NCBI GenBank assembly: GCA_947567625.1
Contig: CANONN010000027.1
Coordinates: 1-46,351, forward strand
Length of the DNA: 46,351 bases
DNA from: an uncultured Roseburia sp.
GTDB lineage: Bacteria > Bacillota > Clostridia > Lachnospirales > Lachnospiraceae
Reading direction: 5' to 3'
The notes under the pieces were generated by a model, which saw only the letters and a program-made list of their open reading frames with translations, had not been told where the DNA came from and searched no databases. A program made the position numbers and the translations under genes. How positions within the stretch are numbered: position 1 is the first letter of the stretch; each line of letters starts with the position of its first letter. Below are positions 1 through 46,351 of the stretch, in pieces.

Positions 1-117
1 GCTGCAAAGTCCGTATGAACGCGTATATCTTGCCAAGCGGGAATCCGGCTCTTTGTCGAAGACAAACTTTATATGAGACGGATTCCGTAACTATGAAGCC
101 GAAGGCGGAATCGTTAC
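1..117 (+). repeat. Left copy of 117-bp inverted repeat flanking the DUF4422 gene
   Basis: This segment is repeated in inverted orientation at 1320-1436, with about ten differences over 117 aligned bases and no gaps. It contains two hairpins: one with arms GGAATCCG and CGGATTCC enclosing an inner TTTGTC-GAA-GACAAA stem, and the 31-bp palindrome at 87-117. It begins with GCTGCAAAGTCC, which in the right copy is half of a further hairpin, so the left element probably extends beyond the window. It ends 5 bp from the stop codon of the enclosed gene. Confidence 0.85.
87..117. repeat. 31-bp palindromic repeat, copy 1
   Basis: Dispersed palindrome with GTAAC at one end, GTTAC at the other and a central AAGCCGAAGGC hairpin core. 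The same 31-bp unit occurs at 1320-1350, 5226-5256, 10495-10525 and 46321-46351. All copies lie between genes. This copy forms the inner end of the left 117-bp repeat. Confidence 0.9.
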
Positions 118-122
118 AAATT

Positions 123-1250
123 TTATGGTTTTTTTCTGCACTGCAGCAGTTCATGTAACCATCGTTCTTTCTGCTTCGCAGTGCCCGGTGCAATCGCCAC
201 CGCAACTTCCCAGGTTATGTCCGACAAGATCTTGTTTTGCAAAAAATCCAGGTCTTCCTTCGTCTGATTCCCGGCGCACCAAGCAGACACCACGCTGTTT
301 TGCCGCGCAAAAAGTGAGATCAGCGCGTCATAGCGGTTTTCTTTTTGCAATAAATGTTCCCCTGTCCGCTGCAATTCCAGCCCCGCTGCCGCAATAATCT
401 GCATACAAAGATGAAGCTCTCCCGTCACATCCGACGCCTCCATCGTCACATCGGGCCGCTCTTTTTTGCGCGCTAAAAAATATGCCTTGGCGCCCTCCAC
501 GTCGCGCGCCAAAAAGTACCCGGCCAGCCCTTTTTTGATCTCCGCCGTCTCCGCCTTTTCCCCCAACATTCCGACTTTACATTCATACGCCAACAGCCCT
601 CTCGCACGCACAAAAACCAACAATAAAAATTCCGAAATAAAACCGAATACACGCTTGTGATAAGCGTCCTCTCCCGTCTCCAAATTAATCCGTTTCTGCA
701 CCTGAAAAAAGACGGAAAAAAGCCATGCGCAATAGGCGTCGAATATCTCTTTTTTTGCCACTAAAATATTGCCGAAATAAGTTCTGTTTTGGTTCACCAA
801 TTCCTCAAAAACCACGCCGTCCTTTGGGTACAATTCCGCGATCACTTTTCCCGTCATCTCCAGCGCCAAACCGTTGTGGTTGGCGGAAAACGCGTCTTTA
901 TACGAGTGATTTAAAATCACTTGTTTTGTCGTAATAATATCGTACGTTTTCAACAACTCCAGATATTCGTTTTTGTTAAATATTTTCTCCTGTCTGTTCA
1001 ATAAATAACGCCGGTAATGACAGGTCCCGACATAGGTATTTTTTGCATTTTTCCATATCCAATAAAGCCCTGTCAATTCACTGTAATAACAGTTGAGATG
1101 AGAGATATGATCTCCCGTATGGTCTCCCATATAACCCAGATCTTTGGCGCCGGCCCTCCCGACATGCAAGGGCTGATATAACGGGTCAGGCGGCACGTCA
1201 AATTTCTTGTGCGTTAAGGTATAAATACATAAATCTGTCGTTTGGTTCAT
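123..1250 (-). CDS. DUF4422 family protein, probable polysaccharide-biosynthesis glycosyltransferase
   Basis: A 375-residue protein whose N-terminal half carries the hallmarks of DUF4422: an early THKKF, then DHTGDHISHLN, a CYYSELTGLYWIWKN stretch and a CHYRRYLLN motif (about residues 43-88). Proteins of this family sit in capsule and cell-surface polysaccharide loci and are regarded as glycosyltransferases, often acting on galactose; the substrate here is unknown. The C-terminal third is less conserved and may bind a partner. The ATG at 1250 is chosen (a GTG lies one codon earlier) because a GAGAGGA site stands about 9 bases upstream. The gene is alone, not in a polysaccharide cluster, and lies between inverted 117-bp repeats, which suggests movement as a cassette. 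Confidence 0.8.
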   Translation of the reverse strand: MNQTTDLCIYTLTHKKFDVPPDPLYQPLHVGRAGAKDLGYMGDHTGDHISHLNCYYSELTGLYWIWKNAKNTYVGTCHYRRYLLNRQEKIFNKNEYLELLKTYDIITTKQVILNHSYKDAFSANHNGLALEMTGKVIAELYPKDGVVFEELVNQNRTYFGNILVAKKEIFDAYCAWLFSVFFQVQKRINLETGEDAYHKRVFGFISEFLLLVFVRARGLLAYECKVGMLGEKAETAEIKKGLAGYFLARDVEGAKAYFLARKKERPDVTMEASDVTGELHLCMQIIAAAGLELQRTGEHLLQKENRYDALISLFARQNSVVSAWCAGNQTKEDLDFLQNKILSDITWEVAVAIAPGTAKQKERWLHELLQCRKKP

Positions 1251-1319
1251 CACTCACATTTCCTCTCAAAAAGTATGGCAAGCAGGTGCGCAGGTGCAGG
1301 CTGCACGGTCACAGTGGGC

Positions 1320-1350
1320 GTAACTATTCAGCCTTCGGCTTCCTAGTTAC
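1320..1350. repeat. 31-bp palindromic repeat, copy 2
   Basis: Same 31-bp unit as at 87-117, inverted. Here one arm reads CCTAGTTAC instead of CATAGTTAC. It forms the gene-proximal end of the right 117-bp repeat. Confidence 0.88.
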
Positions 1351-1436
1351 GGAATCCGGCTCATTTAAAGTTTGTCTTCGACAAAGAGCCGAATTCCCGC
1401 TTGTCTAGATATACGCGTTCTTACGGACTTTGCAGC
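1320..1436 (-). repeat. Right copy of 117-bp inverted repeat
   Basis: Reverse complement of 1-117 with about ten substitutions. It lies upstream of the DUF4422 start codon, so the two copies bracket that gene. Just outside it the sequence continues into a perfect hairpin at 1425-1449 (GGACTTTGCA, loop gcgag, TGCAAAGTCC), which shares its inner arm with the repeat end. The complete element may therefore consist of three consecutive hairpins. Confidence 0.85.
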
Positions 1437-1472
1437 GAGTGCAAAGTCCTGAGCTGAACTGTTACCAGCGTA

Positions 1473-1486
1473 CGAACATTTGTTCA
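1473..1486. promoter_or_regulatory. LexA (SOS) box
   Basis: The sequence CGAACATTTGTTCA matches the Gram-positive LexA/DinR consensus CGAAC-N4-GTTCG at all but the last base. It lies 9 bp upstream of the -35 element of the promoter for the Y-family polymerase gene. Repression by LexA and induction by DNA damage would fit the polymerase's role. The site is read directly; the regulation is inferred. Confidence 0.75.
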
Positions 1487-1494
1487 TTTTTTTG

Positions 1495-1524
1495 TTTACA
1501 ACAACCCTTTCCCTGTGCTATATT
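1495..1524 (+). promoter_or_regulatory. Sigma-70/A-type promoter of the Y-family polymerase gene
   Basis: TTTACA at 1495-1500 and TATATT at 1519-1524 are separated by 18 bp. It implies an untranslated leader of roughly 145 bases before the start codon at 1675; I see no known riboswitch in that leader. Confidence 0.55.
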
Positions 1525-1674
1525 ATTATAAAGCATCTTACTCTATGATAAGTATATCGTTATAACGTTATCCCTGTAACTATGACGTTTTCATTCTTGC
1601 TGCTTGGTTTATTCTTGTAATTACGGCGCTGCAAATTTATCGTTTTAACATTCTTTGCGAAAGGAGGCTGTCTT

Positions 1675-2991
1675 ATGCCGGAACCAGTCATATATCACAT
1701 CGACGTCAATTCCGCTTTTTTGAGCTGGGAGGCCGCCAGGCGTCTCGCCGAAGCGCCCGATTCCCCCGACATCCGCACATTTCCCGCGGCAATCGGCGGC
1801 GATGAGACGACACGGCACGGCATCGTATTGGCCAAATCGCCCTCCGCCAAAAAATACGGCGTAAAAACCGGCGAACCCCTGGCACAGGCCAGGCGCAAAT
1901 GCCCGCAATTGCAAATATACCCGCCGGACTATTCGCTCTATGTGAGGCGCTCCCATGAATTTATCGAGCTGCTGCGCCGCTATGCGCCCGATGTCGAGGC
2001 TTACAGTATTGACGAGGCTTTCTGTGATATGAGCGGCACCGGCACGCTCTATGGAGACCTGACGCTTTTTGCCCACCGGTTAAAAGATATCATCGAAAAT
2101 GAGCTGGCATTTACCGTCAACATCGGCGTCTCAAGCAACCGTCTTCTGGCCAAAATGGCCTCCGATTTTGAAAAACCAAATAAAGTCCACACGCTGTTTA
2201 CAGAAGAAGTGCCGCTTAAACTGTGGCCGCTGCCAATTGAACGTCTGTTTTTTGTCGGACCTTCCACCTCCAAAAAACTGCGCGCGCTCGGCATAGATAC
2301 CATCGGCGCGCTTGCCAATGCCGACTATCCGATGATCGTCTCCACTTTTAAGGCACACGGCGACACAATCTGGCACTATGCCAACGGCATCGAATCCGCA
2401 GATCTCACACACACGGCGCCCGCCAATAAGGGATACGGCAACTCCGTCACACTGCCCTTCGACGTCACCGACACGGACACGGCAAAGCATATTTTACTGT
2501 CTCTCTCAGAAACTGTCGGCGCGAGGCTGCGCATGGAAAAAGCGTATATCAGCGTCGTACAATTGCAGATGGTGGACGCGGAATTTCATCACTATTCGCG
2601 CCAGATGACGCTTCCCTCTTCCACCAATGTAACCGAAAAAATATATGCCTGCGCCTGCTCGCTCTTAGACCATTTCTGGCGCCACACCCCATTGCGTCTG
2701 CTCGGCGTCTATACCAGCCGGGCAACGGCGGATTGCTATGAACAATATAATCTTTTTGACATGGATAAATATGAGCGCCTCTCGAAGCTAAACAGCGCGG
2801 TGGACACGATTCGCACACGATTCGGGGAAGATTCCATCAAGCGCGCCTGTTTTTTAGAGGGACATAGTAAAACCGATTTAAAAAGCGGTCCGAATCCGCA
2901 CACCGCCGCTTTCTCCAAGAATATCCCGCATATGACAAGCGGCATGAACAAAGCCAAACGCGAGAAACGCGCAGAAACAGATCAATCATAA
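1675..2991 (+). CDS. dinB: Y-family DNA polymerase (DNA polymerase IV / UmuC-like)
   Basis: A 438-residue translesion polymerase. The N-terminus IYHIDVNSAFLSWEA carries the first metal-binding aspartate, and YSIDEAFCDMSG (about residue 105) carries the catalytic Asp-Glu pair of the Y family. GVSSNRLLAKMAS and a helix-hairpin-helix stretch (FFVGPSTSKKLRALGI) follow, then the little-finger domain. A strong AAAGGAGG site precedes the ATG. The LexA box upstream suggests SOS control. The C-terminal tail beyond about residue 390 is basic and polar and has no clear clamp-binding motif that I can name with confidence. The family also contains UmuC-type proteins; DinB-like is the best label. Confidence 0.9.
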   Translation: MPEPVIYHIDVNSAFLSWEAARRLAEAPDSPDIRTFPAAIGGDETTRHGIVLAKSPSAKKYGVKTGEPLAQARRKCPQLQIYPPDYSLYVRRSHEFIELLRRYAPDVEAYSIDEAFCDMSGTGTLYGDLTLFAHRLKDIIENELAFTVNIGVSSNRLLAKMASDFEKPNKVHTLFTEEVPLKLWPLPIERLFFVGPSTSKKLRALGIDTIGALANADYPMIVSTFKAHGDTIWHYANGIESADLTHTAPANKGYGNSVTLPFDVTDTDTAKHILLSLSETVGARLRMEKAYISVVQLQMVDAEFHHYSRQMTLPSSTNVTEKIYACACSLLDHFWRHTPLRLLGVYTSRATADCYEQYNLFDMDKYERLSKLNSAVDTIRTRFGEDSIKRACFLEGHSKTDLKSGPNPHTAAFSKNIPHMTSGMNKAKREKRAETDQS

Positions 2992-3009
2992 TTTTCTCCA
3001 TTTCTGCAT

Positions 3010-3120
3010 TGCGAACTATGTTCGCATTAGCTTTATTGCGCATATCGAGTTTGTGTAAGCCATAAATGGCTTTGCAGCGCGCAGACACAAATCTCGCGAT
3101 TGAAAATTTAATTTTCAATC
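3010..3120. terminator. Cluster of hairpins between convergent genes, probable terminator region
   Basis: Three inverted repeats lie between the ends of the polymerase and the HxlR gene. TGCGAAC-tat-GTTCGCA is at 3010-3026. A larger stem at 3046-3096 has CGAGTTTGTGT against ACACAAATCTCG and an inner GCCAT-aa-ATGGC. A perfect 10-bp stem at 3098-3120 has a tta loop and overlaps the HxlR stop codon. None has a long T tract, so termination is inferred from position and stem strength. Confidence 0.5.
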
Positions 3121-3444
3121 TTCTCCGCTGTTTTTGTGTTTATATTCGGTTCCCCATGCCATCATGGCATCCAAAATCGGCTTCAGGCTATATCCGGTTT
3201 CCGTCAAAGTATATTCTACCCGCGGCGGCACTTCGGGATATACGGTCCGGGTAAGCAAACCGCTCTCTTCCATTGAACGCAGATTTGCGGTTAAAACTTT
3301 TTGCGAAACATTGCCGACCGATTTTTTTAATTCGCCAAATCGTTTGGTGCCCTCCAATAAATCCCGGATAATCAAAACTTTCCAGCGGTCGCTGATCAAC
3401 ATTAATGTAGTTTCCACCGGACAGGCAGGTAAATTTTTTTCCAT
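3115..3444 (-). CDS. HxlR/MarR-like winged-helix transcriptional regulator
   Basis: A 109-residue protein of the HxlR family. Near the N-terminus a cysteine sits in CPVETTLMLISDRWKVLIIRDL, followed by GTKRFGELKKSV, the recognition-helix region VSQKVLTANLRSMEESGLLTR, and the wing YPEVPPRVEYTLTETGYSL. Members sense reactive electrophiles, oxidants or aldehydes through the N-terminal cysteine and usually control a divergent gene. Here the divergent neighbours are the macrodomain and sirtuin genes at 3604-5224, so it could regulate them. An inverted GCAC-aataaa-GTGC element at about 3488-3501 in the shared upstream region is a possible operator. Confidence 0.9.
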   Translation of the reverse strand: MEKNLPACPVETTLMLISDRWKVLIIRDLLEGTKRFGELKKSVGNVSQKVLTANLRSMEESGLLTRTVYPEVPPRVEYTLTETGYSLKPILDAMMAWGTEYKHKNSGED

Positions 3445-3505
3445 AAAGCCCCCATTTCTTCCTCATAGTTTCTCTCTGGTAACTATGGCACAATAAAGTG
3501 CTTAC

Positions 3506-3534
3506 TTTACGTTTTTTCTCTACCGCTCTATTAT
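3506..3534 (+). promoter_or_regulatory. Promoter for the macrodomain-sirtuin operon
   Basis: TTTACG at 3506-3511 and TATTAT at 3529-3534 with a 17-bp spacer. It lies just downstream of the GCAC/GTGC dyad that may bind the divergent HxlR regulator. Confidence 0.5.
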
Positions 3535-3574
3535 AAACTTGCAGGCGGAAAGAAACAAGCCGCAAAATCACAAT

Positions 3575-3588
3575 GCCGCTTATGCGGC
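3575..3588 (+). repeat. GCCGC/GCGGC leader hairpin, copy 1
   Basis: GCCGC-ttat-GCGGC, followed by GGAAAAGAGG and the start codon at 3604. The same arrangement of hairpin, GGAA, AGAGG and start codon precedes the genes starting at 26983 and 46169. A stronger variant precedes the gene starting at 44746. Confidence 0.7.
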
Positions 3589-3603
3589 GGAAAAGAGGAC
3601 ACC

Positions 3604-4380
3604 ATGACACAGCAAGAAAGACTTTTTTATCTGATCACTTATCTTATAAAAGAAAATAGCGAACTTTCGGCCATCGACATTCCCGCGGAGGAGGCGGAAA
3701 GGAAACGCCTGTTGCGTTCACTTATGAATATACGCCCGCCGAAAACAGTTTCCAATGAATTTTTAGATGTGCAGGAAACTTATTTGCAGGAGGAACTTAC
3801 CAGGAAAGGCACGGTTTCCATTTCAGACCTCACGCCGGTGCAGCCAGACATTTACTTATGGCAGGGAGATATCACCCGTCTTTGCGCAGACGCTATCGTA
3901 AATGCTGCCAACAGTACTTTGCTGGGCTGCTTTGTCCCCTGTCATGGGTGCATCGACAACGCGATTCATTCCGCCGCAGGGGTAGAGCTTCGTCTGGAAT
4001 GTTCCCGTATCATGGAGAAGCAAAAAGGAAAAGAGCCTGCGGGAAAAGCAAAAATCACCAAAGCCTATCATCTTCCCTGCCGTTATGTGCTTCACACGGT
4101 AGGTCCGGTGATCCGCGGGCAGGTAACGCCAAAGGACTGCGCGTTATTATCGGACTGTTACCGCTCCTGTCTGCAACTCGCCGCAGCATATCAGTTGAAA
4201 AGCATCGCTTTTTGCTGTATTTCTACGGGGGAATTTCATTTTCCCAACGAAAAGGCCGCCGAGATTGCAATACAAACGGTAAAGGATTTTAAAGCAGCAA
4301 ATCAAAATGGTTTGGAGGTGATTTTTAATGTATTTAAGGACAGCGACTTTGAAATCTACCGACGGTTGTTGGGGCAATAG
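3604..4380 (+). CDS. Zinc-type macrodomain, protein ADP-ribose hydrolase of the SirTM system
   Basis: A 258-residue macrodomain protein with an 80-residue helical N-terminal extension. The ADP-ribose-binding core is visible as LWQGDITRLCADAIVNAANS (about residues 85-104), GCFVPCHGCIDNAIHSAAG (108-126) and a glycine-rich loop around CCISTGEFHFP. The Cys-His-Cys cluster in CFVPCHGC is the mark of the zinc-containing macrodomains that remove ADP-ribose placed by class M sirtuins. The next gene encodes just such a sirtuin and overlaps this one by 53 bp, so the two probably form a modification-removal pair. The usual partners (lipoylated GcvH-like carrier, LplA-type ligase) are not adjacent. The start is fixed by AGAGG six bases upstream. 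Confidence 0.88.
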   Translation: MTQQERLFYLITYLIKENSELSAIDIPAEEAERKRLLRSLMNIRPPKTVSNEFLDVQETYLQEELTRKGTVSISDLTPVQPDIYLWQGDITRLCADAIVNAANSTLLGCFVPCHGCIDNAIHSAAGVELRLECSRIMEKQKGKEPAGKAKITKAYHLPCRYVLHTVGPVIRGQVTPKDCALLSDCYRSCLQLAAAYQLKSIAFCCISTGEFHFPNEKAAEIAIQTVKDFKAANQNGLEVIFNVFKDSDFEIYRRLLGQ

Positions 4381-5224
4381 ACAGACAAACGATTCCCTGG
4401 AAAAAGTGAATCTGCTCATGAAAAATGCGGACGCCATTTTGATTGGCGCCGGAGCGGGGCTTTCGACCGCCGCCGGATTTACTTATTCCGGGAAACGCTT
4501 TCATGATAACTTCTCTGACTTTATTAGAAAATATGGTTTTAAAGATATGTATTCCGCAGGCTTTTATCCATACGAAACATTGGAAGAACATTGGGCATAC
4601 TGGAGCCGCTACATTTTTATCAACCGCTATCAAAATGCGCCCAAATCCGTTTACGGCGATTTGTACCATCTGGTACGGGACAAGGACTATTTTGTCTTAA
4701 CCACAAACGTAGACCACTGTTTCCAAAAAGCGGGGTTTGATAAACAAAGGCTATTTTATACGCAGGGTGATTATGGGCTGTGGCAATGTTCTAAACCCTG
4801 CCACAGTAAAACGTATGACAATGAAACCGTTGTCAAAAAAATGGTGAACGAACAGGCAAATATGCGTATCCCGTCAGAATTGGTCCCGCACTGTCCCGTC
4901 TGCGGCGCCCCCATGTCAATGAATCTGCGGGCAGATCACACCTTTGTGGAAGACGACGGCTGGCATCAAGCGGCGGGCAGGTATGAGGATTTTATACGCC
5001 GCCATAACGGAGGGAACATCTTATACCTGGAACTGGGCGTCGGCAGCAATACGCCGGGGATTATTAAGTATCCGTTTTGGCAGATGACCTGCGCCAATCC
5101 CAATGCCGCCTATGTCTGTATCAATCTAAAGACGGCTGCTGTTCCGGCAGAGATCAGCAGACAGTCGGTCTGTATCCATCACGACATCGGAGCGGTTATC
5201 AAGCGGCTGTGCCTGGACAATTAA
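4328..5224 (+). CDS. Class M sirtuin (SirTM), NAD-dependent protein ADP-ribosyltransferase
   Basis: A 298-residue Sir2-fold protein. The NAD-binding motif GAGAGLSTAAGFTYSGKRF lies at about residues 40-58 and TTNVDHCFQKAGF at 125-137. The segment TQGDYG at 145-150 has Gln146 where ordinary sirtuins carry the catalytic His. Four zinc-type cysteines are at 154, 158, 189 and 192. The His-to-Gln change is typical of SirTM enzymes, which transfer ADP-ribose to a lipoylated GcvH-like protein rather than deacetylate. The ATG at 4328 is preceded by GGAGG with good spacing and lies inside the macrodomain gene, implying translational coupling. The target here is unknown because no GcvH-like gene is in the window. 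Confidence 0.88.
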   Translation: MYLRTATLKSTDGCWGNRQTNDSLEKVNLLMKNADAILIGAGAGLSTAAGFTYSGKRFHDNFSDFIRKYGFKDMYSAGFYPYETLEEHWAYWSRYIFINRYQNAPKSVYGDLYHLVRDKDYFVLTTNVDHCFQKAGFDKQRLFYTQGDYGLWQCSKPCHSKTYDNETVVKKMVNEQANMRIPSELVPHCPVCGAPMSMNLRADHTFVEDDGWHQAAGRYEDFIRRHNGGNILYLELGVGSNTPGIIKYPFWQMTCANPNAAYVCINLKTAAVPAEISRQSVCIHHDIGAVIKRLCLDN

Positions 5225-5225
5225 C

Positions 5226-5256
5226 GTAACTATGAAGCCGAAGGCTGAATCGTTAC
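5226..5256. repeat. 31-bp palindromic repeat, copy 3
   Basis: Stands 1 bp after the sirtuin stop codon, between convergent genes. It could cap the 3' end of the sirtuin mRNA, but no T tract follows on the plus strand. Confidence 0.88.
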
Positions 5257-5277
5257 AAAAAAAGCGGGACTGCCGCC
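5257..5277 (-). terminator. Possible terminator of the ABC exporter operon
   Basis: Read on the minus strand: a short GCGG/CCGC stem followed by seven T residues, 120 bp downstream of the exporter operon. The stem is only about four to five pairs, so this is a weak call. Confidence 0.35.
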
Positions 5278-5395
5278 TGAAGGATAATCCTGCCATATGA
5301 TTGATCGCTTTCGCTTGCAATCACCCGATATGTTATGATTATCACTTCATGCATCATTCCCATTTTCTCTCCTGCCTCATGGGCGCTGTTTCTTT

Positions 5396-7240
5396 TTAAG
5401 CAATGCTCTCCTCAAACTGCGAGTTATAGAGATTGGCATAAAATCCGCCTGCCTCTAACAGCTCCCGGTGCGTCCCCTGTTCGATGATATCGCCGTCTCT
5501 CATGACGAGAATCCGATCCGCATTGCGTATCGTCGAGAGGCGGTGCGCGATGATAAAGCTGGTCCGCCCCTGCATCAGGCGGTCCATCGCCTTTTGTATC
5601 TCCACCTCCGTTCGCGTGTCGACAGAGGAAGTCGCCTCATCCAGAATCAACACCTTATTGTCCGCCAATATCGCCCGCGCAATTGTCAGCAGCTGCTTTT
5701 GTCCCTGGGATACATTGGTGGCGTCCTCGTTTAGCTCCATCTGATAACCGCCCGGCAGCGTCTTGATAAAATGGTCCGCCCGCGCCGCTTTCGCCGCCGC
5801 CATAACCTCCTCGTCTGTCGCGTCCAATCTGCCGTAGCGGATATTTTCCATGATCGTCCCCTTAAACAGCCATGTATCCTGAAGTACCATCCCGAACGCA
5901 TCCCGAAGCTCCCTGCGGTTGAAATTCCTGATATCGTACCCGTCAAGCCGGATCTCTCCGCCGCTGACATCATAAAAACGCATCAAAAGCTTAACAATCG
6001 TCGTTTTCCCGGCACCTGTCGGCCCCACGATAGCGATTTTTTGTCCCGGTTTTACATCCGCACAAAAATCGTGGATAATGGTCTGCTCCGGCTGATACCC
6101 AAAACGGACATGGCGAAAGCTGACTGCGCCCTCGATCTTAGTCAAGCTCACCGGATGCCCGGCAAACTGCTCCTCCTCTTCCTCAGTCAAAAATTCAAAC
6201 ACGCGCTCGGAAGCCGCAGCCATAGACTGCACCTGCGTGGTAACCTGCGCGATCTGCTGCACCGGCTGGGTAAAGTTCTTGACATACTGTATAAACGCCT
6301 GAATATCGCCGATCGTGATGGTCCCGCGCATCGCAAGCAGACCGCCCGCCAGGGCAACTGCCGCATAGCCGAGATTCCCCACAAACATCATGATCGGATG
6401 CATCATACCGGACAAAAACTGAGATTTCCAGGCGGAATCATACAACTTCTCGTTGGTCCGGTTGAACTCCTCAATCGTATCCTTTTCACGGTTATAGGAT
6501 TTAATCACCAGATGTCCGCCATAGACCTCCTCCACCTGCCCGTTTACATGCCCCAGATATTCCTGCTGATATTTAAAAAATTTCTGCGACCGCTTTACCA
6601 CAAACGAGATCAAAAAAGCGGAAACCGGCAGAATCACCAGCGCAATCAACGTCATCAACGGAGAAATGCTAAGCATCATAACCAGCACGCCAACCAGCGT
6701 GGCGACCGACGTAATTATCATCGTGATACTCTGGTTTAACCCCTGCCCGAGCGTATCCACATCATTGGTAATGCGCGAGAGCACCTCGCCGTACACATGG
6801 CTCTCAAAATATTTCATAGGCATCCGGTTAATCTTTTCCGAGATCTCTTTTCTGAGACGATAACAGACCTTCTGTGTCACGCCTGTCATAATCCATCCCT
6901 GCACAAAAGAAAATACTGCGCTGCATACATATAATCCCAGAACAAACACCAGTATGTTTCCGATTCGGGCAAAATCAATGCCGCCGGTTCCGGCAATCTT
7001 AGCCATCAATCCCTCCGACAGCGCCGTCGTCGCCCTGCCGAGAATTTTCGGCCCGATCACGTTAAAAACCGTAGAGCATACGGCAAAAAACATCACCAAA
7101 AAAATAGCCGCCCGGTATCTGCCGATGTATCTTGTCAGTTTCCCGATCGAGCCCTTAAAATTTTTCGGCTTGTCGATCGGCCCCATACCATGTCCGCCCG
7201 GACCTCTTCTTCTATGTGAATTCATCGCTTCGCCTGCCAT
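5396..7240 (-). CDS. ABC exporter half-transporter, catalytically competent subunit
   Basis: A 614-residue type IV ABC exporter: a transmembrane domain over about residues 30-340 and a nucleotide-binding domain with Walker A GPTGAGKTT (406-414), signature VSQGQ (510-514), Walker B LILDEATSSVD with the catalytic Glu at 130 residues after the Walker A start (residue 535), and switch His566 in IIAHRLST. The signature is Gln-substituted while the hydrolytic residues are intact. The gene starts 3 bp after the stop of the partner at 7244-9391, with a GAGGTG site overlapping that gene's end. Together they form a heterodimer of the TM287/288, BmrCD or MdlAB kind exporting an unidentified drug, lipid or peptide. 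An N-terminal Arg/Gly-rich tail precedes the first membrane segment. Confidence 0.9.
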   Translation of the reverse strand: MAGEAMNSHRRRGPGGHGMGPIDKPKNFKGSIGKLTRYIGRYRAAIFLVMFFAVCSTVFNVIGPKILGRATTALSEGLMAKIAGTGGIDFARIGNILVFVLGLYVCSAVFSFVQGWIMTGVTQKVCYRLRKEISEKINRMPMKYFESHVYGEVLSRITNDVDTLGQGLNQSITMIITSVATLVGVLVMMLSISPLMTLIALVILPVSAFLISFVVKRSQKFFKYQQEYLGHVNGQVEEVYGGHLVIKSYNREKDTIEEFNRTNEKLYDSAWKSQFLSGMMHPIMMFVGNLGYAAVALAGGLLAMRGTITIGDIQAFIQYVKNFTQPVQQIAQVTTQVQSMAAASERVFEFLTEEEEEQFAGHPVSLTKIEGAVSFRHVRFGYQPEQTIIHDFCADVKPGQKIAIVGPTGAGKTTIVKLLMRFYDVSGGEIRLDGYDIRNFNRRELRDAFGMVLQDTWLFKGTIMENIRYGRLDATDEEVMAAAKAARADHFIKTLPGGYQMELNEDATNVSQGQKQLLTIARAILADNKVLILDEATSSVDTRTEVEIQKAMDRLMQGRTSFIIAHRLSTIRNADRILVMRDGDIIEQGTHRELLEAGGFYANLYNSQFEESIA

Positions 7241-7243
7241 CTG

Positions 7244-9391
7244 CTACACCTCACTTTCTTCCATGCCCAGCTCTTTTGCGGAAAGCTGTGATTTCGCTAT
7301 CTCCCGGTAAATTTCACACTCTGCAAGCAATTGCTGATGTGTCCCCTTGCCGACAATCCTTCCCTCGTGCAGGACAAGAATCTGATCCGCGTGAAGTATC
7401 GTACTGATGCGCTGCGCCACAATGATAACCGTTTTGTCCTTGACCTTATCGGACAATGCCCTGCGAAGCGCCGCGTCCGTCTTCAAATCCAACGCGGAAA
7501 AGCTATCGTCAAAAATAAATATCTGCGGTTCTTTGACAATGGCTCTCGCGATCGCCAGGCGCTGCCGTTGTCCTCCGGAAACATTGGTGCCACCCTGGGC
7601 AACGGCAGATTCGTATTGCTCCGCCTTTTCTTCTATAAAATCCGTGGCCTGGGCAATCGCCGCCGCTTCTTTGACCTGTTCCGCCGTGGCATCCTCTCTG
7701 CCAAAACGCAAATTACTCGCGATGGTACCGGAAAACAGAATCCCTTTCTGCGGCACATAGCCGATTTCATCGCGCAACTCCTCCATGGAAATATTTCTGA
7801 TATCCCTGCCGTCCAACGTGATACTTCCCTCCGTCACATCATACAGCCGCGGAATCAGATTGACTAACGTCGTCTTGCCGCATCCGGTACTGCCGATAAT
7901 CGCGGTTGTCTTACCCGGCTCTGCCACAAAATCAATATCCGCAAGCACATCCGACTCCGCATTGGGATAACGGAAGCTGACATGTGAAAAGTTCACGACT
8001 CCTCTATGCTCCGTGACCGCCTCGGGCTGCTCCTTATCCGCAATCGAGGGGACGGTGCGAATGACCTCGTCTATGCGCTCAGCCGCCACCGCCGCACGCG
8101 GCAGCATAATCGACAACATCGTGAGCATCAAAAACGCCATCACAATCATCATCGAATACGTGAGAAACGCGGTCATAGAGCCGACCTGCATCGACCCGGC
8201 GTCGATATGCTTCGCTCCCACCCAGACGATGCTGATCGTGAGCAGATTCATAATCAACATCATACCCGGCATCATGAACGTCATGACACGGTTGGTAAAC
8301 AGCATCGTCTTTGTCAGCTCCCGGTTAGCGCCGTCAAACCGCTCTTCCTCTTTCTCTTCCCTGCCAAATGCGCGAATCACCGAAAGCCCGGTCAAAATCT
8401 CCCGCGACACCAGGTTGACGCGGTCCACCAGCTTCTGCATCAGCTTGAACTTCGGCATGGTGACGGACATCAGAATAAGTACATAACCGAGTATGACAAG
8501 CAGCGCCAGAATGATAATCCATCCCATGCCGGCGCCGGTCTGCACCACGCGCACGATACCGCCGAGCCCCAGAATCGGCGCATAGGCGATCATGCGAATC
8601 AGCATGGTCGAAACCATCTGAATCTGTTGTATGTCATTGGTGCTGCGGGTAATCAGAGAGGCTGTCGAAAAGCGGTCCATCTCCGCATTGGAAAAGCTCA
8701 CCACCCGCTCGAACGTTTTTTTCCTCAAATCCCTGCCGATGCCGGCGCCGATTCTTGAGCCAAGCAGCCCCACCAGCACGGCCGCCACACCCATCAAAAG
8801 TGCCATGCCGACCATCTTAAGGCCCTCGCGCCACAGATACCCGGTCTGTATTTTTTCCATGTCAAGCCCTGCCGCCTTATCACATCTGACCGCGTAGGCT
8901 GTGCCCATGGACTTTACCAGAGAACTGCCCATCGTATCAAGCGTCGCCTCCATCTGCCCTCTCAGCTCGGATAACTGTCCCTCAGCCGGCGTGCCGCCCT
9001 GCCGCGGAAAATCGCTCTTATCGCCGGCCTCCTCCATATATGACATCACCTGGTAATTCAGCAAAATCGGCAGCAGCAGCTCCTCATCCAGTGCTTCTAG
9101 CTCCTGGCGTGATAAATCCCTGCGCGTATAAATATCCTGCTCTCTTGCAAAACACGCCTCCCATTTCGCCCGTTCCTCATCGGTCATAAACAATTTTGCC
9201 ATCTCATAATCTTCGGCCGTGACAGCCTCCGGTACGATATGGCTCACACCGTTATTCATGATGCCCACATCGATAATATCCGATGTATACGCCGGAAGTG
9301 ACAGATCGCACCACGCCTGCACAACCAGCAGAAGCAACACGGCAATCATCATCTTCCAGTACGGCAGCATGTTTTTAAATATTTTGCCCAT
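7244..9391 (-). CDS. ABC exporter half-transporter, degenerate-site subunit
   Basis: A 715-residue ABC exporter subunit. Walker A is GSTGCGKTT (500-508) and the signature is a canonical VSGGQ. The Walker B motif ends in Asp-Asp (FIFDDSFSALD, Asp629 in place of the catalytic Glu), and the switch His is Gln660 (VAQRIST). These are the changes found in the non-hydrolysing site of heterodimeric exporters. Between the first two membrane helices lies an unusually long, charged insert (about residues 45-185) rich in Glu and Met, predicted to face outside. The start has AAAGGA nine bases upstream. It is the first gene of a two-gene operon. Confidence 0.9.
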   Translation of the reverse strand: MGKIFKNMLPYWKMMIAVLLLLVVQAWCDLSLPAYTSDIIDVGIMNNGVSHIVPEAVTAEDYEMAKLFMTDEERAKWEACFAREQDIYTRRDLSRQELEALDEELLLPILLNYQVMSYMEEAGDKSDFPRQGGTPAEGQLSELRGQMEATLDTMGSSLVKSMGTAYAVRCDKAAGLDMEKIQTGYLWREGLKMVGMALLMGVAAVLVGLLGSRIGAGIGRDLRKKTFERVVSFSNAEMDRFSTASLITRSTNDIQQIQMVSTMLIRMIAYAPILGLGGIVRVVQTGAGMGWIIILALLVILGYVLILMSVTMPKFKLMQKLVDRVNLVSREILTGLSVIRAFGREEKEEERFDGANRELTKTMLFTNRVMTFMMPGMMLIMNLLTISIVWVGAKHIDAGSMQVGSMTAFLTYSMMIVMAFLMLTMLSIMLPRAAVAAERIDEVIRTVPSIADKEQPEAVTEHRGVVNFSHVSFRYPNAESDVLADIDFVAEPGKTTAIIGSTGCGKTTLVNLIPRLYDVTEGSITLDGRDIRNISMEELRDEIGYVPQKGILFSGTIASNLRFGREDATAEQVKEAAAIAQATDFIEEKAEQYESAVAQGGTNVSGGQRQRLAIARAIVKEPQIFIFDDSFSALDLKTDAALRRALSDKVKDKTVIIVAQRISTILHADQILVLHEGRIVGKGTHQQLLAECEIYREIAKSQLSAKELGMEESEV

Positions 9392-9481
9392 AAGTCTAGT
9401 TCCTTTCTCTGTTTCTGGTTCCCCTTATGACTTCCCGTCCCCTGTATCCAGATAATGCCAAAAAGCCATATGACATAAAAT

Positions 9482-9522
9482 AACACCATCAAAACGCAAA
9501 ATCAATACATTCTGACGGTGTT
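9482..9522 (-). terminator. Probable terminator downstream of aroD
   Basis: Arms AACACCATCA (9482-9491) and TGACGGTGTT (9513-9522), with one mismatched pair and a 21-base loop. On the minus strand it lies just after the aroD stop codon and is followed by ATTTTAT. On the plus strand a run of seven T residues follows at 9528-9534. Confidence 0.5.
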
Positions 9523-9550
9523 TATTGTTTTTTTCCCATCTATTTATATT

Positions 9551-10324
9551 TTATTTAGAATTGATACAAGCGGCATCATGGAGCGTTTCCAATATATTTG
9601 CCAGTGTTTCCATCGCAAATTGTCCGGGTGCGCTCGCCACCTTGTGGGCGCCAAAGGTCACACAGGAGCCGAAATATTCTCCGCTGATGCGGCTGACGCT
9701 TCCCACGGCCCCCATAGACATGGTAATGACCGGCACGCCTTTGTGATTCCTCCGAAAACCGTCGGTGACTTCCAACAGCCTTATGACATCCCGGCAGTCC
9801 TTTGGCATGACGGCAAGCTTTACCAGATCGCCCCCCCCGGCCGCCATCTTCTCTAACAGCATGTTCATCACCTCGGACGGCGGGGTCATCTCAAAATCAT
9901 GGTGGGACGCGATCACATGCACTCCCTGTTCTCTGATGCGGCGTATCTTTTTGGCGGGATACTCCTCCGCGAAAAATTCGATATCAATCAAATCCACACA
10001 GTGGGACTCCGCCGCAAGATCGTGCAGATCGTCGAGCAGTTCATGTTCCGGCTCCGCCTCTCCCCCCTGCTTCTGGGTGCGAAATGTGTATAAAAATAGT
10101 TTGTCTTTTACCACACCCTCAATCTCGTTCAAAACCTGGCGTATCTCGTTAAAATCTGCATAGCTGTCAAACGCGTCCACACGCCACTCGATCATGTCGG
10201 CCGCCGCGCTTTTCGCCAGATATGTCACTTCCTCAATAATGTCCGCCTTCTTCTTCTCCATCACAGGCACGCAGATCAACGGTCTGCCCTCGCCCAAATT
10301 CTTTCCTTTCATACATAGCCCCAT
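9551..10324 (-). CDS. aroD: 3-dehydroquinate dehydratase, type I
   Basis: Converts 3-dehydroquinate to 3-dehydroshikimate, the third step of the shikimate pathway. The type I (Schiff-base) enzyme is recognised by IEWRVD near the N-terminus, ASHHDF with the catalytic His, DLVKLAVMP with the Schiff-base Lys, and SVSRISGEYFGSCVTFG with a substrate-binding Arg. ASAPGQ closes the active site. The ATG at 10324 is preferred because AAAGGA lies eight bases upstream and the family begins shortly before the GEGRPLICVP segment; ATG at 10312 is the alternative. The open frame continues upstream to 10447 without family similarity. DAHP synthase, an earlier step, lies just beyond on the other strand. Confidence 0.93.
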   Translation of the reverse strand: MGLCMKGKNLGEGRPLICVPVMEKKKADIIEEVTYLAKSAAADMIEWRVDAFDSYADFNEIRQVLNEIEGVVKDKLFLYTFRTQKQGGEAEPEHELLDDLHDLAAESHCVDLIDIEFFAEEYPAKKIRRIREQGVHVIASHHDFEMTPPSEVMNMLLEKMAAGGGDLVKLAVMPKDCRDVIRLLEVTDGFRRNHKGVPVITMSMGAVGSVSRISGEYFGSCVTFGAHKVASAPGQFAMETLANILETLHDAACINSK

Positions 10325-10494
10325 GCTGCTCATCCTTTCTGCCGTCCGGCAAATCATGTTGTACGCCCTTTCCGGCGCAAATGGTAAAGCTAACCATATA
10401 TTCCATACCTGTACTGGCTTAGCTGTAAAAAATAAACGTCCCCTCATATTTTATTATAGCAAATTACGAAATATTTACAACTGTCCGCCGGATT

Positions 10495-10525
10495 GTAACT
10501 ATGAAGCCGAAGGCGGAATAGTTAC
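10495..10525. repeat. 31-bp palindromic repeat, copy 4
   Basis: Lies between the divergent aroD and DAHP synthase genes, 29 bp upstream of the -35 of the latter. With arms GTAACTAT and ATAGTTAC it is the most symmetrical copy apart from the one at 46321. Confidence 0.9.
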
Positions 10526-10554
10526 CTGGCGTGGGTGCAAATTGTAACTAATAT

Positions 10555-10583
10555 TTGACATTCGGGTTTATTTTCGATAAGAT
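10555..10583 (+). promoter_or_regulatory. Promoter of the DAHP synthase gene
   Basis: TTGACA at 10555-10560 and TAAGAT at 10578-10583, spacer 17 bp. The leader to the start codon is only about 35 bases, too short for a T-box or peptide attenuator. Confidence 0.7.
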
Positions 10584-10624
10584 ATTAGCGGATTTTATAT
10601 CACGCTACGAAAGGAAAACCACAA

Positions 10625-11674
10625 TTGTGTGGAACAGATAAGACTATGAGCTTTCAATTTTTGAATCAATTGCCGTCGCCGGAGGAGATCAAGCGCGACT
10701 ACCCGCTTTCCGACGATCTAAAACAGTTAAAATCAGCGCGCGACCAGGCGATCGCCGACGTCATCACCGGAAAGGACGACCGTTTTCTCGTGATCATCGG
10801 CCCGTGTTCCGCCGACAACGAGGATTCGGTCTGCGATTATGTCAACCGGCTCACAAGCATACAGGAAGAGGTTAAGGACAAGCTTATTCTCATTCCGCGC
10901 ATTTACACAAACAAACCGCGCACGACAGGCGAGGGTTATAAAGGCATCGCCTCTCAGCCGGACCCGGAAAAAGCCCCTGATATGGTCGAGGGCCTGATCG
11001 CCATGCGAAAAATGCATATCCGCGCCATAAAGGAGAGCGGCTTAACCTGTGCAGACGAAATGCTCTACCCCGAAAACTGGGGCTATGTGGAAGACCTGCT
11101 CTCCTATGTCGCAATCGGCGCCCGCTCCGTGGAAGACCAACAGCACCGGCTGACCGTGAGCGGCTTTGACGTCGCCTCCGGCATGAAAAACCCCACCAGC
11201 GGCGATTTTTCGGTGATGCTCAATTCCGTGTATGCCGCCCAGCATCCGCATCACTTTGTGTACCGGGGATATGAGGTGGAAACCAGCGGCAACCCGCTGA
11301 CGCATGTCGTGCTTCGCGGCGCCGTCAACAAACACGGCAACTCCGTACAGAATTATCACTACGAAGATCTGATGCGTCTGTGCGAAATGTATGATAAAAT
11401 GGACCTCGTTTACCCGGCCGCTGTCGTGGACGTCAACCACTCAAACTCCGGCAAGAAATTTAAAGAACAGATTCGCATCGTAAAAGAAATCATGCACAAC
11501 CGACAGGTTTCGCCTGTGATTCGCCGTTTAGTCAAAGGCGTCATGATCGAGAGCTACATTGAGGAAGGCTGCCAAAAGATCGGCGAACACATCTATGGAA
11601 AGTCCATCACAGACCCGTGTCTCGGCTGGAACGACTCTAAAGACCTGATCTACCATATTGCGAAAAACTGCTAA
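10625..11674 (+). CDS. aroF: 3-deoxy-7-phosphoheptulonate (DAHP) synthase, AroG/AroF type
   Basis: Condenses phosphoenolpyruvate with erythrose 4-phosphate, the entry step of aromatic amino acid synthesis. Class I-alpha features are visible: LVIIGPCSADNED with the metal-binding Cys, IPRIYTNKPRTTGEGYKG, GARSVEDQQHR, and VVDVNHSNSGKKF. The length of about 349 residues fits the E. coli AroG type. The TTG at 10625 is chosen because AAAGGA lies nine bases upstream; the ATG at 10646 has no convincing site but would give the more usual N-terminus MSFQFLNQLP, so the start is uncertain. Which aromatic end product controls it cannot be read with confidence. The aroF symbol is a family label, not a specificity claim. 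Confidence 0.93.
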   Translation: MCGTDKTMSFQFLNQLPSPEEIKRDYPLSDDLKQLKSARDQAIADVITGKDDRFLVIIGPCSADNEDSVCDYVNRLTSIQEEVKDKLILIPRIYTNKPRTTGEGYKGIASQPDPEKAPDMVEGLIAMRKMHIRAIKESGLTCADEMLYPENWGYVEDLLSYVAIGARSVEDQQHRLTVSGFDVASGMKNPTSGDFSVMLNSVYAAQHPHHFVYRGYEVETSGNPLTHVVLRGAVNKHGNSVQNYHYEDLMRLCEMYDKMDLVYPAAVVDVNHSNSGKKFKEQIRIVKEIMHNRQVSPVIRRLVKGVMIESYIEEGCQKIGEHIYGKSITDPCLGWNDSKDLIYHIAKNC

Positions 11675-11718
11675 AACGCATATCGCACAAAATATATCTG
11701 CTTATAACGGCATAGAAC

Positions 11719-11759
11719 GAAACAACGGACAGCACGCTTTGCGGGCTGTCCGTTGTTTC
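11719..11759. terminator. Bidirectional terminator between DAHP synthase and the lipoprotein gene
   Basis: Perfect 14-bp inverted repeat (GAAACAACGGACAG at 11719-11732 and its complement at 11746-11759) between converging genes. The stem has A-rich and T-rich outer ends but no long T tract. Confidence 0.75.
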
Positions 11760-11810
11760 ACCATTATGCGGGCACCGGCCCCCTCGGGCCGTTCCCAAAA
11801 TCGCACATCT

Positions 11811-12896
11811 TTACATCTCATCCAGCACTGCCGGCACTTCTTTGACGGTTGCATGCTCCATCAGTAAATCCAGCACTTTTTCCTCCAGAAGCCCATAGCG
11901 GACGGAAAACTCGTCATAGTCCGCAAGAAATTGTTCCACCGACTCATAGTCATTCAACTCGGCCAACTCTTGGGCATATTCGTTAAATTCCTCATCGGAC
12001 ACGGCGATGGAATTCTCGGCAGCGATCGCCTGCACTGCGGTCATGCGGTGCACCTGCGTTAAAATCTCTTCCTCCACGTCCGCCTCCGTCATATCAAACA
12101 GCTCGTATACCTCGTCGATATCCGCGAGGCCGAACATCTCCGCATAATACGAATAATTCTCCTCCACACTGGCGGTACAGTAATCGTAGACTTCCTGCGT
12201 GTAGCTGCCAAACGTCGACTGTTCGATCAGACGGTTGACCAGATTTTCCTGCAATTCGGTCACGCTCTGCTCTTCGTTTGCCTGGGCCAGATCGTCGGCA
12301 ATCTGACTTCTCATATCCTCCTTGGAGGAATAGCCAAGCGTATCTTTGACAAAAGTATCGGTCAGCTCGGGATATTTTTCGCGCGACAGAGCGGAAACTT
12401 TAACCGTGAAATCTACCGTCTGCCCGGCAAAATCGTCGTCTTCAAAAGAATCGTCATAGGATATCGAAAACGCGAGCTCATCCCCGACGGAAACGCCGTC
12501 TATTTTTTTGTCAAACTCAGGCCCGAACTCCTCGTCACCGAGAACAATTTCATAGACCTCCTCGGCAAAATCGAGCAGCAGTTCACCGCCGCTCTCTGCC
12601 GTAAGATAAGCGGAAATATAGTCCCCGGCAACAGCCGGGCCTTCTAATTCCTCATACTCTACATAATCATAGAGCAGTGATTCAATCTCTCCGTCTATGT
12701 CTTCCTCCGACGTCTCATAGATCGGCTTCTCCGCGGAGAGATTGTTGTAGTCACAGAGCGTAACTTCACCGTAGGAAGCGTCGAGCGACAGGTCGGCCAC
12801 ATGGTCTGCCGTTGAGGCTTCTTTGTCTTTGGAGCCGCAGCCGGCCAGGGCGATTGTCATAGCGGTCAATAACAGCAACATATTACGTTTTTTCAT
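11811..12896 (-). CDS. Trigger-factor-like lipoprotein, probable extracytoplasmic peptidyl-prolyl isomerase/chaperone
   Basis: A 361-residue secreted lipoprotein. A signal peptide ends in the lipobox LAGC, placing the lipidated Cys at about residue 20. An FKBP-like segment follows (about 95-175: GPAVAGDYISAYLTAE to GQTVDFTVKVSAL), then a trigger-factor C-terminal helical region (KYPELTDTFVKDTLGYSSKEDMRSQIADDL onward). The ribosome-binding N-terminal domain of true trigger factor is absent and replaced by an acidic linker. It probably helps secreted proteins fold outside the membrane, analogous to PrsA. Unusually rich in Asp and Glu. AGAGGA lies five bases before the ATG. Enzymatic activity is not certain. 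Confidence 0.85.
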   Translation of the reverse strand: MKKRNMLLLLTAMTIALAGCGSKDKEASTADHVADLSLDASYGEVTLCDYNNLSAEKPIYETSEEDIDGEIESLLYDYVEYEELEGPAVAGDYISAYLTAESGGELLLDFAEEVYEIVLGDEEFGPEFDKKIDGVSVGDELAFSISYDDSFEDDDFAGQTVDFTVKVSALSREKYPELTDTFVKDTLGYSSKEDMRSQIADDLAQANEEQSVTELQENLVNRLIEQSTFGSYTQEVYDYCTASVEENYSYYAEMFGLADIDEVYELFDMTEADVEEEILTQVHRMTAVQAIAAENSIAVSDEEFNEYAQELAELNDYESVEQFLADYDEFSVRYGLLEEKVLDLLMEHATVKEVPAVLDEM

Positions 12897-13102
12897 AGGA
12901 ATCCTCTTTTCTAAATGTTATCGTTTTCAAACATAGCTTGTATTATAAAAAACAATTGTGAGAAAGTCATGAAATATTTTAATTTTTTTATTTTTTCTCC
13001 AACTTTCTCAGAAAAAAAGCCCGGAACACACAGTTTCCAAGCTTTCATAAAATTTTTAGCCACAAGCAAACTGCAAAATCACTCTCACGCAGTCTGCATC
13101 AC

Positions 13103-13609
13103 TCACTGTTTATTCAGACAGCAATGCTTATATTTCTTGCCGCTACCGCACGGACAGGGATCGTTGCGTCCCACTTTCTTGCCCACGACAACAGTTCCCG
13201 ATTTTTTTTGCTCGAGGTAAAGCCGCTTTCTCGTCTCCTCGTCATAGATCTGCTCCCACTGCGGAAGATGATACAGCCAGTCCGCCTTGGCATCCACCAT
13301 GTTTTTGTATAGCTTTTCCGTATCAAAAGCGAGACTGACTTTTGTGTTTTCATCCATTGTTTCGATCGGATTGGGCTCGATTAAGCTCTCGTTGATCCCG
13401 TCCAGAAAACCGGTCATATCCATGATACTCAGCTCATATTTGTCGGCCAGCTCCTTTACGGTTCCCTCGACTTTCTCCTCTGGATGCGCCAATAGTTTCT
13501 CGTATACGCCCTTCTCCAAAAGAAAATATCTTTGCCAGAAACGCTCCAGCTCGTTTTTGTTGGTCTCTTCATTATAGGCAACTTTCTGCCACTCTTCTAA
13601 TAATGTCAT
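13103..13609 (-). CDS. SEC-C metal-binding domain protein
   Basis: A 168-residue protein ending in a zinc-binding SEC-C motif, [19 protein letters not shown] (about residues 145-163), the same motif found at the C-terminus of SecA. The first 130 residues are helical and charged with no family I recognise. Stand-alone SEC-C proteins are widespread in Firmicutes and of unknown function; an adaptor role in protein handling or nucleic-acid binding is speculation. GAGG lies about eight bases upstream of the ATG. The next minus-strand gene starts 206 bp downstream; I see no clear terminator between them. Confidence 0.85.
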
Positions 13610-13712
13610 ATCCCATTCCTCGGTTTCTCATTCATATTTGTTTCCATACACAACCATTATATCAGAACCTGTCCCAAAATACAAAATATTTTTATCTTTT
13701 TTCATTTTACGG

Positions 13713-13742
13713 TTGACGGGCTTGGTCATTCTCCGCTACAAT
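13713..13742 (+). promoter_or_regulatory. Promoter of the small membrane protein gene
   Basis: TTGACG at 13713-13718 and TACAAT at 13737-13742 with an 18-bp spacer, about 40 bases before the AAAGGA ribosome binding site. Confidence 0.7.
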
Positions 13743-13790
13743 GGGCACAGCAACGATAGTCTGTGGCATCATTTACGGAAAGGAACCCCT

Positions 13791-14006
13791 ATGAAAAAAG
13801 TAAAACGTATTTTAGCGCTGGCAGGCGTCCTCTTACTGGCCGGGCTCTATCTATCCACCCTTGTGTGCGCGCTGGCTGCCAAGGAGCATTACATGCAGCT
13901 GCTTAAAACTTCTGTCTATGCGACTGTGGTCATCCCCGTACTCCTGTGGACTTACTCGTTCATCTATAAACTGCTCCACCCCAGGCGGGAGGATACCGAC
14001 GACTAA
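13791..14006 (+). CDS. Small two-helix membrane protein of unknown function
   Basis: A 71-residue protein with two predicted membrane segments: about residues 7-28 (ILALAGVLLLAGLYLSTLVCAL) and 41-60 (SVYATVVIPVLLWTYSFIYKL), flanked by basic residues, with a charged tail HPRREDTDD. The ATG at 13791 is selected because AAAGGA stands seven bases upstream and a good promoter precedes it; longer upstream frames have neither. It ends four bases before the stop of the convergent HAD gene. I recognise no family. Confidence 0.7.
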   Translation: MKKVKRILALAGVLLLAGLYLSTLVCALAAKEHYMQLLKTSVYATVVIPVLLWTYSFIYKLLHPRREDTDD

Positions 14007-14010
14007 GCGT

Positions 14011-14643
14011 TCACTGCCCTGTGCGTTTTGCCCCATGTTCTGTTTTCACTCCCAGGGACGCAAGATCGCGCAGCGCCTGCGCATAGGAAGTAAAATGTAC
14101 GGCATGGATTCCCTCCCGCCTGGCGGCTTCAATATTGTCTGGCCGGTCATCCACAAACACACTCTCCTCCGGCTCCAGGCGGTATTTGTCGAGCAGCGCC
14201 CGGTAGATCGCGGGTTCCGGTTTGACCGCCTGCACCTGAAAAGAGAATACCGCACCGTCCACCTCCTCCAGGAAACATAATTCCTCTTTTGTATGCTCGT
14301 ATGTCCATGCGGCATAATTCGATAAAATATACACCCGATAACCTGCGGCCTTTAACGACCTCACCCACGGCAGCGTGTACGGATAGCGCGAAATGGCAAG
14401 CCCGATATGCTCCCAAAACAGCCGCAGTTCGTTCTCATATTGCGGAATTTTGCTGATAAACAGGGCAAGCTGCCGCTCCGGCGGACATGCGCTTCTGTCG
14501 TATTCATTCCAATCAGAAGAACGCACCGTGGCATCCGCCACCGCCTCTTTCACTGCCCCGGTGATACCGAGCTGCTCAAACGCCCTGTCGCAGTCCCATT
14601 CTACCAATACCTTTCCCACATCAAAGATTATATTTTTTATCAT
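14011..14643 (-). CDS. HAD-superfamily hydrolase, YihX-like
   Basis: A 210-residue haloacid-dehalogenase-fold protein. Motif I is IIFDVGKVLVEWD, where the usual second Asp is Gly as in the YihX/epoxide-hydrolase-like subgroup. Motif II is the Ser of YILSNYA, motif III the Lys of VKPEPAIY, and motif IV FVDDRPDNI. A helical cap lies between motifs I and II. Relatives include the sugar phosphatase YihX; the substrate here cannot be read. It is downstream of purA on the same strand with a 115-bp gap, so co-transcription is possible but not shown. Confidence 0.85.
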   Translation of the reverse strand: MIKNIIFDVGKVLVEWDCDRAFEQLGITGAVKEAVADATVRSSDWNEYDRSACPPERQLALFISKIPQYENELRLFWEHIGLAISRYPYTLPWVRSLKAAGYRVYILSNYAAWTYEHTKEELCFLEEVDGAVFSFQVQAVKPEPAIYRALLDKYRLEPEESVFVDDRPDNIEAARREGIHAVHFTSYAQALRDLASLGVKTEHGAKRTGQ

Positions 14644-14758
14644 CCTCGTTCTCTTTTCGTATGCTGCGCGCCGAAGTTTTGTAATCGTTCAGTCTGGCTT
14701 CCCTGTTACTTAGTTTTGTGCCCGTACTTTTCAAACACCGGTACAGACAAATTTTATG

Positions 14759-16042
14759 TTATGATTTGCTGCGGTATATAATATCCTCCCTGCCCGGTCC
14801 ATTGGAGACCATGGTGATCGGATATCCGATCTGCTCTTCGATAAACTCCACATAATTTCTGCAATTCTGGGGCAAATCCTCATAGTTCTTAATCCCGCGG
14901 ATATCGCACTTCCATCCGGGCAGTGTCTTTAACACCGGTTTCGCCTTCTCCAATCTGGACGTCGTGGGGAAATCGGTGATGACTTCACCGTCGATCTCGT
15001 ATCCGACACACACCGGAATCTCATCGAGATATCCGAGCACATCCAATACCGTAAACGCCACATCCGTCGTTCCCTGCAGACGGCAGCCATATTTGCTTGC
15101 CACACAGTCAAACCATCCCATACGCCTTGGCCGCCCTGTAGTAGCCCCAAACTCGCCGCCGTCTCCGCCGCGGCGTCTGAGCTCATCGGCCTCTTCGCCA
15201 AAGATTTCGCTGACAAAAGCGCCAGCCCCCACTGCGGAGGAGTACGCTTTGCACACAGTAATAATCTGCTTAATCTCATAGGGAGGAATCCCCGCCCCGA
15301 TAGCGCCGTATGCCGCCAGTGTCGAAGACGAAGTAACCATCGGATAAATACCGTGATCGGGGTCTTTTAACGTGCCCAACTGCCCTTCGAGCAGTATCGT
15401 CTTGCCTTCTTTGATCGCCGTATCCAAAAATGCGGACACATCGCACACATAGGGCGCGATCCTGTCGCGGTAATCGTGCAGGGTATCCAGCAATTCACCC
15501 GCGTCAATTAACGGTTTGTGATAAAAATGTTCAAACAAAACATTTTTCATCTCCACAACGCGGGCAACTTTCTCCCTCAAAAGCTCCTCGTCAAACAACT
15601 CGCTGACCTGAAAACCGATCTTTGCATACTTATCGGAATAAAACGGCGCGATGCCGGATTTGGTCGAGCCAAAAGACTTGCCGGCAAGCCGCTCCTCCTC
15701 ATACTGATCTAACAGGATATGGTACGGCATCACCACCTGCGCGCGATCCGACACCAGAATCTTAGGCATCGGCACGTTCCGGTCCACAATGGACTGAATC
15801 TCCTCCATCAAAATGGGAATATTTAAGGCCACACCGTTTCCGATAATACTGGTCGTATGGCCGTAAAAAACGCCCGACGGCAAGGTGTGAAGGGCAAATT
15901 TCCCGTAATTGTTTACGATTGTATGGCCCGCGTTGGCGCCCCCCTGAAAACGAACGATGATATCGGCCTCCTTGGCCAACGTATCGGTAATCTTACCTTT
16001 TCCTTCGTCCCCCCAATTTGCTCCCACTACTGCTTTTACCAT
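14759..16042 (-). CDS. purA: Adenylosuccinate synthetase
   Basis: Makes adenylosuccinate from IMP and aspartate with GTP, the first committed step to AMP. The 427-residue protein begins VKAVVGANWGDEGKGKITD, the GTP-binding P-loop with the catalytic Asp and His (GGANAGHT follows). TGRPRRMGWFDCVASKYG and the C-terminal VSNGPGREDIIY are also family marks. It lies 45 bp downstream of the DegV gene on the same strand, so Nudix-DegV-purA may be one transcript. Confidence 0.96.
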   Translation of the reverse strand: MVKAVVGANWGDEGKGKITDTLAKEADIIVRFQGGANAGHTIVNNYGKFALHTLPSGVFYGHTTSIIGNGVALNIPILMEEIQSIVDRNVPMPKILVSDRAQVVMPYHILLDQYEEERLAGKSFGSTKSGIAPFYSDKYAKIGFQVSELFDEELLREKVARVVEMKNVLFEHFYHKPLIDAGELLDTLHDYRDRIAPYVCDVSAFLDTAIKEGKTILLEGQLGTLKDPDHGIYPMVTSSSTLAAYGAIGAGIPPYEIKQIITVCKAYSSAVGAGAFVSEIFGEEADELRRRGGDGGEFGATTGRPRRMGWFDCVASKYGCRLQGTTDVAFTVLDVLGYLDEIPVCVGYEIDGEVITDFPTTSRLEKAKPVLKTLPGWKCDIRGIKNYEDLPQNCRNYVEFIEEQIGYPITMVSNGPGREDIIYRSKS

Positions 16043-16087
16043 CTGCTTATCCTCCTATGGTCTATAAATTATTTTATCGAAACGGCG

Positions 16088-16966
16088 CTAACCTATAAGC
16101 TCCGGTATCTTTTTGGAACAGGCCACTGCCAGCGCGCCGGGACCGATATGGCACGACACACTCAGCGACAGCGGGTCCATATGAATCTCCATGCCCGGGA
16201 ATGCCGCACGCACCTCCTGCTCAAAGGCGCTGGCCGCGGCCAGGTCATAGGTATACGCCATCTGTAAATGCATATGCTCGCCCTGGGGATCGTGGAAACG
16301 GTTGACAAAATCGTCCCGCATAGCCTCAATCATGATGCTTTTGGCCTGCTTGACCGTGCGCGCCTTGGCAAATGCATCCAGCTTTTCTCCCTGTATCTGC
16401 AACACCGGCTTTAGCTTTAACAGTGTGCCAAGCGCCGCTGCTGTCGGCGTGATGCGCCCTCCCTTTTTCAGGTAATACAGGGTGTCCACCATAATATAAA
16501 TAGAAGATTCAAATTTTTCCCGCTCTAAGATTTCTTTGATCTTGACGGCATCATACCCTTTCTCTGCCAAATCCATCGCGTCGAGCACAGACTGCCGCTG
16601 GGTGACGGAGATACGCTGGTTGTTCACCACCTGCACTTTCCCGTCATAATCTTCGGATAGCATCGCCGCCGTCTCATAAGAACCGCTGAGACCGGACGAC
16701 ATGGGAATGTGTACAATCTGATCGTAGGATTCTAACAACTCCTCCCAGGTATCGGTCACGCTCCCCACAGACGGCATGGATGTTGAAATATTGGCGCTGT
16801 TGCCCTTTAACATCTCATAAAACTGCTCCTGCGTAAAATTAATATCTTCATAGTACGTCTCGTCCCCCACAAAAAATGGCATAGGCAAAACGGTAATGCC
16901 CAGCTCTTTGGCCTGCGATTGGGTAATCGCACTGTTGCTGTCGGTAACAACCGCCACTTTACACAT
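16088..16966 (-). CDS. DegV family fatty-acid-binding protein
   Basis: A 292-residue protein starting MCKVAVVTDSNSAITQSQA, with the DegV signatures STSMPSVGSVTDTWEELL, IPMSSGLSGSYETA and LYYLKKGGRITPTAAALG. DegV proteins bind fatty acids and, in Firmicutes, serve as the FakB partner of the fatty-acid kinase FakA; no fakA is in the window. The ATG at 16966 is chosen because AGGAGG lies nine bases upstream. It overlaps the Nudix stop codon by eight bases, implying coupled translation. Confidence 0.9.
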   Translation of the reverse strand: MCKVAVVTDSNSAITQSQAKELGITVLPMPFFVGDETYYEDINFTQEQFYEMLKGNSANISTSMPSVGSVTDTWEELLESYDQIVHIPMSSGLSGSYETAAMLSEDYDGKVQVVNNQRISVTQRQSVLDAMDLAEKGYDAVKIKEILEREKFESSIYIMVDTLYYLKKGGRITPTAAALGTLLKLKPVLQIQGEKLDAFAKARTVKQAKSIMIEAMRDDFVNRFHDPQGEHMHLQMAYTYDLAAASAFEQEVRAAFPGMEIHMDPLSLSVSCHIGPGALAVACSKKIPELIG

Positions 16967-17528
16967 CACTATTTTCCTCCTGATCTGTCTTGTCCGTTTG
17001 TCGGGCCCTGCCTGTTTCCTCACTCGGCAGCACTACTTTATGATCTGCAATCATCTGTATAAAAATAGTATCCCGCTTAATCCAAGGCATATGAAAAAAA
17101 TTTTGATTTACCTGGACAATCTCCTCTGGCCTGGCCCATTCCAAATGATATCCGCGCTGTTTTTCACTCTCGGTCAAAGTCAGCGCATCCTGTCCGTCTT
17201 CTACCCTGCAAAAATAAAACAGCGAATGACAGATATATTTTTTGTGATTCACGAACAAATCCCTTCGCTTTTCCGTAATCTCCCCAAGCTCTGCGGCAGA
17301 GGACGGTATCACGCGAAGTCCTGTCTCCTCGTGAATCTCCCGAACCAGTGTCTGAATAAAATCCTCCCCGTCTTCCGGCCCGCCGCCCGGCAGTTTATAC
17401 TCGCCTTCGCTGCTGCGCTGCATCGCCAGACATCCGTCACGCATCACGATTCCCCGGACCGAATACTTCTCAAATACTTCTGTGGTGTCCTGGTAATCTC
17501 CGGCATCAATGGTAGCAAGAATCCTCAT
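16959..17528 (-). CDS. Nudix hydrolase
   Basis: A 189-residue protein with an exact Nudix box G-x5-E-x7-REIHEETGL at about residues 50-72. The box is preceded by SVRGIVMRDGCLAMQRSSEGEYKLPGGG, typical of pyrophosphohydrolases acting on NDP-linked or oxidised nucleotides; the substrate is unknown. The ATG at 17528 has GGAGG six bases upstream, better than the extended frame to 17564. The C-terminal 20 residues are polar (EETGRARQTDKTDQEEN) and overlap the ribosome binding site and start of the DegV gene. Confidence 0.9.
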   Translation of the reverse strand: MRILATIDAGDYQDTTEVFEKYSVRGIVMRDGCLAMQRSSEGEYKLPGGGPEDGEDFIQTLVREIHEETGLRVIPSSAAELGEITEKRRDLFVNHKKYICHSLFYFCRVEDGQDALTLTESEKQRGYHLEWARPEEIVQVNQNFFHMPWIKRDTIFIQMIADHKVVLPSEETGRARQTDKTDQEENSDV

Positions 17529-17652
17529 AAGTATCCTCCATAGGTCTGTCTCATCGTAAAACACTACTCACCAAGTATGTATTATAGCATGAGTTCCTTT
17601 GAATGACAACGGCGTTTTTCTTAAAATTAATACATGGGGCGACCGCCAAAAC

Positions 17653-17678
17653 TTTACAGTTGACTTGACACATGTAAA
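17653..17678. promoter_or_regulatory. Probable NiaR operator of the nad operon
   Basis: An imperfect dyad with outer arms TTTACA (17653-17658) and TGTAAA (17673-17678), containing TGACTTGACACATGT, which resembles the TGTCTTGACA-type NiaR sites I recall from Firmicutes. It covers the -35 box, so a bound repressor would block initiation. The niaR gene is the last gene of the same operon. The dyad is read directly; the identity of the regulator is inferred. Confidence 0.65.
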
Positions 17679-17693
17679 ACTTCTGGCTATAAT
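17665..17693 (+). promoter_or_regulatory. Promoter of the nadABC-niaR operon
   Basis: Consensus TTGACA at 17665-17670 and TATAAT at 17688-17693, spacer exactly 17 bp, one of the best promoters in the window. A strong promoter under a repressor fits NAD-responsive control. Confidence 0.85.
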
Positions 17694-17736
17694 GTAGTTC
17701 ACATGACAATAAGCTCAAGAGATGAGGAAAGGAAGA

Positions 17737-18657
17737 TTGAATACTAAAACGAATACGATGAAAAATCAGATCAATCAGTTAAAACGGGCGAAAAACGCGG
17801 TAATTCTCGCCCACTATTACACCCCCGACGAGATTCAAAACATTGCTGACTATGTCGGCGATTCTTTTTATCTCGCCAAAATTGCCAAACAAAGCACAGC
17901 AGATCTTATCGTTTTCTGCGGTGTTTCGTTCATGGGGGAGAGCGCCAAGATTCTAAATCCCGACAAAAAAGTCCTCATGCCGGACCTGTCCGCAGACTGT
18001 GCGATGGCACATATGGTAAAGCCGGGCGCCATCGAAGCAATGCGCGAAAAATATCCCGATCTCGCCGTCGTCTGCTATATCAATTCCACGGCGGAGCTCA
18101 AATGCCTAAGCGATGTCTGCGTCACATCTTCCAACGCGGTAACGATTGCCAAAGCGCTCCCCAACCAAAACATTTTCTTCGTGCCCGACCGCAATCTCGG
18201 CAGCTATGTTGCCAGACAGGTCCCCGAAAAAAATATTATTCTAAACGACGGCTATTGCCCGATTCACGCTGCGCTCTCGGCAGATCAGGTACATATGGAA
18301 AAAGACAGGCACAAAGACGCCCTCATCCTCTCGCACCCCGAATGTGAAGCGGATGTCCTTTCCCAGTCCGACTATATCGGCAGTACGGCGGAGATGATTG
18401 CATTTGTCAAAAACAGCCCAAGCCAAGCGTTTATCGTATGCACCGAGGAAGGAATCGCATACCAGCTGATGGCAGACAACCCCGGCAAACGGTTTTATTT
18501 CCCCCAGCCCCGCCCCTGCTGTGCGGATATGAAGCAGAATACGCTCTCCGGCGTGTTATCCGTGCTCGAGAAAGAGGACCTGGCAGTAGAACTAAATGAG
18601 GAGGTGCGCCGCAGGGCATTGCTCCCGCTCGAGAGAATGTTGCAGCTCGCAAAATAA
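17737..18657 (+). CDS. nadA: Quinolinate synthase A
   Basis: A [4Fe-4S] enzyme that condenses iminoaspartate with dihydroxyacetone phosphate to quinolinate. Recognisable segments are VILAHYYTPDEIQNIADYVGDS, FCGVSFMGESAKIL (first cluster Cys), MPDLSADCAMAHM, INSTAELKCLSDVCVTSSNAV and PRPCCADMKQNTL (last cluster Cys). The TTG at 17737 fits the GAGGA site eight bases upstream. ATG at 17722 (weak site) and ATG at 17758 (no site) are alternatives; the conserved part starts at the last of these. First gene of the de novo NAD operon. Confidence 0.95.
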   Translation: MNTKTNTMKNQINQLKRAKNAVILAHYYTPDEIQNIADYVGDSFYLAKIAKQSTADLIVFCGVSFMGESAKILNPDKKVLMPDLSADCAMAHMVKPGAIEAMREKYPDLAVVCYINSTAELKCLSDVCVTSSNAVTIAKALPNQNIFFVPDRNLGSYVARQVPEKNIILNDGYCPIHAALSADQVHMEKDRHKDALILSHPECEADVLSQSDYIGSTAEMIAFVKNSPSQAFIVCTEEGIAYQLMADNPGKRFYFPQPRPCCADMKQNTLSGVLSVLEKEDLAVELNEEVRRRALLPLERMLQLAK

Positions 18658-18661
18658 TACT

Positions 18662-19963
18662 ATGAAAACTGATATTTTAATTGTCGGCAGCGGCGTCGCC
18701 GGTCTATACTGTGCGCTGAACCTGCCGGAAGATAAAAACATTTTAGTGGTGACAAAAAGCGAGGCGACAAAAAGCGATTCCTATCTGGCCCAGGGCGGTA
18801 TCTGCGTTCTGCGCGAAGACGCGGATTACGACGCTTTTTTCGGGGACACCATGCGCGCCGGGCACTACGAAAATAACCCAGACTCGGTTGCGCTCATGAT
18901 TCGCTCCTCACGCGACGTTATAGGAGATCTCGTCTCCTGCGGCGTCCGTTTTGAAAAAAACGGTGGCGAATATGCGTATACCCGCGAGGGCGCGCACTCG
19001 AAACCACGCATCCTGTTTCACGATGATGAGACGGGAAAGGAAATCACCTCCCATCTGCTGGATGAGGTGCGCAGGCGCAAAAACATCCAACTGCTGGAGC
19101 ATGTTACGATGGTGGACTTAATCTGCGATGATCAGCTCTGCGCCGGCATTATCGGCCACGATATTTCCGGCAAATACATGCGCATAAGAGCCGATTATAC
19201 GGTCCTTGCGACCGGGGGGATCGGCGGTCTCTTTGTGCACTCGACCAACTACCCGCATCTCACCGGGGACGCACTGGCGCTTGCCCTCCAATATAACATC
19301 AAGCTCGAGCACATAGACTACATACAAATCCATCCCACCACACTCTACACGGAAAAACCCGGCAGGGCCTTTCTCATTTCCGAGTCGGTGCGCGGCGAGG
19401 GCGCTATTCTTCTCAATTCCAAGGGCGAGCGGTTCGTCAATGAGCTGCTGCCCAGAGATGTCGTGACCGAAGCCATTTTTGCGGAACTCAAAAAAGATCA
19501 TGCCAAACATGTATGGCTGTCTCTCGCTCCAATTGCAGAGGATAAAATTAAGTCGCATTTTCCGCATATCTATGAGCACTGCCTGCGGGAAGGATATGAC
19601 GTCACGAGGGAAAATATCCCGGTCGTTCCGTCTCAGCACTATTTCATGGGCGGCATCGCTGTCGACCGCAACAGTAAAACCTCAATGGAACATCTCTATG
19701 CGGCAGGCGAAACCGCCTGCAACGGCGTACACGGACGCAACCGTCTCGCGAGCAATTCGCTGCTTGAGAGTCTTGTCTTTGCCAAGCGCGCCGCTCATGA
19801 CATAGCCAGCCATTATGAAAAGATCATAGACTTTTGCGAGCCGCAGATCGACGTCACACGGTATGCCGACTGCCAGCGCTTATATAAAGAATCCGTTTTA
19901 CGGGCAATCGAAAAGGAGAAAAAGAGCCATGAACACAATCACCATGCAGATGAACGCAGATAA
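18662..19963 (+). CDS. nadB: L-aspartate oxidase
   Basis: Flavoenzyme that oxidises L-aspartate to iminoaspartate for NadA. The N-terminal FAD motif DILIVGSGVAGLYCALNL, YLAQGGICVL, the active-site region QIHPTTLY and RDVVTEAI, and the C-terminal FAD contact GVHGRNRLASNSLLESLVFAKRAA are present. At 433 residues it is about 100 shorter than E. coli NadB because the C-terminal helical domain is almost absent. It starts four bases after the nadA stop with no clear ribosome binding site, so coupling is likely. The last residues are His-rich (SHEHNHHADE). Confidence 0.93.
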   Translation: MKTDILIVGSGVAGLYCALNLPEDKNILVVTKSEATKSDSYLAQGGICVLREDADYDAFFGDTMRAGHYENNPDSVALMIRSSRDVIGDLVSCGVRFEKNGGEYAYTREGAHSKPRILFHDDETGKEITSHLLDEVRRRKNIQLLEHVTMVDLICDDQLCAGIIGHDISGKYMRIRADYTVLATGGIGGLFVHSTNYPHLTGDALALALQYNIKLEHIDYIQIHPTTLYTEKPGRAFLISESVRGEGAILLNSKGERFVNELLPRDVVTEAIFAELKKDHAKHVWLSLAPIAEDKIKSHFPHIYEHCLREGYDVTRENIPVVPSQHYFMGGIAVDRNSKTSMEHLYAAGETACNGVHGRNRLASNSLLESLVFAKRAAHDIASHYEKIIDFCEPQIDVTRYADCQRLYKESVLRAIEKEKKSHEHNHHADERR

Positions 19964-20780
19964 ATTGATACGGAGCGCCTTACAGGAGGATATCACCAGC
20001 GAAGATATCACGACAAATTCTGTGATGCCGCACTTTTTGCTTGGAGAGGTCGAACTGATCTGCAAAGGGGACGGCGTAATCGCAGGTCTCGCTGTATTTG
20101 AGCGGGTATTTACCCTGTTGGATGAAAACACCAAGTTTACATTTCACTGCCAGGACGGCGACAATGTCAAGAAAGGGGAGCTCATCGGCACACTCCGCGG
20201 CGATATCCGCGTCCTGCTCTCCGGGGAGCGCACCGCACTCAATTTTTTGCAGAGAATGAGCGGTATCGCCACGTACACCCGCACGATCGCAGATCTGTTA
20301 AAAGACAGCCAAACAAAGCTTCTCGACACCAGAAAAACAACGCCAAATATGCGCATTTTTGAAAAATATGCCGTCAAAGTGGGCGGCGGCTTTAACCACA
20401 GATACAATCTAAGCGACGGTATTCTTCTCAAAGACAACCACATAGGCGCCGCGGGCGGCGTCAAAAAAGCCGTACAGATGGCCCGAGATTACGCACCCTT
20501 TGTCCGCAAGATCGAGGTGGAGGTGGAAAATCTTTCCATGTTAAAAGAAGCGCTCGAAGCCGGCGCCGATATCATCATGCTCGACAATATGAGCGTCGAG
20601 GACATGAAAGAGGCAGTGAGGCTGACTGCCGGCAAAGCGAAGACCGAGTGCAGCGGCAATGTCACAAAAGAAAACATTGCAAAACTCCTGGACATTGGGG
20701 TAGACTATATCTCAAGCGGAGCGCTCACCCACTCCGCACCGATCTTAGATCTCTCAATGAAAAATCTACACGCTGTGTAA
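19929..20780 (+). CDS. nadC: Nicotinate-nucleotide pyrophosphorylase (quinolinate phosphoribosyltransferase)
   Basis: Decarboxylates quinolinate and joins it to PRPP to give nicotinate mononucleotide. ALQEDITSEDITT, SGERTALNFLQRMSGIAT, LDTRKTTPNMRIFEKYAVKVGGG, HRYNLSDGILLKDNH and IMLDNMS are all family blocks. The ATG at 19929 has AAGGAG about ten bases upstream and lies 35 bp inside the end of nadB. 283 residues is the normal length. Confidence 0.95.
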   Translation: MNTITMQMNADKLIRSALQEDITSEDITTNSVMPHFLLGEVELICKGDGVIAGLAVFERVFTLLDENTKFTFHCQDGDNVKKGELIGTLRGDIRVLLSGERTALNFLQRMSGIATYTRTIADLLKDSQTKLLDTRKTTPNMRIFEKYAVKVGGGFNHRYNLSDGILLKDNHIGAAGGVKKAVQMARDYAPFVRKIEVEVENLSMLKEALEAGADIIMLDNMSVEDMKEAVRLTAGKAKTECSGNVTKENIAKLLDIGVDYISSGALTHSAPILDLSMKNLHAV

Positions 20781-20791
20781 GGGAGGAATTC

Positions 20792-21304
20792 ATGAAGGCA
20801 GATGATAGAAGAAAACAAATCGTTCGTCTTCTCATGTCAGAAAATAAACCCGCATCGGGACAGGCGCTTGCCAACCGCTTCGGCGTATCCAGGCAGATCA
20901 TCGTGCAGGATATCTCCGTCCTAAAAGCCGCCGGATTTGAGATTTTCTCGACGCACCGCGGCTATGTTCTCCACCAGACGCCGCTCGCCGAACGCGTGTT
21001 TAAGCTCTACCACACCACAGAGCAGACCGAAGATGAGCTCAATCTGATCGTAGATCTCGGCGGCACGGTTGTCGATGTTTTCGTCTGGCATAAGGTATAC
21101 GGCAGGGTCGCGGCAAAACTGAACATTTTCTCAAAACTTCAGGTAACGCAGTTTATCGAGGGCGTCCGCAGCGGTAAATCTACGGAGCTGATGAATATTA
21201 CCGGCGGTTATCACTACCACACCGTCCAGGCCGAATCGGAGGCAGTCTTAGATCAGATCGAACACGCGCTCATAGCCAGACATTACATCGCGCCGGAGTT
21301 GTGA
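20792..21304 (+). CDS. niaR: NiaR, nicotinate-responsive transcriptional repressor (3H domain)
   Basis: A 170-residue regulator: an HTH_11-type winged helix (RRKQIVRLLMSENKPASGQALANRFGVSRQIIVQDISVLKAAG) followed by the 3H ligand-binding domain with its histidines in LYHTTEQT, FVWHKVYG and GGYHYHTVQAE. NiaR uses nicotinic acid as co-repressor and shuts off NAD synthesis and niacin uptake genes. GGGAGG lies five bases before the ATG, 11 bp after nadC. As last gene of the operon it would repress itself through the operator at 17653-17678. Confidence 0.92.
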   Translation: MKADDRRKQIVRLLMSENKPASGQALANRFGVSRQIIVQDISVLKAAGFEIFSTHRGYVLHQTPLAERVFKLYHTTEQTEDELNLIVDLGGTVVDVFVWHKVYGRVAAKLNIFSKLQVTQFIEGVRSGKSTELMNITGGYHYHTVQAESEAVLDQIEHALIARHYIAPEL

Positions 21305-21326
21305 AAGACAGCGGCGGTCATAGAAC

Positions 21327-21355
21327 TTGCATCTTTTTGCCATATATGCTATAAT
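21327..21355 (+). promoter_or_regulatory. Promoter-like sequence of a candidate small RNA
   Basis: TTGCAT at 21327-21332 and TATAAT at 21350-21355, spacer 17 bp, directly downstream of niaR. No open reading frame with a ribosome binding site follows before 21626. Confidence 0.55.
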
Positions 21356-21361
21356 AGCCGC

Positions 21362-21494
21362 ATAATTACATATCAATCGGCGGCCAGTCCGTATACTGGC
21401 AATTGATGCGTCTACTTTTGCAAAATACCCTCTGCCTGTATGGCAGAGGGTATTTTGCATGTTAGCCTGCGTCAATGCGCACGATTGATTTTTT
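21362..21494 (+). ncRNA. Candidate structured small RNA or structured leader
   Basis: Downstream of a promoter-like sequence stand two strong hairpins. One at 21372-21407 has ATCAAT/ATTGAT and GCCAGT/ACTGGC arms with an asymmetric internal loop. The other at 21419-21459 has an 18-bp perfect stem with a TGTAT loop. A weak TCAAT/ATTGA hairpin at 21474-21490 is followed by a T tract ending at about 21495. No coding sequence is apparent. The second hairpin might instead be the terminator of the nad operon, although no T tract follows it directly. The 321-bp gap between niaR and the ATPase gene holds nothing else I can identify. Confidence 0.4.
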
Positions 21495-21513
21495 TATCCA
21501 GAATGTATATAAT
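21485..21513 (+). promoter_or_regulatory. Promoter of the ATPase-TOPRIM gene pair
   Basis: TTGATT at 21485-21490 and TATAAT at 21508-21513, spacer 17 bp, followed by an AT-rich leader of about 105 bases. Confidence 0.6.
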
Positions 21514-21625
21514 ACAATTATAATCAAAAAAATACATTTTGTAATATTCTTATAAAAATTTTCATAATTTAATAAGGAGCAACGATTGAAAATTATACTT
21601 TTCAATTTGCAGAAATGAGGAAAAC

Positions 21626-22960
21626 ATGAATAATATGTTCTATTTGTTAAATTTGAGCGTCGCCGGAATCAAGAACCTGAAAGAAGAAGTCCGTCTCGAT
21701 TTTTATAAGAAAACGGTCAATAAAAATTTCAATCCAAATAAGTACAGAATCAAAGCCATATACGGGGAAAATGGTTCCGGGAAATCCGCGATTATTACAG
21801 CGGTAAAGATTTTTCAGGATTTGATCACCTATGACAATTATCTCAATGAGTCCAAAACACAAGTATTCCTGGACGAAATTATAAACAAATCAACAAAAAC
21901 CTTTCAATTTCAATGCGAGTTTCTCGTCGATTTGAATGTCTCTCGTATCGTTTACAATTATACGATTGTGATAGGCAAAAATGATAATGGACTATATGCC
22001 ATCCAATACGAGCTGTTAAAAACCAAAAACGGAAATTATGCCAACCATAAATACGAAACCGTATTTGAATGTAAAAATGGTGAATTATTGCAAGCCAGAT
22101 GCAGCGAGCATGAATGGAACGTTCTGGAGAAAAAGTCCATTAATCTCTTATCGGCCCACTCTTTGATTTATATATACATTACAAATACGAAAAAATATGC
22201 CGCTTACGAGGATGAACAAGACAAAGCATTATTTATGAATATCTTACTTTGCGCCATGCTGACAATCACCATTCGCGTATATCTTGCAGAAGAAGATCAA
22301 CATGAAATATACTTTCTGGAAAAACGCTTAAAAGAAAATAACTTAAATAACCAGGCATTACAGGAAGGAATCTGGAGCTATGAAGAATTTACCAATGTAT
22401 TTGCCAGCGTCAACGAAAGAAAAGTAAAAAAAACAGAGTTTGATAATTACAAACACAAAATAGAACAATTAACTCAATTCATAAAAATTTTTAAGCCAGA
22501 CTTAGTTTCCATAGATATTGATACGAAAGAAAACGGGGAGCAATATGAATGTGACTTAAATCTAAATTATGGAGCTTACAGAATAAACAAAGAGTTTGAA
22601 AGTACCGGCATCAAGAAATTAATCCGTCTGTTTGATTGTTTTACGGCCGCGAGCAAAATGGGCATCGTGTTTGTTGACGAGATGGATTCCAACCTAAATG
22701 ATGTTTACTTATGCAAATTAATCGAATATTTCATGTACTATGGAACGGGACAGCTATGCTTTACCACACACAATTTAGACCCCATGACGATACTAAAAGA
22801 AAATAAAAATTCCATCGATTTTTTATCAAGCGATCATCACCTAGTCCCTTGGACATCCAGAGGAAATGCCTCGCCGGAGCATTGCTATAAAAATGGAATG
22901 ATAGAAGATTCACCGTTTAACATTGATGCCACTGATTTTGTGGGAATTTTAGGGGAGTAA
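21626..22960 (+). CDS. AAA/ABC-type ATPase of a possible two-gene defence system
   Basis: A 444-residue ATPase of the AAA_15/AAA_21 (OLD- and AbiL-like) kind. Walker A is YGENGSGKS (46-54). An ABC-like signature STGIKKL is at about 322-328, Walker B is GIVFVDEMDSN (346-356), and a switch His sits in FTTHNLD (382). The middle, about 90-320, is variable. Base composition is clearly more AT-rich than the flanking nad and recombinase genes, indicating acquisition. The second gene starts 4 bp after this stop with its ribosome binding site inside the last codons. Such ATPases pair with TOPRIM nucleases in AbiL, RloAB-like and PARIS systems; which of these it belongs to cannot be settled by eye. Confidence 0.8.
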   Translation: MNNMFYLLNLSVAGIKNLKEEVRLDFYKKTVNKNFNPNKYRIKAIYGENGSGKSAIITAVKIFQDLITYDNYLNESKTQVFLDEIINKSTKTFQFQCEFLVDLNVSRIVYNYTIVIGKNDNGLYAIQYELLKTKNGNYANHKYETVFECKNGELLQARCSEHEWNVLEKKSINLLSAHSLIYIYITNTKKYAAYEDEQDKALFMNILLCAMLTITIRVYLAEEDQHEIYFLEKRLKENNLNNQALQEGIWSYEEFTNVFASVNERKVKKTEFDNYKHKIEQLTQFIKIFKPDLVSIDIDTKENGEQYECDLNLNYGAYRINKEFESTGIKKLIRLFDCFTAASKMGIVFVDEMDSNLNDVYLCKLIEYFMYYGTGQLCFTTHNLDPMTILKENKNSIDFLSSDHHLVPWTSRGNASPEHCYKNGMIEDSPFNIDATDFVGILGE

Positions 22961-22964
22961 AAAT

Positions 22965-23495
22965 ATGGCAATGCAAATGATACTTTGCGTAGAAACAAAC
23001 AAAAGAGCCGATACTGACAGTATCTATATTTTAGAAACAATCCGTCATTGGTATGAATTACCAAACCAAATCAAGATCAGTAAAGTATATATGAACACAA
23101 AATCAAGGTATAATTCCAAAGATGTGATAAAAGAAATACGCCAAAAATCAAAGACTTTTACTTTTGGTGAAACAAGAGTCATTTATTGTATTGACACAGA
23201 TCAATATGAAAAAAATATGGAGCATTTGAAAGAGCTTCAAACTATCCGTCAATATTGTGAGGACAATCACTATGACTTAATTTGGTTCTGTCATGATATT
23301 GAAGAAGTATTTTTAGGGCAAAAAATTTTGGATTCTCAAAAAGTAAAAGAAGCTGCAAACTTTAGAAAAAAGAAAACAATCGAAAAATGTCATTGGGAAC
23401 ATTTGTCTTGCCATGAAATGCGTGCATATTCCAGCAATATTCTAAGTATACTGGATAAGTATTTAATCAGAAAGAATGATAAGCAGAGCCAGTGA
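22965..23495 (+). CDS. RloB-like small TOPRIM-type protein, probable effector of the ATPase pair
   Basis: A 176-residue protein. ILCVETNKRADTDSIYI puts a Glu (residue 10) where TOPRIM domains have their first acidic residue. VIYCIDTDQYEKN gives the D-x-D pair (77, 79), and WFCHDIEEVFLG (107-118) resembles the conserved aromatic-acidic segment of RloB proteins. TOPRIM proteins of this kind cut RNA or DNA when released by their ATPase partner; activity here is inferred from context. GGGGAG lies seven bases before the ATG and overlaps the ATPase stop. AT-rich like its partner. No other family is suggested. Confidence 0.65.
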   Translation: MAMQMILCVETNKRADTDSIYILETIRHWYELPNQIKISKVYMNTKSRYNSKDVIKEIRQKSKTFTFGETRVIYCIDTDQYEKNMEHLKELQTIRQYCEDNHYDLIWFCHDIEEVFLGQKILDSQKVKEAANFRKKKTIEKCHWEHLSCHEMRAYSSNILSILDKYLIRKNDKQSQ

Positions 23496-23529
23496 ACGCT
23501 TGTCTGTTCTATCAGAGTTGGAGACCCCC

Positions 23530-24996
23530 ATGAAAACAGGCGCCCTCTACATACGCGTGTCAACCGATAAACAAGAAGAGCTCTCCCCGGATGCGCAAAT
23601 CCGCGAGGGAAGAGCTTTTGCCCAAAAGAATCATATCACGATTCCAGACGATTATATCTTTCGCGACGACGGCATTTCCGGGCGGAAGGCCCAAAAACGG
23701 CCCGCGTTCCAGCAGCTCATCGGACTGGCCAAATCCAAAGAGCACCCGATCGACTGCATCATCGTCTGGAAGTTTTCACGTTTTGCCCGCAATCAGGAGG
23801 AAAGTATTGTATACAAGTCCCTGCTGCAAAAAAACAAGGTGGAAGTCTTAAGTGTGTCCGAGCCGTTGGTTGACGGCCCGTTTGGCAGTCTGATCGAGCG
23901 GATCATCGAGTGGATGGACGAATACTACTCCATCCGCCTCTCAGGCGAAGTCGTGCGCGGCATGACGGAAAATGCCATGCGCGGCAAATACCAGGCAGCC
24001 CCTCCCATCGGCTATAAAGCTGCGGGCGGCGGCCTTCCCCCAGAGAAAGACCCTGACACACTGCCGATCGTAGAATACATCGTGAAAAGCTTTTTAGACG
24101 GGCATATGACGCCGCGCGCCATCGCCGTGAATCTAAACGCCATGGGATACCGCACAAAGCGCGGGAATCTTTACGATGCGAGAGCCGTCCGCTACATTCT
24201 CTCAAACCCGTTTTACGCCGGAAAAAACCGCTGGAATTTCAGCGGCAGAGACCGCGCGCTAAAGTCTGCGGAAGCAGTCATATATGCGGACGGCAAGTGG
24301 GAACCCCTCTATTCAATGGAAACCTATGATTTGATCAAAAAGCAACTGGACGAACTGGACAACATCCATCTTCGCAACGGCCGCCGCTTAAACGACAGCG
24401 GCAGCTATAAGCACTGGCTGTCCGGCCTGATTGTCTGCTCCGCCTGCAAAAGAACGCTCGCCTGCACCGGCGGCAAAAAGAACCGCGGCATGAATTGCTG
24501 GGCTTACCAAAAGGGTCTCTGCAAAGAATCCCACTACATCGGCATCGCCTCCCTGGAGTCGAGCATTATCGAGGGCATGGAACGCCTCTTGACCTCCGAC
24601 CGCATCCCCTATAAAATCGTGCACACTGCCCCGGCCGCACCCGACAAAGAAACGGAGCTGCGCCACATGCTCACACACCTAAACGAGCGTGAGAAGCGTG
24701 CAAAAGACGCCTATTTCAATGAGATCGATTCCCTGGAGGAATACCGGGAAAACCGCTTACAGATCAACACCGAGCGCGCCCGCCTTGAGGCCGAGCTTTG
24801 CGCCTTAACAAGTGGCGACAGCACCCCGCCAGATGATGCGCGCATGGTTGCAAACGTCAGGGAAGCGCTTTGCACAATCAAAGACGAAACCTCTGATTTC
24901 AACGAAAAGGCACGGGCCATGCGCAGCATCGTGGAAAAAATCGTATTTGACCGCAAAAATACCAGCTTCGATTTTTATCTGAAGCTGGTAAAATAG
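23530..24996 (+). CDS. Serine site-specific recombinase (large serine integrase type)
   Basis: A 488-residue recombinase. The resolvase domain starts GALYIRVSTDKQ with catalytic Ser11 and includes FRDDGISGRKAQKRPAFQQL and VWKFSRFARNQEE. The recombinase domain spans about 150-290, a zinc ribbon CSACKRTL...NCWAYQKGLC lies around 308-340, and a coiled coil is at about 370-420. The start at 23530 has GGAG upstream and gives the canonical N-terminus; a longer frame to 23476 overlaps the TOPRIM gene. It is convergent with the cotJ operon, and its stop is 24 bp from the broken end of cotJC. That parallels skin-type elements, in which the recombinase lies next to an interrupted sporulation gene. Base composition resembles the chromosome, not the AT-rich pair before it. 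Confidence 0.92.
   Translation: MKTGALYIRVSTDKQEELSPDAQIREGRAFAQKNHITIPDDYIFRDDGISGRKAQKRPAFQQLIGLAKSKEHPIDCIIVWKFSRFARNQEESIVYKSLLQKNKVEVLSVSEPLVDGPFGSLIERIIEWMDEYYSIRLSGEVVRGMTENAMRGKYQAAPPIGYKAAGGGLPPEKDPDTLPIVEYIVKSFLDGHMTPRAIAVNLNAMGYRTKRGNLYDARAVRYILSNPFYAGKNRWNFSGRDRALKSAEAVIYADGKWEPLYSMETYDLIKKQLDELDNIHLRNGRRLNDSGSYKHWLSGLIVCSACKRTLACTGGKKNRGMNCWAYQKGLCKESHYIGIASLESSIIEGMERLLTSDRIPYKIVHTAPAAPDKETELRHMLTHLNEREKRAKDAYFNEIDSLEEYRENRLQINTERARLEAELCALTSGDSTPPDDARMVANVREALCTIKDETSDFNEKARAMRSIVEKIVFDRKNTSFDFYLKLVK
24961..24989. repeat. Inverted repeat at the recombinase 3' end
   Basis: Perfect 9-bp arms ACCAGCTTC (24961-24969) and GAAGCTGGT (24981-24989) around an AT-rich 11-base loop, in the last codons of the recombinase and about 30 bp from the cotJC break. 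It may be a terminator for the shortened cotJ transcript or part of an attachment site. Confidence 0.5.
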
Positions 24997-25020
24997 CGGC
25001 TTTGGCTTTCCTCTCCATTA

Positions 25021-25131
25021 TCACCCCGTGCGCAACCGTCCTCCGTACTGGCTCATGATAACCTGCGCGATCTTTGCATTCGGTCTGGTAATATTCACCG
25101 GGTATTCCAGTCTCTTTTCATAATTCCACAT
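25021..25131 (-). pseudogene. cotJC: cotJC, truncated after about 31 residues (manganese-catalase-like spore coat protein)
   Basis: The frame starts at 25131 (TAATG overlap with the cotJB stop, GGAGG nine bases upstream) and reads MWNYEKRLEYPVNITRPNAK onward. It continues through VIMSQYGG and then runs into RLRTG and a TGA. Full CotJC, a spore coat manganese-catalase-like protein of about 190 residues, begins just this way with MW-YEK-L-YPV and QYGG, followed by GELGA and the catalase fold. The rest is missing here. The break lies beside a serine recombinase gene. No other part of cotJC is found anywhere in the window on either strand, so the remainder is either beyond the window or lost. Confidence 0.8.
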
Positions 25132-25397
25132 TACTGGCATCCTCCTTCCCACGGCAATGGCTGATCATCCCAGCACCAGGGGCTTGACGCAGTCGCCGTA
25201 TCCACTGTCAACGGACCATATTTCTGTGCATAATCTTTCATCGCGCACATGCGCATATCCAGATACTTCTGGAAGATTTCACATGCCGCCTCATCGTGCG
25301 GGTGACTATCCAAATACAAGGTCATATCCACTACTACAAAACTGACCAAATTAATCCATTGCAGCAATTCCCTTCTGCTCATCTGATTCGTCATCAT
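25131..25397 (-). CDS. cotJB: Spore coat protein CotJB
   Basis: An 88-residue protein of the CotJB family: SRRELLQWINLVSFVVVDMTLYLDSHPHDEAACEIFQKY with the D-x-x-LYLDTHP-like core, then a tail with YGPLTVDTA, PWCW and PWPW-like aromatic-proline residues (PLPWEGGCQ). CotJB is made in the mother cell during sporulation and joins the coat. It overlaps cotJA by an ATGA and cotJC by TAATG, so the three genes are translationally linked. Its presence marks the organism as a spore former. Confidence 0.92.
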   Translation of the reverse strand: MMTNQMSRRELLQWINLVSFVVVDMTLYLDSHPHDEAACEIFQKYLDMRMCAMKDYAQKYGPLTVDTATASSPWCWDDQPLPWEGGCQ

Positions 25398-25609
25398 CTT
25401 CTACAGTTCCCCCTTCCTGCCCAGAATGGAAGATCAAGCTCCGGGAATATCGTTCCCGCCTGAAGCGCTCTGTCCGGCTCATACATATTCTTAAATTCCT
25501 GCCAGGGCACATAGGCCATAGCTACCGGAAATTGTTCTGTCTGAGAAAAAAAATTCTGCTCACAGCCGCAAGTATTGGACGGCTGCATCATTCTATTATA
25601 ATTTCGCAC
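25394..25609 (-). CDS. cotJA: Spore coat associated protein CotJA
   Basis: A 71-residue protein with the CotJA core PVAMAYVPWQEFKNMYEPDRALQAGTIFPELDLPF. It starts with GTG at 25609; AAGGAG lies eight bases upstream. That ribosome binding site is in one arm of the long inverted repeat at 25613-25676. Expression in the mother cell under a sporulation sigma factor is expected from the family; I could not make a firm promoter call. Confidence 0.9.
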   Translation of the reverse strand: MRNYNRMMQPSNTCGCEQNFFSQTEQFPVAMAYVPWQEFKNMYEPDRALQAGTIFPELDLPFWAGRGNCRR

Positions 25610-25612
25610 TAA

Positions 25613-25676
25613 AAATGCTCCTTTCCTTAACCATCACACTACCAATTTATGCATGTTTCGTAAGAAAGGAGCATTT
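25613..25676 (-). promoter_or_regulatory. Long inverted repeat that can sequester the cotJA ribosome binding site
   Basis: AAATGCTCCTTTCCTTA at 25613-25629 and TAAGAAAGGAGCATTT at 25661-25676 pair almost perfectly (one mismatch or bulge) around a 31-base loop. In the cotJ mRNA the downstream arm carries the AAGGAG site eight bases from the GTG start codon. It could be a translational control element or, if it covers a sporulation promoter, a DNA-level dyad. Confidence 0.6.
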
Positions 25677-25715
25677 CCACTATATTATTTTGCCCAATTT
25701 ATGAATATACTGTAT

Positions 25716-25828
25716 TTTCACTATATGATCTTACCCAGTCTGTGCACAGCCTGCCGATTTCATTCGATTCTTCTTCTCAATCTGTAAACAGACTGTCGGT
25801 TTCACTATATGATCTTACTCAGTCTGTG
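25716..25828 (-). repeat. Tandem degenerate 42/84-bp repeats at the 3' end of the coiled-coil gene
   Basis: The run TTTCACTATATGATCTTAC plus C/T-CAGTCTGTG occurs at 25716-25744 and again at 25800-25828, exactly 84 bp apart. A less similar unit at half that distance (around 25773-25803) gives an underlying 42-bp period. The right-hand copy is the last codons and stop of the gene at 25805-26983. The left-hand copy repeats those codons and the stop out in the intergenic space. Confidence 0.8.
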
Positions 25829-26983
25829 AATCGACTGTAAGATTTCCTGCAACTGCGGTTTCATGCGCGTATCGGTCACTTTGGCGATTGCCTGCTCCGC
25901 CTCGCGCTCCATCTGGCGTATGTTGACAAGATTAAACTTCAGACGGTCTCTGAGCTTTTGCCGTCTGGTGACCAAATCATGCTTGATCTCCACCATTTCC
26001 TTGGGTTCAATCAGCGCCATCACCTGCGAAATCCAGATCTGGGGATCGTAGAGCTTAAACTGAGCCAGCATACGCACCAGACGGCCGTTAAAATATTCCA
26101 GGTCTTCGCTGGTTCTCTGATATTTCTCGCGCTCCTTGACCGCCTCCAAATAGTATTCCCAGAGCTGGTTCAACTCTTTGGCGTTCCTCGCGTGATACTT
26201 TTCACAGGCATAGTCGATGGCGTTGGCAATATTGACATATTTTATTTTGACTTTATTTTGCAAAAGAATCGCGCGGTTCATATTCTTCTCCGCAACGATA
26301 AAATCGGAATCGTCATTCTGTACCTTAAACAATACACAGCAGACCGCAGCGACCGTGACGATCATAAGCACAATCCATGCATTGTAGGTGTCCATGCGAA
26401 AGACAAACTGTAACAGCAGCAGCGTGACAGCCACCGTCGCCGCCAGACCAAAACAGACATAGACCAGATTTTTGAGATTGCGCTTGTGGCTGCCAAGATA
26501 CTCACGGTGCAGTGTCCACTCCGCCTTTTCCCGCTCCAGATAATTCATATCTTTCTTTAGCGTGTCGCGGTAGACTTCATTTGCCGCCAGACGCTTGATC
26601 GCCGCCGGTATGTCGTCTTTCTGGCTCTCGAGCTGTGCAAACTGTACATCCGTAAGTTTGCGGGTCGAATTTAGGAAATCATTGCGCGCCGTATTCAACT
26701 GGACGACATTCACTGCCGTCTCCGTCACCTTTTTCTTCTCCTCCTCCGAAAGATTCTCCAGAATCTGTATATCGTTGAGGTAAGAATTGATCTTTTTGTA
26801 CTCGCTCTTTTCCTCCTCCACTTCTCTGGCCAGCTCTATGATCTGCTCTAAGCGCTCCACCACATACTGTTCGATTTTATTGGCATTTTTCGCGTCTTTT
26901 CCGGTGATTGCGACACCGGCCGCGCCGAACCGCTCATTCAACTGCTGTTCTTTTTTCTTCCACCTGCCCCGAAATAAACCCAT
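25805..26983 (-). CDS. Coiled-coil membrane protein of unknown function, last gene of the DUF5716/DUF5717-like operon
   Basis: A 392-residue protein with basic N-terminus (MGLFRGRWKKKEQQ), heptad-rich helices at about 35-165, two adjacent membrane segments at about 171-192 (NLVYVCFGLAATVAVTLLLL) and 200-220 (AWIVLMIVTVAAVCCVLF), then a second long helical region to the end. Both soluble arms should lie in the cytoplasm if the helices form a hairpin. I recognise no enzyme motif. It follows the TPR gene by 76 bp, containing the leader hairpin at 27000-27013. AGAGG lies seven bases before the ATG. A structural or anchoring role for the operon's soluble proteins is inference. Confidence 0.75.
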   Translation of the reverse strand: MGLFRGRWKKKEQQLNERFGAAGVAITGKDAKNANKIEQYVVERLEQIIELAREVEEEKSEYKKINSYLNDIQILENLSEEEKKKVTETAVNVVQLNTARNDFLNSTRKLTDVQFAQLESQKDDIPAAIKRLAANEVYRDTLKKDMNYLEREKAEWTLHREYLGSHKRNLKNLVYVCFGLAATVAVTLLLLQFVFRMDTYNAWIVLMIVTVAAVCCVLFKVQNDDSDFIVAEKNMNRAILLQNKVKIKYVNIANAIDYACEKYHARNAKELNQLWEYYLEAVKEREKYQRTSEDLEYFNGRLVRMLAQFKLYDPQIWISQVMALIEPKEMVEIKHDLVTRRQKLRDRLKFNLVNIRQMEREAEQAIAKVTDTRMKPQLQEILQSIHRLSKII

Positions 26984-26999
26984 ACTATCCTCTCATTCC

Positions 27000-27013
27000 G
27001 CCGCGCAAGCGGC
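27000..27013 (-). repeat. GCCGC/GCGGC leader hairpin, copy 2
   Basis: On the minus strand GCCGC-ttgc-GCGGC followed by GGAATGAGAGG and the start codon at 26983. It shares about 25 bases, including the GGAATGAGAGG flank, with the copy at 46185-46198. Confidence 0.75.
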
Positions 27014-27059
27014 CTTTTATTGCGTCGAAAATCAATCCTGCTACATTCTAGTTTTGGCG

Positions 27060-27860
27060 TCACAAACACTGTTTGCGGTAATCTTCCTGCCAGTACAAAA
27101 GATTCTGCTTCATCCACACCGCAGCCTTGGCCTGGCCGGCGTTTTGCGCGAGAACTTTGATGCTCTCATCAAAATTTTGCAAGCGCTCATCCCGAAACAC
27201 CTCTCGGTACTGCTCTAAAAGCGCCGCCGTCTGCGGCTTATCCAACGGCCGTTCACTCTCCTCGAGGCATGCCTTGGCATAGAGCGCCGACTCTAGCGAC
27301 TCTTGTCTGCCGCCCAGCCGGAAAGCATTCTGATAACATTCGATCGCTTCCGCAAACAAAAACAAATGCGCATAGACCGTACCCAGATTATGCCAGATCA
27401 GCCCCGCCTCCTTGGGATGCCCCTGCAGCTCTTTCATCTGCAAAAGGCGCAGATATTCATACATGCCGCTCACATACTTTTTATTTTCCACATAGCGGTC
27501 CGCTCGTATCTTAATCCGTTCATAGAACGGTTTTTGCTCCATCTCCCGCAGCCCTGCCACGATCGCGGCGCGGCTTACGCCACTGCAATACCCCGCCTCT
27601 TTCAGCAGACAGTCCACATATTCCGCCAGTTTTCCGCCGCCCTCCCGGATTTTGCGCAATCGTTTGGCAAGCTCCTCCTGTTTTAACTGTTCCGCAATCC
27701 AGCCGCAAAGCTCGTCGCTCATAAATTCCTCTGTGATCAGACAGACATTGTGCTCGATAAAATAACTGAGCTCCTCCAAAGAATAAATATTCAGCGATAC
27801 TTCCTCAAAATAATAAGGCATTGCGGCAAGCATCTGATTGCACAAAATCAATTCTCCCAT
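27060..27860 (-). CDS. TPR-like protein of unknown function
   Basis: A 266-residue, mostly helical protein. A tetratricopeptide-like pair is clear at about residues 150-185 (GLIWHNLGTVYAHLFLFAEAIECYQNAFRLG). The N-terminal 60 residues (LCNQMLAAMPYYFEEVSLNIYSLEELSYFIEHN) look like a separate small conserved domain. No catalytic motif is seen. It starts 15 bp after the Hsp70-like gene and has only a weak GTGGGGT site, so coupled translation is likely. TPR proteins commonly bind chaperone tails or assemble complexes, which fits a partner of the Hsp70-like protein, but this is inference. Confidence 0.75.
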   Translation of the reverse strand: MGELILCNQMLAAMPYYFEEVSLNIYSLEELSYFIEHNVCLITEEFMSDELCGWIAEQLKQEELAKRLRKIREGGGKLAEYVDCLLKEAGYCSGVSRAAIVAGLREMEQKPFYERIKIRADRYVENKKYVSGMYEYLRLLQMKELQGHPKEAGLIWHNLGTVYAHLFLFAEAIECYQNAFRLGGRQESLESALYAKACLEESERPLDKPQTAALLEQYREVFRDERLQNFDESIKVLAQNAGQAKAAVWMKQNLLYWQEDYRKQCL

Positions 27861-27875
27861 TGTATGACCCCACGC

Positions 27876-29102
27876 TTACATAGACATGATGTGTTCCCAC
27901 ACCCTGTCCGTACTCTGAAACAACTCTCCGAATCCCATATCTTTCAATGTCACCTTTACCTGCGTGTCCGAGAGAGGCTTGGCCACAATCCGCAGTCTCG
28001 TGACTTTTTCGGGTCGGTCCGGGAAATTGGACAGCTCTAGCTTTTCCACCTGGGCTTCTCCGTGATCGGGCGCTTGCAGCCAAAAATCGACCTCCGGCGT
28101 GCCGTTTAAAATAACTTCGCACTCTCCCACTTTTTCAAACCAGTTATCCCCGGCGTTAATCAGGGTATAAAACTCCTGTTTTCCCCTATTTTGCACTCTG
28201 ATGCTGACATTCATCTTCATCTCCGAGGCGCCCATGTAGATAAACGGCCAGTACGCCGTCTTTGCCCTTACGGCGGCGCCATAGCAGGCGCCTTTTGCGT
28301 AAAGATTTTTGCCGACAAATACCCGGCTGATACGGCAGAGATATTTGAGCGATTCCTTCATCCATCCCTCGTCAAAGCCATCCCCTACCAGGTAGGTGGT
28401 CGACACCGCCCTCCCCTTCGACACGGTCTGCACAATCTTTAAAAACAGCTCGTCCGTCAGCGGCGCCTCCAGGTCGACCTCCTCCTCGAGCAGCGTCACC
28501 AGCTTGGGCGCGGTGTTGCGGTTGCACTCCATGCGGCGGCAGATTAAGGTCTTTCCCCGGTAATCAAACAGACACACGTCATGTAAATATAATTCTTCTT
28601 TCTGCGAATACACAAAATAATAGAAGCTCTCTTTCCTGTCCATCAGCGTAACCTGACTTCTCTCAAGCCCCAGCTGCGGCGCCATGGACAAAAACAGCTC
28701 TGATTTTTCCCTGGTCAAAGATTCCAGAGAGATCACCAGCAGATCAGGCACAACCGGCTTTTGCAGGCTGCCCGCCAAAAACATCATTTTTTTGATGAAC
28801 AGGCATAAGAGCTCTCTGTAAGAATAGCTCTCGTCTCCGAGCACCGCCGTCTCCCCATCTAACGCCCGCGCTAAAAGCCGCTCGGCAACTGCGGCGCTGC
28901 CCTCTTTTACAGCCGCCGTCGCCTCTTCCCCGACACACCACTGTGAAGTCCCCGTTTTTTTGGCAATGCAAAGAGGAATCAAAAAATGCTCGCTTCCGGC
29001 CACCGTGCTCACAGTCTCCGGCTCTTTTTTGCTCAACTGATAAAAACTGACGATCACATTGTTTTCATCCATGTCAATTCCCAGATAAAAGTGCTGCTCC
29101 AT
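27876..29102 (-). CDS. Hsp70/actin-fold (ASKHA) ATPase-like protein, DUF5716-like
   Basis: A 408-residue protein beginning with a phosphate-1-type motif YLGIDMDENNVIVSFYQ (Hsp70: GIDLG-TNS-VA). A phosphate-2-like DVCLFDYRGKTLICRR comes near residue 190, and an adenosine-type TTYLVGDGFDEGWMKESL near 260. After that comes a beta-rich region (about 300-400: MNVSIRVQNRGKQEFYTLINAG...EVILNGTPEVDFWLQAP) resembling an Hsp70 substrate domain. I believe this corresponds to Pfam DUF5716, from memory. No DnaJ or GrpE is nearby. ATG 29102 is preferred over GTG 29105 since GGGAGG lies six bases upstream. It sits between the large TPR-like gene and the small TPR gene. Confidence 0.75.
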   Translation of the reverse strand: MEQHFYLGIDMDENNVIVSFYQLSKKEPETVSTVAGSEHFLIPLCIAKKTGTSQWCVGEEATAAVKEGSAAVAERLLARALDGETAVLGDESYSYRELLCLFIKKMMFLAGSLQKPVVPDLLVISLESLTREKSELFLSMAPQLGLERSQVTLMDRKESFYYFVYSQKEELYLHDVCLFDYRGKTLICRRMECNRNTAPKLVTLLEEEVDLEAPLTDELFLKIVQTVSKGRAVSTTYLVGDGFDEGWMKESLKYLCRISRVFVGKNLYAKGACYGAAVRAKTAYWPFIYMGASEMKMNVSIRVQNRGKQEFYTLINAGDNWFEKVGECEVILNGTPEVDFWLQAPDHGEAQVEKLELSNFPDRPEKVTRLRIVAKPLSDTQVKVTLKDMGFGELFQSTDRVWEHIMSM

Positions 29103-29138
29103 CACTGGCCTCCCATCGTTATTGTTCGCGGCGCAATT

Positions 29139-32100
29139 TTATTGCAGATGAAACAATCGGCTCGTCACTTCCTCCACGCGCCTGTATTTCTTCACCTGCT
29201 GCATAAGTTTCTCGTAATTTCCATGGGCAAACGCTTCGTCCGCCAAAGACAGCACACCGTATCTGCCCCTCAACGCTTCCGGCTTCACCCGCTTCTTCAC
29301 CAGGCATCCGCTCTCCGTCGTCTCCTCGCGTCCCCCGTCGTCCTCCGTTATATAGTACTGTATCCGCTCCCCCAAAAACAAGGTGAAATCTTTTACAAAT
29401 ATGCCGTCGTACATCTCCGTCATCTCTTCGGTTAAAAACTCCCCGCCTTCCCTGCGCCATGTGATACGCACCCGCCTGGCGGGCTCTGTGTGGTATTCCA
29501 CAAAATCCCTGTCATGCAGATGATATTTTTCCAGCAGCCGCACCGGAAATTTTTGATAAAAAGCAAAATACATGCCCTGGATGGCAAAGGTCGAAAAAAG
29601 CTGCGCCAAAACCTGCGCCTGCCGCTCGGTCTCCGGCGGTTTTTCAGAAAAATGCTTTAAGAGCCCGAGCCGGCAGGTATCGTTTAGCTGTTTCCCCTGG
29701 CTCACCGCCTCATAAATCCGGGTCATCACATGAGCGGGTATCACCGCATCCCAGATCAGGTATTGATTGGAAAACCAGGTCAGATACGCCATGGCTACCA
29801 TCTCATTTTGGCCCCTCGAACAGTAACTGTCAAAAATCTCCTCGGCATAAACCGTATAGTCCGTGGTGTACAAAAACTGTGTCAGGATACGCTCCTCCAG
29901 ATCAAACGTATCTAAAAGCTGCTCCTCCGCCGCTTTCCACACCGCCGCCATGGTATGCGTCGCCCCCTGATAATAGCGGCTCAAATAGATCAAAAGCGTC
30001 TCATTTTTGCTGCCCGCCGCAAATAGACAGGCGGCAAAATCCGTCAAAAAGTCGTCTTCCTCATAGTCTGCCTCCGTGATCGCAAAAATGCAGATCGACT
30101 CGAGCACCGGAAGCGGCATAAAATCATAGCCGTACTCCCGCACCATGCGATAGGCAAGCTCGTCCTTGCCGCACTCCTTTGCAATGGCGATGGCCTTGCG
30201 CCGATTTACGGCGCTGATCTGTGAAAAATCAAGCATCTCCATGTACTGCTTCATGTCGCGCACGATACCGTGGGTGTGACACAGAAGAATCATCTGAAAC
30301 AGCAGCTCGGCGCGAAACCGCTCTCCGGTGGCATCCGCCGCTAAAAAACGCATGACCGTCTGCCGGTCCGTCATCACAAATTCCAGATTATTTCTTTTGG
30401 AAAGGAGCCAGTAAAAAATATAATCGATATTTAACGGCGCCAGCTCCAGGCAGCGGCTGATGCACCCGGCCGGATGTAATAGCTGCTGCACCTGATATGG
30501 GATACCGCCGGCGTAATAATTGCCCTGGTTATCCACAAGAATCACTTCAAACTCCTCGGTGTACGCCTGAAAATACGCCGTCTGATCGTTAAGGCTCACC
30601 ACCTTGGGTTCTTTCTGCCACGGCGTGAGAATGAGCGCACGCGCGACGGCGGGATTGCTGCAGGTGAGTTTCCAGGTAAACAGGATTTTCGAGAGCCCTT
30701 CCGCCAGCTCATCGCTCAAAAATCCGCTGCGGATGATCTGCTGGTAAATGACCGCCAGATTGTCATCCACATGGCCGGAAAGAATCTGCTCCATGGCAAA
30801 CTGCTCGATACTGCTTTTATAATTCTGGTAGATCTCCGGGTCCTTCTCCCGCTGTGCAATGATATTCACATAGAGCACCGCCTTCTGTTTGGCCGGCAGC
30901 CCGCTGTCATACCGAAAATACATTTGCAGCATACGGGGCACGCTCCCGACCTCCCTGCTGCTCAAAGACATAAGGTACGCCTCATAGAGCCCCGTCATAT
31001 GCAGTTCCGCGCGTATGCCCGCCTCATACCAGGCGCGGTATTCCGGCCCGTAACACTGCCCCTTGATCAGATAACCGCAGATGGCGCTAAGCATCGCCGT
31101 ATGGCTGTACACCTCATAGCAGGCTTTTAAAATGCGGTAGATATCCTTGTTAAATTCGCGCACGCCGGCAACCAGGCCGCACACCTGCTCCGCAACACTC
31201 TGTGACAACGCCCCATGCTTTGCGGCCCAGTTTAAGATCTCCCGCTCAAACGTCCCCAATTTCCCCAAAAGATAGGGTTCTTTCTGGTAAATATAATAGG
31301 CTTCGACATAAAAATACGGACTCTTATAGCCTTCGGCGGTCCATACCTCGATGGCGCGAAGCTTCATCGAGGATTTTTGATCGTACTCCTCGCGCAAAAA
31401 GAGAAGAATCCAAAAGAGCAGCGGACTTTTGGCGTGGCTTAGAAACAGCGCTTCGATCTCCTCTGTCATGTGTTCCACAAAAATCGCATCCCGGTCCATC
31501 AGCGTACACAGGTAGAGATAATATCCCCACAACGGCACATCTCTCGCCGGCTGGCTGCGCTTATATTCCTGCATAATCCACTCTGCTTCCTGCCGCTGAT
31601 TGTTGATGATAAACGCCTGCGCTTTCATCAGCGCATAAAAATCATTGTCCTCGTCCAAAGAGATCAAATGATTCAGATATTCCACCGAACGTCCAACCCA
31701 GACGCCGGTGACGATTTTATTGAGACGATAATCAATATAAAGCCGGGCCAGGCGCATATGCGCTTCCCGCTTTTGCTGATGCGCAGAGAGCCTGTCCGCC
31801 CGCACATAATCCTTTTGCGTCGCACAGACCTCATACGCCACCTGTTCCCCGTAATAACGGAAATACAGCCTGCCGTAATTGTTGCCCGCATGAAGCTGCT
31901 CTGCCTCAATATAATATTCAAACATACACACGCTGCCCATAAAATCCTCAGCGCGCAGACGCTTTTTCGACGGCACCAAAAAGGCGGCGTCCGACTCCAC
32001 CGTGATATCGAGATAACCCCATTCGCTGCGCCTTAGCTCAAGCTGCTCTTTGCGGCTCGCAAGAATCCCCACAAACTCTGCATACTGCTTCTCCAGCGTG

Positions 32101-32678
32101 AGAAGCACCGGCTGCTTTTTGTCGCAGCCGATCAAAAATTCTTCGATTTTTTGCGCCGTGGCCGGTTCCCGGCACAGGCCGTCATATAAGAGCGCGATCC
32201 TGCTCTCTTCTCTCTGCAATATATTTTTAAAATTGGGAGAATAGAAAAGCCGCACGGCCTCGCGCATATCTTCTTTTGCCAGCCGGACGAAATCATGTAA
32301 ACTGGCCACCTTGCCGACGCTCGTATCCGCGCATACGGAAACGACAGAGACGACAAAAGGGAGCGCATATTCTTCCTGATTCAATACGAAGTAAAACTCT
32401 CCTTTGACTACGTCCCCCACGGCAAGCCCGTTACTGTGAAACTGATAACGAACCACGGCGTGGCTGCCCTCGAGATGAGGGGTCAGACATTCCATGCGCC
32501 AGGAGGAGGTATGTACCAATCCCCGCATCGGCACATGGCCGGCGCCGGTCACGGTAAACTCTCCCGCATAATCCCTGACACCGCTTAGCACGATCTTAAC
32601 GCATTGGGTCTGAAACGAAACCTCTGGCTTATGATATTCAAATTTTCCGACTGCAAGCTGCTGTATTGTTTTTCGCAA
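29139..32678 (-). CDS. Large multidomain protein of unknown function, DUF5717-like, first gene of the operon
   Basis: An 1179-residue soluble protein without signal peptide. About 1-330 is beta-rich and resembles tandem immunoglobulin-like modules (FEYHKPEVSFQTQCVKIVLSG, later FEYYIEAEQLHAGNNYGRLYFRYYG). About 330-1000 is alpha-helical with TPR-like periodicity (LARLYIDYRLNKIV, DFYALMKAQAFIINNQRQEAEWIM). The last 150 residues return to beta strands. I believe it matches Pfam DUF5717, common in Lachnospiraceae, but could not check. The start is a TTG at 32678 with AGGTG five bases upstream. With the three genes after it this is a cytoplasm-to-membrane system whose purpose is unknown. Confidence 0.75.
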   Translation of the reverse strand: MRKTIQQLAVGKFEYHKPEVSFQTQCVKIVLSGVRDYAGEFTVTGAGHVPMRGLVHTSSWRMECLTPHLEGSHAVVRYQFHSNGLAVGDVVKGEFYFVLNQEEYALPFVVSVVSVCADTSVGKVASLHDFVRLAKEDMREAVRLFYSPNFKNILQREESRIALLYDGLCREPATAQKIEEFLIGCDKKQPVLLTLEKQYAEFVGILASRKEQLELRRSEWGYLDITVESDAAFLVPSKKRLRAEDFMGSVCMFEYYIEAEQLHAGNNYGRLYFRYYGEQVAYEVCATQKDYVRADRLSAHQQKREAHMRLARLYIDYRLNKIVTGVWVGRSVEYLNHLISLDEDNDFYALMKAQAFIINNQRQEAEWIMQEYKRSQPARDVPLWGYYLYLCTLMDRDAIFVEHMTEEIEALFLSHAKSPLLFWILLFLREEYDQKSSMKLRAIEVWTAEGYKSPYFYVEAYYIYQKEPYLLGKLGTFEREILNWAAKHGALSQSVAEQVCGLVAGVREFNKDIYRILKACYEVYSHTAMLSAICGYLIKGQCYGPEYRAWYEAGIRAELHMTGLYEAYLMSLSSREVGSVPRMLQMYFRYDSGLPAKQKAVLYVNIIAQREKDPEIYQNYKSSIEQFAMEQILSGHVDDNLAVIYQQIIRSGFLSDELAEGLSKILFTWKLTCSNPAVARALILTPWQKEPKVVSLNDQTAYFQAYTEEFEVILVDNQGNYYAGGIPYQVQQLLHPAGCISRCLELAPLNIDYIFYWLLSKRNNLEFVMTDRQTVMRFLAADATGERFRAELLFQMILLCHTHGIVRDMKQYMEMLDFSQISAVNRRKAIAIAKECGKDELAYRMVREYGYDFMPLPVLESICIFAITEADYEEDDFLTDFAACLFAAGSKNETLLIYLSRYYQGATHTMAAVWKAAEEQLLDTFDLEERILTQFLYTTDYTVYAEEIFDSYCSRGQNEMVAMAYLTWFSNQYLIWDAVIPAHVMTRIYEAVSQGKQLNDTCRLGLLKHFSEKPPETERQAQVLAQLFSTFAIQGMYFAFYQKFPVRLLEKYHLHDRDFVEYHTEPARRVRITWRREGGEFLTEEMTEMYDGIFVKDFTLFLGERIQYYITEDDGGREETTESGCLVKKRVKPEALRGRYGVLSLADEAFAHGNYEKLMQQVKKYRRVEEVTSRLFHLQ

Positions 32679-32704
32679 AATCTACACCTGCTTTTTCTTT
32701 TTTG

Positions 32705-32735
32705 GTAACAGCGCAGTCGCAGGCTGAACTGTTAC
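32705..32735. repeat. Divergent 31-bp palindromic repeat, copy 6
   Basis: Also exactly 31 bp, with outer arms GTAACAG and CTGTTAC and the inner GGCTGAA shared with the other copies, but a different centre (CGCAGTCGCA). It lies in the divergent region upstream of the large operon gene. A related half copy ending CTGAACTGTTAC is at about 1452-1465. Confidence 0.7.
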
Positions 32736-32821
32736 CTTTTTTACTGCTTTTTTATCACTTCAGTTGATTTTTTGTAAGCAATAGTTATAATAAATTATAA
32801 ACTAAAATGGAGGAGTAATCA

Positions 32822-33913
32822 ATGATAAAACACAAAGACCATTTTCACGGCAGTGATTTGGAGACCATAGAACAAATTTACCATATCCGCAAGGAGGAGA
32901 TCGTAAGCTTTTCCGCCAATGTCAACCCTCTGGGCGTCTCTCCCCTGCTGCGGGAGGCCCTCGCCGGACAGATCGACGCGATCACCACATACCCGGACCG
33001 CGAGTACACCTCTCTGCGCAAACGCATCGCGGCCTACTGTGACACCGACTACGAAAATGTGATCGTCGGCAACGGCTCCACGGAGCTGATCTCGCTTTTT
33101 ATCCAGATCGAACATCCCAAAAAAGCGCTCGTGATCGGCCCCACCTACTCCGAGTACGAGCGCGAGATCGCACTCGGCGGCGGCAGCACGCTCTACTATC
33201 CGCTGCGCGAGGAGGACGACTTTCAACTGAACGTTTCGGACTTTCTGTCCAATTTGAATGAAAGTATTGACCTGTTAGTACTGTGCAATCCCAACAATCC
33301 CACTTCCTCCTGCATCAACAAAAGAGAAATGCGCCGGATTTTGGACGCCTGCAAGCAGTACGACATCTATGTGATGGTGGACGAGACCTATGTGGAATTT
33401 GCAGACAATCAAAAAGAGATCTCGGCGGTTTCCCTCTCCAACTATTACAACAATATCATCATCCTGCGCGGCACTTCCAAATTCTTCGCCGCGCCGGGCC
33501 TGCGCCTGGGCTACGCCATCACAGGAAATCGTGATTTAATTAAGTCCATCAACACGCGCAAAAACCCGTGGACCATCAATTCTCTCGCCGTGGTTGCCGG
33601 GGAGACCATGTTTGCGGACACCGCCTATATCAACGCCACAAAGGCGCTGATTTCCGCGGAGCGAGCGAGAATCTATGATGTATTTGCCGCTCACCCCGAT
33701 TTTAAAGTGTACAAGCCCAACGGGAATTTCATGTTGGCCCACATATTAAATGACAATTTAACTTCAGGAGAACTCTTTGACCGGGCAATACGTCAGAAGA
33801 TGATGATTCGCGACTGTTCCACCTTTCCATTTCTGGACAATAAATACATCCGCTTCTGCTTTATGTCAAAAGAAGACAATGACAGATTGATGCGATGTCT
33901 GCTCGGTTCATGA
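32822..33913 (+). CDS. PLP-dependent aminotransferase, HisC/CobD-like
   Basis: A 363-residue class I/II aminotransferase-fold protein. It has the N-terminal FSANVNPLGVSP of HisC/CobD proteins, a GNGSTELISLF loop, CNPNNPTSS, the PLP-contacting DETYVEF and the Schiff-base Lys in RGTSKFFAAPGLRLGY. The early HFHGSD resembles the HGG of threonine-phosphate decarboxylase (CobD). Neither histidine nor cobalamin genes are nearby, so histidinol-phosphate aminotransferase and L-threonine-O-3-phosphate decarboxylase both remain possible. A GGAGGAG site lies six bases upstream of the ATG. Confidence 0.85.
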   Translation: MIKHKDHFHGSDLETIEQIYHIRKEEIVSFSANVNPLGVSPLLREALAGQIDAITTYPDREYTSLRKRIAAYCDTDYENVIVGNGSTELISLFIQIEHPKKALVIGPTYSEYEREIALGGGSTLYYPLREEDDFQLNVSDFLSNLNESIDLLVLCNPNNPTSSCINKREMRRILDACKQYDIYVMVDETYVEFADNQKEISAVSLSNYYNNIIILRGTSKFFAAPGLRLGYAITGNRDLIKSINTRKNPWTINSLAVVAGETMFADTAYINATKALISAERARIYDVFAAHPDFKVYKPNGNFMLAHILNDNLTSGELFDRAIRQKMMIRDCSTFPFLDNKYIRFCFMSKEDNDRLMRCLLGS

Positions 33914-33996
33914 CTTTTATAAAATTAACGCTTAACAAAAATCATAGTGGCTGCCCGCCGAGCGGGGATGCCGCCATACGGAAAACAGATACAGCG

Positions 33997-34042
33997 AACA
34001 GGGATGCTGCCGGTCGTCACGACCGCAGCATCCCTGTTTTTT
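33997..34042. terminator. Strong terminator between convergent aminotransferase and HPr genes
   Basis: A perfect 14-bp stem AACAGGGATGCTGC (33997-34010) with its complement at 34025-34038, an inner GGTCGT/ACGACC stem and a T tract to 34042 on the plus strand. On the minus strand the AA at its outer end makes it a likely terminator of the fru operon as well. Confidence 0.9.
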
Positions 34043-34069
34043 GACCTTATTACCGCCTGGACAAGGCGA

Positions 34070-34336
34070 CTACTCTCCGAAGCCCTCCGCAAACATTCCG
34101 GCAATTTCATCGAGCACCTCCTGCTCCATCTCGCCCTCACAGACGATCTCCACCTGTGTGCCGCACTTGATGCCGGCGGACATGATCTGCATCACCGCTT
34201 TGGCGTTTACCTCCCTGCCGTTTACATGCAGTGTCGTCTTGCACTCTTTGTGCGCCGCCGCTGCTTTTGCCAAAATCCCTGCCGGTCTCATGTGAAGTCC
34301 CTGCTCGTTTACCACTGTCACTGTTTTTGCTGCCAT
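34070..34336 (-). CDS. HPr-family phosphocarrier protein lacking the regulatory serine
   Basis: An 88-residue HPr. The phosphorylated His15 is in QGLHMRPAG with Arg17 next to it, so phosphotransfer from enzyme I should be possible. At the position of the HPr-kinase target Ser46 of B. subtilis (KSIMGVMSLG) this protein has Ala47 (KAVMQIMSAG). It therefore should not take part in Ser-phosphate catabolite repression with CcpA. As last gene of the fructose operon it probably feeds phosphate to FruA. AGGAGG lies six bases before the ATG. It may be a dedicated second HPr, with a normal ptsH elsewhere. Confidence 0.88.
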   Translation of the reverse strand: MAAKTVTVVNEQGLHMRPAGILAKAAAAHKECKTTLHVNGREVNAKAVMQIMSAGIKCGTQVEIVCEGEMEQEVLDEIAGMFAEGFGE

Positions 34337-34380
34337 ATCTGTTACCTCCTATATTTTTCTATGATAACGTTGATTCTTCT

Positions 34381-34435
34381 GGCTCACTGGTTTTTGTACC
34401 CTGCATTTACAGGAGCACAAACACTGGCATGAGCC
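34381..34435 (-). other. Long hairpin between fruA and the HPr gene
   Basis: Outer arms GGCTCA and TGAGCC, with further pairing of CTGGTTTTTGTACCCTG-type arms around a short loop. It fills half the 109-bp intercistronic space. No T tract follows on the minus strand, so processing, protection of the upstream or downstream mRNA, or partial attenuation are all possible. Confidence 0.55.
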
Positions 34436-34445
34436 TTTGATATTG

Positions 34446-36356
34446 TTAATTCTTGATTTTAATTTTCTTAAACACGGTGAGAAGCAACATCCCCACCAGG
34501 GAACCGACTGCCAGTGAAAGCAGATACATCGGCCAGTGCCCCACCACCGCAAATACAAAGATTCCTCCGTGCGGCGCCATCAGCGTACAGCCAAAGGTCA
34601 TCGACAGTCCGCCTGCGACGGCCGCTCCGATCATACAGGCAGGTATCACCCGCAGCGGGTCTGAGGCTGCGTAGGGGATGGCTCCCTCGGTGATAAAGCT
34701 GAGTCCCATGATATAATTGACCGCGCCGTTCTTGCGCTCCTCCTCCGTCCAGCGGTCTTTAAAAAACGTGGTCGAGAGCGCAATCGCAATCGGAGGAACC
34801 ATGCCGCCGATCATTACCGCCGCCATGATGTCGTAGTTGCCGGACGCGATGGCGGCAGAGCCAAACACATACGCCGCTTTGTTGAACGGGCCTCCCATAT
34901 CCACCGACATCATCGCGCCAAGAATACAGCCGAGAACGATCTTGCTCTTGCCGCCCATACTGCTCAGGAAATCGGCCAGCCCTGTATTGATCATGCCCAT
35001 AAACGGATTGACCGCGCACATGATCACCGCAATGATGGCAAGCCCCGCGAGAGGGTATATGAGCACCGGCTTGATTCCGTTTAAAGATTTTGGCATCTTG
35101 TCGCAGAGTTTTTCGATCATCAGCATAAGAAAACCGCCGACGAAACCTGCCAACAAGGCGCCGAGAAAGCCCGACGGCACTTCACCGCCGACATTGGCAA
35201 AGGTTGCGCCCGTCGTCGCCAAATAACCGCCCACCATGCCCACGAGAAAGCCCGGGCGGTCGGCGATGCTCTTGCCGATATATCCGGCCAGCACCGGTAT
35301 CATAAAGTTGAACGCATAGCCGCCGATGGTCTTAAAAAACGCGGCCACCGCCGTGTGCGTGCCAAACCCCGCGTCCTGGGGCGCCCCCGCCATACTGTCA
35401 ATCAAAAATGCCAGCGCGATAAAGATACCTCCTGCGACGGTGAACGGCAGCATATTGGAAACACCGTTCATCAGATGTTTATAGAGCTTTCTGCCAAAAC
35501 TCTCGCCGTCCGCCGTATCTTCGGCCGCCTTTGCGCCTGTATGGTGATAGATGGGCGCGTCTTTTGCCGCGATCTTTTGAATCAGCTCCTGGGGAATCTT
35601 GATGCCGTCGGACACTTTTGTCTTGATCACCCGTTTGCCGTCAAATCTTGACATTTCCACACTCTTATCCGCCGCGACGATAATGCCGTCGCACGCGTCG
35701 ATCTCCGCCTGTGTGAGTATGTTTTTGGCTCCGCCGGAGCCGTTCGTCTCCACCTTGATCGAAATACCGAGCTTCTCTCCCGCTTTCTCCAGCGCTTCCG
35801 CCGCCATGTAAGTGTGGGCGATACCGGTCGGACAGGCGGTCACTGCGAGAACGCGATAACCACAACTGGGCTTTGCCTCCACGCTCCCCTCTTCCGGGTA
35901 TTTCTGCTTTTCCATATCATCAATAATCTGCAGGAAATCGTTTGCGCACTCTGCGGCAAGCAGCTTGGCGCGAAATTCCCCGTCCATCAGAATCGTCATC
36001 AAGCGTGACAACACTTCCAGATGTACGTCGCCGTCGTTCGGCGCCGCGATCATAAAAAGCAGGTTCGACGGTTCCTCATCCAGCGCTTCATAATCCACGC
36101 CGCCCGGAACCGTCATCGCCGCCAGCGACGGTTCCTTCACTGCCGCGCTCTTTGCATGCGGAATGGCAATCCCCTCGCCGACCGCGGTAGAGCCCATCTC
36201 CTCCCGCGCGAGAATCCCTTTTTTGTACGCGTCCAGATCGGCGATCTTCCCGCCCGCAGCCTGCAACTGCACCAGTTGATCGATCGCTTCCATTTTGCTC
36301 TTGGGAGCCGCACGCAGTGCAATACTTTCTTTGTTTAACAGGTCAACAATACGCAT
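34446..36356 (-). CDS. fruA: Fructose PTS transporter EIIABC
   Basis: A 636-residue fused PTS permease importing fructose as fructose 1-phosphate. Domain order: IIA with phosphorylated His67 in GIAIPHAKS; a linker; IIB with Cys175 in TACPTGIAHTYMA; IIC from about residue 285 with multiple membrane helices (LPFTVAGGIFIALAFLID, GFLGALLAGFVGGFLM, VDMGGPFNKAAYVFGSA). The length and A-B-C order are typical of Firmicutes FruA. It follows fruK by 32 bp. It should receive phosphate from HPr and hand its product to FruK. Confidence 0.95.
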   Translation of the reverse strand: MRIVDLLNKESIALRAAPKSKMEAIDQLVQLQAAGGKIADLDAYKKGILAREEMGSTAVGEGIAIPHAKSAAVKEPSLAAMTVPGGVDYEALDEEPSNLLFMIAAPNDGDVHLEVLSRLMTILMDGEFRAKLLAAECANDFLQIIDDMEKQKYPEEGSVEAKPSCGYRVLAVTACPTGIAHTYMAAEALEKAGEKLGISIKVETNGSGGAKNILTQAEIDACDGIIVAADKSVEMSRFDGKRVIKTKVSDGIKIPQELIQKIAAKDAPIYHHTGAKAAEDTADGESFGRKLYKHLMNGVSNMLPFTVAGGIFIALAFLIDSMAGAPQDAGFGTHTAVAAFFKTIGGYAFNFMIPVLAGYIGKSIADRPGFLVGMVGGYLATTGATFANVGGEVPSGFLGALLAGFVGGFLMLMIEKLCDKMPKSLNGIKPVLIYPLAGLAIIAVIMCAVNPFMGMINTGLADFLSSMGGKSKIVLGCILGAMMSVDMGGPFNKAAYVFGSAAIASGNYDIMAAVMIGGMVPPIAIALSTTFFKDRWTEEERKNGAVNYIMGLSFITEGAIPYAASDPLRVIPACMIGAAVAGGLSMTFGCTLMAPHGGIFVFAVVGHWPMYLLSLAVGSLVGMLLLTVFKKIKIKN

Positions 36357-36388
36357 CCTTATCCCTCCATATCATATGATTATATGTT

Positions 36389-37306
36389 TCATTGATTTCC
36401 TTTGTCTTTCAGCTGCTTTAGCAGCTCTTCGATCGTCTCACGCCGCGCCAGACCGTCTGAAAATGCCGTCGCTCCCCCGGCCGCCGTGCCAAGCCTGAGC
36501 GCATATTCATAATCTCCGCTCTCTATGCCGGCCAGAAAACCCGCCACCATGGAATCTCCCGCGCCGACCGAATTTTTCACGCTTCCCTGACATGCGCCGC
36601 AGCTGTGCGTCTCTCCGTTTTCATCGAGCAGCAGCGCCCCGTCGCCCGCCATCGACACGAGCACGTTTTGCGCGCCCATCTCTTTAAGCTTTGCCGCATA
36701 GAACGCGATCTCCTCTTTCTCGTGAAGCGTCTCGCCAAACATCTCGCCGAGCTCATGATTGTTTGGCTTGATCAAAAAGGGCCGGTACGGCAGCACATGA
36801 AACAGCAGATCTTTTGTGGCATCCACCACGGCGCGTATGTTCTTACCGGACAGATGCTTTAGTATGTTCTCATAAATGTCGGCGGGCATGGAAGCCGGTA
36901 TGCTCCCGGCGAGTACGATGATATCGCCGTCCTTTAGTCCGTCAAGCTTTAAAAACAGCTTTGAGAGCGCCTCCTCGCCGATCGCCGGCCCCTGGCCGTT
37001 TAACTCGGTCTCCTGCTCTGATTTGATCTTGATGTTAATTCTGGAAAAACCCTCGCTAAGCAAGACAAAATCCGTCTCAATCCCCTTGCGGGCTACCCCC
37101 CTCTCGATGGCGTCTCCCGTAAAGCCTGCCAGAAAGCCAAGCGCCCTGGACTTTATGCCGAGCTCGTGTAAAACAAGCGATACATTGATGCCCTTTCCGC
37201 CAAAATAGATCTCTTCCCGCTCCAGGCGGTTGACACTGCCCAGTTCCATGGCCCCCGTGTGCACGACATAGTCGATGGCAGGATTAAAAGTAACCGTATA
37301 AATCAT
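36389..37306 (-). CDS. fruK: 1-phosphofructokinase
   Basis: A 305-residue PfkB-family sugar kinase that phosphorylates fructose 1-phosphate to fructose 1,6-bisphosphate. It begins IYTVTFNPAIDYVVH. It has the FGGKGINVSLVLHELG substrate motif, LAGSIPASMPADIY, LIKPNNHELGE and the catalytic NSVGAGDSMVAGFLAG. Its ATG overlaps the fruR stop (TAATG). Product of the operon's transporter is its substrate. Confidence 0.95.
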   Translation of the reverse strand: MIYTVTFNPAIDYVVHTGAMELGSVNRLEREEIYFGGKGINVSLVLHELGIKSRALGFLAGFTGDAIERGVARKGIETDFVLLSEGFSRINIKIKSEQETELNGQGPAIGEEALSKLFLKLDGLKDGDIIVLAGSIPASMPADIYENILKHLSGKNIRAVVDATKDLLFHVLPYRPFLIKPNNHELGEMFGETLHEKEEIAFYAAKLKEMGAQNVLVSMAGDGALLLDENGETHSCGACQGSVKNSVGAGDSMVAGFLAGIESGDYEYALRLGTAAGGATAFSDGLARRETIEELLKQLKDKGNQ

Positions 37307-38052
37307 TACAACACCTCCTTGATCGAAGTCTCCCTGTGATACTTTTTGTCCTCGAGTCTGTCCGTGATCACCTGCCCTCTGTCCAACTGTGCAAATGTCA
37401 CCGCAGTAACTTTGTCAAACTTTGAATGATCCGCCAGCAGGTAGACTGCATGGCTGCGCCCGATCACCGTCTTTTTGACGCTGGCTTCCCTTGGGTCGGG
37501 CGTCGAAAACCCGCCGGTAGTCGAAATCCCGTTGACGCCGACAAAGCATTTGGTAAAATTGTAATTTTGCAGACTAAGCTGGCACTCTGCCCCGACGATC
37601 GCCTCCGTGGAAAGCTTCACCTCACCCGCCGGCAGATACACTTTAAATCCTCTCTGCGCCAGCTTTTTGGCATGTACAAAGGCGTTTGTCACAAACGTGA
37701 TATCCTTCATCGGCATATAATCAATCATTTTCTCCGTCGTCGTCCCGGCATCGATAAACACGAACTCTCCATCGTCAATCAGCGACGCCGCATAGCGCGC
37801 GATCGCCTCTTTCTCTTCCTGAAAAAGCACGGACTTCTCTTCGATATTGCGCTCCACAACCGCAAAACTGTCGTCCAGCGCCATCGCGCCGCCCCGCACC
37901 TTTGTGAGCATCCCTTTCTCCGCCAGCACGCCAAGATCTCTGCGAATCGTTGACTCTGAGGTTTGAAGCAGCAGACACAGCTCGCCAAGCCCGACGCTTT
38001 TTTGTTTATTGACCGTCTCCAGAATCATGGCATATCTCTCCTCCGTCAGCAT
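37306..38052 (-). CDS. fruR: DeoR-family regulator of the fructose operon
   Basis: A 248-residue DeoR-type regulator with the N-terminal helix-turn-helix RYAMILETVNKQKSVGLGELCLLLQTSESTIRRDLGVLAEKG and a sugar-phosphate-sensing domain (DAGTTTEKMIDYM, TNAFVHAKKL, LADHSKFDKV). It likely responds to fructose 1-phosphate, as other FruR proteins do. As first gene of the operon it is presumably autoregulated. GGAGG lies seven bases before the ATG. Confidence 0.9.
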   Translation of the reverse strand: MLTEERYAMILETVNKQKSVGLGELCLLLQTSESTIRRDLGVLAEKGMLTKVRGGAMALDDSFAVVERNIEEKSVLFQEEKEAIARYAASLIDDGEFVFIDAGTTTEKMIDYMPMKDITFVTNAFVHAKKLAQRGFKVYLPAGEVKLSTEAIVGAECQLSLQNYNFTKCFVGVNGISTTGGFSTPDPREASVKKTVIGRSHAVYLLADHSKFDKVTAVTFAQLDRGQVITDRLEDKKYHRETSIKEVL

Positions 38053-38104
38053 GTCACACCTCCTTATTGAATGATTTTGAAATGTTTTGATTGGTTATGA
38101 TGGT

Positions 38105-38133
38105 ATAATACCCGATATTTCCGCCAATTTCAA
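38105..38133 (-). promoter_or_regulatory. Promoter of the fruR-fruK-fruA-HPr operon
   Basis: Read on the minus strand: TTGAAA (38133-38128) and TATTAT (38110-38105) with a 17-bp spacer. Just upstream, in 38134-38157, the unit TGAAAG(A) recurs (minus strand), and related TTTCAAAATCATT and TGATTGAAA arms stand on either side of the promoter. These are plausible binding sites for FruR. Confidence 0.6.
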
Positions 38134-38244
38134 TCATTTTCTTTCAATTTCTTTCAGAAAATATCATTTTTGTCCATTTTCACATTTTATGTGGGCTGTT
38201 TTTGTACATAATCTCCAAACAAAGCGCCCCTATGATGCACAAAG

Positions 38245-38335
38245 AAAGACTGCGCATGAAACGAAAAGCATGCCAAAAGCGTAGTTTTCAAACGAAAATT
38301 ACGCTTAGGTATGCCTCTTCGATGCGACAGTCTTT
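38245..38335. repeat. 91-bp nested palindrome between nfnB and fruR
   Basis: Successive coaxial arms pair across the element: AAAGACTG/CAGTCTTT (38245-38252 with 38328-38335), CGCAT/ATGCG, GCATGCC/GGTATGC, and an inner 12-bp AGCGTAGTTTTC/GAAAATTACGCT stem with an AAAC loop (38290-38293). The inner hairpin followed by TTTT on the minus strand could terminate nfnB transcription. The overall form resembles a small mobile palindrome. The rest of the 343-bp gap 38053-38395 holds the fru promoter region. Confidence 0.75.
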
Positions 38336-38395
38336 TTGCGTCACTCTTATATGCGATAACAGCGGCAGGCGGCGCCGCGCCGTTACGCTTGTCTT

Positions 38396-39793
38396 TTATT
38401 TGCTCAAATACTCGTCAATGCCTTTTGCCGCCGCTTTCCCCGCTCCCATAGCAAGAATAACGGTAGCTGCGCCCGTCACGGCGTCCCCTCCGGCGTAGAC
38501 GCCGGCTTTTGAGGTCGCGCCGGTCTCCTCCGCGGCCACGATACATTTTCTGCGGTTGGTGTCAAGCCCCTTTGTCGTGGAAGAAATCAAGGGATTTGGC
38601 GACGTTCCCAGGGACATGATCACGGTGTCGGCCTCGATCTCATACTCGGACCCCGGAATCTCCACCGGACTTCTCCTGCCCGATTCGTCCGGCTCGCCGA
38701 GCTCCATCTTAATCACCCGGACGCCGCGCACAGAACCGCTCTCATCGACGAGAATTTCCACCGGATTCTGCAGCAAGTCAAAGATAATCCCCTCTTCTTT
38801 CGCGTGGTGTACCTCCTCCACACGCGCCGGGAGCTCCGCCTCGCTGCGGCGGTATACGATATGCACTTCGGCGCCAAGGCGCTTGGCCGTCCTTGCGGCA
38901 TCCATAGCGACATTGCCGCCGCCGACCACAACCACTTTCTTACCGGTGCGGACCGGCGTATCATACCCGTCCAGGTACGCCTTCATCAGATTCGTTCTGG
39001 TCAAAAACTCATTGGCGGAAAATACGCCGAGCGCCTGTTCGCCCGGTATTCCCATAAACTTGGGAAGTCCGGCGCCGGAACCGATGAACACGGCCTCAAA
39101 GCCCTCCTGCTCCATCAGCTCATCGATCGTCACGGATTTGCCGATCACGACGTTGGTCTCGATCTTAACGCCCAGGGATTTTACATTCTCCACCTCGGCC
39201 GCGACCACCTCCTGCTTGGGAAGACGGAACTCCGGTATCCCGTAGCTTAAAACACCTCCGGCTTCGTGCAGCGCCTCAAAGATCGTGACGTCATACCCCA
39301 TCTTTGCCAGATCACCGGCACAGGTAAGCCCCGCCGGGCCCGAACCGATCACCGCCACCTTGTGTCCGTTTAACGCCTGCGCTTTGTTGGGCTTGATTCC
39401 GTTCTCTCTCGCCCAGTCCGCCGCAAAACGCTCCAATTTGCCGATGGCCACCGGCTCGCTCTTGACGCCGCGGATGCATTTGCCCTCACACTGGCTTTCC
39501 TGCGGACAGACACGGCCGCAGACTGCCGGCAGCGCGCTCGACTGACTGATTACCTGATATGCCTCCTCGAAATTGCCCTCTTTCACCTGTGCGATAAACG
39601 CCGGAATATCGATCGCTACCGGACAGCCTTTGACACACTGCGCATTTTTACAGTTCAGACAGCGGGCAGCCTCGGCCTGCGCCTCCTTCTCGTTATATCC
39701 CAAACATACTTCCTCAAAGTTCGCCGCGCGGACTTTTGCGTCCTGCTCGCGAACCGGTACTCTTGTATTTGCGTCCATTTGCCTATCCTCCAT
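38396..39793 (-). CDS. nfnB: NfnB, large subunit of NADH-dependent ferredoxin:NADP oxidoreductase (GltD-like)
   Basis: A 465-residue flavoprotein similar to the glutamate synthase small subunit. The N-terminus carries two [4Fe-4S] cysteine groups (CLNCKNAQCVKGCPVAID and CGRVCPQESQCEGKC). An FAD motif VAVIGSGPAGLTCAGDLAKMG and an NADPH motif VVVVGGGNVAMDAARTAKRLG follow, with the C-terminal GVYAGGDAVTGAATVILAMGAGK. No glutamate synthase large subunit is adjacent. Instead an NfnA-like protein is encoded 15 bp upstream, so the pair is best read as the electron-bifurcating transhydrogenase NfnAB linking NADH, NADPH and ferredoxin. Confidence 0.85.
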   Translation of the reverse strand: MEDRQMDANTRVPVREQDAKVRAANFEEVCLGYNEKEAQAEAARCLNCKNAQCVKGCPVAIDIPAFIAQVKEGNFEEAYQVISQSSALPAVCGRVCPQESQCEGKCIRGVKSEPVAIGKLERFAADWARENGIKPNKAQALNGHKVAVIGSGPAGLTCAGDLAKMGYDVTIFEALHEAGGVLSYGIPEFRLPKQEVVAAEVENVKSLGVKIETNVVIGKSVTIDELMEQEGFEAVFIGSGAGLPKFMGIPGEQALGVFSANEFLTRTNLMKAYLDGYDTPVRTGKKVVVVGGGNVAMDAARTAKRLGAEVHIVYRRSEAELPARVEEVHHAKEEGIIFDLLQNPVEILVDESGSVRGVRVIKMELGEPDESGRRSPVEIPGSEYEIEADTVIMSLGTSPNPLISSTTKGLDTNRRKCIVAAEETGATSKAGVYAGGDAVTGAATVILAMGAGKAAAKGIDEYLSK

Positions 39794-39808
39794 TCTATCG
39801 TCGCATAC

Positions 39809-40690
39809 CTATGCTTCACAGTTGCCGCAGCCGCCGTGGTGCGTATCGCCCTCGGTCAGCGCCAGCATCGCTCTTCCCTCTTCCGTCTTATACTGCGCCT
39901 GTCTCTTCATCGCCTGGTCAAAATCCACCAGATGCCCGTCAAATTCCGGCCCGTCCACACAGGCAAACTTCACTTCGTTTCCTACCATCAGACGGCAGGC
40001 GCCACACATCCCCGTTCCGTCCACCATGATCGGATTCATGGAGACAATCGTGGGAATTCCCAGCTCTTTGGTCAGCTTGCAGACAAATTTCATCATAATC
40101 ATCGGCCCGATCGCCACGCAGTGATCATAGCGGACTCCCTGGTCATACAATGCCTGAAGCTGATTCGTACCCATACCGTGGAAACCGTATGAACCGTCGT
40201 CTGTCGTCACATAGAGGTTCGCGGCAACTTTGCGCATCTCCTCCACCAGAATCAGCAGGTCTTTTGTCTTTGAGCCCATGATCACGTCACAGTCCACACC
40301 GTGCTCGTGCAGCCATTTTACCTGCGGATACACCGGCGCCGTGCCCACGCCCCCGGCGATAAACACGATCTTTTTTTTCTTGAGTTCTTCGATATCCTTA
40401 TGTACGAAGTCAGAGGGACAGCCGAGCGGTCCCACAAAATCGGCAAAGGCATCTCCAACGTTTAAATCGATCATGCGCTGCGTCGACGCTCCCACACTCT
40501 GAAACACGATGGTGATCGTGCCCTGCGCGCGGTCGTAATCGCAGATCGTCAGCGGAATACGCTCCCCGATCTCGTCGATTTTTACGATCACAAACTGTCC
40601 CGGCTCGCAGTACTGCGCTACGCGGGGCGCCTTGACATCCATAAGAAAAATCTTATCTGCCAGCTTTTCCTTTTTCACGATTGGATACAT
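39809..40690 (-). CDS. nfnA: NfnA, FAD/[2Fe-2S] subunit of NADH-dependent ferredoxin:NADP oxidoreductase
   Basis: A 293-residue ferredoxin-reductase-like protein. The FAD segment is IPLTICDYD, the NAD segment is IVFIAGGVGTAPVYPQVKWL, and the C-terminal [2Fe-2S] site is GTGMCGACRLMVGNEVKFACVDGPEFDGH. The same architecture occurs in the small subunit of sulfide dehydrogenase and PyrK-like proteins, but the following NfnB-like gene makes NfnA the best call. The C-terminus HHGGCGNCEA adds two cysteines. GAGGAGG-type site precedes the ATG. Confidence 0.85.
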   Translation of the reverse strand: MYPIVKKEKLADKIFLMDVKAPRVAQYCEPGQFVIVKIDEIGERIPLTICDYDRAQGTITIVFQSVGASTQRMIDLNVGDAFADFVGPLGCPSDFVHKDIEELKKKKIVFIAGGVGTAPVYPQVKWLHEHGVDCDVIMGSKTKDLLILVEEMRKVAANLYVTTDDGSYGFHGMGTNQLQALYDQGVRYDHCVAIGPMIMMKFVCKLTKELGIPTIVSMNPIMVDGTGMCGACRLMVGNEVKFACVDGPEFDGHLVDFDQAMKRQAQYKTEEGRAMLALTEGDTHHGGCGNCEA

Positions 40691-40780
40691 ATGTCTTCCT
40701 CCTCTATCTTACTTCTGTCATCCGCCGTAAGACCTAAAATGACAAAATTACCGACATTTTTACATACTTTATTATAATAA

Positions 40781-40813
40781 AGGAAAAGACATCAAATTTC
40801 AATGTCTTTTCCT
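40781..40813 (-). terminator. Terminator of the TrpXYZ-type ABC importer operon
   Basis: Perfect 12-bp stem AGGAAAAGACAT/ATGTCTTTTCCT with a 9-base loop, 26 bp after the ATPase gene stop on the minus strand, followed by TTATTATAATAAAG. Confidence 0.8.
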
Positions 40814-40838
40814 CTTGTACTGCAAAAAAAGCAAACTG

Positions 40839-41651
40839 TTATTTTTGCGCCTTGGAAAACAAGATTCTGTCATTATCGAGCTGTTTTCCCGCCTGTTTTG
40901 CAAATTGCTCCAGCAAATCGTCCACCGTCATGTCCGCCCTCTGCTCTCCCCGAACGTCAAAGACAATCGTTCCGGCGTCCATCATCAGCGTCCTGTTTCC
41001 CAGCTCCAACGCCTGATGCATGTTGTGCGTCACCATCAGGCAGGTGATTTTTCGCTCCGCCACGATATCTTTTGTCAGCTTTAACACTTTTTCGGCCGTC
41101 GCCGGGTCTAACGCCGCCGTGTGCTCGTCGAGTAGCAGGATTTTCGGCGTCACCATGGTGGCCATCAACAGTGTGAGCGCCTGCCGCTGTCCACCCGAGA
41201 GCAGCCCGACCGGCTGTCTCATTCTGTCCTCAAGCCCCATATCAAGCAGCGCCAGATTTTCCCGAAATTTCTTTTTGTCGGCCGCATTGATTCTGCTGAA
41301 AAAGGCATGGCTCGATGTTTTCGCGCGCAGATAGGCGAGCGCCATATTCTCCTCGATGGTCATATGCGGCGCCGTGCCCTTTAGCGGGTCCTGAAACAGA
41401 TGACCGATCGTCTTGCTGCGCAGATATTCTTTTTTATAGGTAATGTCCTCCCCGTCTAAAACAATCAAGCCCCGGTCAATGTAAAACGCACCGGTGATGG
41501 CGTTAAACAGGGTGGATTTCCCGGCGCCGTTGCTTCCCACGATCGTCGCGAAATCGCCGGCCGCCAGTTCCAGATTCAATCCCTTGAGCGCACACTTTTC
41601 ATTGACCGTGCCGGGATGGAATGTTTTGGTGATGTTCTTCATAATCAGCAT
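40839..41651 (-). CDS. ABC importer ATP-binding protein, TrpXYZ type
   Basis: A 270-residue ATPase: Walker A GSNGAGKST, Q-loop FQDP, signature LLSGGQRQALTLLMA, Walker B ILLLDEHTAALD and switch His in MVTHNMHQ. The DEHTAALDP and the KTIGHLFQDPLKGTAPHMTIEENMALA segments are typical of the family working with TrpX-like binding proteins. It overlaps the permease gene by seven bases. The importer's substrate is judged from the binding protein. Confidence 0.88.
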   Translation of the reverse strand: MLIMKNITKTFHPGTVNEKCALKGLNLELAAGDFATIVGSNGAGKSTLFNAITGAFYIDRGLIVLDGEDITYKKEYLRSKTIGHLFQDPLKGTAPHMTIEENMALAYLRAKTSSHAFFSRINAADKKKFRENLALLDMGLEDRMRQPVGLLSGGQRQALTLLMATMVTPKILLLDEHTAALDPATAEKVLKLTKDIVAERKITCLMVTHNMHQALELGNRTLMMDAGTIVFDVRGEQRADMTVDDLLEQFAKQAGKQLDNDRILFSKAQK

Positions 41652-42619
41652 GACCGACCGCCTCCGTCCTCTGTTGACTGCTCTGTGTTCATCTCACTTA
41701 AGTACACCTGATTCTGCGCCCTCGCGGCCTTTCTCTGCCGCACAAAGACAGCCTGGCGCTTAAGGTAAGGCAGCGCAATCGCGATCGCCACGATTAAGGC
41801 CGAAACCAGCTTTAAACACTCCGCCGGGACGTTTAAGCGCAGCGCGATGGCGACGATAAAGCGGTACAGGCAGCTTCCCAAGACCACGCCGGCCACACGC
41901 TTTAACATACTGCCCCTGCCGATGATCGACTCGCCGATAATCAGACTGGCTAAGGCAATGGTCACCATGCCGGTACCCAGATTGATATCACAGGACTTCT
42001 GATACTGCGCCAGAATACCGCCGGAGAGCGCCGTCATGGCGTTAGCCACGCAAAGGCCGATCGTGACCATCAGGCCGGTGTTGATACTGCTCGCCCGCAC
42101 CATATCCGGGTTATCGCCGGTGGCGCGAATGGAAAGCCCGATTCTGGTGTTCAAAAACAGGGACAGTAACAAGCCGACCGCCGCCACGATCAAAATCACG
42201 ACAATGAGCTTATACCAGGTGCCGCCGATATGCTCTTTGGCCCATGTAAACATGGTATCGCTGGCAAAAAGATTGATATTGGAGGCAAACCCCATGGCGG
42301 CGATATTGATCGTGTAGAGCCCGGTATTGACAATAATTCCCGCAAGAATTGATTCAATGCCAAGCTTTGTCTGCAAGAATGACGTCACAAACCCGGAGCA
42401 GACCCCGGCAGCCATGGCCGCAAACAGCGCCAGAATCGGATGCCCCGCTAACGTCACGGCCGCGCAGACCGCACAGCCCAGCGTAAAGCAGCCGTCCGTG
42501 GACAGATCTGCAATGTTGAGCAGTGAAAACGAAACAAAGAGTGCCAATGCCACCAGCGCATAGATACATCCCAGTTCGAGCGCGCTCTGGACAATGGAAA
42601 GTGTTATGATTGATCCCAT
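41645..42619 (-). CDS. ABC importer permease, TrpXYZ type
   Basis: A 324-residue integral membrane protein of the branched-chain/BPD_transp_2 kind with about nine hydrophobic helices. SLLNIADLSTDGCFTLG near the N-terminus, SIRATGDNPDMVRASSINTGLM and NAMTALSGGILAQYQKSCDINLGTGMVTIALASLIIGE in the middle are family blocks, the last including the ATPase-coupling loop. The cytoplasmic tail is basic then acidic. It is the second gene of the operon. Confidence 0.9.
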   Translation of the reverse strand: MGSIITLSIVQSALELGCIYALVALALFVSFSLLNIADLSTDGCFTLGCAVCAAVTLAGHPILALFAAMAAGVCSGFVTSFLQTKLGIESILAGIIVNTGLYTINIAAMGFASNINLFASDTMFTWAKEHIGGTWYKLIVVILIVAAVGLLLSLFLNTRIGLSIRATGDNPDMVRASSINTGLMVTIGLCVANAMTALSGGILAQYQKSCDINLGTGMVTIALASLIIGESIIGRGSMLKRVAGVVLGSCLYRFIVAIALRLNVPAECLKLVSALIVAIAIALPYLKRQAVFVRQRKAARAQNQVYLSEMNTEQSTEDGGGRSC

Positions 42620-42658
42620 ATAATCTTCCTTTTTTGCTGTCTATACACAGCCCGTATC

Positions 42659-43696
42659 TTATTCAAACTCCTCCGCGGTCGTTACCTCCACCAGGTCAGA
42701 GCCAAATTCCTTTAATACCGTATAGTCGAGACCAAGCGCTGCCGCCGTCTCGGTATTTACCGTGATAATGCCGTCCGAGAGCGTCTGCACCGCCGTCTCG
42801 CCGGGCTTTGCGCCGTTGACTAATATATCGACCGCCATGTCGGCCGTCGCGGTGCCAAGGTTGGTGTAATTGACGCCGTAGCCCAAAAAGGCGCCGTTGA
42901 GCGCGAATGAATCCGCTCCGGTATAGTGCGGAATCCCCGCGTCCGTAAACTTCTCGAAAATCGCAAGCTCCGCCGTCATAATCGTGTTATCCTGCGGGGT
43001 AAAGACGGCGTCCACGCCCTCCGCCACCAGCGCATCCGCAGCAGCGGATACCTCCGCGGTCGTCGTACCCGTCTTCTCTACATAGGCAAGACCGTTCGCC
43101 TCGCAGTAGCTGATGGCGTCCGCGATCGAGGCCGTGGAGGAAGGCTGGCTCTTATCGTACAGTAAACCGATCTTCTTTGCCTGCGGGTTTGCCGTCACAA
43201 TCAGATTCATGATCGCCGGCGTGTCAATCGCATCGGATGTACCGGTGATATTGGCCCCGGGCGCATCGTTGCTGGCCACAAGCCCCGCTCCCACAGGGTC
43301 TGAGACAGCGGAAAAGACAACCGGAATCTGGTTATCCTCCGTAGCCGCCTGCATAATCATCGCCGCCGGCGTCGCAATCGGGATAATGACATCCACCTTT
43401 TCCGCCACCAGATCTGCCGCAATCTGGTTTAATGTGGAGGAATCCGCCTGGCCGTTATGGGTGTACCCGGCAAAATCAAACGTCACGCCAAGCTCCTCTC
43501 CCTTGGCGGAAAGCTCCGCCTCGATCGCCGCCTCGATTTGATTGAGCGAAGCGTCATCCACATACTGCACAATCCCCACCTTATACGTCGTTTTGTCGCC
43601 GTCCGCAGTGTCCTCCTTGGCGCCGCAGCCGCCAAGCATCACTGCCGCCATCGCCGCAGTCAATAAAAGTGCCGTTAATTTCTTTTTCATAATCAT
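42659..43696 (-). CDS. ABC importer substrate-binding lipoprotein, TrpX-like
   Basis: A 345-residue lipoprotein: signal peptide KKKLTALLLTAAMAAVMLGGC with lipobox LGGC, then an ABC_sub_bind (TrpX-family) domain recognised by KVGIVQYVDDASLNQIEAAIEAEL, IPIATPAAMIMQ, VVFSAVSDPVGAGL, ITGTSDAIDTP, GLLYDKSQPSS and FTPQDNTIMTA. The family imports tryptophan or other aromatic amino acids in some Firmicutes, but members with other substrates exist. The ATG at 43696 follows AAAGGA by six bases; ATG at 43690 is the alternative. No T-box leader is present in the 108-bp upstream space. A CCTGCA/TGCAGG hairpin lies at about 43716-43731. Confidence 0.88.
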   Translation of the reverse strand: MIMKKKLTALLLTAAMAAVMLGGCGAKEDTADGDKTTYKVGIVQYVDDASLNQIEAAIEAELSAKGEELGVTFDFAGYTHNGQADSSTLNQIAADLVAEKVDVIIPIATPAAMIMQAATEDNQIPVVFSAVSDPVGAGLVASNDAPGANITGTSDAIDTPAIMNLIVTANPQAKKIGLLYDKSQPSSTASIADAISYCEANGLAYVEKTGTTTAEVSAAADALVAEGVDAVFTPQDNTIMTAELAIFEKFTDAGIPHYTGADSFALNGAFLGYGVNYTNLGTATADMAVDILVNGAKPGETAVQTLSDGIITVNTETAAALGLDYTVLKEFGSDLVEVTTAEEFE

Positions 43697-43804
43697 CACA
43701 ATTCCTTTCTGTCTCCTGCAAATGTGCAGGAAAATAAATCTTCGTTCACCAGTTCGCCACACTATCTTGTATGAAATTGTATCCTTTTCTGGCCTTTATC
43801 AGGA

Positions 43805-44746
43805 TTAAGAAAAGTACACCAGTTCGTCCTCCGGTTTCTCCGCCGCTTCGATCGATACCGGATAGAGCACCGGCCCTTTGCCTTTGTATTCCTTGGCAAA
43901 TTCCAGGCGCACCTCCGCGGTGATCTTAATCCACGACTTATGGGGAAGCTCTTCCTCCTTATCATACTTGCATTTAAACCCGATAAAGGTAATGTCATCG
44001 ACACAGCAGGTCATAGCGAACCGCCCCGGCACAAAGATGCCTTTTTTCAACTTATCAGGATTATACACCAGCGCCAAAAAGCTGACCTTTTTGCCGACAT
44101 AATTTTTAGGGTTTTCCATACAGTCCATATACCAGATGCCATAATCCGCATCGGTTATCAAAAGGTCATCCCCCGAAATGTCAAACGGCAGTTCCTCCGG
44201 CCTCTCATCGATCGTGCCGTCCGCGCGCTCATAGACAATCTGGGCTTTGCGGTTCTGCGCCTTGATGTTGCGCCGGATTTTGCCCTTGTCGGTGCCGTCG
44301 TCACAGCGATTGACGATCACCACATCCGCCTCAAACAGTTGTTCCATGATCAACGTGCGCATATTGGCGAGGTACATGTCAAACGTGGTGGCATCCACGG
44401 TGGCAAGCGCCTGGACAAGAATCCATCCCTTCGGCAGCGACGTCTCCATAATCGCATCCATGCCCCACGTCCCGTTATATTCGATAAACACCTGATCGGG
44501 CAGGTAGTCAGCCGCAGCCTGCTTTAACAGATCCGCCGTCAGATCTTCTTCGTTTTCCACCATCAAAAGCTCGGCGCCGGCTTCCTTTAGCTCCGCCTCA
44601 CTGTACTCTGTTTCACCGTCCTCACAGCAGATGATCAGTGTCTTTCCCTGTTGGGAAAATCCCTGGTCAAGAAGCGTGTCTTTAATCAGACTGGTCTTTC
44701 CGCTGTCCATAAATCCGGTAAAAAGATATACGGGTATCTCCTGCAT
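43805..44746 (-). CDS. G3E (CobW-type) GTPase with C-terminal OB-like domain
   Basis: A 313-residue GTPase of the COG0523 type. The P-loop is TGFMDSGKTSLI instead of the usual GFLGAGKTT. LMVENEED, FIEYNGTWGMDAIME and VIVNRCDDGTDK (the NKxD-like base recognition) follow. No CxCC zinc motif is present. The last 110 residues (KKVSFLALVYNPDKLKKGIFVPGRFAMTCCVDDITFIGFKCKY) look like the C-terminal domain of TIGR03943/YcgQ-type proteins, which accompany YcgR-like permeases. GGAGG lies five bases before the ATG, and the gene is 55 bp downstream of the other G3E GTPase. Metal allocation, probably zinc, is the inferred role. Confidence 0.8.
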   Translation of the reverse strand: MQEIPVYLFTGFMDSGKTSLIKDTLLDQGFSQQGKTLIICCEDGETEYSEAELKEAGAELLMVENEEDLTADLLKQAAADYLPDQVFIEYNGTWGMDAIMETSLPKGWILVQALATVDATTFDMYLANMRTLIMEQLFEADVVIVNRCDDGTDKGKIRRNIKAQNRKAQIVYERADGTIDERPEELPFDISGDDLLITDADYGIWYMDCMENPKNYVGKKVSFLALVYNPDKLKKGIFVPGRFAMTCCVDDITFIGFKCKYDKEEELPHKSWIKITAEVRLEFAKEYKGKGPVLYPVSIEAAEKPEDELVYFS

Positions 44747-44764
44747 ATATACCTCCAATCCAAC

Positions 44765-44783
44765 GTGCCGCCGCAGGCGGCAC
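44765..44783 (-). repeat. GCCGCC/GGCGGC leader hairpin, variant copy
   Basis: GTGCCGCC-gca-GGCGGCAC, an 8-bp stem, 18 bp upstream of the start codon at 44746 and between the two G3E GTPase genes. It is related to the GCCGC/GCGGC leader hairpins at 3575, 27000 and 46185 but without the GGAA-N-AGAGG flank. Confidence 0.6.
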
Positions 44784-44801
44784 ATACAATACTCAGAAAT
44801 T

Positions 44802-46169
44802 TTACGCGATTCCAAACAACTCTTCTAATCTGTGCTCGTCGATATCCGTTCCGATGACGCACAGACGCCCGGTATAATCCGGCTCTCCCTCGCGCAGCTC
44901 GTATTCTCCGGGAACCATGTCAAAATAAATCCACGAGCCGTTTACATCCTCCACCATGCCTTTGGCGCGCAGAATCGTGCCGTAATCGTCGGATTCGCAG
45001 AATGTCTTTAAGATATCCTCGATCTGCCCGCGCTCAAACTTGTGCGGCGTCTCTTTGCCCCAGCTGGTAAACACATCATCCGCGTGGTGATGATGGTGTT
45101 CGTGATCGTGACAGCCGCAGGTGCAGTTCTCGCCGTGTTCATGGTGGTGCTCATGCTCTTCATGGCCGTGCTCATGTGCTTCGTCATGCCCGTGCTCTCC
45201 ATGATGCTCGTGCTCTTCATGGCCGTGCTCGTGCTCTTCGTCATGACCGTGCTCTCCATGGCCGTGCTCATGCTCTTCGTGGCTATGCTCATGCTCGTGC
45301 CCTTCATGGCCATGCTCATGCCTTTCGTCATGCTCATGCCCTCCATGGCCGTGCTCGTGCCCTTCGTGGCTATGCTCATGCTCGTGTTCTCCATGCTCAT
45401 GCCCTTCATGGCTATGCTCATGCTCGTGTTCTCCGTGCTCTTCATGGCCATGCTCGTGCCCTTCTTCCCCGTGGCCGTGTTCATGCTCCTCATGCGCATG
45501 GTGATGCTCATGCGCGTGAAGCTCCGCCTCTTCTTTGGCATGCTGCTCTGCCATCAGTTTCATCTCCAGAGAGTCCTGCCCCTCCACAACTTTTAGAATC
45601 TGTTCGCCCTTGATCTCCTCCCAAGGGGTCGTGATGATGGCGGCCTTGCCGTTTAACGCCTGAATCTGTTTGACGCAGAGCTCTAACTGCTCCGGCGTCG
45701 CTTTCTGCGAACGGCTCAAAACGACGGTCGTCGCGTATGCAATCTGGTTGTTAAAAAATTCGCCAAACGCCTTCATCTGTTTGCCGGCTTTCAGCGCGTT
45801 CACCACCGTAATCAGACCGTTTAACTTTACGTCCTCCTCTTTCTCCACATCAATGACGGACTTCATGACGTCGGAGAGCTTGCCCACGCCCGACGGCTCG
45901 ATCAAAATGCGGTCAGGATGGAACTTGCCAATGACTTCATGCAGATTCTTTCCAAAATCGCCTACCAGCGAACAGCAGATACAGCCGGAATTCATCTCCG
46001 TAATCTCAATGCCCGCATCTTTTAAGAAACCGCCGTCAATTCCCACTTCTCCGAACTCGTTTTCGATCAGGACAATTTTTTCTCCCTGAAAGACTTCTTC
46101 GATCATTTTCTTAATAAATGTAGTTTTCCCTGCTCCCAAAAAACCGGAGATAATATCAATTTTCGTCAT
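44802..46169 (-). CDS. G3E (CobW-type) GTPase with long His-rich metal-binding insert
   Basis: A 455-residue metallochaperone-like GTPase. Walker A is SGFLGAGKTTFIKK, then VLIENEFGEVGIDGG, the metal motif GCICCS, DRILIEPSGVGK and VVLSRSQKA. Between about residues 217 and 365 lies an insert of about 145 residues made almost wholly of His, Glu, Gly and Asp in H-E-H-G-H-type repeats, ending in CTCGCHDHEHHHHH. The CobW C-terminal domain follows (TPHKFERGQIEDILKTF...WIYFDMVPGEYEL). It probably binds several zinc, nickel or cobalt ions and loads metalloproteins. The start at 46169 is set by GAGGGAG; the leader hairpin at 46185-46198 precedes it. Confidence 0.9.
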   Translation of the reverse strand: MTKIDIISGFLGAGKTTFIKKMIEEVFQGEKIVLIENEFGEVGIDGGFLKDAGIEITEMNSGCICCSLVGDFGKNLHEVIGKFHPDRILIEPSGVGKLSDVMKSVIDVEKEEDVKLNGLITVVNALKAGKQMKAFGEFFNNQIAYATTVVLSRSQKATPEQLELCVKQIQALNGKAAIITTPWEEIKGEQILKVVEGQDSLEMKLMAEQHAKEEAELHAHEHHHAHEEHEHGHGEEGHEHGHEEHGEHEHEHSHEGHEHGEHEHEHSHEGHEHGHGGHEHDERHEHGHEGHEHEHSHEEHEHGHGEHGHDEEHEHGHEEHEHHGEHGHDEAHEHGHEEHEHHHEHGENCTCGCHDHEHHHHHADDVFTSWGKETPHKFERGQIEDILKTFCESDDYGTILRAKGMVEDVNGSWIYFDMVPGEYELREGEPDYTGRLCVIGTDIDEHRLEELFGIA

Positions 46170-46184
46170 ACTCCCTCTCATTCC

Positions 46185-46198
46185 GCCGCACAAGCGGC
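46185..46198 (-). repeat. GCCGC/GCGGC leader hairpin, copy 3
   Basis: GCCGC-ttgt-GCGGC on the minus strand followed by GGAATGAGAGG and the start at 46169. Nearly identical, flanks included, to the copy at 27000-27013. Confidence 0.75.
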
Positions 46199-46320
46199 AT
46201 TTTAATCCATGACATGTTCTGCGCCGTCTCCCCGCAACGCACAAATATTTTTGCCAATTATCTATTGTACTCCTAAATCATTCGTTTTGCAAATAGTCTT
46301 TTACTTGTATCACTGTTACT

Positions 46321-46351
46321 GTAACTATTCAGCCTTCGGCTTCATAGTTAC
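46321..46351. repeat. 31-bp palindromic repeat, copy 5
   Basis: GTAACTAT and ATAGTTAC arms around AGCCTTCGGCT, ending at the last base of the window. It lies upstream of the His-rich GTPase gene. Whether it is part of a longer element like the one at 1-117 cannot be told because the window stops here. Confidence 0.88.

What the first reader, a model, noticed from the sequence alone, without database searches (positions are those of the whole stretch)
25805..32678. Four-gene operon pairing an Hsp70/actin-like ATPase with TPR proteins and a membrane coiled-coil protein
Seen: four collinear genes with short gaps encode an 1179-residue beta plus TPR-like protein, an ASKHA-type ATPase with phosphate-1, phosphate-2 and adenosine motifs, a TPR protein and a two-helix membrane coiled-coil protein. 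Known: Hsp70-like proteins act with TPR co-factors. Family names DUF5716/DUF5717 come from memory. Inference: a dedicated, uncharacterised chaperone-like or cytoskeletal machine anchored at the membrane. No DnaJ, GrpE or obvious client is encoded beside it.
Basis: partly seen in the sequence, partly recalled or inferred. Interest (0 to 1): 0.75.

Follow-up and report, generated by a model that had tools for sequence, protein, structure and literature searches.

The report
Operon built around a dead Hsp70
Most sampled genera of one bacterial family carry an unstudied gene set built around a chaperone-like protein whose ATP-splitting site has decayed, while related families keep a larger set with intact chaperone genes from which it apparently came, which suggests a chaperone turned into a structural part.

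Summary
The four-gene operon is real: DUF5717 (A), DUF5716 (B), a TPR-like protein (C) and a two-helix membrane coiled-coil protein (D). The ASKHA fold is confirmed, specifically as Hsp70, but 'ATPase' is not supported: the GTT and GGGT phosphate-loop motifs occur in 0 of 39 family B proteins, and B lacks some 70-100 residues (subdomain IIB region) that most of its orthologs keep. A and B are each in 117 of 120 sampled genera of the window's family (inferred: Lachnospiraceae), both in 116. C follows or is fused to B in 41 of 41 loci read. D is in 53 of 120, so membrane anchoring is optional. Other Lachnospirales genomes that have the locus carry a longer form: A usually split, three Hsp70s with intact motifs, a GrpE-domain protein, a motif-degenerate Hsp70 (ortholog of B), C, sometimes D. 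The window's family has apparently lost the active Hsp70s and kept the degenerate one. Four B-C gene fusions suggest contact. Best reading: a non-hydrolysing Hsp70 scaffold, working like fungal Ssz1, held on a large TPR protein. The process served is unknown.

The parts
29139..32678 (-). A: DUF5717 protein, 1179 aa; residues 1-290 match the separate protein A1 of other families, residues 304-1132 match A2, a TPR-like solenoid with a C-terminal beta domain (seen in an AlphaFold model of an A2 relative, not of A itself)
   Evidence: ORF; PF18984/PF18983; BLAST to A1 and A2; for A2
27876..29105 (-). B: DUF5716 protein, 409 aa, degenerate Hsp70 (nucleotide-binding-domain-like 4-283, beta domain 299-408, no lid); phosphate-1 GIDMDENN at residue 9, phosphate-2 FDYRGKT at 180, adenosine VGDGF at 240
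27060..27860 (-). C: 266 aa, lineage-specific N-terminal domain plus a TPR match under the Pfam cut-off; its long-form counterpart is clearly TPR
25805..26983 (-). D: 392 aa coiled-coil-like protein with a two-helix membrane hairpin near residues 173 and 203; facultative member
32794..32822 (-). sigma-70-like promoter match (TTGATT-17-TATAAT) upstream of A; consensus match only

Best explanation
The operon encodes a reduced form of an order-specific Hsp70 machine. B (DUF5716) is a degenerate Hsp70 that no longer hydrolyses ATP. It serves as a fixed structural subunit: its remnant nucleotide-binding and beta domains hold C and dock on A, a large TPR-solenoid scaffold, and D tethers the assembly to the membrane in the fewer than half of genera that have it. 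SHOWN by calculation: Hsp70 ancestry of B; loss of catalytic motifs and of part of the IIB region; orthology to one specific Hsp70 of a longer locus; no ortholog of the locus Hsp70a in 120 genomes of the family; co-conservation of A, B and C; B-C fusions. INFERRED: no ATP hydrolysis, direct A-B-C contact, scaffold role, loss (rather than never having had) of the other Hsp70s. UNKNOWN: the client or process. The mode of action proposed is that of Ssz1, the atypical non-hydrolysing Hsp70 of the fungal ribosome-associated complex, without a J-protein partner in the locus.
Against: No biochemistry. Absence of ATPase is inferred from motifs; a PDB title says that Thr204 of Hsc70 is not essential for hydrolysis. 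The window B keeps a Thr in its phosphate-2 stretch (DYRGKT), though the family does not conserve it. B is fast-evolving (21-37% identity of other family members to the window B) and the tree warns of long B branches. A few long-form Hsp70b are as short in the same region (range 71-151), so that deletion is not unique to the family. The B model was made with 26 long-form Hsp70b rows, so it is not independent of the Hsp70 assignment. No A-B-C-D complex was predicted. The nucleotide-binding part (4-283) and the beta part (290-409) are about equally conserved (1.92 and 1.94 bits per column), so conservation does not single out a binding domain. Two genera, 93% and 98% complete, lack both A and B. 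Hsp70c, Hsp70d and the GrpE-domain protein were not searched genome-wide in the family beyond the window genome.
Confidence: 0.6

Rival explanations
1. B is still a nucleotide-driven chaperone or switch: it binds and perhaps slowly hydrolyses ATP with a changed active site, and A and C are its co-chaperones.
Against: Thr-Thr of phosphate-1 and Gly-Gly-Gly-Thr of phosphate-2 absent in 39 of 39; part of the region that GrpE-type exchange factors contact (recalled; only titles and abstract starts seen) is missing; no GrpE or J-domain match in A-D.
Confidence: 0.2
2. A biological-conflict (defence) system related to the GAP1-N2 GTPase systems, whose second theme combines HSP70, GrpE, a truncated HSP70 and beta-sandwich/TPR proteins.
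For: The part list of the long form is similar in theme (section 29 of PMC7159879 read). Six of the seven order genomes with a GAP1-M match also carry the A gene.
Against: In those six the GAP1-M match lies on another contig than A; GAP1-M is in 7 of 116 order genomes (5 over cut-off) and in none of the 11 family genomes among them, the window genome included; no PADLOC match for A-D; near-universal presence in the family and, in part of the loci, a conserved place beside cobD-like and valS genes, unlike a patchy mobile defence system.
Confidence: 0.08
3. A membrane-bound actin-like (MreB/FtsA-type) cytoskeletal filament.
For: ASKHA fold; D is a membrane coiled-coil-like protein where present; long-form Hsp70s also match MreB models weakly.
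Against: B carries an Hsp70-type C-terminal beta domain and aligns full length to Hsp70b, with which it groups; no MreB or FtsA match in Pfam for B; D is absent from 67 of 120 genera. MreB and FtsA were not in the tree.
Confidence: 0.04
4. The reduced operon is a decaying remnant of the long-form machine with no selected function.
For: Catalytic motifs and partners missing; B diverges fast; a few A matches carry a stop codon or are split (G061, G045).
Against: A and B are kept by 117 of 120 genera each, nearly all as open frames; 32 columns of B, the start Met included, are at 80% or more identity in 39 sequences.
Confidence: 0.03

Closest known systems
Ssz1 of the fungal ribosome-associated complex (RAC)
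   Same: Atypical Hsp70 that binds ATP with little or no hydrolysis, has a beta substrate-binding-like subdomain and no alpha subdomain (passages of PMC8476630); ranks 1, 3 and 5 of the VIA comparison of B are RAC or Ssz1 entries, tied with DnaK rows
   Different: Eukaryotic, stably bound to the J-protein Zuo1; no J-domain protein found in this locus. B also lacks much of the IIB region, and nothing links it to ribosomes
DnaK-GrpE chaperone system
   Same: The long-form locus has three Hsp70s with intact motifs and a protein ending in a GrpE domain
   Different: Hsp70a ends after the beta domain and Hsp70d has a VWA domain after its Hsp70 part; no J-domain match among the locus genes scanned; the window genome has dnaK and grpE elsewhere
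GAP1-N2 GTPase-centric conflict systems, HSP70/GrpE theme (PMC7159879; passages, section 29)
   Same: HSP70, GrpE, a reduced HSP70, beta-sandwich (FNIII) plus TPR protein; VWA domains in other themes
   Different: No GAP1-M beside the locus; near-universal in one family; found here only in Lachnospirales samples
Specialised bacterial Hsp70s tied to surface functions (StkA of Myxococcus PMC4319316; a DnaK system of cyanobacterial type IV pili PMC9239167; titles and abstract starts only)
   Same: An Hsp70 dedicated to one cellular task
   Different: Not compared by sequence here; no surface function is shown for this locus
Pfam DUF5716 (PF18980) and DUF5717 (PF18984, PF18983)
   Same: Window B and A are members over cut-off
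   Different: Pfam gives no function; the link to Hsp70 and to the long-form locus is added here

Membership tests
Hsp70 superfamily (B) | Hsp70-type nucleotide-binding domain fold | tested here: met
Hsp70 superfamily (B) | C-terminal substrate-binding-type beta domain | tested here: met
   strands 299-408 in the model; alignment to Hb to residue 409 and to Hc to 403
Canonical ATP-hydrolysing Hsp70 (B) | phosphate-1 GTT and phosphate-2 GGGT loops | tested here: not met
   0 of 39 B; 59 of 59 Ha, 33 of 33 Hc, 31 of 31 Hd
Canonical ATP-hydrolysing Hsp70 (B) | complete subdomain IIB, contact of GrpE-type exchange factors | tested here: not met
   gap in the alignment to Hb; median phosphate-2 to adenosine distance 70 against 142 in DnaK; that the region is IIB is recalled
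Ssz1-type atypical Hsp70 (works like) | little or no ATP hydrolysis | not testable with these tools
   needs an enzyme assay; motif loss only suggests it
Ssz1-type atypical Hsp70 | no alpha lid | tested here: met
   B ends with the beta domain at 409
Ssz1-type atypical Hsp70 | stable complex with a J-domain protein | tested here: inconclusive
   no J-domain match among A-D nor the long-form genes scanned; an unlinked partner is not excluded
MreB/FtsA-type actin-like filament proteins | nearer to MreB/FtsA than to Hsp70 | tested here: inconclusive
   the 50 rows shown in each fold comparison are Hsp70-type and B has no MreB or FtsA Pfam match, but MreB and FtsA were not compared directly
GAP1-N2 conflict systems | linked GAP1 gene | tested here: not met
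   GAP1-M (PF20014): no match in the window genome or the 10 other family genomes, 7 of 116 in the order, six of these with A on another contig; the GAP1-N2 domain itself was not searched
GAP1-N2 conflict systems | linked GTPase gene | not tested
   no GTPase search was run
Known anti-phage systems | PADLOC model match | tested here: not met
   0 matches at E up to 1 for A-D

The most novel reading that the evidence does not exclude
A whole bacterial family has turned an Hsp70 chaperone machine into a structural complex. An ancestor within Lachnospirales had one locus making a fixed multi-Hsp70 assembly (three active Hsp70s, one of them fused to a VWA domain, one dead Hsp70, a built-in GrpE, a beta-rich and TPR scaffold). 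The Lachnospiraceae kept only the dead Hsp70 on its scaffold, either as a non-enzymatic core or as a docking site that recruits the general DnaK, as Ssz1 positions Ssb.
Probability: 0.3. Interest if true: 0.8.

Novelty: new variant of a known kind. Interest (0 to 1): 0.62.

Why it matters
Hsp70s that have given up efficient ATP turnover are described in eukaryotes (Ssz1, Sse). Here is a bacterial case that can be followed within one order: long forms with intact Hsp70s plus a degenerate one, a likely intermediate, and a reduced form holding the degenerate one alone. Because the reduced operon is in 116 of 120 sampled genera of its family, its unknown role is likely a basic one, and the prediction (B binds C and A and does not hydrolyse ATP) can be tested directly. 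It also gives a frame to two Pfam families of unknown function.

Full report
OBSERVATION. A is PF18984 plus PF18983 (DUF5717), B is PF18980 (DUF5716_C), C has TPR matches under their cut-offs, D no match over cut-off. NCBIfam gives nothing over cut-off, PADLOC nothing at all. D has two hydrophobic segments; A, B and C none by a simple hydropathy scan. A sigma-70-like match lies upstream of A; the region has more such matches (18) than shuffles (mean 7.5), so it proves little.

CONSERVATION IN THE FAMILY. In 120 genera of the window's own family, PF18984 is found in 117 (99 of 101 near-complete genomes) and PF18980 in 117 (98 of 101). Read together: both in 116; A alone in G098, where A reaches a contig end; B alone in G020 (67% complete); neither in G029 and G091. 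In 40 loci of this family read in full plus the window, A, B and C are collinear in 41 of 41 and D follows in 18. A profile of D finds it in 53 of 120 genera, directly downstream of B on the same strand in 52 of 53, the other split over contigs. B and C are one ORF in four genomes: L055 709 aa, L060 684 aa, L221 713 aa, L222 723 aa.

SPREAD. In the order sample, PF18984 is in 62 of 116 genomes and PF18980 in 59; by my reading of the two tables 58 have both, 4 only A and 1 only B (PF18980 also matches Hsp70c, so it is not specific to B outside the family). All 11 family genomes of that sample have both, so outside the family A is in 51 of 105, one of them under the cut-off. In the class sample 7 of 196, six of them the same family and one weak match outside the order; in the phylum sample 4 of 299, all the same family; 0 of 14 control genomes. 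The N-terminal domain of C is in 10 of 291 class genomes, all 10 of the family. The order is Lachnospirales by named relatives (Defluviitalea, Petrocella).

THE LONG FORM. In other families that have it, A is two genes, A1 (about 400 aa) and A2 (about 900 aa), or one of about 1330 aa, or an A2-like gene of about 930-1010 aa without a recognised A1, and the locus goes on with Hsp70a (558 aa), X, Hsp70b, Hsp70c, Hsp70d, C and sometimes D. X ends in a GrpE domain (PF01025 5.4e-12 to 5.4e-11 in three examples; PDB GrpE 5.3e-6 for the profile). Hsp70d carries a VWA domain after its Hsp70 part. Hsp70b of L087 has both HSP70 and DUF5716_C matches. Of 51 named loci with Hsp70a at 57% identity or more, 21 show A2-Ha-X-Hb-Hc-Hd without interruption, 19 of these with C next and 5 with C-D; 41 show Ha-X; 6 show Ha alone, two of those on contigs of about 5 kb. 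Of 20 unnamed non-family loci 19 have A2 next to Ha (some are the same contigs as named ones). In some genomes of the family that the tool labels f5, A1, A2 and the Hsp70s lie on different contigs, so the genes are kept although not all linked. Below 57% the next Hsp70a matches drop to about 30% in unrelated organisms.

LOSS OF THE ACTIVE PARTS. Searching 120 family genomes with Hsp70a gives a best E-value of 5.4e-56 at 38% identity; the listed rows are 32-41% identical, mostly frames of about 560-660 aa, that is DnaK and paralogs, and 4 genomes have no match. The window genome has a DnaK, two further Hsp70s (one followed by a protein with DnaJ matches, one by a protein that only looks J-like by eye), two remoter matches, and two GrpE matches, one beside dnaK and one beside the Hsp70 on C28; none belongs to this locus. 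The absence of Hsp70c, Hsp70d and X from the family was seen at the locus (41 of 41) and genome-wide in the window genome only; it was not searched in the other 119. The locus of G122 (L080, L101) looks intermediate: full long-form set, shorter X, and the Hsp70b nearest to the window's B among the 13 proteins compared (31% over 192 aa, 8.5e-28), with Hsp70d and C each in two frames there, which may be decay or an assembly error.

VERTICAL INHERITANCE. A cobD/hisC-like gene lies divergently upstream of A in 17 of 41 family loci and 13 of 20 unnamed non-family loci, in two of these about 940 bases away (identity of the gene for two of them). valS-like ORFs (length and KMSKS) lie in the stretch in 12 of 41 family loci and 4 of the 17 stretches (two confirmed). 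So the same neighbours recur in and outside the family, but not everywhere. No relative of window A was found in viral contigs by a scan that reaches close relatives only.

THE SCAFFOLD. The model of a long-form A2 (L140, 907 aa, mean pLDDT 86.7, pTM 0.58) is a helical solenoid with a small beta insertion, a C-terminal beta domain and end helices; fold matches are TPR proteins of many complexes and its profile matches consensus TPRs. A1 is beta-rich by my reading of its conserved pattern; it was not modelled, nor was window A. Window A matches A1 with residues 1-290 and A2 with 304-1132.

MECHANISM. Shown: ancestry, motif loss, orthology, co-conservation, fusion. Inferred: B does not turn over ATP and acts as a fixed subunit contacting C and, through the operon and co-conservation, A; D adds a membrane tether where present. 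The nearest known way of working is Ssz1, which binds ATP with little or no hydrolysis, has a beta subdomain and no alpha subdomain, and interacts with the active Hsp70 Ssb (passages of PMC8476630). It is not filed as an Ssz1 relative: no J-protein partner was found in the locus and the taxa are unrelated. In theme the long form resembles the HSP70/GrpE theme of GAP1-N2 systems (PMC7159879 section 29). GAP1-M is in 7 of 116 order genomes (5 over cut-off) and none of the 11 family genomes; six of the seven do carry A, but on another contig.

VERDICT. Real, near-universal in the sampled genera of its family, chaperone-derived, not a working ATPase by its motifs, only facultatively membrane-linked. 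New variant of a known kind. The process it serves remains open.

Noticed in passing
window 21626-24996 (+): Possible small island beside the operon: an AAA ATPase with AbiLi-like (PADLOC 1.6e-31) and AAA_21 matches, a 176-aa protein without a Pfam, PADLOC or NCBIfam match, and a CcrB-like large serine recombinase.
   Followed up: partly
window genome G000 C28 (L123:8455-11636) and C10 (L124:8689-11651): Two further Hsp70s that group with DnaK. The one on C28 is followed by a protein with DnaJ matches and preceded by a divergent GrpE match; the gene after the one on C10 looks J-like by eye but had no NCBIfam match.
   Followed up: partly
L087:12410-14341 and relatives (gene X): Protein of about 280-650 aa with a GrpE domain at its C-terminus and, in most, a long N-terminal part without a family match.
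   Followed up: partly
L087:17615-19687 and relatives (Hsp70d): Hsp70 in which a VWA domain follows where an alpha lid would be expected.
   Followed up: partly
alignment A2 against alignment A9: Hsp70a of 17 loci is extremely conserved (79% mean column identity) while A2, encoded beside it, is 15-26% identical to the first row.
   Followed up: no
L101:9098-13383 (genome G122): Hsp70d and C genes each split into two frames in a genome whose Hsp70b is nearest to the window's B among those compared; decay or assembly error.
   Followed up: no
window 32822-33913 (+): cobD/hisC-like aminotransferase divergent from A, a recurrent neighbour of this locus across families.
   Followed up: partly
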